From a virus: DNA of 36,425 bases. Below are positions 1-36,425 of this stretch, piece after piece. The notes under the pieces are model-generated. The model was not told the origin of the DNA, searched no databases, and saw only the letters and a list, made by a program, of their open reading frames with translations. The position numbers and the translations under genes were made by a program. Each line of letters opens with the position of its first letter. Position 1 is the first letter of the stretch. Location of the stretch: the IMG/VR virus record IMGVR_UViG_3300028399_000018, positions 1-36,425 of that record; one strand, given 5' to 3'.

Positions 1-177
1 CAATTCATTCAGCCTTTCGTTTCTTTCACGCTCCTGCTTGTAGGACTTCGCTAGAATCTCCGCCGACATCCGCAGCTCTGCATTCTGCTGCAGCAGATGT
101 TTAATATACAGAGCACCCGCCACGATCACTGCAATCAATATCAGATAAAATTTTAGCTTCCCCAGGATTGCCAGCAT
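1..177 (-). CDS. Rz-like inner-membrane spanin, 3' part cut by window edge
   Basis: This is the N-terminal 59 codons of an i-spanin. One membrane segment lies at about residues 8-25 and is followed by a charged coiled coil. A complete version of the same gene lies at 35382-35828, with near-identical sequence beyond about residue 20. The start ATG follows an AGGTGA ribosome site directly after the stop of the Cys-rich gene. In the Rz/Rz1 system the protein sits in the inner membrane and, with the outer-membrane lipoprotein, joins the two membranes in the last step of lysis. The reading frame runs off the window at base 1; on a circular map it continues into the right-end copy. Confidence 0.8.
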   Translation of the reverse strand, partial: MLAILGKLKFYLILIAVIVAGALYIKHLLQQNAELRMSAEILAKSYKQERERNERLNEL

Positions 178-184
178 AAGTCAC

Positions 185-358
185 CTATTCGCGTTTTGGC
201 ATGTACCCTTTACAATGTTCAGGCTTTCTTCTCGACCCCACTTTTTCAAAAAATCCCCACAACTGAAATATGTCAGGGCGTGTTCCACTGTCGATGTGAC
301 GTTTGCACTTTTCTTTGTACGGGCATTTGTCATCGTCGCACATGCAGAAGTTAGGCAT
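185..358 (-). CDS. Small Cys-rich protein in the lysis cassette (57 aa)
   Basis: The 57-residue frame starts with ATG (GGGGAG five bases upstream) and ends in TAG just before the Rz start. It has five cysteines: a CMC pair with two more in the pattern CPYKEKC near the N-terminus, and one near the C-terminus (HCKGY). There is no membrane segment. The Cys/His spacing suggests a small metal-binding fold, but I do not recognise a family. The gene is absent from the second copy of this region at 35829-35836, where the holin-like stop and the Rz ribosome site are fused. That makes it a cassette-like, swappable gene. Its function is unknown; its place between holin-like and spanin genes makes a lysis or host-takeover role possible. 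Confidence 0.7.
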   Translation of the reverse strand: MPNFCMCDDDKCPYKEKCKRHIDSGTRPDIFQLWGFFEKVGSRRKPEHCKGYMPKRE

Positions 359-360
359 AA

Positions 361-570
361 CTACTCCCCTGTATCGTCTGTATTAATGTTTGTTTTGTTA
401 TCAGAAACAACCTGCACAGTCCGCTTAATACCCCACATTCCTGCCGCAGCGCCCACAGCCATCATCCAGGTTGCGCCGTCGATGTATTTCAGGAATAGTG
501 CGACAGTCGCAGTAATAAAGATCGCTGTGCCGAAAAGGTACGTCCTGTTTTTGTCGTAAAACTCGCGCAT
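361..570 (-). CDS. Holin-like small membrane protein (copy 1)
   Basis: The protein has 69 residues with two hydrophobic stretches (about 11-27 and 34-48) joined by a short KYIDGATW turn, and a charged C-terminus. Such a hairpin is typical of small class II-like holins, which open the inner membrane for the endolysin. It lies four genes after the amidase-spanin block begins, and a near-identical protein is encoded at 35836-36036. ATG follows an AAGGG site that overlaps the end of the preceding gene. It could equally be a pinholin or antiholin. The call rests on size, topology and position. Confidence 0.6.
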   Translation of the reverse strand: MREFYDKNRTYLFGTAIFITATVALFLKYIDGATWMMAVGAAAGMWGIKRTVQVVSDNKTNINTDDTGE

Positions 571-827
571 TACTTCACCCTTTTCAAAATATCATACAGA
601 ATACGCCGGTTGTGCCTGATCTCTTTCTTGTTATCGTTGATCAGGTCTTTGAGCGCGTCTGTCTTTTCATAGATCAGTTTACGGTTTTCCTTGCTGTACC
701 GGTGATTCGCCTGTCTCTCGGCCAGGGCATTGCCGTAGATCATGGTTATTGTAGTCACGCCACCAAGCACCAGCGTGGCGAGGTAAATCCAATCTTTGAA
801 GGTAAAGTCTTTGAATAGTGGCCGCAT
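570..827 (-). CDS. Membrane-anchored coiled-coil protein, possible holin/antiholin
   Basis: The 85-residue protein has an N-terminal amphipathic segment, one membrane span (about residues 13-33) and a highly charged helix to the C-terminus. The gene sits between the amidase and the two-span holin-like gene. ATG overlaps the amidase stop region, with GGGGA upstream. This one-span, long cytoplasmic helix layout occurs in some phage holin partners and antiholins. The last 13 residues are repeated, identical in protein, at the extreme right end of the window, where they precede the release-factor-like gene instead. Confidence 0.55.
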   Translation of the reverse strand: MRPLFKDFTFKDWIYLATLVLGGVTTITMIYGNALAERQANHRYSKENRKLIYEKTDALKDLINDNKKEIRHNRRILYDILKRVK

Positions 828-828
828 C

Positions 829-1251
829 TCATATCCCCAACCGCTCGTCTAAAAATTCTCGCACATCGAAACTCGGACAGGCTTTTTTAACTCCCGGAAA
901 GTCGCGATGTCCTAAAATCTCCGCTTCAGGAAAGTCTGATTTTAAAGAACCAAGCAGCTCGAACATTGTTTGAATCTGCTCATTAGTATAGTTCATTTCA
1001 GGCTTTCCGTACTTGCTCACCCCGCCAGCAAGAGCAATGCCTATTGAATGTTTATTGTAACCCTTAACATGCGCACCGATCTTTTCAAGCGGTCTGCCGT
1101 ATTCCAGCGTGCCGTCGCGGCGTATCACGTAATGATAGCCGATATCGCTCCACCCTTTTTCTTTGTGCCACCGCCTTATCTCTTTCACACCGATATCAAG
1201 GTCAGGTGGCGTGGCGGTTGCGTGGATGACGATGTGTTTTATTGTGCGCAT
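829..1251 (-). CDS. Endolysin: N-acetylmuramoyl-L-alanine amidase (Amidase_2 / T7 lysozyme type)
   Basis: The enzyme cuts the bond between the sugar strand and the stem peptide of peptidoglycan. The 140-residue single domain has the T7-lysozyme layout: zinc ligand H10 in VIHATA, GYHYVI at 38-43 carrying the catalytic-type tyrosine, H115 in GHRDFPG, and K123/C125 in KKACP (third ligand). There is no signal peptide or cell-wall-binding domain, so it needs a holin for export. Length is close to T7 lysozyme (151 aa). The neighbours are two small membrane proteins and Rz/Rz1, completing a lysis cassette at the end of the late operon. The stop of the upstream gene overlaps its start (ATGCGC at 1251). 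Confidence 0.9.
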   Translation of the reverse strand: MRTIKHIVIHATATPPDLDIGVKEIRRWHKEKGWSDIGYHYVIRRDGTLEYGRPLEKIGAHVKGYNKHSIGIALAGGVSKYGKPEMNYTNEQIQTMFELLGSLKSDFPEAEILGHRDFPGVKKACPSFDVREFLDERLGI

Positions 1252-1886
1252 TAGTCTTCTGTAAACGGTATTGTACCGTTCTTGTCGTTTATCACAGCCC
1301 GAATACCTGTAATTTTCCCTCCTCCGTCATAGATAATCTTTGCATCACTCATTTTTAACTCATTCAAGTTGAGCTGCAAGGTTGTCTGATTATTTGGCGA
1401 CATATACATAAGTCCTAGCGGTTTGCCCTTGCTGTCTTTCGCCCACAGCATTGTGTTATGTCTAATTCGTAACGATCCTTCGATATCAACTGTTTTATCA
1501 GATCGAATAATCATTGCAAAATCAGGTACGTCACTGTTATCCGGAGATACTGCAAACTCTATTTCACACGGCGCGTCATTTGGACTACCGCCTCCCCAAC
1601 CTGGCGCCGCACGGAACTGAATGAACCCTGCTTGTTGTGGAATATCGCCGCTTTGACCAACTGCAGCGATTTTCAATAGTTCGTCACCTGCTTGCGCGTT
1701 TTGTGGGTTTGCAATCGTGCCCCGTGCGCGGAAGCCCGTGAACTCTGGTGACGTGGCACCGTCGTCGTTATAGTGTTTACAATAAATGATCGTACCGCCG
1801 TGCTTCGCATCTTCGCCAAAAACTTCAAGCGGAATTCCTTGGTTCTGTCTGTATATCTGCACATTTGCGTTAAAAATGTCAGTCAT
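1251..1886 (-). CDS. Unrecognised virion or tail-tip associated protein (211 aa)
   Basis: ATG at 1886 is chosen because GAGGATAAAGAA lies directly upstream; an upstream in-frame start would run through the neighbouring gene. The protein has no membrane segment. It is Gly/Asn/Asp-rich and looks beta-rich, with a C-terminal segment (about 150-211) of repeating short strands like trimeric fibre proteins (…LQLNLNELKMSDAK…). Its central part (TSPEFTGFRARGT) resembles phage tail-fibre proteins that list array-like frames. Position between the tailspike and the amidase suggests a fibre tip or receptor-binding accessory. No enzymatic motif is visible. Confidence 0.55.
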   Translation of the reverse strand: MTDIFNANVQIYRQNQGIPLEVFGEDAKHGGTIIYCKHYNDDGATSPEFTGFRARGTIANPQNAQAGDELLKIAAVGQSGDIPQQAGFIQFRAAPGWGGGSPNDAPCEIEFAVSPDNSDVPDFAMIIRSDKTVDIEGSLRIRHNTMLWAKDSKGKPLGLMYMSPNNQTTLQLNLNELKMSDAKIIYDGGGKITGIRAVINDKNGTIPFTED

Positions 1887-2043
1887 TTTCTTTATCCTCT
1901 TTTTCAACGCCTTCAGGCTCGACCTCGGCGTTTTTAATTGCCTGCAACAGTTCAAAAGCGTGCTCTATGTGTGCGCCGTTTATCGTTGCGTTCTTTAAAA
2001 GACTTAGTAAAAATCCTCTGTGTGTTTCTTTATCTAAAATCAC
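1879..2043 (-). CDS. Small helical protein, GTG start (54 aa), next to tailspike
   Basis: This frame starts with GTG overlapping the tailspike stop (GTGA at 2040-2043) and ends with TGA overlapping the next gene's start by 8 bases. A GGAG site sits 8 bases upstream of the GTG. The protein is a single acidic helix-rich segment ending in an E/K-rich tail. Its size and place directly after a tail fibre match the small genes that many phages keep there, sometimes fibre chaperones, but I recognise no family. Tight overlaps at both ends and a good ribosome site argue that it is real. Confidence 0.65.
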   Translation of the reverse strand: MILDKETHRGFLLSLLKNATINGAHIEHAFELLQAIKNAEVEPEGVEKEDKEND

Positions 2044-3305
2044 TTTGTCACTCCATAGATTCGTATTTTTCCAGAAACAATGTTAGAAGTACCGTCGAAA
2101 TAAAATTTTATACTGTCGTATCCTGTCGTTGAACTGTCTTTTCTGACGCCACCGCAAAAATTACGTATTGCGTAGGCGTTTGCGCCATCTGTATGCGTTA
2201 TATCAGCAGTCCATACAAAAGCTTTCCCTAACGGATCAAATATATTCATTCGTCCATTCAATCCCGCATACCCATTGCCCTCGACATTTGTGGAATTGAA
2301 ACGGTAAGACGAATCAGAGGAACTGTTAGAAGTGCCTAAAGCACCTCCAGCCGTTACTTCTCTAACCCCCCAAGTGTAAAGAGTGTTAAGCCATGTAGAG
2401 CCGCCATCGTTTGATATTTGCGCTCTTAAATTAGTGCCGCCAGCGGAAGGCACTAGTCTTTGAAACTCAACGATGTACTCATCATAAGTTGCATCGAACA
2501 CGTTTGTAAAATCAAGCGATGAACTGCTAGACGCTGTTTGTGTTGAGATAAGAGTTAAACCACCGCCTCCAGAAGATCCGGGCAATGTCAGTGCGTCAGT
2601 CAATGTACCGTTAACCATTGTCCGCAGGATTAATTTCGCGTCTTCTGAACCGTCAGTAGCGTCAGTGATTTGTGCAACAAGTTCAGCGTAGGCTATCCTG
2701 TTCCCTGCTGAATCGTTACCTTCAAACAACACACTGCCGATATAATCATTAGCAGCAGGTGACGCTGAGTCCCTGTATATTTTGACTGTCGGCCCTGCTG
2801 TGGCGTCGGTACTGTCTCCTGAAACCTCAATACCGCCGTCTGATAAAAACTTTATCCTGTTCCCCGTCGCTTCCTTATTTGAAAAAGTAACACCTTCCTT
2901 GATAATCCATCGTCCTGTACCGATCGAAACATCGGAAGCAAGTTTGTAGGTTCCTTCAGGAATGATAATATCAACGCCAAATGCTGCGGCATTTGTAAAC
3001 GCTGTAACCGAATCGTTTGTGTCAGTGTCATCTGCGCCAAAGTCCAAAACAGACAAATCATCAATATCTGTTCTCTTCCAACGTCCTACAGTAACCCCTG
3101 TCGCTTTAACGATTGTCCCGTCATTGTCTGCAGAACTGCTGTCGCTGTTATCCCAATACCAAACGCCGCCTCCTTTGCCTACAGTAGTGTGGCCACGAAC
3201 AAGTACAGTCTTTTTATCGTCAGTATAAACCCCGCCGTCGATCTGGCGAAGGTCCGCAAGTGTATCAACTGATATGTTATAGCCGTAGTCCTTGCAAAGA
3301 CTCAT
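2040..3305 (-). CDS. Tailspike / tail fibre with pectate-lyase-like start of beta-helix
   Basis: The 421-residue protein recognises or degrades the host surface. Residues ~88-120 carry the typical entry motif of phage beta-helix spikes (LDFGADDTDTNDSVTAFTNA), followed by IIPEGTYKL and a short run of helix-like rungs. Before it lies a small domain (residues 1-80) with the GGGVWYWD motif often seen at the base of spikes. The C-terminal ~150 residues (starting TLISTQTASSSSSLDF) form a separate beta-sandwich-like module found at the ends of fibres. ATGA overlap with the upstream gene. The short beta-helix means enzymatic activity is uncertain. Confidence 0.75.
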   Translation of the reverse strand: MSLCKDYGYNISVDTLADLRQIDGGVYTDDKKTVLVRGHTTVGKGGGVWYWDNSDSSSADNDGTIVKATGVTVGRWKRTDIDDLSVLDFGADDTDTNDSVTAFTNAAAFGVDIIIPEGTYKLASDVSIGTGRWIIKEGVTFSNKEATGNRIKFLSDGGIEVSGDSTDATAGPTVKIYRDSASPAANDYIGSVLFEGNDSAGNRIAYAELVAQITDATDGSEDAKLILRTMVNGTLTDALTLPGSSGGGGLTLISTQTASSSSSLDFTNVFDATYDEYIVEFQRLVPSAGGTNLRAQISNDGGSTWLNTLYTWGVREVTAGGALGTSNSSSDSSYRFNSTNVEGNGYAGLNGRMNIFDPLGKAFVWTADITHTDGANAYAIRNFCGGVRKDSSTTGYDSIKFYFDGTSNIVSGKIRIYGVTK

Positions 3306-4285
3306 AGTTTAAACCCCGCGCACAGAATACCTGAAGGCAACTGCTTATAGCTGTACGTGTTGGTGACCTTGATCTTGCCGTCCAGCACCATGTTAAAGAT
3401 ATCCTTCGAGCCAAGTCCCTCGTAGAGAAACAACAACCGATGCGTCTCACGCGGATCGAGCATTACGACCTTCTCGCCTTTCTGCAACGGCGAATGGTGC
3501 CAGGGGTGCGGCTCCAGTTCGCAATCGGCATGCTTGAGTTTAAAATCAGGCTCAATGTGCGTGCGCGGACCATTGCGCACCTGGTCGAGTATGTCCTGCG
3601 CCTTTTTAACATCACCACTGCGCACCAGGTGCAGGTAGTACTCGCGCACTTCTTTAACACCGAGCTCGGCCTCGATCTCACTGACCTCGAGCTTGCCGTG
3701 AATACACGTCGGCCCGTTATTGTGCCAGGTCGCATCCGGCGCCACGCAGGCCGCTATGATCTTCTTGTCTTTAATTTTTAAATAAACGAACAAGTGCCAA
3801 TGGTCGTTTGTCTCGGGATCGCCGTAGGGTGGCGAGGATTGAATGTAGCGTTCGTCGACATAAAACGTCTCGTTTGAACCACTGTCATTACCAAGCCCAA
3901 GCACACCCGCTGCGGTGTTGCCTGCACCAAACTGTATTCCATCGCGCGCAGATGAACTAGTGCTGCTACACGTATACATTGAGTACGTGCCGCCAGTCAA
4001 AGTCAAAGAGCCTGTTGAGCCATTTACAATATTAACACTGCTGCTCGCCGTCGCGGTCTTGATCTCAGCCTGGCCCACGGAACTGGCGCGCATACAAGCC
4101 TGCGTTACCGCCTCGCTGCCTGATGCCTGCTCGAGCGCTGCAGTCTGCACGCGGTAACTGCTGGCGGTCGCATCCCCTTCGACGATTGCCAGCGGGTTTT
4201 TGTAAAACGCGTTCGCAAGATTGGTGTTAAGCGGGCTTTCCGGATCCAGCTCACTGTCTGCGACGGTTGTAAACGTATAGGGCAT
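3302..4285 (-). CDS. Tail-tip or fibre-associated protein (327 aa), unrecognised
   Basis: The first 160 residues are Ser/Thr/Gly/Ala-rich with short repeats and look like a fibre or collar segment. The second half (about 165-327) is quite different: a folded, charged domain with HWHLFVYLKIKD, many histidines and cysteines, and helix-rich ELGVKEVREYYLHLV. The ATG follows an AGG-rich segment and the gene ends in an ATGA overlap with the tailspike. It sits between the tail hub and the spike, so an adaptor or side-fibre role is reasonable. The two-part composition suggests a fusion of a fibre stem and a globular domain. Confidence 0.5.
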   Translation of the reverse strand: MPYTFTTVADSELDPESPLNTNLANAFYKNPLAIVEGDATASSYRVQTAALEQASGSEAVTQACMRASSVGQAEIKTATASSSVNIVNGSTGSLTLTGGTYSMYTCSSTSSSARDGIQFGAGNTAAGVLGLGNDSGSNETFYVDERYIQSSPPYGDPETNDHWHLFVYLKIKDKKIIAACVAPDATWHNNGPTCIHGKLEVSEIEAELGVKEVREYYLHLVRSGDVKKAQDILDQVRNGPRTHIEPDFKLKHADCELEPHPWHHSPLQKGEKVVMLDPRETHRLLFLYEGLGSKDIFNMVLDGKIKVTNTYSYKQLPSGILCAGFKL

Positions 4286-4286
4286 A

Positions 4287-4520
4287 TCAGCCTATAACCT
4301 CTCGTATCGATCTTAAAATCGGCTTACTGCAGACCACCCTATAGCGTTCGCAAAAACGCTTGGCATCCGGCGCGATCTGCATAAAGCCTTTAAAATAAGC
4401 GCACCCGACACAACCTGACTGCACATAGACTTCAGCGAAGCCCTGCTGCAGCGGACAGGGCACAATGGCGCTGCCTGGCACCTCTACATTATAGTGCGTT
4501 TCTGGACGTTTTTGTTTCAT
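4287..4520 (-). CDS. Small Cys-rich protein in tail-tip region (77 aa)
   Basis: The protein has 77 residues with six cysteines (PCP, SGCVGC, FCERY, VVCSK). The CVGC pair plus FCxxxxxVC suggests a metal site or Fe-S cluster. There is no membrane span. The ribosome site AAGG lies six bases before the ATG. The gene sits between the tail hub protein and a fibre-associated protein. Several lambda-like phages keep a small Fe-S tail-tip protein in this region (lambda gpL carries an Fe-S cluster), but sequence likeness cannot be claimed here. No better family match is evident. Confidence 0.6.
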   Translation of the reverse strand: MKQKRPETHYNVEVPGSAIVPCPLQQGFAEVYVQSGCVGCAYFKGFMQIAPDAKRFCERYRVVCSKPILRSIREVIG

Positions 4521-4531
4521 GTCTTACCTTT

Positions 4532-6307
4532 TTAAATTATTTTGTAAGCCGGTTCACCGTCTGAAAACACGTTACTGTTCGGCGCGATAAACCCATAACG
4601 CGCACGATTCGCCGCGGTCTCGCTCGAGTAATCGCCTATGCTGTTGGGCGCAATAAAACAGTAACGGCCCGTGTAATTCGACTCGAGAGCCGTGTACTCG
4701 TACTCTGCACCTTGTCTAACTTCTTTACGCTGTGTTATTTCAAAACGCACAGTTGCAGGCTGCCCGTACTCGTCAGTCAATTGCGCTGTCTTGACGTCGA
4801 TCAGATCGCCGACGTCATAGTCATCTTTAGCCGACAGGCGAAACGTGATCAACCGCGGCGGCTCAGAGAACCGGTTCAGCGTGCGGCCCGCCAGGGCGCC
4901 AGCCAGAGCTGTGTTGTTAGCATCGAGCCAGTCGGTATTGATGCGCTTGACCGCCCGGCCATTAGCATTATCGCTGGCCGACGCGCTGTCTACGCTGATC
5001 TGCGTAATGTGGTAGTTTTTAAACTCGTCGTTATCGAGTGGGTTGCGTTTAGCGAAATTGACCCAGACTTCGCTCACACGTCTGGCGTCGTCACGCTTGA
5101 TTTTAATACTGTCGCGCACAAAGTGGTTGGTATCGTCGAGCACTTTCAACGGCAGATTCGCAACTGGCGGCGAGATGCTGATGAGCTTGACCTGGGCATC
5201 GACCTGGTGCCAAAACAGATTCACATAGCCAACTTCGACAAGCTGGTCGAGCAGCTTACGTACACTGGTGGGTTGGTGGATCGTGCGCGTGAAATTGTGC
5301 GTCTGCAGCCAAAGCTGTTTTTCCGTGTCCCAAAGGTCCGGACTGGTCGTCGAGTTGTTATAGGGCAGGTAAGCGTCATCGAGGCCTGCCTCGTTTTTTA
5401 AAAGATCGTAGATGATATCGACGATATTGACATTATTGTAGACCTTGCAAAGCTGCACCGTGTCGCCGGCAGAGTGGCTTTCGGCAGTTGTGTTGACTGT
5501 CGCACGTGTGACGCCTGTCAGCGTATCGCCCGATACGCCAGTGTAGTCGATCAGCTCCTTGCCTATACGCACGCGAGATCCACCGACATACTCGCTGCCC
5601 TGCCCCGTCTGCAACGTCAGTGTAGTTGTCGACGTATCCATATCAGCGGCAAGCTTGCCGGAGCTGGCCGCCGGCACCTGCACTTTATCAAAATTAGTTT
5701 GTGCAAGAATGTCTTTGCCGGTTATCGTTACAAGGCCCTTACTGTTTGGGCCCTGTATGTCGGTAATGACAAACGTGCGCTTCTCAAACGCCTCGCAATC
5801 AAACGGCTCACTGTAATAGCCGGTGTAGACTATCAAAATACGGTCCTTGTAGTACTTGTTACGCGCGAGAAACTTGGTCCAGAATGTGCCCTGTGTTTCC
5901 GGCGTATAGCTGCGGCCAGACACGTACGGGTCAACACCGCGATCGTGGTGGCGGAAGTCTTGAAACGTCAACGTGACGCTGCCAAGCGAGCCAATGCCCT
6001 TACCTGGTTCGATCGCCGTTGCTTTGAAAGTAGGGCTGCCTACCATGCACGGATAAAAAACGTTACAGCCTGCAATGGCAGGCAGTTTCGCAGTCGGTGA
6101 GCAAAAGAAGTACGGCTTGCAGCCTTTGCGATAGTTCGTCTTGTCCTGGCAGGTTGCAAACGTCTTGAAACAGCGCAGCGCAGCGGGCTGTACAGGGCTC
6201 GGCTGACATGGCGCAACGTTGTATTCCTCGAGACACGTGTCCATTTGCAATTCAACAAACGTAATCGGCTGTTTGCCAGGCTTTTTTCGATTCGTCTCGA
6301 GGCTCAT
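4532..6307 (-). CDS. Large tail-tip / baseplate hub protein
   Basis: The 591-residue protein is encoded right after the distal tail protein (ATGA overlap). ATG at 6307 has GGAG seven bases upstream. The first 90 residues hold nine cysteines including CFKTFATCQDKTNYRKGC, a pattern seen in the Cys-rich start of hub proteins of uncultured siphoviruses. The middle (about 195-270) has a beta-domain with GGSRVRIGKELIDYTGV, and the region to 510 resembles the hub ring domains (ISISPP… NVRFEIT). The C-terminus repeats FIAPNS three residues apart in two arms of about 25 residues (YCFIAPNS…, YGFIAPNS…). It likely forms the base of the tail at the tape-measure end. Confidence 0.6.
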   Translation of the reverse strand: MSLETNRKKPGKQPITFVELQMDTCLEEYNVAPCQPSPVQPAALRCFKTFATCQDKTNYRKGCKPYFFCSPTAKLPAIAGCNVFYPCMVGSPTFKATAIEPGKGIGSLGSVTLTFQDFRHHDRGVDPYVSGRSYTPETQGTFWTKFLARNKYYKDRILIVYTGYYSEPFDCEAFEKRTFVITDIQGPNSKGLVTITGKDILAQTNFDKVQVPAASSGKLAADMDTSTTTLTLQTGQGSEYVGGSRVRIGKELIDYTGVSGDTLTGVTRATVNTTAESHSAGDTVQLCKVYNNVNIVDIIYDLLKNEAGLDDAYLPYNNSTTSPDLWDTEKQLWLQTHNFTRTIHQPTSVRKLLDQLVEVGYVNLFWHQVDAQVKLISISPPVANLPLKVLDDTNHFVRDSIKIKRDDARRVSEVWVNFAKRNPLDNDEFKNYHITQISVDSASASDNANGRAVKRINTDWLDANNTALAGALAGRTLNRFSEPPRLITFRLSAKDDYDVGDLIDVKTAQLTDEYGQPATVRFEITQRKEVRQGAEYEYTALESNYTGRYCFIAPNSIGDYSSETAANRARYGFIAPNSNVFSDGEPAYKII

Positions 6308-7068
6308 TTTGTCACTCCAACACACGGTAATTTAAAAGTCATGTGCAAGCCGGACTCATGCGTTGGCGGCGGTGGCGGGCCATCGATGTGCGCGTAGACT
6401 GTTTCATTGATATAGTTCGTGGTATCCCAGCAAAACAGAAACGGTTTCTCAATCGCGTGATCGAGGAACGGTTTTAAAGTCGAGCGGACATAGGTCGGAT
6501 CCAGGACACCTGGCTGGGCAATCTCGAACTTCTCACCCTTCGCGATCAGCGTACTACCAAGCAGCAGGCCGCCGATGCTTTCTTGATTTTGGACATTGTA
6601 ATTATACGTCATGTTTGGAATCGGGAATCCAGGCTGCATGCCGTAGGGCAAATCGAGCCTGGCGCCGCACATGAGCTGCGCTATCTGGCCAAGCGTCTGG
6701 CCGGCAGGCACGTTAAAATTAAAACGGTACTTGGTACGGTTCTGCTGCGTGAACACACCGAATATAATGTTGTCGTTGCTTGGCGTGGCGGCCTGTACGA
6801 CCTGCCAGGCTGAGCCGTCCCAGTATTCAAACGAGTACGGGTGGCCGTCGGTACCCAACGTGTGACCGACAATGCCAAAGTAGTCGCACGCCTGGTTCGA
6901 TGCGAATGACACCTCAAACGTTGCAGGGCCTGTTGCTGACGGTTTCCAAGCATCATACAGCCACCAATCATAGGCATTGGCCGCATCAAAGTTTGTGGCG
7001 GCGCTCGAGGCCGTGACAGTCGCGCTGCTGTCTGTAAAGAGGTTGTTATACGCAATCGTTGCTGCCAT
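6304..7068 (-). CDS. Distal tail / minor tail protein (254 aa)
   Basis: The protein begins with a domain (about 10-130) like a galactose-binding or F5/8-type beta-sandwich (TNFDAANAYDWWLYDAWKP, YDFGIVGH-like strand, then FEYWDGSAWQVV). The second half is a tail-type beta domain. Position directly after the tape measure and before the hub matches a distal tail protein. The likely start is ATG 7068 (an upstream in-frame GTG exists at 7071). No strong ribosome site is seen, which fits translational coupling with the tape measure gene, whose stop lies at 7071-7073. Confidence 0.6.
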   Translation of the reverse strand: MAATIAYNNLFTDSSATVTASSAATNFDAANAYDWWLYDAWKPSATGPATFEVSFASNQACDYFGIVGHTLGTDGHPYSFEYWDGSAWQVVQAATPSNDNIIFGVFTQQNRTKYRFNFNVPAGQTLGQIAQLMCGARLDLPYGMQPGFPIPNMTYNYNVQNQESIGGLLLGSTLIAKGEKFEIAQPGVLDPTYVRSTLKPFLDHAIEKPFLFCWDTTNYINETVYAHIDGPPPPPTHESGLHMTFKLPCVGVTK

Positions 7069-7070
7069 CA

Positions 7071-8972
7071 CTATGCCGCCGCGTAATTAAAATCCTTACC
7101 GCTATCCGCCAGCTCCTCGTTGATGTCCTCGATCAGCATGCGGATCGTGTCGGTCGATTTGTAGCGCTCATCGCCCAGGTTGATCAGGATCGTCTTAGGC
7201 CGTTGCTGCAGGTTTGTCGGAATCTTGTTGATAGCGTTGGTCGCTGCATTTAAATTCGGTGCCGAAGCCGCACCGCCACCGCCGCCTGCGCTGCTCTTGC
7301 CGTATTTCATCGACTTGATCTGCGCAATGCGAATCAGCGACATGCCCCAAGACAATGCCGCGAAGATCGGACCAAGCGGAATGCCGAAGCGCATCGATCT
7401 TGCAGCGCCTTCCATACCCGACAGCACGGCCTGGCTGATCGCGCCGATCTGGCTTAGGCGAAACGTCTTCTTGTCCGTAACTTGAATCATTGACATCATC
7501 GAAGACAACTCACCCAGCATAGAACGCGCTTTCTCACGACGCGTGAGTTTTTGAAACTGCATGCGCTGCCATTCGCCCTTGTTGACTATCTGCGTCAAGT
7601 TTTCCTGGTGCCGGCGCTCGAGGTCTTCGAGTAAGAGCTTGGCGGATTGTTCATCTAACAGCCCACGTTCAAAGTTTTGCTGAATGATTTGTTTACGTCG
7701 CTCGTTAGCTTGTACCTCAATCATTTCACGCGACATCAGATATTGCCTGACGCTGTCGAGTTGCGACGCCAAGCGCTGGTTCAGCGCGTCGTTCTTTTTC
7801 GCCGCCGCAGCGCCTTTTTTAGGATCGGGCAAGTTGCCCGTCGCTACATCAAACACCCGATTCCTTAAACTCTCTGGCATCTTACTTTCAGATTGTTTTG
7901 CAGCAGGGCCGAAAACTATCTCCTGCTGCAATTTATTGACCTGCTCCATCTGCTTGCGCAGTGATCTATACCTATCGTCAACAGCTTTGATACGTTTAGC
8001 TATCAACTCCATGCCGCCCTTCTGATTTTGCACAGCAGGTGTAGAAGCAAGCCTGACCAACTCGTCACGTTTACGACGTAATGCCTCGGCTCTTTTTATC
8101 AGTGAGTCAAAATCAGAAGTCAACGACTTTACACGCAATGAGTTTATTTGTTGTTTTATAGCTGCAAACGCATCGCGATATGCCTTAACCATCCTGCCGA
8201 GAAAACGGATAACAGTAATAAGCGCCTCACCAAGTTCAGCAAGCACTTTACGATTACGGCTTATGGCCTGGGAAAACTCAATGATGCTTGGAGTCAGTTT
8301 GTGTATTACCTCAGCCCAGACTTTACGCATCTGGAACCCGACAATAGCCAACTCATCTTTAGTCTTGGCCATCGACAACACAAGCTTATTGCTCAAAATA
8401 ATATCGAGTTTCTCGGCTTGGTCAGATAGGTTTTTAAAATCACCTACGCCATTTTGAAAAATCTTTAACAGTCGAGTTGAAGAAAACGCCGCATCGACAA
8501 ACGCGCCACGTGAACGCTTGTCCATCTGCCCAAGCTTGGCAATGTATAGATCAAGCGCTTCGGTTGTGTCTTTAGTATTTTTAAGCTGCTCGAGAAATGC
8601 GGTATTGTTGATCTTCAAGAACCCATAAAGCGCACCAGTCTTCTCGCGTAATTTCGATATCCGTTTTTCAAAATTACCGAGCGACTTCGCGATCTCTTCT
8701 GCCGTCACGCCGGACTGGTTACCGACGAAATTCCACTTTTGCTGCGCTTCTGCAGACAAATTTGAAAGCCTGCGCGCCTTGTCGATCGCATCGGCGTAAT
8801 CAAGAATGGATTGTACAGACAGACCAATGCCAGACGCACCGGCCAGCCCGACCAAGGCGCCCTTAAGACTGAACACTGATTTTTTAAGACGATTGATAGA
8901 GCCGCGAACAGCGTTGAACGCTTTCGCTGTTTTATTCTTGGCCCCAATCTCAACCTTGATATCTTTACTCAT
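7071..8972 (-). CDS. Tape measure protein
   Basis: The 633-residue protein sets tail length and lies within the tail tube during assembly. It is strongly helical, with a short glycine/alanine hydrophobic segment near residues 35-60 (LKGALVGLAGASGIGLSVQ) and a second hydrophobic region near 515-560. Long charged heptad-like segments lie between. It follows the gpG/gpGT chaperone genes (ATGA overlap at 8969-8972) and precedes the distal tail gene, the conserved order in siphoviruses. At about 1.5 angstrom per residue of helix the tail would be near 95 nm; this is a rough estimate. Confidence 0.85.
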   Translation of the reverse strand: MSKDIKVEIGAKNKTAKAFNAVRGSINRLKKSVFSLKGALVGLAGASGIGLSVQSILDYADAIDKARRLSNLSAEAQQKWNFVGNQSGVTAEEIAKSLGNFEKRISKLREKTGALYGFLKINNTAFLEQLKNTKDTTEALDLYIAKLGQMDKRSRGAFVDAAFSSTRLLKIFQNGVGDFKNLSDQAEKLDIILSNKLVLSMAKTKDELAIVGFQMRKVWAEVIHKLTPSIIEFSQAISRNRKVLAELGEALITVIRFLGRMVKAYRDAFAAIKQQINSLRVKSLTSDFDSLIKRAEALRRKRDELVRLASTPAVQNQKGGMELIAKRIKAVDDRYRSLRKQMEQVNKLQQEIVFGPAAKQSESKMPESLRNRVFDVATGNLPDPKKGAAAAKKNDALNQRLASQLDSVRQYLMSREMIEVQANERRKQIIQQNFERGLLDEQSAKLLLEDLERRHQENLTQIVNKGEWQRMQFQKLTRREKARSMLGELSSMMSMIQVTDKKTFRLSQIGAISQAVLSGMEGAARSMRFGIPLGPIFAALSWGMSLIRIAQIKSMKYGKSSAGGGGGAASAPNLNAATNAINKIPTNLQQRPKTILINLGDERYKSTDTIRMLIEDINEELADSGKDFNYAAA

Positions 8973-9307
8973 CGCCGCCGCCTGGCTTCCTCGTAGTGTT
9001 TAGCCTCGATCTTTGCAAGCCATGTCTCGATCACCTGCATCGCGTCGAGATAACAATTAGGCTGCTCCATCGCGCCGCCGCGGAATGGCAACAACCCTTT
9101 TTTATAGTGCCCGTACAACTTCAACATCAACGCCGAAAATTTAGTAATCATCGGCAACAAACAAGTGTTATACGATTCATCCAGCCCGTCGATCGCGAAC
9201 ATCTTGACCGGCGCAGGCCCGTTGCTACCTGGTAGTTTCCCCTCGCTGTCACAATGTCGATGCTGGCACGTGCTGCAATTAAACGCCGTGTCTTCTGTCG
9301 AGACCAC
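8969..9307 (-). CDS. gpT-like extension of tail assembly chaperone, reached by -1 frameshift
   Basis: This frame lacks a convincing start; the first possible codon is a GTG at 9307 without a good ribosome site. It is exactly the -1 frame reached from the A AAA AAC site in the upstream gene, so its 112 residues are most likely the C-terminal part of a gpGT fusion (…EDQEKKLIIAVVVSTED…). It has a Cys-rich start (CSTCQHRHC) and a helical remainder. In lambda the T part binds the tail tube and the G part coats the tape measure. It ends in an ATGA overlap with the tape measure gene. Confidence 0.85.
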   Translation of the reverse strand: MVSTEDTAFNCSTCQHRHCDSEGKLPGSNGPAPVKMFAIDGLDESYNTCLLPMITKFSALMLKLYGHYKKGLLPFRGGAMEQPNCYLDAMQVIETWLAKIEAKHYEEARRRR

Positions 9308-9315
9308 GACAGCGA

Positions 9316-9672
9316 TTATGAGTTTTTTTCCTGATCCTCCGACAGCTCCGAACGCGATATGATCTCGGTTGCAATCTCGCCAAGCAATGAGGCCGGTAGT
9401 TTCTCGAGATTGGCAAGCGAGAACGGCATCGCTGTGCCGTTGCTACGTTGCACATTACGCCAACCCACCACGCCGTACCGCAACGCCATAACGATCTGCT
9501 CATTATCGAGCTGCGGCTCGCCGTTCTTGTCGATATACGCAGAGTTTAAAACTTCAAGATAGCGCAGCTGCGAAAGCGGGCGGATTTTAAACTGTGGCGG
9601 CTCGCTGTCTTCTTCGAACCCTGCCGGCGTAAACCACTCGGGCCCAAGCGACTCAATTATTTTCAGAGGCAT
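9316..9672 (-). CDS. Tail assembly chaperone, gpG-like
   Basis: The 118-residue protein is made from the normal frame and ends at TAA 9316-9318. It is helical and charged and lies between the tail tube and tape measure genes, the fixed position of tail chaperones. It has an AGGTGAAACA ribosome site before the ATG. Near its end the codons GAA AAA AAC carry a slippery heptamer, allowing a fraction of ribosomes to make gpGT. Sequence likeness to lambda gpG is low, as usual; the assignment rests on position and the frameshift signal. It acts in the cytoplasm during tail assembly and is not expected in the particle. Confidence 0.85.
   Translation of the reverse strand: MPLKIIESLGPEWFTPAGFEEDSEPPQFKIRPLSQLRYLEVLNSAYIDKNGEPQLDNEQIVMALRYGVVGWRNVQRSNGTAMPFSLANLEKLPASLLGEIATEIISRSELSEDQEKNS
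9322..9328 (-). other. Programmed -1 ribosomal frameshift site (A AAA AAC)
   Basis: Read on the minus strand, the heptamer A AAA AAC lies in the correct phase (X XXY YYZ) of the gpG frame, four codons from its stop (GAA AAA AAC TCA TAA). A -1 slip continues as AAA AAA CTC ATA ATC… and joins precisely the frame that encodes gpT. The heptamer is a classic slippery sequence. A downstream stimulatory hairpin or pseudoknot is not obvious by eye. Confidence 0.85.
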
Positions 9673-9696
9673 TGTTTCACCTATCTAGTTTTGAAA

Positions 9697-10659
9697 TTAA
9701 TTAAATACCAGGCTGAACTCGTCATCTCCTGAGTTGATCTCAGCACCGAAACTGATGTCATAAGTCAAGATACCATCCCGGTCCCCTTCACCAATGTCAC
9801 GATACGAAACCTTAGGTAACGTCACCGAGTAGCGATTATACTGCGTACCGCCGATCGTGCCGGACGCTAACGACATCTGCTTACCTGATCGCAAATCGGC
9901 GTCAAACGGCTCTGTTGCAACCAACTCGCGCTCAGGATCGAAACTACCGGCGACATCACGCGATTTAATAATGATCGGCCCATACCCTTCTGACCCGCTC
10001 AGATCCTCAGTCTGAACAATCTCATTGTTTAAATCCCAGCTGATCCCGGACACAGTAACTGATGTACCGCCAATCACCACACTACCGTTGATACAGACAG
10101 GTGGTACAACAGAATCGTAGGACGGTGTCGGCAACGACGCATCAGAAAGCGTGGTCACATGGCCAAACAGCGATATACTGACTTTACCGATCTCGCCGTT
10201 TTTAATGTTGAATGACGCGTTACCGCGCGCGCCGGTCATCTTGCGAAGCAGCCCGTCTTGATAAAAATAGACGGTCGCTGACTTGTGTGCGGCTGCAGCG
10301 GCTGAAACCGGTTTGTACGTAACAGATTCTGAACCGCCGGTTGTATCGAGTGTCGATGAGATACCGCAGGCCTGCAGCACTGCGTCGATCTCGGGCTTGA
10401 CTGAAGCGCTGTATGTCGCGCCTGCGCCTTTCAACTCAACGTCAAACGTAATCGTACCGTTCGTACCGCCATAGACTTGCGCGAGTTGGTCTTGAGTCGT
10501 GCGGATCGCCGGGCGCTCAACCATGCGCAACCCTTCGTTACTGTACGCCAGATTCTCAACCATCAAAGAATCGGCGCTGGCTGACGGGTTCGCATCGGTG
10601 TCGTAAGTCGATTCAAGTTTGAGCAGAATTACCTGCCTGTTTATTAATAGACTTCCCAT
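9697..10659 (-). CDS. Major tail tube protein
   Basis: The 320-residue protein is beta-rich with Ig-like segments and lies in the tail-tube slot between the tail terminator and the gpG-like gene. Features consistent with tail tubes are the start (MGSLLINRQVILLKLES) and repeated beta strands with GT/GGT turns in the middle (GGTNGTITFDVELKG), ending in ISFGAEIN. The ATG at 10659 follows AAGG nine bases upstream; an in-frame GTG two codons earlier is less likely. It is probably one of the most abundant virion proteins. There is no sheath gene nearby, which supports a siphovirus. Confidence 0.75.
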   Translation of the reverse strand: MGSLLINRQVILLKLESTYDTDANPSASADSLMVENLAYSNEGLRMVERPAIRTTQDQLAQVYGGTNGTITFDVELKGAGATYSASVKPEIDAVLQACGISSTLDTTGGSESVTYKPVSAAAAAHKSATVYFYQDGLLRKMTGARGNASFNIKNGEIGKVSISLFGHVTTLSDASLPTPSYDSVVPPVCINGSVVIGGTSVTVSGISWDLNNEIVQTEDLSGSEGYGPIIIKSRDVAGSFDPERELVATEPFDADLRSGKQMSLASGTIGGTQYNRYSVTLPKVSYRDIGEGDRDGILTYDISFGAEINSGDDEFSLVFN

Positions 10660-10661
10660 CG

Positions 10662-10769
10662 TCACTTACCTTTCTGTTTGTTACCGGTCTTTACCGGTTT
10701 ATTACCGGTCTCGACCGTTGAGCTGCCGGGTTTGCCAGGATTACATGGGATCTTCGGTTTGTCTGACAT
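10662..10769 (-). CDS. Tiny Lys/Gly/Pro-rich protein (35 aa)
   Basis: This 35-residue frame starts ATG TCA GAC with an AGG-type site and ends TGA directly before the tail tube start. It carries an internal near-repeat, TGNKPVK TGNKQ, preceded by CNPGKPGSS, so it is likely disordered. The DNA shows three nested ACCGGT-type repeats in the same segment. It fills an otherwise empty 110-base gap in a packed operon, which supports a real gene, but it may only be a translational coupling leader for the tail tube. Confidence 0.45.
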   Translation of the reverse strand: MSDKPKIPCNPGKPGSSTVETGNKPVKTGNKQKGK

Positions 10770-10780
10770 AGTTAAAATAC

Positions 10781-11230
10781 CTACTGCGTTGGATCATTGT
10801 AGCTGCGACGGTAATGCACTGTAAAAATACCTGTACACTGTGCTGCGCGCATGTCTGATTCATCCGTCATAATCGGCGCCTGCCAGCCCTGTTCGTCCGT
10901 GTCGATGACATAACTCAGCCCTAACGTACGGTCCTGGAGCATCGCGACAATCACTTCAGCTTTAATTAAATTCAGCCGTGTATCGATCGCTGTACTTTTC
11001 ACATGCGCCGTGACCTGGACCTCAAGCACATGATCGCGAAACGCGATGTTACCATCACCGGCCTGGTCGATCGGCGCATCAGCGCCCATCTGAATAGTCA
11101 ACGCGTCGCGTACCGTATCTGCAAAATTATAAACCCTGGCACGCTGCACATTACTACCCGTCGTCGCAAGCCCGGTGAGCCTGGCCTTGACCGCCTCGAG
11201 AATATGCTCAGCACGGTGCAAACTGCTCAT
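10781..11230 (-). CDS. Tail terminator / minor tail protein U-like
   Basis: The 149-residue protein is alpha/beta with an N-terminal helix (RAEHILEAVKARLTGL) and a C-terminal strand ending FTVHYRRSYNDP. The pattern and position (between head-tail joiner and tail tube) match tail terminators such as lambda gpU. These cap the tail tube and join it to the head. The start ATG overlaps the upstream stop (ATGA at 11227-11230). No cysteine-rich or enzymatic motif is present. Confidence 0.7.
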   Translation of the reverse strand: MSSLHRAEHILEAVKARLTGLATTGSNVQRARVYNFADTVRDALTIQMGADAPIDQAGDGNIAFRDHVLEVQVTAHVKSTAIDTRLNLIKAEVIVAMLQDRTLGLSYVIDTDEQGWQAPIMTDESDMRAAQCTGIFTVHYRRSYNDPTQ

Positions 11231-11511
11231 GCGTCAAGCTCCAAGATCACTAACGTCAAACCAAAGCCGTTCGGCTCCAGCCCTCGAACCGTATACGCTG
11301 TACCGTCGACCGTCACCGCATCACCGTGGGCAATCCCACTCACGTTACTGTCCGCAACAATCAAATGCGGTACGCTGGACTCCATGCCTTGCGCATCAAT
11401 GTAGTAATCACTGAACACCGCGGTAAGCGGGTTGCCTTTCCACGTTACCACTGCCTCCTTTGCAAACGGGCTGCCCGCTATTACCGCCTTGATATCATTG
11501 GCAATCGCCAT
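11227..11511 (-). CDS. Head-tail joining protein, lambda gpFII-like
   Basis: This small beta-barrel type protein (94 aa) has the signature end of the FII family, GDAVTVDGTAYTVRGLEPNGFGLTLVILEL, seen in pieces at residues 60-93. FII-like proteins attach the completed head to the tail. The ATG overlaps the preceding TAA (TAATG). It lies in the usual slot between the small head protein and the tail terminator. Confidence 0.75.
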   Translation of the reverse strand: MAIANDIKAVIAGSPFAKEAVVTWKGNPLTAVFSDYYIDAQGMESSVPHLIVADSNVSGIAHGDAVTVDGTAYTVRGLEPNGFGLTLVILELDA

Positions 11512-11786
11512 TACCCACTACGCCGCGGCCTGCTTCGCCCGCGTTTTTTCGGCGCTGGCTCGTCTGCAGGTGACTCGTCGTCATCGTCGAGCAACCCGTC
11601 TAGCTCATCACCATCATCGACAGGTCCAACGTCTTCAGGCTCAGGTGCGGCTACATGCAGCTCAGCCTTACCGTAGCTTACAAGCAGCAGCGCATCCTGT
11701 TCCGGCAGCTTCACTACCTGACCGACCTTCAACGGCCTGCTGCCAACCTGAGTACCACGCAGTATTTTAATTTTAACGTGTTTCAT
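11511..11786 (-). CDS. Small head-region protein with acidic then basic tail (91 aa)
   Basis: Residues 1-50 are a compact beta-like domain (MKHVKIKILRGTQ… VGQVVKLPEQDALLLVSYGKAEL). The rest is disordered: an acidic run (about 52-78) followed by a basic end (KKRGRSRPRR). The first part resembles the small proteins found between capsid decoration protein and head-tail connectors in many siphoviruses, often annotated only as hypothetical. The basic tail might touch DNA. Function unknown. Confidence 0.55.
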   Translation of the reverse strand: MKHVKIKILRGTQVGSRPLKVGQVVKLPEQDALLLVSYGKAELHVAAPEPEDVGPVDDGDELDGLLDDDDESPADEPAPKKRGRSRPRRSG

Positions 11787-11787
11787 A

Positions 11788-12222
11788 TCAGACCACCCTG
11801 TTGCCCATCAACGCAACGACGCCGATCGGCGTACCGTTGGCGTGAGAGCCTGTAGCACGTACAACAGTACGTACATAACGTTTACTGCCCCGATACTCGC
11901 CGACGTAAACAGTCTGGTCCTTGGTGTTCGCATCGATCTTCGCATAGGTACCAGTGTTGTTCGTACCGGATACCGGATTCTCGATGTCAGCATCAGCAAC
12001 CGCAGTCCAAGTTGAGTTATCCGCAGACTCCTGCAACTCGAGCTCGAAATAGGCAGAACCACCGAGTGTGTCGCCCGTCGCGCCGACAACAGCATAGAAC
12101 GCCACACCCTCTTTGTTCTGTAGATCAACCGACGCGCCATTGGTAGTCGTCTTAATCACCGCAGTCTCAAGCGCCAACACGTTTGAAAGATACTTCGGAA
12201 TGTTTTTACTTACCATTACCAT
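11788..12222 (-). CDS. Probable head decoration protein
   Basis: I take ATG 12222 because a GGAG site lies nine bases upstream with TTTTAAAA in between. The 144-residue protein is beta-rich, shows a repeated strand-turn pattern (FELELQESADNSTWTAVADADI) and lies directly after the capsid gene. Similar proteins after the HK97-type capsid often stabilise heads (decoration proteins), but some act as fibre-like vertex proteins. No enzyme motif is visible. The intergenic gap to the capsid gene contains a short inverted repeat (GCGGCTG…CAGCCGC, 12244-12265), possibly a weak processing or attenuation site. Confidence 0.55.
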   Translation of the reverse strand: MVMVSKNIPKYLSNVLALETAVIKTTTNGASVDLQNKEGVAFYAVVGATGDTLGGSAYFELELQESADNSTWTAVADADIENPVSGTNNTGTYAKIDANTKDQTVYVGEYRGSKRYVRTVVRATGSHANGTPIGVVALMGNRVV

Positions 12223-12273
12223 TTTTAAAATCTCCAAGAGTGACGCGGCTGCATCACACAGCCGCGTTATTGA

Positions 12274-14112
12274 TTAAGCGTTTTTGGAGTAGCTCGCGCC
12301 GTGACGCACGCCGACATCGGCATCCTGGAACGCTCGCAACACAATACCGCCAGACTTGGCCTTGGTAGCCCGGTCGACAGTGATGTCGAGCACACCCCAC
12401 ATGGCCAGGATCGTATCGGCGAAGTTGCCGAACAGGATCGTATTGGTCGGCAACTGCGTAGTGCGCAGCACGTCGTAGCCATTAACCTGGTTGTTCTCCA
12501 TGACATACCTGCCGCTACCAGAATCCTTGGACTTAACTTTCATATTGCCGACAACAGCCGGGCGAGTAATGTAGTAAAGCGTACCGACATCGGCGTTGGC
12601 CTCAGCCACGTCTGTTTCAAACGCAACGGCTTCGGCCCAGGTCGGATCACCCGCACTTGAAATAGTAACGGTACCGACACCGGTAGTATTTAAAATACCA
12701 GTCGGCTGGTTGGCCGCGCCTGAGCCATTCAAAATACCGATATCGATAGCCAGCGCAATACCGCGCTCGATGTCCATCCGCACGAAGTTCTCAGCATCGA
12801 GCGAAGATTGCTTGAGAAGAGACCGGGTGATCGGCACACCACCACCGATGATGCGCGGGGTCAGTGTCAGCATGCCGGTCTTGATATCGGTGTCCGCCTG
12901 GTCATCATCCTCGCCCAACCAACCAAACGCGGCGTTGATAGTCTTGCGCGGAATCTCGACGTTACCGACAAGACCACCCATCGTAACCACGCCGGCGCGT
13001 AACGCAACACTGCGCGGACGCAATGTGTCGATGAGCTGGTTACCCATGTATTGAGTATCGACCAGGTCAGCTTGATCGATGGTGTTCATCGGCGGAGTAG
13101 CGCGCTGACTGTCAGTGTTCCAGTCGCGCTGAATTTCCCAGGGTACGAACAACCCGCGTGCGCTGCGCCCGATCTGATCTTCGAGCGCTTCGCTGCACTC
13201 GTATTCAAACTCGGCACCTTTCCAGTCCTTGCGCGCCAGCGCCCGGACCGCGTTGAACAGCGAGTAGCGTTTGACTTCGCGCTGCGTCAGCCCAAGCTGC
13301 GTGATAGGTTCGGAGCGTTGCGACTCGTCAGACAGCTTTTCGATGATCAGCCGGTTGAAGTCTTCAACCGATTTACTGTCATCGATAAACCGCTGCGCCT
13401 CATCGGCCAGGTCGAACTTCTCGCCGAGCACTAGCAACTCACGAACCCGTGCACGTTCCGCCTGGCGCGCATTCTCACGCTCGAGATTCACATCAATAAC
13501 CGGCTCTTTCTTCTTGTCCGGCTCGGTTGTCTTTTGCTTGTCAGGCATTGTTCTTTCCTCATAAATTACAAATTGATTGGTAGCAGGCGCGTTTTCACGC
13601 CCAACCTTGGCGCCCGTATCGGCGGGCATGGCAACGATACTGATCTCGAGCGGCTCCCAATCTGTAACCCGGTAAACAGTGCTAACTGTGTCATCGTCTG
13701 CATTCTCAACAATGGACTCATAGACACGATAGCCGACTGAAACGGATTTACGAATGCCGTCTTTGATATCGTTAAAAATCTCTGTAGCACGCGCCGAATT
13801 GCCAAACCGCAACACCGCGCGTCCTTTCGAACCATCGACACTGACGCTCTCGACAGTACCAACGTGCTCGTCTGAAAAATGATTGACAAGAACAGGACCG
13901 GCATCGATTATCCGATCAAGCCTCACATTATCCTGCCCATGCATCAGCACTTCAGTACCATACCACATCCGCACCGGCGCGTCGGTACTGAACACGACCT
14001 CAACTGTTCGCGCCTCGTCATCGATGTGCGCATCGCGCAAACTGATGTCGCGAAACTCAACCGGCGCATCAAGCGTCTTCTTGACCGCCAGGCTCGTCTT
14101 GTTCTGACTCAT
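12274..14112 (-). CDS. Prohead protease - major capsid protein fusion
   Basis: This single 612-residue frame makes both the maturation protease and the HK97-fold capsid. Residues ~15-185 look like an S78/U35 protease: H78 in VLVNHF, the serine region KSVSVGY (123-128, S125 most likely), then EPLEISIVAMPAD (153-165). Residues ~190-290 are a charged, helical spacer (Delta-like). Residues ~290-612 hold the HK97-type capsid core (…PRSVALRAGVVT… GNVEIP… GSGAANQPTGILN). The ATG overlaps the portal gene end by 44 bases. A second in-frame ATG at 13548 has a GAGGAAAGAACA ribosome site, so capsid without protease is probably also made. Confidence 0.85.
   Translation of the reverse strand: MSQNKTSLAVKKTLDAPVEFRDISLRDAHIDDEARTVEVVFSTDAPVRMWYGTEVLMHGQDNVRLDRIIDAGPVLVNHFSDEHVGTVESVSVDGSKGRAVLRFGNSARATEIFNDIKDGIRKSVSVGYRVYESIVENADDDTVSTVYRVTDWEPLEISIVAMPADTGAKVGRENAPATNQFVIYEERTMPDKQKTTEPDKKKEPVIDVNLERENARQAERARVRELLVLGEKFDLADEAQRFIDDSKSVEDFNRLIIEKLSDESQRSEPITQLGLTQREVKRYSLFNAVRALARKDWKGAEFEYECSEALEDQIGRSARGLFVPWEIQRDWNTDSQRATPPMNTIDQADLVDTQYMGNQLIDTLRPRSVALRAGVVTMGGLVGNVEIPRKTINAAFGWLGEDDDQADTDIKTGMLTLTPRIIGGGVPITRSLLKQSSLDAENFVRMDIERGIALAIDIGILNGSGAANQPTGILNTTGVGTVTISSAGDPTWAEAVAFETDVAEANADVGTLYYITRPAVVGNMKVKSKDSGSGRYVMENNQVNGYDVLRTTQLPTNTILFGNFADTILAMWGVLDITVDRATKAKSGGIVLRAFQDADVGVRHGASYSKNA
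13546..13548 (-). other. Internal start codon for capsid-only product
   Basis: On the minus strand, ATG CCT GAC at 13548 is preceded by GAGGAAAGAACA, a well-spaced ribosome site that is stronger than the one for the full-length start. It begins exactly at the linker between the protease and the spacer/capsid. The product would be 424 residues. This mirrors the nested C/Nu3 starts of lambda, but here for the capsid itself. Confidence 0.7.
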
Positions 14113-15565
14113 CGCTCATGTCCTCTTTATCGTCATTCATAGCAGATTCTGCGCTGGTGTCAACAACTTGTTGCGTCGACAAACCCAACTCCTGCATCCG
14201 CTCGAGCTCGTTTTTACGCTCGAGCCAAACCTGTTCGGGATCGTCACCGCGCTCACGAATCACGCGCGTCACCGTCGTCATGTTACGATCAATCGCTTTA
14301 ATACTGGCGTCGATGTCTTTCTGCGGATCCACCCACGGCCAGCGCCGGCCTTGGAACCGCACCTGCTTATACTTGTCCGCGGCGAACGCCGGCAACGCGC
14401 TGCCTTTAACTTTTAAAGTCCCGATACCGAGCTGGATCTCTAGCCATTCATCATAGAGCGGTTGCATGATGTCTTCAATCAACCGGTCCTGCAGCAGCTT
14501 CCAAATCTCGCGCTCATCAATCGCAGATGCGCGCAAGCTGGTATAGTTGACGCCCTCGTAATCGTTGGCCAATGTGTTATAACCTACGTTTAAACCCGCC
14601 GCCATGCCACGCAGGCAGATTTTCATAAACTGCGCGTGGTCCGTATTCGGATAGCGCGGGTTCCACTCAACCAGCTCGGCGTCACCTGCAACCTGACCCA
14701 TCACACCGGGTTCAGCCTCATCGATTATCGCGCCGTCCTCGTCGATGTCATCGCCCAGGTACTGATCACCCGTCGGTGTCTTCCACCAGCCGAGCTTGCT
14801 CGCACCGATCCTAGCCGCCACCACGGCAGCGTCTTCGTACCCATCGAGCATACCAGAGCGCATCAGCGCTGTCGCGATTAACGGAATCCCGCGCGTTTGA
14901 TTCGTAAATCGATTTTCGTAGCAGTGGATGATCTCGCCGGCATCGACGACAGTATAACGCCCATCGAGCGACAGCCCATGCTGCGTGCGCGTGTCGACAT
15001 TTTTAAAATAATAGCGCACAGGCCGGCGGTACTTGTCGAGTTCCACGCCCATCCTGACCACGTTACCATTTCGCAGCGACTCGTTCAGCTCGACATCGAG
15101 CAGCGTCGAGTCAATTATCTCGACGCCGAACATGTATCGCGAGTGTTCGAACCCGCGATGCTTGCGTATGATCACCTCGCCATCGGTAGCCAAGCAGGAC
15201 ATAACGAGCCGCTGAAACTCACGATTACACAGCCTGCCTGACACATCGAAATTAGCTTTCTTAGACCAGTCCTTGTAGGCTTCCTCGACTGAAGCGTTGG
15301 CCAGTTTATCGAGCTTACCCTTGCGGTTTTTAATCTGCGCCTGGAGCACAATGCCAGTGCTGCCGACAACATTGCGCTGCAGCATGTTGACAAAATGCGC
15401 CACGTACTCATTGCTCATTACCTGCTGCCTGGCGCGGGCTTTGAGCACGTTGAGCTGGCGGTACAGAACAGGGTCGATCGACTCCGGTGCCGACACCCAA
15501 GACTCGGTGAACCGGTTCAGCTCGCCAGCAGCGAACGACCGGCGCCGTCTTGTCATTCTACGCAT
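14069..15565 (-). CDS. Portal protein, lambda gpB family
   Basis: The portal forms the ring at the head vertex through which DNA enters and leaves. The 498-residue protein has the family's typical start (WVSAPESIDPVLYRQLNVLKARARQQVMSN) and central segments (GVELDKYRRPVRYYF, SLRASAIDEREIWKLLQDRL). The C-terminus is acidic (…DDKEDMSDESEQDEP). ATG at 15565 is preferred over an upstream TTG. Stop and starts overlap both neighbours. No truncation is seen. Confidence 0.9.
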   Translation of the reverse strand: MRRMTRRRRSFAAGELNRFTESWVSAPESIDPVLYRQLNVLKARARQQVMSNEYVAHFVNMLQRNVVGSTGIVLQAQIKNRKGKLDKLANASVEEAYKDWSKKANFDVSGRLCNREFQRLVMSCLATDGEVIIRKHRGFEHSRYMFGVEIIDSTLLDVELNESLRNGNVVRMGVELDKYRRPVRYYFKNVDTRTQHGLSLDGRYTVVDAGEIIHCYENRFTNQTRGIPLIATALMRSGMLDGYEDAAVVAARIGASKLGWWKTPTGDQYLGDDIDEDGAIIDEAEPGVMGQVAGDAELVEWNPRYPNTDHAQFMKICLRGMAAGLNVGYNTLANDYEGVNYTSLRASAIDEREIWKLLQDRLIEDIMQPLYDEWLEIQLGIGTLKVKGSALPAFAADKYKQVRFQGRRWPWVDPQKDIDASIKAIDRNMTTVTRVIRERGDDPEQVWLERKNELERMQELGLSTQQVVDTSAESAMNDDKEDMSDESEQDEPGGQEDA

Positions 15566-15567
15566 TT

Positions 15568-16125
15568 TCAAAATCGAAACCTTATTTTGCCTTTACCCGT
15601 CTCGCCCTTCTCGATCGCCTCGCGTTTTAAAATATTATTGTAGAGTCGCTGGTACTTGTCCCGCAACTCGAGCAGATCAGTAATGTTTGTCTTCGACAGC
15701 GCGAAACCCTCGATCGTGTAGCTCTGCTGATCCTCACTGGCCCGGTTCTCGATGACCGCCTCGATCGCATCGAGAACTTTTTTAACATGCGACCTGGCAT
15801 CGTATGTCGACGCCGCGGCAAAATCGGCGATGACGGTCAAATGGCCTTCTGCGACCAGGTATTTATTCGTACCATCCGTAACCACTGCCTGCCAATGGTA
15901 GTCACCTGGCGTGTAACCTGCAGTCGTGGCCGCCGCGACCGACACCAGGTGGTCGTCGTTATCGTTCGTCGCGTTAAAACTAAATTTTGCAGTCGCGTTG
16001 ATAAACGTGTAGGTCAGCGCCCAGCTACTGGCCGGGTAATGATTGAGCGCGCGCTTCCACTTCCACGTCAGTCCCTGCTGCGCTTCGCTCGGCTCGATGT
16101 CAGGTATGTCTGCTGTACTATCCAC
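15568..16125 (-). CDS. gpW-like head-tail joiner with N-terminal Ig-like domain
   Basis: The GTG start at 16125 overlaps the TerL stop. Residues ~15-105 form a beta-sandwich-like region (SWALTYTFINATAKFSFNATNDND… YHWQAVVTDG… LTVIAD). Residues ~110-185 are helical and end in SYTIEGFALSKTNITDLLELRDKYQ, similar in pattern to the end of lambda gpW, which lies between A and B in the same gene order. gpW is 68 residues, so this would be a gpW-type joiner fused to a surface Ig domain. The gpW match is by pattern only. Confidence 0.6.
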   Translation of the reverse strand: MDSTADIPDIEPSEAQQGLTWKWKRALNHYPASSWALTYTFINATAKFSFNATNDNDDHLVSVAAATTAGYTPGDYHWQAVVTDGTNKYLVAEGHLTVIADFAAASTYDARSHVKKVLDAIEAVIENRASEDQQSYTIEGFALSKTNITDLLELRDKYQRLYNNILKREAIEKGETGKGKIRFRF

Positions 16126-17986
16126 GGTGCTTTGTCACAAAGTTAGGTTTTTTACGATGCCGTTTGCGCTTTTTTAAAATGCGTTTCACCGGCGTATCAG
16201 GATCAACTATAGTTGTTGCCTGGCCGCGCTGCAACTTCTGCATGTAGTGCGCCTTGATTTTCTCGATGTTCGGATTGAGGATCTTATACGCTGCAAAGAT
16301 GTAGTTGTTGATGTCCAAAACCTCATTGTTCTTTTGTTTCTTTTTGAGTACCCAACGCAGCACTTTTCTTCCGTTAACGATTGATACGACACGTTTTTCA
16401 GAAGTAAGTTGCTTAAAATAATCGAGCGAATTATCAGTCGAAAAGTGCATATAACCTGGCCCCGGATTTTTGATCGAAAGCCGCGCGTAAATCAGCTCTT
16501 TTGCCGTGTCGACACCGACACCGTACAAGTTGACTTTCTCCACGTTACTGCGCGTCGGCTTAGTTACCAATGGCCGCCCATAACCACCTATTCCTTTCAG
16601 CGCGTAGACGCGCCGACGCTCGTGCTTTTTACAAAACTTATAGGCTTCCGCGGTATGAAGTCCGCCTGTATCCACGCCGGCGGCGGCTATGCGCATCTCA
16701 AAACCAAGCGCGTGCGTGTAAGTCATCTCGAGAAAATCCTCGAGCTGCTCCCACACATCGGCCTCGGCGGGGCTGCCGTAGAACACCTCATAAGCCATCG
16801 ACCAGTTTTCCTGCTCAAGGCCAAACGCTTTGACTTCGCATTCGATACGGTCCTTCTGCACGTCCACGCCGGCAATCAGGATCCACGCATCTTCCGGCAC
16901 GGTAGGCCCGTACACTTCACGCCGCGCATAGAGTACCTCGGCCTTGATCGTCTCGCCCTTGTCTTTCCATACCTCGCCCAGACACGTATTGACCCATACC
17001 TGCAGTTTCTCCGGAAAACGCTTGGCGTTAACAAAATCGGTTGCGATCTTGCCAAACGTCACCCAGGGGCTGTACAGCTCGCTGATATGAAATCCGGCGA
17101 TACCCCTAAACTCTTTCGTTGCAACCCACTTGCCAGCGCGCAACATCATCGGCTTGTCTTTGTCAGTAATCACGCACGCACATTCGGCGCAGACATAGAC
17201 CGCCTCGTCCGGCTTGCCGTCCGGCCAATTGAGTTGTTTGAACTTGAGACGCTGGTACTCGCCGCAATGCAGGCAGGGCACGTGGTAGTAGCGTTTATCA
17301 GATTCCTCAAACGCATCGGTAATACGGCAGATACCCTCGACCGTCGGTGTCGAACACAAAAATATTTTTCGATTCCAGAAATTTTTAGTTCGCGCTTTGA
17401 CAAGCCCAACCGGATCACCTTCAGTGCCGGCGGACAATGGGTAACGGCTTACCTCGTCGAGCAGCGCGATCCGCCGCGGCCTCGAGGCCAGGCCAGAAGG
17501 ACTGTTAGCGCCGACCACCACCAGGCTGCCGCCCGGAAAGATTTTTTGTTGAATCGTATTGTCGCTGTCACGTGACTTGGCTTCCTTGATCAATGCCGAC
17601 AGCTCGGGCATGTCGCGTATCATCGGCGCGAAACGGTCCTTACTCCAGTCTTTTGCCATCTCGACCGTCGGCTGGACCATGATCATCGGCCCCGGATCAT
17701 GCTCGATGAAATACGCCGCGATGTTGTTGATCGTCTCGGTACCGCCTACTTGCGAGGATTTGACAAACACTGTCTGCTCAGTGTCTGCATCAGACATCGT
17801 ATCCATAATTTCGCGCAAGTATGGCGTGCGGTCCGTACGCCAGCGACCAGGTTCAGGCGAGATGCTACGACTTAGAATCCTTTTTGCGTCGGCCCACGCG
17901 CTTACGCTTAGTCGTTTTGGCGGGCGTATCGCGCTTTGAAACTTTGAGACCACATAGCTTATCTGTGTCGGCGTCGGCGAGTTCAT
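16118..17986 (-). CDS. Terminase large subunit, GpA family
   Basis: This is the motor that cuts and pumps the genome into the head. Residues ~72-84 carry the GpA-type deviant Walker A loop (FVKSSQVGGTETI), then ~170 the Walker B (RRIALLDEVSRYP). A small CxxC pair (CLHCGEYQ, CAECAC) lies near 235-265, as in this family. The nuclease region has AGVDVQKDRIECEVKAFG. It is 622 residues, close to lambda gpA (641). ATG 17986 lies 122 bases inside the TerS gene and is supported by GAGG six bases upstream. The basic C-terminus could contact the portal. Confidence 0.9.
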   Translation of the reverse strand: MNSPTPTQISYVVSKFQSAIRPPKRLSVSAWADAKRILSRSISPEPGRWRTDRTPYLREIMDTMSDADTEQTVFVKSSQVGGTETINNIAAYFIEHDPGPMIMVQPTVEMAKDWSKDRFAPMIRDMPELSALIKEAKSRDSDNTIQQKIFPGGSLVVVGANSPSGLASRPRRIALLDEVSRYPLSAGTEGDPVGLVKARTKNFWNRKIFLCSTPTVEGICRITDAFEESDKRYYHVPCLHCGEYQRLKFKQLNWPDGKPDEAVYVCAECACVITDKDKPMMLRAGKWVATKEFRGIAGFHISELYSPWVTFGKIATDFVNAKRFPEKLQVWVNTCLGEVWKDKGETIKAEVLYARREVYGPTVPEDAWILIAGVDVQKDRIECEVKAFGLEQENWSMAYEVFYGSPAEADVWEQLEDFLEMTYTHALGFEMRIAAAGVDTGGLHTAEAYKFCKKHERRRVYALKGIGGYGRPLVTKPTRSNVEKVNLYGVGVDTAKELIYARLSIKNPGPGYMHFSTDNSLDYFKQLTSEKRVVSIVNGRKVLRWVLKKKQKNNEVLDINNYIFAAYKILNPNIEKIKAHYMQKLQRGQATTIVDPDTPVKRILKKRKRHRKKPNFVTKHRG

Positions 17987-18410
17987 TCAGTACCTCGATA
18001 AACAATTCTTCCAGCTCGGCTTTAACTTGCGGTATCGTCTTGCAACCAAAAACCAATGGCGCGGCACGAGTCGGTATCGTCATGATACGCGTTTTAAGCG
18101 CGAAAGCCATGTCAGTCCAAGCTTTTGCTACCGCTTCGACTTCGACAAGCTCTTTACGCATGACCTGGAGATCCAGCTCGACCTTGTCGGCGCGCAGCTT
18201 ATCAAGCCTGGCCTTCTCCTGCTGCGGATTGTTGGCCTGGCCATACAGCAGCTGCAGTGCGGCACGCGGCTCGTACAGTTTGCAACGGTTGTTCTTCTCG
18301 ACCGGCTCGAGGCCACCAAGACGCTTACGAATCGTTGCTGTGTCGAACCCGGTCAGCTCGGACAGCTGCGATGTTGTCAGTTTCGTGATTTTGTCTCGAT
18401 GCGTAGGCAT
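17865..18410 (-). CDS. Terminase small subunit, Nu1-like
   Basis: The 181-residue protein binds the packaging site. It starts with a winged-helix type HTH (LTTSQLSELTGFDTATIRKRL), a long helix with coiled-coil character (residues ~80-115) and a basic C-terminal tail (KTTKRKRVGRRKKDSKS). The layout matches Nu1-type small terminases. No clear ribosome site precedes the ATG; a GAGAG lies farther upstream. Its last 122 bases are also the first 40 codons of TerL. Confidence 0.85.
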   Translation of the reverse strand: MPTHRDKITKLTTSQLSELTGFDTATIRKRLGGLEPVEKNNRCKLYEPRAALQLLYGQANNPQQEKARLDKLRADKVELDLQVMRKELVEVEAVAKAWTDMAFALKTRIMTIPTRAAPLVFGCKTIPQVKAELEELFIEVLNELADADTDKLCGLKVSKRDTPAKTTKRKRVGRRKKDSKS

Positions 18411-18439
18411 TTGATTTTAAAAGACTCTCTACTACGTGA

Positions 18440-18637
18440 CTATATTTTGTTCAGAACTAGGCAAAAACCGCAAGCATCCGCACCCACGCCTAAGCCTCTC
18501 TGGGAAGGACCCGCCGCTTTGCAGTAGGTAGGTACTACCGAACACCTGAAATCGCCTGATATGGGCTGTCCTGCAGCGACGTAAGGAATCGCGCAATAGA
18601 CCAACGCCAAAAACAGCTTTCTCTTTGTACTCAACAT
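18440..18637 (-). CDS. Small putative exported protein (65 aa)
   Basis: The ATG at 18637 follows GGTAGG six bases upstream. The protein begins with a basic N-terminus (MLSTKRK) and a hydrophobic stretch (LFLALVYCAIPYVAA) ending in AGQ, which looks like a signal peptide or one-pass anchor. The mature part has four cysteines (C..YC, CGFC). No lipobox is present. It lies between the gpZ-like gene and TerS. Possible roles are superinfection exclusion or a moron-type host change; nothing specific can be said. Confidence 0.45.
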   Translation of the reverse strand: MLSTKRKLFLALVYCAIPYVAAGQPISGDFRCSVVPTYCKAAGPSQRGLGVGADACGFCLVLNKI

Positions 18638-18662
18638 CACATACCTACCGTTATGTTCGACT

Positions 18663-19277
18663 CTACTTTAACTTCGAAATGTAGAATTTTAAATTACGTT
18701 CAAACTCACGCGGGAAACGCTTTAAAATCTCCCTGCGCAACACACCCTGCCGGTAGAACTTTTTAAACAAGTGGCGAACCGACGGCCCGCGTAACGCCTT
18801 AAGCTTTGCCGTGCGCTTCGGCCCAGTACGTGCAAAGACGAGAAGCTTACCACTGGTTTGACCACGTCCAATGAACGCACCTTTGTACTCTTTGTTGCGC
18901 TGCCACGCCGAAGACTTAACACCCTTGAAACGATAGTTACCTTTGCGATCGCGTTTCCGAAACGCTTTAGGGTTACGCTTACTTGGTGCCACCCACTCAA
19001 TCAAATTCTCAACGCCAGGTCTTGCCCTAACGATAACAAACATGGAGGTATTGTTTGGTCTTGCCATCGCAGCAACAAACAACTTACGTTTGATCCGCTG
19101 CCTATTAAGCCTGGATACTTGCGTTATCTGCTTAACGATAACATTCAACGACGGCTGCGTAATACGATTCAGCGTACGCGCCATTGCCTTCGGTATCACA
19201 ACACGTTCAGCACGCGACAGATACCGCGTTGCTTCGCGCACATGTATTTTTAAATCTATCGAGAAGTATCCGCTCAT
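18663..19277 (-). CDS. Minor tail protein Z-like (tail completion), first gene of late operon
   Basis: The 204-residue protein matches the gpZ pattern: N-terminal amphipathic helix (ATRYLSRAERVVIPKAMARTLNRIT) followed by basic segments, and a C-terminal block ending in ALRGPSVRHLFKKF, close to the family's GPS(V) hallmark. gpZ-type proteins help finish the tail-head junction. In lambda the gene lies next to U; here it is upstream of TerS, far from the tail genes, which is unusual. ATG at 19277 has no clear ribosome site; a promoter core lies 7 bases upstream. Confidence 0.65.
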   Translation of the reverse strand: MSGYFSIDLKIHVREATRYLSRAERVVIPKAMARTLNRITQPSLNVIVKQITQVSRLNRQRIKRKLFVAAMARPNNTSMFVIVRARPGVENLIEWVAPSKRNPKAFRKRDRKGNYRFKGVKSSAWQRNKEYKGAFIGRGQTSGKLLVFARTGPKRTAKLKALRGPSVRHLFKKFYRQGVLRREILKRFPREFERNLKFYISKLK

Positions 19278-19295
19278 GCCAGCAGTATAGCACAA
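19278..19295 (-). promoter_or_regulatory. Putative late-arm promoter (extended -10, TGCTATACT)
   Basis: On the minus strand TGC TATACT occupies 19292-19284, six bases before the ATG of the gpZ-like gene. A TG one base before the hexamer gives an extended -10. No -35 box is visible, as often with extended -10 sites. The expected start of transcription would coincide with the ATG, so the message could be leaderless. Confidence 0.45.
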
Positions 19296-19640
19296 CGATA
19301 ACAGCCTGAATGGCCGGGTGTTTGTTGTCTGCGATCGAAGTATCGTATCGCGTTGTATCGTATTGTATCTTGTTATCGCACCTCCTATCCCCGCACTATA
19401 TACTTACTTACTTATTACTCTTCTTCTTCTTCTTCTTCTTCTTAAAGGGGATACATAGATACAGAACAGATATATGCTGTAAAAATAGGGGTCAGACGCG
19501 TATCACAATAGCGATACGATACGATACTTTAAAACAAAAGCGAAACATAGTGTTTTAGCCCTGCCATGCTTGCAAAGCTAGATCAATTAAGGATTTGCAG
19601 TATACGCTATCGACACCGTTACGCCATTTGTTGCTGTAAA
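19296..19640. other. Divergent intergenic region, first part: GTATCG-type repeats and CTT tract
   Basis: GTATC-type words are clustered here. On the plus strand GTATCG occurs at 19340, 19345 and 19355, with GTATCT at 19365 and TTATCGC at 19373, giving a ~10-bp phased tract. In inverted orientation CGTATC lies at 19499 and CGATAC at 19512, 19517 and 19522. A GATACATAGATACAG segment lies at 19450. Between the blocks, (CTT)8 occupies 19420-19443. No convincing gene is seen here. The arrangement fits operators or origin-protein sites controlling both arms. Confidence 0.6.
19420..19443. repeat. (CTT)8 microsatellite
   Basis: Eight exact CTT units in the control region, followed by AAAGGGG. Simple-sequence tracts in promoters can change length by slippage and act as expression switches. 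No gene reads through it. Confidence 0.8.
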
Positions 19641-19812
19641 TTTAGGACCGGCCATTTTTAGGTGGTTCTAAATTTTGGCCTTTTTCGCTGAAATTTTAAA
19701 AACTGCTGTATGGAAATAAAACTACGTTTTGTATTTTGGTCTTTTTTAGCATGTTCCAAAAAATAGTTGCGAAAAGGTGGTTCTAAATTTTGAAGAGGTG
19801 GTTCTAAATTTT
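19638..19812. repeat. GGTGGTTCTAAATTTT iterons, candidate replication origin
   Basis: Three direct copies of GGTGGTTCTAAATTTT start at 19661, 19776 and 19797 (the last two 21 bases apart, two helical turns). A near-inverted copy, AAATTTAGGACC, lies at 19638-19649. The surrounding sequence is very AT-rich with long A/T runs. Iterons next to a primase-helicase gene are typical of phage and plasmid origins. This rests on repeats alone; no replication protein binding is shown. Confidence 0.6.
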
Positions 19813-19925
19813 TTTAAAAAAATAAATTTTATGTTTTGAATACAGCTACATATCTTACTTTTTGTTTATTCGTTGTACATCGTCGATCATGAAATGCTAA
19901 TACAAGTTTCTGTATCGACGTCATC

Positions 19926-19945
19926 TGCTATAGTTAGAAGGGCAC
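19926..19945 (+). promoter_or_regulatory. Putative early promoter (extended -10, TGCTATAGT)
   Basis: TGC TATAGT at 19926-19934 gives an extended -10 site 43 bases before the primase ATG. No clear -35 is visible. A GTATCG word flanks each side (19911 and 19950), so it may be controlled by the same repeats. A ribosome site GGGAG precedes the ATG. Confidence 0.5.
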
Positions 19946-19976
19946 GCTGTATCGTTTATTTTGGGAGATTCGCAAC

Positions 19977-21992
19977 ATGATCGACAACACAAATCAAGAC
20001 CTGGAGCGCTCCGGCCTCAATCATTCACGCATTCGCGCAAGACTCAAGTTCAAAACACTCGCCAAGCAAGACATCAAGAAAATTCTCAAAGACTTCGATG
20101 ATGTCGACAAGATTCGTTTCTGTTATAAGATTCCTTACTTCGACGTCGACGGAAAAGAAACAAAGTATTTTCGTATACGGCTCTTTCGTGAAGAGCAAAG
20201 CGGTTTTGACAAACAGCACAAAGCAAAATACTGGCAGCCGGCAGGCACGCCACCTGCAGCGTTTTTTCCGCGCACGTTAATCAAACCAACCTGGCGCCAG
20301 GTGATCGAAGATCCTGACGTCGATATCTATATCACAGAAGGCGAGAAGAAAGCCGCGGCGGCCTGTCATTACGGTCTTGCCTGCATCGCGCTCGGTGGCG
20401 TGTGGTCGTTTCAATCGAAAAAACTCGGTACCAATCTCATCAAAGACCTGGCGCAGATCAACTGGCGCGCGCGCAATGTCTATATAGTTTTTGACAATGA
20501 CCTGCAGAACAACGAGCAAGTACGAAAAGCGCAGCATCGTTTGAGTCGCCGCCTGGCAGAACAAGGTGCGATGGTCTACACGGTACAGCTCCCGCCATCA
20601 GATAAGAAAATAGGATTAGACGACTACCTGCTCGAGCATAGTATCGATGAGTTCAAAGAGCTGCCGACGATCGAATATAAAGAATCGATTGCGTTACACG
20701 AGCTCAATGCGCGCTGCGCCTATATATACAGTCTTTGCTCGTTCTACGATCTGCAGTACAAAGACATCATGTCATTGACACAAGCTAAGGCGCGCTACGA
20801 CAATGTCGTCATTGAGCGTGTCGAAGAGACTAAGAACGGCGAGAAAATCAAACGGCTTAAAGTGTTCGACGAGTGGCTGGCCTGGGCCGCGCGGCGTGAG
20901 TATAAAGATTTTATCTACCAGCCAGGTGGACCGGCTGAGATCGGCGACCGCATCAACACCTGGCCGGGCTACCCGTTCAAGCCAAAGCGCGGCAGCATTA
21001 AGCCGTTTTTAAAAATGCTCGACCACATGTTCAAGAACGACCACGATAACTTTCGCCAGTGGTTTCTGCAGTGGCTTGCCTATCCGCTGCAACACCCTGG
21101 TACTAAACTCTACACCGCTGTCGTTCTCTGGTCGATCGGCACCGGCACCGGTAAGACCTACTTAGGTAAGATCATGGGCAAAATATACGGCGAGAACTTT
21201 ACCGAGATAGGGCAGGACGAGTTATATAGCAAGTACAACTACTGGGCCAAAGACAAGCAGTTCGCGCTCGGCGATGAGATAACCGGGACGATGAAACGCG
21301 AGCACGCCGACAATATCAAGAACATGATCACGCGTGAAACACTGTGGATCGATGAGAAATACATCCCGCAATACTCGGTACGGTCGTGTCTCAACTATCT
21401 TTTCACTTCGAACCACCCTGACGCGTTTTTGATAGAACGTTATGATAGAAGGTTTGCAGTCTACGAGGTCAATAACGACAAACTACCGCCATCACTGACT
21501 AAAGAGCTTCGCCGCTGGGTTGCCGCGTCCGGACCAAGCGCGCTGTTTCATTATATGCTCAACGAAGTCGACGTCTCGGCATTCGACCCGACCGCGCCAG
21601 CGATCATGACAGAGAGCAAACGCGACATGATCAACCTGTCATTGTCTGATGTCGATAGTTTCTGTGACCAGCTGCGCCATGATCCAGACAGCGCGCTGCT
21701 GCTCGGCGGCCATGTCGTTAAACGCGACCTGTTTACTGTCAGCGATCTAGTTAAAATCTACACGCAAAACGGCGAGCGCCAATGCACGCGCATTGCGATG
21801 TCCAAAGCACTAAGACGTGCGGGCTTCGTCATGCGCCAGATTCGCATCGGCACACACAGCGTTAAAAAACTGTGGGCAATTAAAAACAGTAAGCGCTGGG
21901 ATAAAGCGTCGGCGTCGGACTGGCGTGACGAGTACAACAGCAACGTCGTTAAAATTGCAGCCGGTGTGCAAAAGCGGGAGCGGAAGTTTTGA
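19977..21992 (+). CDS. Primase-helicase (TOPRIM-like N-terminus, SF3 helicase C-terminus)
   Basis: This 671-residue protein starts and drives phage DNA synthesis. The N-terminal half has a TOPRIM-type core: YITEGEKKAAAA (about 117) with the catalytic Glu, and VYIVFDNDLQ (about 168) with the DxD pair, as in DUF3854-type primases. The C-terminal half is a superfamily 3 helicase: Walker A IGTGTGKT (about 387), Walker B FALGDEITG, sensor YLFTSNHPDAF, and arginine finger YDRRFAV. Both parts look intact. It is the first gene of the early arm, just downstream of iterons. A C-terminal winged-helix-like segment (FTVSDLVKIYTQNGERQ…) may bind DNA. Confidence 0.85.
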   Translation: MIDNTNQDLERSGLNHSRIRARLKFKTLAKQDIKKILKDFDDVDKIRFCYKIPYFDVDGKETKYFRIRLFREEQSGFDKQHKAKYWQPAGTPPAAFFPRTLIKPTWRQVIEDPDVDIYITEGEKKAAAACHYGLACIALGGVWSFQSKKLGTNLIKDLAQINWRARNVYIVFDNDLQNNEQVRKAQHRLSRRLAEQGAMVYTVQLPPSDKKIGLDDYLLEHSIDEFKELPTIEYKESIALHELNARCAYIYSLCSFYDLQYKDIMSLTQAKARYDNVVIERVEETKNGEKIKRLKVFDEWLAWAARREYKDFIYQPGGPAEIGDRINTWPGYPFKPKRGSIKPFLKMLDHMFKNDHDNFRQWFLQWLAYPLQHPGTKLYTAVVLWSIGTGTGKTYLGKIMGKIYGENFTEIGQDELYSKYNYWAKDKQFALGDEITGTMKREHADNIKNMITRETLWIDEKYIPQYSVRSCLNYLFTSNHPDAFLIERYDRRFAVYEVNNDKLPPSLTKELRRWVAASGPSALFHYMLNEVDVSAFDPTAPAIMTESKRDMINLSLSDVDSFCDQLRHDPDSALLLGGHVVKRDLFTVSDLVKIYTQNGERQCTRIAMSKALRRAGFVMRQIRIGTHSVKKLWAIKNSKRWDKASASDWRDEYNSNVVKIAAGVQKRERKF

Positions 21993-22045
21993 TACTGTAA
22001 AACCTGCTTTTGTGAGCCCATATATAAGTATATTTTTAAAAATCT

Positions 22046-22062
22046 TGGCACGCTTTCTGCTT
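22046..22062 (+). promoter_or_regulatory. Sigma-54-like promoter, copy 1
   Basis: TGGCACGCTTTCTGCTT fits the sigma-54 pattern TGGCAC-N5-TTGCW, with GG and GC in the right spacing (-24/-12). One base differs (C for the first T of TTGC). It is one of two near-identical sites. Confidence 0.5.
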
Positions 22063-22079
22063 GGATCCTTTTAAATTCC

Positions 22080-22096
22080 TGGCACACTTCCTGCTT
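22080..22096 (+). promoter_or_regulatory. Sigma-54-like promoter, copy 2
   Basis: TGGCACACTTCCTGCTT is the second site, 34 bases after the first, with the same spacing of GG and GC. Each copy is preceded by TTTTAAA, so the repeat unit is about 34 bases. Transcripts from either site would run into the structured RNA and the early genes. Confidence 0.5.
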
Positions 22097-22203
22097 AAAA
22101 ACACATTAGTAAAATCTAATGCGAAAATAATTTTCAAGTTGTTGATTCTAAACTAATTATTTTTTAAAATAACACTTGATTTTATCAGCGTCCTGACCGA
22201 TAC

Positions 22204-22209
22204 TATAGT
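22204..22209 (+). promoter_or_regulatory. Putative -10 box (TATAGT) before structured RNA
   Basis: TATAGT matches the -10 of the primase promoter in sequence and in its following bases. A TTGATT lies 22 bases upstream, too far for a normal -35. Transcription would begin near 22215. Confidence 0.4.
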
Positions 22210-22214
22210 CAAGA

Positions 22215-22642
22215 GCGGCGCACGGGGCGCGGTAGCCATGCGGGATCTTAAGATCCCAGGCAGCTACCACCAGGCGCCAGGGATTACCGGTTACCCACTG
22301 GCCGGGATAGAAAATCAGCGTGGTGGCTGGGATAAGGCACCCGCCGACGGGCGGGAAAGAAAACCAGCGACGCGGCCGAAAAGCCGCCGCCGATTAGGCC
22401 GCTGTTGCGTCCTATCCAGCGGATTGTGGAGACACAGCGTTGGGCAGCAAGCTCGATCGGTGGGAGCGGGGGCAGTAGTCTCGGAGGGCGTAGGGCTCCA
22501 AAGAGGCGAAAAACCCGGGGTGCGGCGTAGCGAGTGCAGGCGCGGGTCGCAGCACCTAAAAGCAGTCCTGTACCTGCCCGTGACAGCCGGGCATTACAAA
22601 TAGCTGTCACACTTTAACATGCCCTACGGCATCTTAAAGTGT
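22215..22642 (+). ncRNA. Structured, GC-rich RNA or long 5' leader of early operon
   Basis: About 430 bases without a convincing gene, much more GC-rich than the flanks. Many perfect stems are visible: GGCGC/GCGCC (22226/22274) enclosing GGTAGC/GCTACC (22231/22263), enclosing GGGATC/GATCCC (22242/22252). Others are CCCGCC/GGCGGG (22340/22350), GCGGC/GCCGC (22372/22383), GAGAC/GTCTC (22429/22478) and GGTGC/GCACC (about 22519/22552). A pseudoknot is formed by TGCCCG/CGGGCA (22575/22588) whose loop TGACAGC pairs exactly with GCTGTCA at 22603-22609. A 14-bp hairpin (22609-22642) ends the segment. A 17-base motif GGGAWAGAAAAYCAGCG occurs twice (22304, 22353). No known RNA class is recognised. Confidence 0.65.
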
Positions 22643-22671
22643 ATAACGTAATAGTGAAGGAGGTGGGCCCG

Positions 22672-22995
22672 ATGGGAAGGGTAACCGCAAAACAATTAAT
22701 CCGCGCCGCGGCGTCTGTTCGCGGCGCACAAGCCGCTGGCCTTGAGACCGAGGCCAGCAAACAAGCGCCTGCTCTCCTCGATCAGGCGTTCCAGGTGCTG
22801 GCGCGGTTGGAATCCCGTGCCAGCGAAGACGCGCTGTGCGACCGCGGTGGTCGTGCAGTCGCGCAGTATAAAAATTTTGCTGCGGCAGTCAAAGAGCTTA
22901 CCGCGGCGCTCGGCGAGGCTGACAAGTCCGCCACTTCCCCTACCGCATCCGCGGCGCCTTCCAAATCTCTTTCCAAGGAGGCCTGCAATGGCTAA
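22672..22995 (+). CDS. Small Ala-rich early protein (107 aa)
   Basis: ATG 22672 has a near-perfect AAGGAGGT eight bases upstream and lies just after the structured RNA. The protein is helical, Ala-rich, with a short basic N-terminus and a Ser/Pro/Ala-rich C-terminal tail (residues ~88-107). No family is recognised. It is the first gene of a run of small early genes and overlaps the next gene by 8 bases. Such genes often encode host-takeover proteins. Confidence 0.6.
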   Translation: MGRVTAKQLIRAAASVRGAQAAGLETEASKQAPALLDQAFQVLARLESRASEDALCDRGGRAVAQYKNFAAAVKELTAALGEADKSATSPTASAAPSKSLSKEACNG

Positions 22996-23359
22996 AACAG
23001 AAGTAGGCCTTTTCGACTGGCTCAACAACACGCCAACAGCAAAGCCTATCCGCCATCAGATCGTCAATTTGATGATCGAGGCCTGGGTACGCGACGGCGA
23101 TGTAGATTGGCACTACATCGACAACGAGTTTGTCGATACGCGTCTTGAGCGCCGCAGCGTCATCACGCTGCAGCCTGAGCGTGTCCATGCGTACGGACGC
23201 GCGATCGATCAGATCAACCGCGACGCGGTAGTCAGTCACGGACTGTACTATATTCGCGAAGATGAGACCGACCCGGTCGAATCCGATCTGGTCATCGTTG
23301 CACGCCTGGCCGACTGGGCTGGCATCGTTCGCCCGCATATCATTTGTTGGGCGTTTTAA
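22988..23359 (+). CDS. Small early protein (123 aa), unrecognised
   Basis: The start ATG 22988 follows AAGGAGG, six bases upstream. The protein begins LFDWLNNTPT, has a helix pair rich in acidic and aromatic residues, and ends with a beta-type segment (LVIVARLADWAGIVRPHIICWAF). There are no cysteine motifs except one near the end, and no membrane span. Function unknown. Confidence 0.6.
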   Translation: MAKTEVGLFDWLNNTPTAKPIRHQIVNLMIEAWVRDGDVDWHYIDNEFVDTRLERRSVITLQPERVHAYGRAIDQINRDAVVSHGLYYIREDETDPVESDLVIVARLADWAGIVRPHIICWAF

Positions 23360-23376
23360 AACAAAGGAGGCACACA

Positions 23377-23625
23377 ATGGTTATTAAACTGAGCGAGCTA
23401 ACAATGACATCGTATAGCGGACAAATCAGTGAATTTTTTCGCGCGGATATACGCGAGAAGTTGAAGGACCTGAAAGACGGCGCAGTAACTCTGGAGATCG
23501 AGTATCTCCCTTTATCTGTCGAACGTCATCATAGGAGAGTTGGAGAGGCGCTTAGGGAAATTCGTAGCGTCCTCCTGGATCTTGGGCTAGAAGAAGTTAC
23601 GATTAATATAGAGTTTGAAGAGTAA
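23377..23625 (+). CDS. Small acidic early protein (82 aa)
   Basis: It is preceded by the AGGAGGCACAC ribosome-site cassette shared with other early genes. The predicted fold alternates short helices and strands (VTLEIEYLPLSVERHHRRVGEAL… EVTINIEFEE). It ends in a strongly acidic tail. Function unknown. Confidence 0.55.
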   Translation: MVIKLSELTMTSYSGQISEFFRADIREKLKDLKDGAVTLEIEYLPLSVERHHRRVGEALREIRSVLLDLGLEEVTINIEFEE

Positions 23626-23640
23626 TTTTAGGAGGCACAC

Positions 23641-24060
23641 ATGAGAATCTTAAATTTAACACAACACAAAGCCACGCCCGAGCAGATCAAACAGGGTGTG
23701 ATGGATCTTCCTGAAGACGATTTTAAAGAGGTATGTCGTCTTCTCGATTTTAAAACTCTCCCGACTTCTAAGGAGGTTCAGCAACGCGCGCGGGAACTGT
23801 CTTTCAAAGCGCTGTATATAGCGGCTAATACGTCAGGTGTTTTCGAAAATACATTTTTCATCGACGCCGTCATGATAGGCGGCGCGCCTTGGCTGATGAG
23901 CGCGCTTGAGCGTGCGCTCGAGGCCCGAGGCTTGCCTTACGTCTACGGTTTTTCGTGCCGCGATTCGGTCGAGGAGCGCCAGGCGGACGGCAGCGTCGTC
24001 AAACGCAGCGTTTACCGACACGTCGGGTTTGTTGGGCTGGAGGATATCGACAATGGTTGA
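23641..24060 (+). CDS. Rossmann-like small protein, possible ring-nuclease relative (139 aa)
   Basis: The protein opens with a strand and the motif ILNLTQHKATPEQ, followed later by a hydrophobic strand with VMIGGAPWLMSALERALEARGLPYVYGFSCRDSVE and a final GFVGLED. I recall similar short proteins in phages and mobile elements, annotated only as hypothetical. The layout (N-terminal strand, [N/Q]HxxTPEQ, middle glycine-rich loop, RGLPxY) recalls the Csx20-type ring nucleases linked with type III CRISPR, which break cyclic oligoadenylate signals. This likeness is by eye and may be wrong. It overlaps the next gene by 8 bases. An AGGAGGCACAC site precedes the ATG. Confidence 0.6.
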   Translation: MRILNLTQHKATPEQIKQGVMDLPEDDFKEVCRLLDFKTLPTSKEVQQRARELSFKALYIAANTSGVFENTFFIDAVMIGGAPWLMSALERALEARGLPYVYGFSCRDSVEERQADGSVVKRSVYRHVGFVGLEDIDNG

Positions 24061-24403
24061 ACCAACGATCGATATCACTACCACTGCCGGCCAGGTCGCA
24101 GGTCGGATGATCCTGGCTGAAAAAGGCTTGTTCCGCCTGATCGTCGCAGCATTCGGTGGCCGGGCGGATTGCGAGGGCTATGTGTTTGAGAGCAAGCCTG
24201 CCAGACCGCTAAAGGGTCGCGGACACAGCCGGCACGTATTCGACGTTGACGCATCAGGTTCTGCTCGGCGTTTTTACGAGGCCCTGCCGTTCGATCACAA
24301 AGACAAGATCAGCGAGCGCGGACGTCACGGCAGCTACACTTGGCGGTGCGTCATCTCTGACGAGGCCAAGCAGATTTGGGATATCTATGGGGCGTTTTTC
24401 TGA
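24053..24403 (+). CDS. Small early protein (116 aa), unrecognised
   Basis: ATG 24053 has GGAGG nine bases upstream, inside the preceding gene. The protein has an N-terminal helix (AGQVAGRMILAEKGLFRLIVAAFGGRADC) and ends with an alpha/beta segment (WRCVISDEAKQIWDIYGAFF). Two cysteines only. No family recognised. Confidence 0.55.
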   Translation: MVEPTIDITTTAGQVAGRMILAEKGLFRLIVAAFGGRADCEGYVFESKPARPLKGRGHSRHVFDVDASGSARRFYEALPFDHKDKISERGRHGSYTWRCVISDEAKQIWDIYGAFF

Positions 24404-24519
24404 TGGGTAGAGTCGTCGTTTTGTTCTTTAGGCTTATGACCGTCGGCGCAATGCTGATTGCAGCCGTGACGTTTGTAATTTTACTTGTAGCCATGACATG
24501 GACTGTTTTTAAATATTGA
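24403..24519 (+). CDS. Tiny membrane protein (38 aa)
   Basis: A short frame begins at TGATG (ATG 24403-24405) and ends at TGA 24517-24519. It is almost entirely hydrophobic, with a single span (about 13-36) and Arg/Lys at both ends. Coupled start codons like this are common in this operon. Function unknown; it could be a membrane effector or a small toxin-like peptide. Confidence 0.45.
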   Translation: MGRVVVLFFRLMTVGAMLIAAVTFVILLVAMTWTVFKY

Positions 24520-24530
24520 GGGGGTACAGA

Positions 24531-24713
24531 ATGAAAATCAAAGACATCATCACATTTGTTGACTGGTTGATGATCGTCGGTACAGTTCTCGCGGCGCTGG
24601 TCGCAGGCCTGGCAACGATCGTCATCATCGACGTTTTTGCGATCGATCACAAACCGATGGGGTTTTTGGTCGAGACTATCTATAACTATTTGAGCCAGCC
24701 GCGGGGCTGGTAG
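24531..24713 (+). CDS. Small membrane protein (60 aa)
   Basis: The start ATG 24531 follows GAGGGGG. The protein has an N-terminal amphipathic helix (MKIKDIITFVDWLM), a hydrophobic segment (about 16-36) and a short polar end. It is next to another tiny membrane protein, so the pair may act together. No family recognised. Confidence 0.55.
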   Translation: MKIKDIITFVDWLMIVGTVLAALVAGLATIVIIDVFAIDHKPMGFLVETIYNYLSQPRGW

Positions 24714-24724
24714 GAGGCACAGCA

Positions 24725-25228
24725 ATGATTAATACAGATTTTAATAGAGAGGCACGTAAAATGGGCGCGCATTGGGACTCAGTCGAGAAACGCTGGGGGC
24801 CACCTGAATTAATGCAGGACGAATTTGATCGTCTGTACAGTAGATATTATGACGATATGGTGGCGGTTGAGATCACGCTGTCTGATACGGATGTAACTAA
24901 TGAAAAACTAGGACGTACAAACGTGATAACGTTTTACGGTTTTGTTATTGCGACCGCATTTGGTCGTGACAGCGGAGCGAAACTGTCGAACGGCGTTGCG
25001 GTGGTTAAAGGTGGGTTCACCAGCGGCGGCAGCATGAAGAATTTTTACTGCAAAATGGTAGGCGAAGAAGCGGTATTACGAATGCATCTGCCCCGCTGGC
25101 TGGCTGAGAAAACCGGTGCGAAGATGCTCCGCGCAGCAACTGATAAAGACAAACTACGAGCAGAACGTGACAGGTTGCTGAAGCGTCTTGCCCAGATCGA
25201 AAAAGAACTAGAGGAGGCACACCAATGA
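24725..25228 (+). CDS. Early protein with DUF5710-like start and C-terminal coiled coil
   Basis: The 167-residue protein begins with a segment resembling DUF5710 (DFNREARKMGAHWDSVEKRWGPPE), a small domain found in primases and other DNA-associated proteins. A beta-rich middle follows (ITLSDTDVTNEKLGRTNVITFYGF). The last ~35 residues are a charged coiled coil. It is preceded by an AGGAGGCACAG site and overlaps the next gene by four bases. Confidence 0.55.
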   Translation: MINTDFNREARKMGAHWDSVEKRWGPPELMQDEFDRLYSRYYDDMVAVEITLSDTDVTNEKLGRTNVITFYGFVIATAFGRDSGAKLSNGVAVVKGGFTSGGSMKNFYCKMVGEEAVLRMHLPRWLAEKTGAKMLRAATDKDKLRAERDRLLKRLAQIEKELEEAHQ

Positions 25229-25779
25229 TCTTCGAATCAACGATCAACCGCCGCAGCAAGATCAAAGACCTGCCGGACGACGGCAGTGACGATCGTTCCT
25301 ACCTGCAGCACTGGTTTCTCGACAGTCGTTTTATCTATGCAACGACTGGAATCTACGCAGTCAGATTCCCGGTCGAGTTTAAAGAAGAACCGAACAAACC
25401 CGCCGACCTACCTGTCCAGGTGCCACACGCCGCGGTGCTGCAGGCGCAGAAAGAATGTTACAAGGATGTGCCGTTTCAGCTCCGGTTCGACGGCACTGAC
25501 TGGGTGACCAGGTCAGGCACGAAGTTCCCACCGCCACCGCCTTGCGTCTATATGAGAGGAATCGTTGAGAAGCTCAACGAGGTATTTAACAAACTGAAAA
25601 AACCAAACCACGAGCTTGGACTGGACTACAAAGCGCTGCACAAACTCGCCAGCGCCGTAATACCGGGCCGTGAGTTTGAGCAAATGCGCATCGGGTTCAA
25701 CGAGAAAAACGCGGCGCATTCGGTGTCGCATGTCGGCAGTCCTGTGCTCCAGGCCATTATCATGCCGATCAGGCTTTAA
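25225..25779 (+). CDS. Possible mini sliding-clamp-like protein (184 aa)
   Basis: Its last residues, ALQAIIMPIRL in context QAIIMPIRL, are close to the end of bacterial beta clamps (YVVMPMRL). Upstream, FLDSRFIYATTGIYAVRFPVEF recalls a clamp strand-loop (…ATDG…), and residues ~150-184 (GREFEQMRIGFNEKNAA…) have a strand pattern similar to clamp domain 3. At 184 residues it has room for one or two clamp domains, not three. It might tether the phage polymerase or block the host clamp. This is a pattern-level suggestion only. AGGAGGCACAC precedes the start. Confidence 0.55.
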   Translation: MIFESTINRRSKIKDLPDDGSDDRSYLQHWFLDSRFIYATTGIYAVRFPVEFKEEPNKPADLPVQVPHAAVLQAQKECYKDVPFQLRFDGTDWVTRSGTKFPPPPPCVYMRGIVEKLNEVFNKLKKPNHELGLDYKALHKLASAVIPGREFEQMRIGFNEKNAAHSVSHVGSPVLQAIIMPIRL

Positions 25780-25793
25780 AAGGAGGCGAAACG

Positions 25794-25976
25794 ATGCAGG
25801 TCAAAGTGAGCTATATCGACCGGCGCACAGAGGCGGCGGTCAATCGTTATTTTCACACGGCACTCGGCGCGTGGGCCTACAAGTGCCAGCTGGTTGTAAC
25901 GCGTGAGGCGCGCAACATGCCGCGTATCTTTGCCGAGACGACTACTGGCTGGCAGGAGATACTCGACGATGTCTAA
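25794..25976 (+). CDS. Small early protein (60 aa)
   Basis: A 60-residue alpha/beta-type protein with AAAGGAGG eight bases upstream. There is a strand-turn-helix pattern (MQVKVSYIDRRTEAAVNRYFHTALGAWAY) but no known motif. It overlaps the next gene by eight bases. Confidence 0.5.
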   Translation: MQVKVSYIDRRTEAAVNRYFHTALGAWAYKCQLVVTREARNMPRIFAETTTGWQEILDDV

Positions 25977-26133
25977 ATCAATCGACTTCAACAGCCTGGA
26001 CTTTTTAATTAAAAAGGTTCAGCGCGACCTCGAGGACGTGCGCTATCAGCTTATCTTGATGCGCGCGGCGATCGTTAAACTCGAGCTGCAACAGCAGCAG
26101 GAGGACAAAGGCAATGGTCAAGTTTCTGAGTAG
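25969..26133 (+). CDS. Small coiled-coil protein (54 aa)
   Basis: ATG 25969 follows GGAG ten bases upstream. The protein is one long amphipathic helix ending in QQQQEDKG. It is likely to form a coiled coil. It overlaps the next gene by 20 bases. Function unknown. Confidence 0.5.
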   Translation: MSKSIDFNSLDFLIKKVQRDLEDVRYQLILMRAAIVKLELQQQQEDKGNGQVSE

Positions 26134-26329
26134 CGACGGCAATCACGTCTCAAGCGCTTTCAACTCGTCGTATTTAAAAGCGCGGGAAGTGCTAGGCGCT
26201 TCTTATCTTGCAAGCCAGATCGCGCTGTTCTGGCGCGACGACAAGTTTAGTTTGGGAGAGAAAATCGTGCTGTACGACCCGGTGTGGTGGCTACAGCACG
26301 ATGTGAACTACAGCAAACACGCTGTTTAG
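26114..26329 (+). CDS. Small early protein (71 aa), last gene before terminator
   Basis: The start ATG has AGGAGG with nine intervening bases. It contains a helix (SYLKAREVLGASYLASQIALF), then an aromatic-rich tail (YDPVWWLQHDVNYSKHAV). A strong terminator follows directly, so this gene ends the first early transcription unit. Confidence 0.55.
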   Translation: MVKFLSSDGNHVSSAFNSSYLKAREVLGASYLASQIALFWRDDKFSLGEKIVLYDPVWWLQHDVNYSKHAV

Positions 26330-26349
26330 TTACCTCCATGTGTGCCCTT

Positions 26350-26391
26350 CCTATACGTGCGGCCCTCTCCCTGCGCACGTATAGGCTTTTT
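26350..26391 (+). terminator. Rho-independent terminator
   Basis: A perfect 12-bp stem (CCTATACGTGCG / CGCACGTATAGG) with a 12-base loop is followed by CTTTTT. It separates the small early genes from the replication genes. Confidence 0.9.
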
Positions 26392-26408
26392 AAACCAGCG
26401 AGGACGCT

Positions 26409-26795
26409 ATGACTTTAAAACAACTTGCGAACAAACTCGCACAGCTTGAGTTTAAACTCAAAACCAACAAGGCCCGCCAGGCCGAGATCGAGGAGCAGAA
26501 CAAGGCGCTGCGCGCGCAGCAAGAGACGCTTAAACAAGAACTCTACGCGCGCATGAAGGCAGACGACGTGTTGATGCTCGAGACTGCTAAAGCGAAACTC
26601 AACGTGCACGACACCGACATCGTAACAGTGTCTGAATGGGACGACGTCTACAAATACATTGCGCGCACGAAGCGCTGGTTTATCCTGCAGCGCCGGTTGT
26701 CGCAAAAGGCCTGCCTGGAGTTGCTGGCCGACGGTAAAAAAATTCCGGGCACCGGGATTTTCACCAAGCAAGACATCAAGATCAAACTAATTTAA
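26409..26795 (+). CDS. Coiled-coil protein preceding SSB-like gene (128 aa)
   Basis: Residues ~1-60 form a long charged coiled coil with glutamine-rich heptads. The C-terminal part (about 70-128) is a small alpha/beta domain. The layout is like phage Gam or Gp157-type helper proteins that work with DNA-end processing, but this is not a firm match. GAGG lies 8 bases before the ATG. It is expected to be co-expressed with the next gene. Confidence 0.5.
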   Translation: MTLKQLANKLAQLEFKLKTNKARQAEIEEQNKALRAQQETLKQELYARMKADDVLMLETAKAKLNVHDTDIVTVSEWDDVYKYIARTKRWFILQRRLSQKACLELLADGKKIPGTGIFTKQDIKIKLI

Positions 26796-26810
26796 ATAGG
26801 AGACTTTAAA

Positions 26811-27662
26811 ATGCCACGTAAAAAAGTATCGAGTAAAAAAGACCTGGTTGCAATCTCTGAAGAGCTGCGTCAGCAGCTCGCCGAAGTCGCACAGCAGCAG
26901 GTCGAAGGCGTTGCGATCTACGAAAGCAACGTTATCAAGTACAAGCACGGCTATTTTGAGCTGAATGACAGCATTATCACGACATCGGATCCTGACGGCA
27001 AGTACGTCGACACGATCATTCTCGCCCACAAATTCGAGCGCGTCTATTACGATGGTCCTTATGTTGAAGGAGAGCAGACCCCGCCAGCCTGCTTCGCGCT
27101 GTCTGATACCGATCCTGAGATCAACGAGGCGCTGCGCCCATGCGAAGAATCAGTCGATGCGCAGCATAAAACCTGCGCCGGCTGTCCGCAGAATGAATAC
27201 GGCACGAGCCAAACCGGCAAAGGTAAGGCCTGCTCGACGCGCGTACGCTTGTTGCTTGCGGAAGCCAACCAGTTCGCCGAAAACGAGCCCGGCAAGATAT
27301 CGACGGCGGTTTTAAACATCCCGGTCACAAGCTACTCGCTCTACAAAAAGCACATCGGTGCTGTGGCCGGTGTACTCAAATTGCCGATCTTTGCAGTCGT
27401 GACCCGGATCCGTCTCGAGCGTACGGGCAGTTACGATCACCCGGCTTTTGAACTGGTCGCACCGCTCGAGTCAGGCGATTTGGTGCAGAAGGCGCTCGAT
27501 ATGTCCAACAGTGCCGGCAGCGCGCTGGACTACAAGTATAAGTCTGAAGACAAGGACTTCTCGGGGCCTGCCGGCAAGAAGAAGATCCCGGTCAAGAAAA
27601 AGAAGGCGCGCAAGAAGAGTGCGGTCAAGAAGAAAAAGACCGTTGCTAAGAAAAAATGGTGA
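26811..27662 (+). CDS. Phage ssDNA-binding-type protein with zinc-like Cys motif and lysine tail
   Basis: The 283-residue protein has a central motif C..CAGCPQNEYGT…GKGKAC (about 113-142), a pattern known from conserved phage proteins located near DNA polymerases and often thought to bind single-stranded DNA. The last ~30 residues are almost only lysine (KKKKARKKSAVKKKK), like a histone-type tail. It has an AGGAGA site with TTTAAA before the ATG. Likely a DNA-coating or recombination helper protein; no biochemical proof is visible. Confidence 0.55.
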   Translation: MPRKKVSSKKDLVAISEELRQQLAEVAQQQVEGVAIYESNVIKYKHGYFELNDSIITTSDPDGKYVDTIILAHKFERVYYDGPYVEGEQTPPACFALSDTDPEINEALRPCEESVDAQHKTCAGCPQNEYGTSQTGKGKACSTRVRLLLAEANQFAENEPGKISTAVLNIPVTSYSLYKKHIGAVAGVLKLPIFAVVTRIRLERTGSYDHPAFELVAPLESGDLVQKALDMSNSAGSALDYKYKSEDKDFSGPAGKKKIPVKKKKARKKSAVKKKKTVAKKKW

Positions 27663-27667
27663 GCGTC

Positions 27668-27877
27668 ATGGAAGACAAGAAGCTCACTGATGTTGGCGTA
27701 CTCAAGGATTGGGTGCGCCTGAATAAATACTTGCAGTACGCGCAGCTCGAGAACGTGCGCGATCTGATCGTGTACGAGGAGAACACCAAAAATCGGCTCT
27801 CATACCTGGTCCGTCTGTACCGGCGCTACTATATGCTGCTTTTAAAACGTAAACTGGAGGAGCTGCGCAATGGCTGA
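27668..27877 (+). CDS. Small basic helical protein (69 aa)
   Basis: The protein is helical and basic (…LVRLYRRYYMLLLKRKLEELRNG). An upstream ATG at 27656 exists but lacks a ribosome site; I choose 27668. It overlaps the polymerase gene by 8 bases. Function unknown. Confidence 0.45.
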   Translation: MEDKKLTDVGVLKDWVRLNKYLQYAQLENVRDLIVYEENTKNRLSYLVRLYRRYYMLLLKRKLEELRNG

Positions 27878-29693
27878 TGTCGTCATCGATTTTGAGACTG
27901 CTGCGATTGACCCGGCATCGCCGCTGCCGCCGCGCCCTGTTGGCGTTGCGATTTTAAAAAACGGCAGAGCGCAGTATTGGGCCTGGGGACATCCGTCGGG
28001 TAACAACTGCAGCGAGAACGAGGCGCGCAACACGCTGTCTGCACATTTTAAAGATGACAACTGCATTTTTCACAATGCCGCGTTTGATATCGAGGTCGCG
28101 CGATATTGGTTTCGCCTCGAAGCGCCGCGCAAGTTCGAGGACACTTTGTTTCTGGCGTATCTCAACGATCCGCGCGAGCCGTCGCTTGCTTTAAAAACAC
28201 TCGGCGAGAAGTACTTAGACGTACTGCCTGATGAACAGAATAAGCTGCACGCGTGGATCATTGAACATATCATGGCACCGCGTAATATCAAGCCGACCCG
28301 CGCCACACCACCAGGCGCCTACATTGCCGAGGCGCCGGCAGCTATCGTCGCGCCTTACGCCAAAATGGACGTCAAGTTAACCTGGCGGCTCTATAAGTAC
28401 ATGCTGCCGCTTGTCAAAGACTACGGCATGCTCGAGGCCTACGCGCGCGAGAAGCGCTGCCTGCCGATTTTCATGGACATGTCGCGCGAAGGTATCAGGA
28501 TCAGGCGCAAGCAGCTTAACGACGATCTGAAACGTGCGCAGGCGCGCATCATTGCGCTGCGCTCGAAGCTGCGTCGCAAATTAAAAAATAGAGATGTCAA
28601 CATCGACAGCGGAGAGGAGCTGGCCGACGCGATGGAAGCCGCCGGTATGGTTGATGAGTGGGTCGCAACGGCGAAGGGCAAGCGCAGCGTGTCGCGCGAC
28701 AACATTGCTGCGTGCTGCAAAGACAAGACCTTTGTTAAAAACTACCAGCTCTACTTGCGCTATACAAAACTGGTCAGCACGTTCATGACGCCCTGGCTGG
28801 AGCGCTCCAGATTGACTGACCATGTCTATCCGCAGTTCAGTCAGGTTCGCACACCTGGCGCGTACGGCGGCGATAATGGCACACGCACAGGCAGGCCGTC
28901 GAGCCACAATCCAAACTTTTTAAACATTCCGCGCAACCCGGACGACACCAGCTTGCCCTTCATGCGTTCCTACGTTGCACCGGACAAGAACCAGGTGCTG
29001 CTGTTGCGTGACTACTCTCAGCAAGAGATGCGCATACTCGCGCATTTCGAGAACGACGCGTTCATGCAGGCCTACATCGACCGTCCCGAAACTGATGCGC
29101 ACACGATGATTAAAGAGGCGATCTACAACATGCTCGGTACCAGTATCGATCGCAAACCTGTCAAGACTATTGTCTTCGGCATTGTCTATGGTTTCGGTAT
29201 GGCAGCATTGGCCAACAAATTGAGTATTGAATTAAAAAGACCCGTCGACATGCGCGAAGCACGACAACTTAAAAATACGCTATACAAAGCGTTTCCGGGC
29301 ATCCAGCAGCTGGAGCAGGAGGTCAAGGCGCGCGCGGCGGCTGGCGAGTTTATAACGACTTGGGGCGGGCGCAAGTACCTGGTCGAGCCGCCGGATCAGC
29401 ACGGGCGCAGCAAAGAGTACAAGATGCTCAACTACCTGATCCAAGGCAGCGCGGCGGATGTGACCAAGGAGGCCATGATCCGCGTCAATGATGCGATCAA
29501 AGGCCGCGGGCGGATCATGCTGCAGGTTTATGACGAGTTGATCGTATCGGTCGACAAGTTCGAACGTGCCAAGACTGATGCGCTGATCAAAGAGGCGATG
29601 GAGTCGGTCGAGATGGACGTACCGATGTTGACAGAGGGTAAGGCCAGCTGCATCAGCTGGGCGGATGCGAAAAAGCGGAGGTGGCAGAAGTGA
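27870..29693 (+). CDS. DNA polymerase, family A with 3'-5' exonuclease
   Basis: This 607-residue polymerase copies the phage genome. The exonuclease has all three DEDDy motifs: DFE near residue 7-9, NAAFD (about 70) and YAKMD (about 165). The polymerase core has motif A DYSQQEMR, motif B RKPVKTIVFGIVYG (R, K, F and YG in the standard places; F at the position equivalent to E. coli F762) and motif C QVYDELIV. In motif C the usual HDE histidine is replaced by tyrosine. There is no 5'-3' nuclease domain, as usual for phage polymerases. GGAGG precedes the ATG. Confidence 0.9.
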   Translation: MADVVIDFETAAIDPASPLPPRPVGVAILKNGRAQYWAWGHPSGNNCSENEARNTLSAHFKDDNCIFHNAAFDIEVARYWFRLEAPRKFEDTLFLAYLNDPREPSLALKTLGEKYLDVLPDEQNKLHAWIIEHIMAPRNIKPTRATPPGAYIAEAPAAIVAPYAKMDVKLTWRLYKYMLPLVKDYGMLEAYAREKRCLPIFMDMSREGIRIRRKQLNDDLKRAQARIIALRSKLRRKLKNRDVNIDSGEELADAMEAAGMVDEWVATAKGKRSVSRDNIAACCKDKTFVKNYQLYLRYTKLVSTFMTPWLERSRLTDHVYPQFSQVRTPGAYGGDNGTRTGRPSSHNPNFLNIPRNPDDTSLPFMRSYVAPDKNQVLLLRDYSQQEMRILAHFENDAFMQAYIDRPETDAHTMIKEAIYNMLGTSIDRKPVKTIVFGIVYGFGMAALANKLSIELKRPVDMREARQLKNTLYKAFPGIQQLEQEVKARAAAGEFITTWGGRKYLVEPPDQHGRSKEYKMLNYLIQGSAADVTKEAMIRVNDAIKGRGRIMLQVYDELIVSVDKFERAKTDALIKEAMESVEMDVPMLTEGKASCISWADAKKRRWQK

Positions 29694-29818
29694 AGAAGTT
29701 CAACCACGAAGTGTTTAGAGACCGTATGGTTGAAGTGTTTGGCCTTGAAGGGCTAAGCGATCGCGAGATTGAGAAGAAGCTGGGCCGAATGCGAGACATA
29801 TTTTCAGTTTGTGTGTAG
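29690..29818 (+). CDS. Small helical protein, GTG start (42 aa)
   Basis: The GTG at 29690 follows GGAGGT seven bases upstream and overlaps the polymerase stop. The frame reads to TAG 29816-29818. It has a short amphipathic helix (LSDREIEKKLGRMRDIFS) that looks like part of an HTH or coiled coil. Its strong ribosome site supports it being translated. Function unknown. Confidence 0.55.
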   Translation: MKKFNHEVFRDRMVEVFGLEGLSDREIEKKLGRMRDIFSVCV

Positions 29819-29828
29819 CACTCAACTG

Positions 29829-29856
29829 CTCGGCAGCCTATCTGCTGGGTTTTGTT
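29829..29856 (+). terminator. Likely rho-independent terminator after polymerase genes
   Basis: Stem CTCGGCAG / CTGCTGGG-type pairing (29829-29849) with loop CCTAT and a following TTTTGTTT run. It has two wobble pairs, so strength is moderate. It lies between the small protein and the HTH regulator. Confidence 0.55.
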
Positions 29857-29887
29857 TCTGATCAATCTTTAAAAAACGAGGTGAGTT

Positions 29888-30406
29888 ATGTCAGCTACCG
29901 GTAGAACACATTTACGCACTCTTTTCTGCGAGAACCTTCGTCGTGTGGTCGAGGAGATGGATTTAAACTATAAAGATGTCAACGAACGCACCGGTATTTA
30001 CGTCGATCATATCAGCAGTATCCTCCGCGGTATCTCATCGCCGTCAATACCCGATCTCTATGGCTTGTGCGCCGGTCTCGAGCACACGCCGGAGTACCTG
30101 CTCGATTTTGAAGGGTTCAACAGACCGAATCTTTTCAACGATCAGCTGCCAGGTCTTACGAAACGCGAGTTTGGTGACAGACTTTTAAAAGCAGTCGAAG
30201 CGCACGACAAATCGCGCGCCGAAATCTGTTCAGAGGCCGGTATTACGCCGTCGCAGATCAGCCAATATATCACCGGGTTCTGCTATCCGCGCCTGGACCG
30301 TTTTGTGAGGCTGTGCAAGGCGCTGCGCGTCACGCCGTCCTATCTACTCGGGTTTACTGAGCACATGAGCCTGGTTGGTGTAGACGGCAGAGGACAAGAG
30401 CAATGA
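29888..30406 (+). CDS. Tandem double-HTH (XRE-like) regulator (172 aa)
   Basis: The protein contains two similar HTH_3/XRE domains: residues ~14-80 (FCENLRRVVEEMDLNYKDVNERTG…) and ~97-160 (FGDRLLKAVEAHDKSRAEICSEAG…). Each ends with a TPxYLL(D/G)F motif. The two halves align in pattern, so the gene arose by internal duplication. It probably acts on DNA as a monomer with two binding heads, or as a small dimer. GAGGTGAG precedes the ATG. It follows a terminator, so it may have its own promoter. It could control the divergent promoters. Confidence 0.75.
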   Translation: MSATGRTHLRTLFCENLRRVVEEMDLNYKDVNERTGIYVDHISSILRGISSPSIPDLYGLCAGLEHTPEYLLDFEGFNRPNLFNDQLPGLTKREFGDRLLKAVEAHDKSRAEICSEAGITPSQISQYITGFCYPRLDRFVRLCKALRVTPSYLLGFTEHMSLVGVDGRGQEQ

Positions 30407-30561
30407 AGCTGGCGGGCATCGAGGTTGGTGTGACGTGTGGCAAGACCGACATGATGCTGTTGCTGCCGGCAGTGTTGTTCGGTCGCGATGGCTGGACCAG
30501 GCGCAACGGCATCTGGCTGTGTTTTTTAAACTACAACATAGGGGTGTGGATAAGATGGTAA
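30403..30561 (+). CDS. Short membrane-associated protein (52 aa)
   Basis: The ATG overlaps the HTH stop (ATGA). The frame starts MKLAGIEVGVTCGKTD and then a hydrophobic run MMLLLPAVLFGRDGW. It starts like a small P-loop (GVTCGKTD) but is too short for an NTPase. It overlaps the next gene by 7 bases. Weak evidence. Confidence 0.35.
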   Translation: MKLAGIEVGVTCGKTDMMLLLPAVLFGRDGWTRRNGIWLCFLNYNIGVWIRW

Positions 30562-30860
30562 CGACACTATTGTTATTCGCTGCAGCCGCGCAGCCGCAAC
30601 TGCAGCACACGAAGTTTAACGTCTATGACGCGCAGATCACCTTCCTGGAGCGCTGCGGCAAGCGCTACCAGGCAATCGTCAGGTTCCGCGGCAAGACGCA
30701 CAAAGTCTACTATACCGGCTATGACAAGGGCAAGCTGATCCTGCGCACCACGCCTGCCGGTGCTGCAGCGGTGTATTGGATGACTGAGAACTGTGAGAAG
30801 CGCGCAGCGTGCAAGATCGTTACGGTTGAACACCCATGCAAGCGGGGTAAGCGCCGATGA
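30555..30860 (+). CDS. Small basic protein with signal-like N-terminus (101 aa)
   Basis: The protein begins MVTTLLLFAAAAQPQ, which resembles a short signal or anchor, followed by a basic beta-rich part with four cysteines (ERCGK, NCEKRAACK, HPCKRG). It overlaps the nuclease gene by four bases. Function unknown; translation is likely coupled. Confidence 0.45.
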   Translation: MVTTLLLFAAAAQPQLQHTKFNVYDAQITFLERCGKRYQAIVRFRGKTHKVYYTGYDKGKLILRTTPAGAAAVYWMTENCEKRAACKIVTVEHPCKRGKRR

Positions 30861-31516
30861 AATATCAGATGTCTTATTCGCGTTTTGAGGCGTTTGACGC
30901 ATGCCGGTTTCGTTTTAAATTATCAGTTATCGACAAGATCAAGCAGAAGCCGTCTTTCATCATGCAAAAAGGCATCGACCTGCATCAGAAGCTGGAATAC
31001 GCAATCAAGGGTGGCGTCGCGTCATTGCCCGATGAGTTTAAAATGATACTGCCTGCCATCGAGGTCGCGATCGAGCAGGAGGCGGAAGCGGAAGTCGACT
31101 TGTCGATTACCAAACGTTTCGAACCGACGACGTTTAACGATTGGAACGGCGTATGGATTCGTGGCCGGGCCGATGTGATCTATGGGGTCGGTAAGTCACT
31201 TGTAATCGTCGATTACAAGAGCGGCAATTACTACGACAAGCACATTGATCAAATGGCGATGATGGCGATGCTCGCGTTTTGTCATTACGACACTAACCGC
31301 ATCGATACGCAGGTGTGGTCGGGTAAAGTCGGTGTGGTCAGTACCGGCAGCTACACCAGGCGCAAGGATTTCATCAAGCTTAAAAACAAGTGGCTCGCAA
31401 AATACAACGAGGTTGCGCGCGCGAAGAAGTTCGACAAGAACCCGCAGGCTTGCAAGTACTGCCCGTATCATGTCAGCAACGATGGTCCGTGTAAGGGAGG
31501 TGAGGACGATGGCTGA
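30857..31516 (+). CDS. Cas4/RecB-type PD-(D/E)XK nuclease with Fe-S cysteines
   Basis: The 219-residue protein contains H43, D106, D119 and K121 (GRADVI… LVIVDYKSG), the catalytic set of the PDDEXK_1 family, plus Q132. Four cysteines, C16 near the N-terminus and C199, C202 and C212 near the end, fit an Fe-S staple like that of Cas4 and AddB. It probably trims DNA ends in recombination or replication. It lies in a run of DNA enzymes (next: small protein, VRR-NUC, SNF2). Confidence 0.85.
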   Translation: MKYQMSYSRFEAFDACRFRFKLSVIDKIKQKPSFIMQKGIDLHQKLEYAIKGGVASLPDEFKMILPAIEVAIEQEAEAEVDLSITKRFEPTTFNDWNGVWIRGRADVIYGVGKSLVIVDYKSGNYYDKHIDQMAMMAMLAFCHYDTNRIDTQVWSGKVGVVSTGSYTRRKDFIKLKNKWLAKYNEVARAKKFDKNPQACKYCPYHVSNDGPCKGGEDDG

Positions 31517-31847
31517 ATTGCGCATTCTCGAAAAATCCGAGCAGCTCGGCAACCCGTACAGCCACCAGTACATTTACGATCTGCGCAGCAAGAGCAACTG
31601 GTACAGTCTGGTTCGCCGCAACCCAGGCGGGCTGCTGATCGTCGACTCTGTTTTTAAAATCAAGCGGCACGATGTCGTGCTGCTCGACACGGGCAAACGC
31701 GACGCGGTTCTGCAGGTCGTTGGCGTGCGCCAGGTGCTCAAACGTGCAGGACGCGGCGAGATGGGGCGCTACGAACTGCGTACGCAGCGCAACCAGTTAT
31801 CGCGTACGCTGGCGTGGGTCTATCAAACAAAGGGGATCCGGTTGTGA
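31509..31847 (+). CDS. Small protein between two nucleases (112 aa)
   Basis: ATG 31509 has GTGAGG upstream and overlaps the nuclease end by 8 bases. The protein is basic, beta-rich at the start (VDSVFKIKRHDVVLLDTGKRDAVLQVVGV) and ends with Arg-rich helices. Function unknown, probably DNA-associated given context. Confidence 0.5.
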   Translation: MAELRILEKSEQLGNPYSHQYIYDLRSKSNWYSLVRRNPGGLLIVDSVFKIKRHDVVLLDTGKRDAVLQVVGVRQVLKRAGRGEMGRYELRTQRNQLSRTLAWVYQTKGIRL

Positions 31848-32134
31848 AAGAAACTGATATCACACAAGATTTTGCTACGTACGTAGACCACAATCTACCG
31901 CAGGCGATGGTGGCTAAAATCGATCAGCAGGGCTGGCCTGACAGACTCATCTTTCTTCCGAGCGGACGGGCGATATTCATTGAATTTAAAAAGCCAGGCA
32001 CTGGCAGGCTGTCAGACTATCAACGCTATATTATTAGACGTCTCACTGCTAACGGTGGCGAGGTCCATGTTGTAGATAACGATAAAGAGGCCTGTCACAT
32101 CGTCGAGCACGCGCTCAGGGAGGCGCGCAAGTGA
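31844..32134 (+). CDS. VRR-NUC domain nuclease (96 aa)
   Basis: The GTG start at 31844 overlaps the upstream stop and has AGGGG upstream. The protein shows the VRR-NUC core: PDRLIFLPSGRAIFIEFKK with D33, E47 and K49, then a Q60 in the following helix. Phage VRR-NUC proteins typically cleave branched DNA. Its gene is directly joined to that of a SNF2-type helicase (overlap 4 bases), a common pairing in phages. Confidence 0.9.
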   Translation: MKETDITQDFATYVDHNLPQAMVAKIDQQGWPDRLIFLPSGRAIFIEFKKPGTGRLSDYQRYIIRRLTANGGEVHVVDNDKEACHIVEHALREARK

Positions 32135-33777
32135 GGTACGTACCGAAGGCGCATCACAGCCAGGCAATTGAATTTATCGTAGACAACCCGGCAGTGGCTT
32201 GTTTTATGGTACCGGGTATTGGCAAGACCGGTATTGTCCTGCACGCTTTTAAATATTTAAAAGAGGCAGGTGAGGTCGAGCGTTTGTTGGTCGCAGCGCC
32301 AAGCAAGGTGATCAGTTGGCGTGTGTGGCAAGACGAGGTCGAGAAGTGGGAGCTGCCGTTTACAATCGGTCTGGCCGGTAAAGGCAAGTACGACATCATG
32401 CTGATGTCGATCGACGGGTTTGACAAGTACTGCAAAAAGCGCAAGACACGCAAAGGCAAGATTGTTATTGCCGGCATCGAGGCCGACAAGCTGCGTGCGC
32501 TCAATTGCGATATGTTGTGTCTGGACGAATCGTCGAAAATTAAAAACTACACGGCACAGCGCACTAATTTCTTCATCAAAGCGGCCCCGCTTTTTAAACG
32601 CCGCGTCATCCTCTCTGGCACGCCAGTACCGCGTAATTATCAAGACCTGTTCAGCCAATACAAGTTCCTGGACGGCGGCAAGACGCTGGGCGTCTACATT
32701 ACACAGTACCGCAACGCGTATTTCTATCCGTGCGGCTACAAGCTGCACGACTACAAATTAAAAGACGATGCCGACAAACAGATCGCGCAGGCGGTCAGCC
32801 ACATGACGGTCAGCTTTGGCAACGAGTACCTGGACCTGCCGCCGCTGGTGCCGGTTGTACGGCGCTTCAATTTGCCGGTCAAAGCGCGCGCGGAATTTAA
32901 AACACTCGACAAAAAACGATTGCTGATTCGCGACGATCAGCTGATCGTGCCCAAAAACGCCGCGGCCAGGATCATGAAACTGATGCAGGTGGCAACGGGT
33001 CAGTGCTACGGGCGTGACGTCGATGACAACGGGCTGCCGTTGCCGGGCGAGTCGATTTTAAAATTTCATAGCGAGAAAGAGAGCCTGCTCAAGGAGCTGG
33101 TCGATGAGCTGCAGGGCGCGCAGTTGGTCGTTGCCTACAATTTTGGTCATGAGCTGACAGCGATCGAAAAAGTGCTGAAGGGCGTCGACTACGGTGTGCT
33201 GAACGCAGCAACGACTAATGCACAAGAGCGCAGGCTGTACGATAAGTGGCAGTCTGGACAGCTGCAAGTGCTGATCGGCCATATTGTCTCAATAGGCTAT
33301 GGCCTCAACTTGCAGTCATCTGGATGCTGTAATATTTTAATCTACAGCCTTGGTTACAACCTCGAGACGATCTACCAGTGCGTACGGCGCGTGTGGCGGA
33401 CAGGGCAGGACCAACACACCTTTGTCTATTATTTTGTCGCTAACGATACGCTGGACGACCTGATTCTCGAGACGCTTTTGAAGAAGGACATCGCGCAGGA
33501 AGAGTTCATGAAGTCGTTCAGCACGCAGGATGAAACAGTTGGTATCGAGACAGTACGCGCGTTCTTAGAGTGCTACGGCCTTGACCTGGCGACATTCAGC
33601 CGCGACACATTGCTGCGGATGCTGTCAGAACCTGGTCGCGAGACAGTCAGGGCCTGGCGTGATCTGACCGGTGTTGAGTTTAATCCCGGGTTTTACAGAT
33701 CGGTTGGATTGTTCAAGAGCAACACCGGGTTGTTAACAGTTGTTGATGACGAGTTGTTTTTAAAATGCTTTGAGTAG
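32131..33777 (+). CDS. SNF2-family DNA helicase/translocase
   Basis: The 548-residue protein has Walker A MVPGIGKTG (K32), Walker B MLCLDESSK (D132-E133, DESS rather than DEAH), motif III LSGTPVPRN (161-169) and a C-terminal motif VI QCVRRVWRTGQDQ. The N-terminal QxI-like patch (HHSQAIEF) binds adenine in the family. Likely works with the VRR-NUC nuclease on replication forks or recombination intermediates. No nuclease domain of its own. Confidence 0.85.
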   Translation: MRYVPKAHHSQAIEFIVDNPAVACFMVPGIGKTGIVLHAFKYLKEAGEVERLLVAAPSKVISWRVWQDEVEKWELPFTIGLAGKGKYDIMLMSIDGFDKYCKKRKTRKGKIVIAGIEADKLRALNCDMLCLDESSKIKNYTAQRTNFFIKAAPLFKRRVILSGTPVPRNYQDLFSQYKFLDGGKTLGVYITQYRNAYFYPCGYKLHDYKLKDDADKQIAQAVSHMTVSFGNEYLDLPPLVPVVRRFNLPVKARAEFKTLDKKRLLIRDDQLIVPKNAAARIMKLMQVATGQCYGRDVDDNGLPLPGESILKFHSEKESLLKELVDELQGAQLVVAYNFGHELTAIEKVLKGVDYGVLNAATTNAQERRLYDKWQSGQLQVLIGHIVSIGYGLNLQSSGCCNILIYSLGYNLETIYQCVRRVWRTGQDQHTFVYYFVANDTLDDLILETLLKKDIAQEEFMKSFSTQDETVGIETVRAFLECYGLDLATFSRDTLLRMLSEPGRETVRAWRDLTGVEFNPGFYRSVGLFKSNTGLLTVVDDELFLKCFE

Positions 33778-33785
33778 GAGACGCT

Positions 33786-34052
33786 GTGGAGTATCAAATT
33801 TTATTACGTCCTAATTGCAACCTGTGGGATCAGAGGATAGTGACCTGGCGTGTAATTTTGGAAGTGTACGACAATGATGAAGCATACAGACAAATAGTAC
33901 TATACGACCAGCTTACTGACAGGGAAACGGCTGAAGTAATAGCACGGTCAAAAAGTACCAAGGAGCTGGCAGAGCAGATATTGTCTTTTTTGAAAGAGCA
34001 CCGCCGGGTTTCAGATTTGATGAAAAACAAGAGCCGAGAGGAGCAGAGATGA
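33786..34052 (+). CDS. Small AT-rich-block protein (88 aa)
   Basis: The GTG start follows AGGAG. From here to 35193 the DNA is clearly AT-richer than the replication genes, and TTA/ATA codons rise. The protein is alpha/beta with a C-terminal charged helix. No family recognised. The overlap with the next gene is four bases. Confidence 0.5.
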   Translation: MEYQILLRPNCNLWDQRIVTWRVILEVYDNDEAYRQIVLYDQLTDRETAEVIARSKSTKELAEQILSFLKEHRRVSDLMKNKSREEQR

Positions 34053-34510
34053 AAATTTACAAGATCAATTTTAAGCACGAGGAGGCTGGTAAACGATCTG
34101 TTTACATTGCCATGGAAAGTTTGGATTTGTTGCACTATCTCGTTGAAAAGTTGCGTGGGGATGGAGAAAAGTTCGTAGACTTGCGCGTAGTGGACAAGAT
34201 ACTTTTAGACCCGATCATGCGAATCAACGAGAATATTCAGTACAGGCTGGTAGATTTATCTGTGCTGGACAAATTGAGGGTAGACGATATCAATGGAAAA
34301 AGAGTGTTTACAAGACGGATAGCAAACAAGTATCTAACGTTAACGCACTCTGAAGAAACCTTTCTAAACGATATGGAAAACCTTCAGATGTATATGGAGG
34401 GCGGTATTGAAGAAGCACGGCTTACAAACGATATACTCTATACTTTTTCCAACATAGAGTATGAAACCAATCATAGTTTATCGTTTAAAAAAGGAGACAA
34501 AGCACAATGA
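34049..34510 (+). CDS. Tandem paralogue A (153 aa), AT-rich block
   Basis: This and the next gene share pattern over most of their length: both start (K/N)IY…, have …DKILLDP / …DSILLDP near residue 50, …QYR(L/I)VxLxV…, …YLTLTHSEETF / …YITLSASKETL, and end in …DILYT / …HVLYT. They are probably an old tandem duplication. No known family. AT-rich composition suggests acquisition. Four-base overlap with the next gene. Confidence 0.6.
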   Translation: MKIYKINFKHEEAGKRSVYIAMESLDLLHYLVEKLRGDGEKFVDLRVVDKILLDPIMRINENIQYRLVDLSVLDKLRVDDINGKRVFTRRIANKYLTLTHSEETFLNDMENLQMYMEGGIEEARLTNDILYTFSNIEYETNHSLSFKKGDKAQ

Positions 34511-34911
34511 ATATTTACGAGGCACTACTGGTTAATGAAGAAGGTAGTTCGCGTGTAGTCTGCGTCGGTGCAGACAGGTTCTATCTTACCGAGTCTATTA
34601 TCGATACTATAAAAAACAGTGGAGAAACGTTGCGCAATATCAGTTTGGCGGACAGTATACTGCTCGATCCTGGCGATTATCGCTATCACACTAAACAGTA
34701 TAGAATTGTTGCGCTTGGTGTGTATGCCGGGTTGCTTGTAGATAAGCATCAAGACGCGCTGTATGCAAATTACAAAGACAATTATATAACATTGTCGGCG
34801 TCTAAAGAAACATTGCACGAAGACGTAAGAAACCTACAGGGTAAGGGCGGGGCGTATATTTACAAAGCTGCGTTGACGAAGCATGTGCTGTATACGCAAT
34901 ATAACATATAA
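34507..34911 (+). CDS. Tandem paralogue B (134 aa), AT-rich block
   Basis: The second copy of the pair. It is shorter, lacking the C-terminal extension of A. Shared blocks are listed under A. A good GGAG site lies upstream inside paralogue A's end. No catalytic residues are evident; the conserved LLDP and TLxxSxET blocks could be checked for structural likeness. Confidence 0.6.
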   Translation: MNIYEALLVNEEGSSRVVCVGADRFYLTESIIDTIKNSGETLRNISLADSILLDPGDYRYHTKQYRIVALGVYAGLLVDKHQDALYANYKDNYITLSASKETLHEDVRNLQGKGGAYIYKAALTKHVLYTQYNI

Positions 34912-34920
34912 GGAAAAATT

Positions 34921-35193
34921 ATGAACAACATCGATGATAAAGAAAAAGTAGATTTAAAAGAGATTGCAAACAGCTTGTCTAAAGCATTTAGAATACATCT
35001 TATTTCGCTTAAACTAGTATTTTTAATAGAAAGATTACAAAAAGAAAACAGGAATCTAATAAAAAGAATGGTCGAGCTAAAGCAGGACAACACGAAGTTG
35101 GAAAACACTGTTGCAGAGCTAAAAGCCGAAAACAGTTCGCTGCAGGCGGCAATAGACAAAAGCAAGTCGCCTACCAAGTCAGAACAGGCTTAG
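34921..35193 (+). CDS. Coiled-coil protein, last gene of early arm (90 aa)
   Basis: An N-terminal helix is followed by a leucine-zipper-like coiled coil (about 40-80). AAGGA lies five bases before the ATG. Its last 15 bases overlap the end of the convergent minus-strand membrane gene. Function unknown. Confidence 0.5.
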   Translation: MNNIDDKEKVDLKEIANSLSKAFRIHLISLKLVFLIERLQKENRNLIKRMVELKQDNTKLENTVAELKAENSSLQAAIDKSKSPTKSEQA

Positions 35194-35319
35194 CACCAGC
35201 AGCACTACAGCAAGCCAAAAGTACAGCACTTCCCTCGCCGCCTGCGACAACCAACCAAGCAGATAACGGTTGGTCCATGCGGCGGGGGTGTTTAGATAGT
35301 ACATAATTTTCTGGAGCAT
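35179..35319 (-). CDS. Small C-tail membrane protein after spanins (46 aa)
   Basis: I choose ATG 35319 because GAGGTGATCTT precedes it directly. The protein has a short polar N-terminus and ends in one membrane span (EVLYFWLAVVLLVLSLF). It is the last gene of the late arm on the circular map. It might be a holin partner or an auxiliary lysis protein. Confidence 0.5.
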   Translation of the reverse strand: MLQKIMYYLNTPAAWTNRYLLGWLSQAAREVLYFWLAVVLLVLSLF

Positions 35320-35323
35320 AAGA

Positions 35324-35620
35324 TCACCTCTTGTAGTATTTCCTACACAACACCACCTTGTCATTAGCACGCTTCAACGCACTACCGAGCCGGTTTGTAA
35401 AGCTTAGTAAGTCGCCAACGGTGGACCCGCGCCACGCCGGTACGGGTGTTGGTGTCACGCAGTAAGCCGGTGGTTTCTCTCTTACGACCTTTACCGTAGT
35501 TGTCCCGCAGGAACTTAATAATACCGGCAGGCAAACGAGTGCTAAGGGCTTTGCGTACCTGCTTACTTTTTCGCGCCAGCATCTTGATTGTTTCTGCTTG
35601 TTGCTCCAATTCTTTTTCAC
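35324..35620 (-). CDS. Rz1-like outer-membrane lipoprotein (o-spanin), nested in Rz
   Basis: The frame begins with GTG at 35620 (GAGG seven bases upstream) inside the Rz gene in another frame. The first 37 residues are basic and then hydrophobic, ending in a lipobox LLSSC with C38 as the lipid site. The mature part is Pro-rich (PPAYCVTPTPVPAW), typical of Rz1, and it extends past the Rz stop. Together with Rz it joins the two membranes for final lysis. The pairing of frames is a hallmark of embedded spanins. Its presence implies a Gram-negative host. Confidence 0.8.
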   Translation of the reverse strand: MKKNWSNKQKQSRCWREKVSRYAKPLALVCLPVLLSSCGTTTVKVVREKPPAYCVTPTPVPAWRGSTVGDLLSFTNRLGSALKRANDKVVLCRKYYKR

Positions 35621-35828
35621 GCTGCAACCTCTTCTCTTCAGACTCTTTAATCAATTCATTCAGCCTTTCGTTTCTTTCACGCTCCTGCTTGTAGGACTTC
35701 GCTAGAATCTCCGCCGACATCCGCAGCTCTGCATTCTGCTGCAGCAGATGTTTGATATACAGAGCACCCGCCACGATCACTGCAATCAAAATTAGATAGA
35801 ACTTCAGCTTCCCCAGTAGTGTTAGCAT
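35382..35828 (-). CDS. Rz-like inner-membrane spanin (148 aa)
   Basis: The complete copy of the i-spanin. One membrane span (about 8-25) is followed by a long charged coiled coil (about 30-100) and a basic C-terminus. ATG follows AGGTGA. It hosts the Rz1 gene in another frame. The first part of the gene differs from the left-end copy (variants near the start), then becomes identical. The two copies suggest different strain versions. Confidence 0.85.
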   Translation of the reverse strand: MLTLLGKLKFYLILIAVIVAGALYIKHLLQQNAELRMSAEILAKSYKQERERNERLNELIKESEEKRLQREKELEQQAETIKMLARKSKQVRKALSTRLPAGIIKFLRDNYGKGRKRETTGLLRDTNTRTGVARVHRWRLTKLYKPAR

Positions 35829-35835
35829 AAGTCAC

Positions 35836-36036
35836 CTATTCATCATTACTGCTCTCCACCTTGTTATCCGACACAACCTGCACAGTCCGCTTAATACCCC
35901 ACATACCTGCCGCCGCAGTTACAGCCATCATCCACGTTGTGCCGTCAATATATTTCAGGAATAGTGCGACAGTGGCAGTGATAAAGATACCTGCGCCAAA
36001 AAGATAGGTTCTGTTTTTGTCGTAGAATTCACGCAT
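35836..36036 (-). CDS. Holin-like small membrane protein (copy 2)
   Basis: This two-span, 66-residue protein is nearly the same as the left copy, with changes in the hairpin (GAG for GTA, T for A, VTAA for VGAA) and a different C-terminal tail. I choose ATG 36036 since it aligns with copy 1 and has AAGG upstream inside the release-factor-like gene. An upstream in-frame ATG at 36057 would add seven residues. Function as for copy 1. Confidence 0.6.
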   Translation of the reverse strand: MREFYDKNRTYLFGAGIFITATVALFLKYIDGTTWMMAVTAAAGMWGIKRTVQVVSDNKVESSNDE

Positions 36037-36388
36037 GAGCCTTTCTTCTCTCTTCAATCATTTTACTAATGTCCCTATCTATTACAACCTCTTTGTATGT
36101 CTGATGAAATCCTGAAAGGTGGTCCCTGACATCATTCCTTACAGCGTGATATGTCCTGATTACTTCTGAAGTCGTTCTGCGCTCTTTTTTAACTGCAAAA
36201 TGTGAGCGTATACGTGACTCAAGACGTTCTATCGCAACACGCTTGTTTTGCTCGCGTGATCTGCTTTCTGTGCCTTGTGCTTTTAACCCAGTCACAAGGC
36301 AAGTAACACGGCAACAGTTTGCGTGTTTGTTTCTGTGCTGACCGCCTTTTCCGGTTCCCGAAAACCACTCAATCTTTATGTCTTTCAT
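36029..36388 (-). CDS. GGQ-motif release-factor-like protein (119 aa)
   Basis: The protein carries the peptidyl-tRNA hydrolysis signature SGTGKGGQHRNK (GGQ at 15-17), followed by the family's CRVTCLVTGLKAQGTESRSREQNKRVAIERL segment and a helical tail (IRTYHAVRNDVRDHLSG) that resembles the end of RF1/RF2. The stop-codon recognition domain is absent, as in ribosome rescue factors like ArfB or PrfH-type proteins. It lies between a membrane-coil gene and the holin gene of the lysis cassette. A rescue or termination role is inferred. One residue is inserted before GGQ compared with the common GAGGQ. Confidence 0.75.
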   Translation of the reverse strand: MKDIKIEWFSGTGKGGQHRNKHANCCRVTCLVTGLKAQGTESRSREQNKRVAIERLESRIRSHFAVKKERRTTSEVIRTYHAVRNDVRDHLSGFHQTYKEVVIDRDISKMIEERRKAHA

Positions 36389-36425
36389 TTTACCCTTTTC
36401 AAAATATCATACAGAATACGTCGGT
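36385..36425 (-). CDS. End of second copy of membrane-coil gene, cut by window edge
   Basis: The last 13 codons (…RRILYDILKRVK, stop TGA) match the protein end of the gene at 570-827. The bases differ slightly and the stop is TGA instead of TAA. It is truncated by the window edge. It overlaps the release-factor-like start (ATGA). Confidence 0.8.
   Translation of the reverse strand, partial: RRILYDILKRVK

Follow-up and report, generated by a model that had tools for sequence, protein, structure and literature searches.

A short gene encoding a release factor (RF) protein with a GGQ motif was found close to the 3′ end of an IMG/VR virus contig of 36,425 bases (IMGVR_UViG_3300028399_000018), the whole of which was analysed and is referred to here as the window. 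The gene and the lysis genes at the two ends of the window, all located on the minus strand, are listed in Table 1.

Table 1. Positions of the RF gene, its motifs and the lysis genes in the window
Feature	Position	Strand	Evidence or remark
Small Cys-rich ORF between holin-like gene and Rz, 5′ allele only	185..358	minus	absent from 3′ allele
Holin-like gene, 5′ allele, no RF gene upstream	361..570	minus	reading and end alignment
Upstream TM gene	570..827	minus	phrog_1350 holin, E 9e-4
Endolysin (Amidase_2)	829..1251	minus	PF01510, E 1.4e-18; phrog_822, 212 bits
Rz1-like putative outer spanin, overlapping ORF with lipobox (LLSSC)	35324..35620	minus	ORF reading
Rz-like spanin	35382..35828	minus	phrog_89, E 7e-6
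Holin-like small membrane protein, 3′ allele	35836..36036	minus	two hydrophobic segments by reading
RF stop/holin-like start overlap, 8 nt, ATGCGTGA	36029..36036	minus	sequence
Mini release factor gene	36029..36388	minus	119 aa, ATG start; RF-1/GGQ domain and RF C-terminal segment
C-terminal RF hairpin RTYHAVRNDVRDHLSG, residues 78–93	36110..36157	minus	phmmer alignment to RF1; equivalent of RF1 RTYNFPQNRVTDHR
GGQ catalytic motif, residues 15–17	36338..36346	minus	translation; invariant in 44 sequences
AAAAGGG, likely Shine-Dalgarno site of RF gene	36393..36399	minus	within 3′ end of upstream TM gene

The two ends of the record (1–610 and 35652–36425) are diverged alternative alleles of one lysis region. 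They align in three blocks, 1–190 with 35652–35841 (94.7% identity), 395–570 with 35861–36036 (86.4%) and 574–610 with 36389–36425 (94.6%), and the RF gene sits precisely between the second and third blocks, in the 3′ allele only. The record most likely represents a circularly permuted genome of about 35.65 kb that was assembled from two strains. Upstream of the RF gene, the 3′ allele is read for 37 nt, which repeat the last 37 nt of the TM gene at 36389–36425, and the rest of the upstream cassette is implied. A preliminary description of this DNA had placed the gene beside a holin gene, reported its absence from another variant and called it an accessory; the three-block alignment bears out the position and the absence, presence in one allele only agrees with an accessory gene, and the variants have to be corrected to the two ends of a single record.

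The junctions of the RF gene coincide with stop and start codons. The TM gene of the 5′ allele ends in TAATG and thereby overlaps the holin-like gene at its start; the TM stop codon of the 3′ allele is overlapped instead by the ATG of the RF gene (ATGA). The AAAAGGG site precedes the RF gene in the 3′ allele and the holin-like gene in the 5′ allele, and GAAAGG at 36040–36045, within the 3′ end of the RF gene, is the likely ribosome site of the holin-like gene that follows. This neighbour does adjoin the RF gene, as had been described, with the correction that its start is the ATG at 36036, which produces the 8-nt overlap; the ORF list gives an earlier TTG start at 36057. It is 86% identical over 176 nt to its counterpart in the 5′ allele and has no PHROG match. 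Judged from these overlaps, the RF gene forms a clean cassette that is translationally coupled and occurs in one allele only. The small Cys-rich ORF of the 5′ allele, for which no family match was found in Pfam or PHROG, represents a further insert of this lysis region that is confined to one allele. No close relatives of the holin-like, TM and Rz genes of the window were found in IMG/VR, so that occupancy of the lysis slot is not traceable in close kin. The 80 best relatives of the window endolysin all lack an RF gene within 4 kb, and nothing similar to the window DNA was found among GenBank phages.

The RF protein, which begins with MKDIKIEWFSGTGKGGQHRNKHANCCR, is matched by the Pfam RF-1 model (PF00472) with 56.2 bits (E 4e-15), above the curated cut-off of 35 bits. 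The RF-1-domain PHROGs phrog_20323 (E 1.8e-11) and phrog_3122 (E 4e-7) match the GGQ part only, and the C-terminal half lies outside both profiles; no lysis-family PHROG (holin, endolysin or spanin) is among the matches of the protein, the fold of which is that of an RF. In a PDB sequence search, RF1 chains were aligned with residues 2–112, and within this span residues 75–112 align with the C-terminal segment of RF1 (SEKIRTYNFPQNRVTDHR in RF1); the RF C-terminal hairpin and helix are retained (RTYH..RN.V.DH.SG). With only 14 residues ahead of the GGQ motif, the protein has neither the RF N-terminal domain nor domain 2, which reads the stop codon, and it has no PxT or SPF motif. A split RF, with the codon domain encoded elsewhere, was considered, and no second RF-1 gene exists in the window record. 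The ORF and its GGQ motif are thus as first described, and the view that a phage-borne RF-1/GGQ protein is encoded here is supported; the proposed lack of a codon-reading domain is confirmed for domain 2, but the protein extends beyond the GGQ domain, since it keeps the C-terminal (domain 4) segment.

An AlphaFold2 model built from 44 family members (mean pLDDT 85.7) has an RF-like fold, in which the block containing the GGQ loop is itself modelled with low confidence (pLDDT about 60). Foldseek matched the model to RF2 (E 3e-7) and RF1 (E about 1e-6). In the VIA structure comparison, the top match was PrfH on a damaged ribosome (Z 8.7, residues 1–69), and many RF1 and RF2 chains were matched across residues 1–119 (Z 7–8.4). 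The full-span superposition on RF1/RF2 has an rmsd of about 9 Å, which suggests that in the model the relative placement of the GGQ part and the C-terminal part differs from that in RF1/RF2. Of the outcomes that would have told against the preliminary description, neither the lack of an RF-1 match nor a fold unlike that of an RF was observed.

A search of IMG/VR with a two-sequence profile identified 384 relatives, and a second profile identified 374, largely overlapping the first set. In the family alignment of 44 sequences, 22 residues are invariant, namely W8, S10, G13, G15, G16, Q17, R19, N20, K21, N24 and C25 in the N-terminal part and G34, R45, N48, A52, R78, Y80, N85, V87, D89, S92 and R114 in the remainder, and every one of them is kept in the window copy. 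PF00472 matches all 44 relatives, as do the PHROGs phrog_20323 or phrog_3122 (44/44), and each of the 38 virus records tested contains exactly one RF-1 gene. The distance from the glutamine of the GGQ motif to the RxY motif is 61 residues in the window protein and 61–66 residues in nearly all relatives (72 in one), compared with 72–73 residues in RF1, RF2 and the scorable cellular short RFs. The net charge of the last 25 residues is +1 in the window protein, with a family median of 0 (range −3 to +3). A profile scan of 84,980 species genomes recovered two close members only (L087 and L088), both on MAG contigs, and no family members were recognised among 50,697 GenBank phage records; the family looks viral and, so far, uncultivated.

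Several known factors resemble the protein in part. ArfB (YaeJ, ICT1) and the phage mini RF are both small GGQ proteins in which domains 1 and 2 are missing, and ArfB acts independently of the codon; however, ArfB senses the empty mRNA channel through a basic C-terminal tail, whereas the phage mini RF has no such tail and carries an RF-type C-terminal hairpin in its place. The NCBIfam ArfB model gives 22.9 bits (E 5e-5) against a cut-off of 100. ArfB is not among the top Foldseek and VIA matches listed for the RF model, an absence to which no weight is given. C12orf65 (mtRF-R), another small GGQ factor (structural match 7a5h, Z 7.3), is a basic-tailed mitochondrial protein that acts on split large subunits. 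The GGQ domain and C-terminal segment of RF1 and RF2 align end to end with residues 1–119, but the phage mini RF is without domains 1 and 2 and its linker is about 10 residues shorter; the stretch between GGQ and RxY, shortened in the phage family, is that in which the RF1 switch loop lies. The RF1 and RF2 models give 51 and 46 bits, respectively, against cut-offs of 400 and 370. PrfH, also an RF without the N-terminal domain, provides the best structural Z score (see above), and its NCBIfam model gives 44.3 bits against a cut-off of 166.65. PrfH retains a form of the codon domain and is partnered by RtcB (PMC6514570), whereas the phage mini RF has no codon-domain remnant, no N-terminal region before the GGQ domain and no RtcB partner found. 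The RF protein is assigned to neither ArfB nor PrfH, though its mode of action may be similar.

The closest cellular sequences to the phage family are short RF1-like factors (xWFSGTGxGGQHRNKHxN, RTYR..D..V.DH.TG), which form a distinct cellular group in the species-genome scan (L004, L089–L091, L093 and L095–L097). They occur in Alpha- and Gammaproteobacteria, mostly Alphaproteobacteria, are about 140–200 aa long as read, and are apparently uncharacterised. The frames read have no N-terminal domain, as in the phage family; where they are complete enough, they have a domain 2 with RVPPTEKRGRVHTST (a PxT-like codon-reading motif, PPT), which the phage family lacks, and their linker has the full 72 residues, in contrast to the shortened phage linker. 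Four of these factors score 122–150 bits, each with its best RF1 model, and the group scores far below the RF1, RF2 and PrfH cut-offs. In the RF tree, several inner forks of which are open, the cellular short RFs are the nearest cellular group, and the fork uniting them with the phage family has a support of 98/96. The phage family would most simply be a reduced RF of the cellular short RF1-like type.

The position of the RF gene among small and mid-size phages is variable: it lies three genes upstream of the terminase small subunit in L012 and, by inspection, before terminase-like genes in L002 and amid structural-looking genes in L008. Most family members lie away from lysis genes, and no conserved partner gene was found beside the RF gene. 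One further lysis cassette contains the gene (L020), in the order phrog_822 amidase, two small membrane-protein genes, RF gene, and Rz-like gene with a nested Rz1-like lipobox ORF; because L020 and the window belong to different subclades and use different slots, lysis placement probably arose twice. L007 was also considered as a lysis-cassette case and was not counted, its neighbours matching only unknown PHROGs.

Large phages, on contigs of up to 374 kb, have the RF gene inside tRNA arrays that comprise as many as 28 tRNAs, and in at least eight of these loci the gene is flanked on each side by a tRNA no more than 25 nt away. A tRNA lies within 100 nt of the RF gene in 11 of the 24 tRNA-bearing loci (2.0 expected from random placement) and within 500 nt in 16 of the 24 (7.0 expected), figures that are descriptive, as the 24 loci share ancestry and are not independent events. 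A tmRNA was identified 0.8–4.6 kb from the RF gene in six loci (L062, L069, L070, L077, L084 and L086). All six are of the permuted or betaproteobacterial type, score above the Rfam thresholds and lie in tRNA-bearing regions of large phages; ARAGORN calls five of them, with tags ending in ALAA (e.g. ANDDVYALAA). The count includes only ARAGORN calls and above-threshold hits of the permuted, beta and alpha tmRNA models. Large phages also gave RF00023 hits below threshold, which were not counted because tRNAs cross-match RF00023; an 82-nt RF00023 match in L036 was likewise left out. A phage SmpB was not found in the 38 records, and neither tRNA nor tmRNA was found in the window phage. RtcB is present in 2 of the 38 records and absent from the window, and a pairing of the PrfH–RtcB type was therefore rejected as a rule for the family. 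In L060, on a jumbo phage contig (G026), the RF gene (334833) and RtcB (337721) lie about 2.6 kb apart, near a tRNA array.

The gene is probably best understood, in our moderately confident view, as encoding a virus-type mini RF, a codon-independent peptidyl-tRNA hydrolase that would rescue stalled ribosomes and that is carried by the window phage as an accessory cassette. The protein would enter the A site of ribosomes halted by a truncated mRNA or by a cleaved or missing tRNA, and its GGQ motif would hydrolyse the peptidyl-tRNA with no need for a stop codon, so that the freed ribosomes would return to viral translation. The conserved C-terminal hairpin is the likely ribosome contact, in place of the ArfB tail. 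In the window phage, the cassette would have landed between two lysis genes and become coupled to them via the stop/start overlaps; late synthesis is predicted from this coupling and from the place in the lysis cassette, and the enzyme would act alone in this phage, which has no tRNA.

Ribosome rescue, as proposed in the preliminary description, is supported by association, namely by the relatives within tRNA arrays, some of them with a phage tmRNA, and this setting supports a role in sustaining translation during infection. The intact GGQ motif, the RF1/RF2/PrfH fold, the 22 invariant residues, the missing codon-reading domain, the shortened linker and the clean cassette in one allele also speak for the mini RF reading. 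Genes for RF-1, Pth and tmRNA have been noted in the tRNA arrays of mycobacteria and mycobacteriophages, with a possible part in rescue (PMC5966550), and phage tRNAs have been proposed to counter host anticodon nucleases, a tRNA-cleaving defence (PMC10264068); the association of the present family with tRNA arrays and tmRNA fits both proposals. Several points count against rescue: the recognition step lacks an explanation, as there is no basic tail of the ArfB type; the window phage has neither tRNA nor tmRNA; and the tRNA enrichment does not come from independent events, as the array loci share ancestry. A broader proposal, which we put forward tentatively, is that of a virus-only class of codon-independent RFs whose C-terminal hairpin would recognise halted ribosomes, deployed together with tRNA arrays and tmRNA against tRNA- and mRNA-cutting defences and, in small phages, mobile as a cassette that may even enter a lysis operon. 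If active, the protein would be a minimal ribosome-rescue enzyme that many uncultivated phages carry and whose recognition element differs from those of ArfB and PrfH, and tRNA arrays, tmRNA and rescue factors would become directly testable as one package aimed at defences that target translation; the RF gene in the lysis cassette would show movement independent of the tRNA/tmRNA package.

A narrower form of the rescue explanation is a PrfH-like damage-specific factor that would release peptides on ribosomes halted by host anti-phage nucleases, whether by anticodon cleavage in tRNA or by nicking of rRNA, and that would form one arm of a counter-defence built on tRNA replacement. The relatives inside tRNA arrays, the proposed role of phage tRNAs against anticodon nucleases (PMC10264068), the top VIA match to PrfH on a damaged ribosome and the RtcB gene 2.6 kb from the RF gene in one record are consistent with such a factor; we nevertheless regard it as unlikely, given the presence of RtcB in only 2 of 38 records, the missing PrfH codon-domain remnant and the window phage having no tRNAs. 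Ordinary termination, in which an extra GGQ donor would act with a host partner to raise late-infection termination or recycling, appears very unlikely: domain 2 and the PxT and SPF motifs are absent, the stretch of the RF1 switch loop is shortened and no conserved partner gene adjoins the RF gene, although the RF C-terminal segment is kept along with GGQ. Neutral cargo or a contig-end assembly chimera, with no role in the window phage, is scarcely probable either; the RF allele shows only 37 nt of upstream sequence and the neighbouring lysis genes have no close IMG/VR relatives, but the window copy retains all family-invariant residues and its junctions fall precisely at stop and start codons. 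Lysis timing, altered through translation of the overlapping holin-like gene or through action on lysis proteins, is the least probable role, since the overlapping position between two small membrane-protein genes, and that of the L020 gene, which is flanked by a membrane-protein gene on one side and an Rz/Rz1-like pair on the other, are set against a family found in many settings and mostly away from lysis genes, 80 endolysin relatives with no copy within 4 kb and a GGQ enzyme with no evident specificity for lysis genes, and the tuning of lysis timing suggested in the preliminary description is thus not supported. A cis effect of the RF insertion on translation of the overlapping holin-like gene is possible.

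Annotated stand-alone phage RF-1 proteins are already known (phrog_20323 and phrog_3122; mycobacteriophages and phages of Acinetobacter and Tunturiibacter), and those of phrog_20323, phrog_3122, mycobacteriophages and Tunturiibacter phages resemble the present family in having a GGQ domain alone in a phage; matches to them span the GGQ part only, and one example, L006, differs in its C-terminal part, which has no RTYH..DH.SG hairpin. Huge phages carry release factors, tmRNA and SmpB (PMC7162821), and a survey of RF evolution does not use the word “phage” (PMC6514570). Relative to the open-access literature, a viral subfamily with a retained hairpin and a shortened linker appears to be new, as do its scale, its tRNA-array and tmRNA setting and its allele-specific placement in a lysis region. 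Some GenBank phage hits were rejected as phage RFs: the unannotated MT836128 and MT837562 contain, when read, near-complete bacterial prfA- or prfB-like genes, their gene content pointing to probable host sequence in the phage collection, and several other hits either carry a prfA/prfB annotation or cover RF1/RF2 with similar identity. OR847103 and OR845826, which are filed as phage, match RF genes at the ordinary RF1/RF2 level. The mycobacteriophage and Tunturiibacter phage hits in GenBank are genuine short RF-1 proteins.
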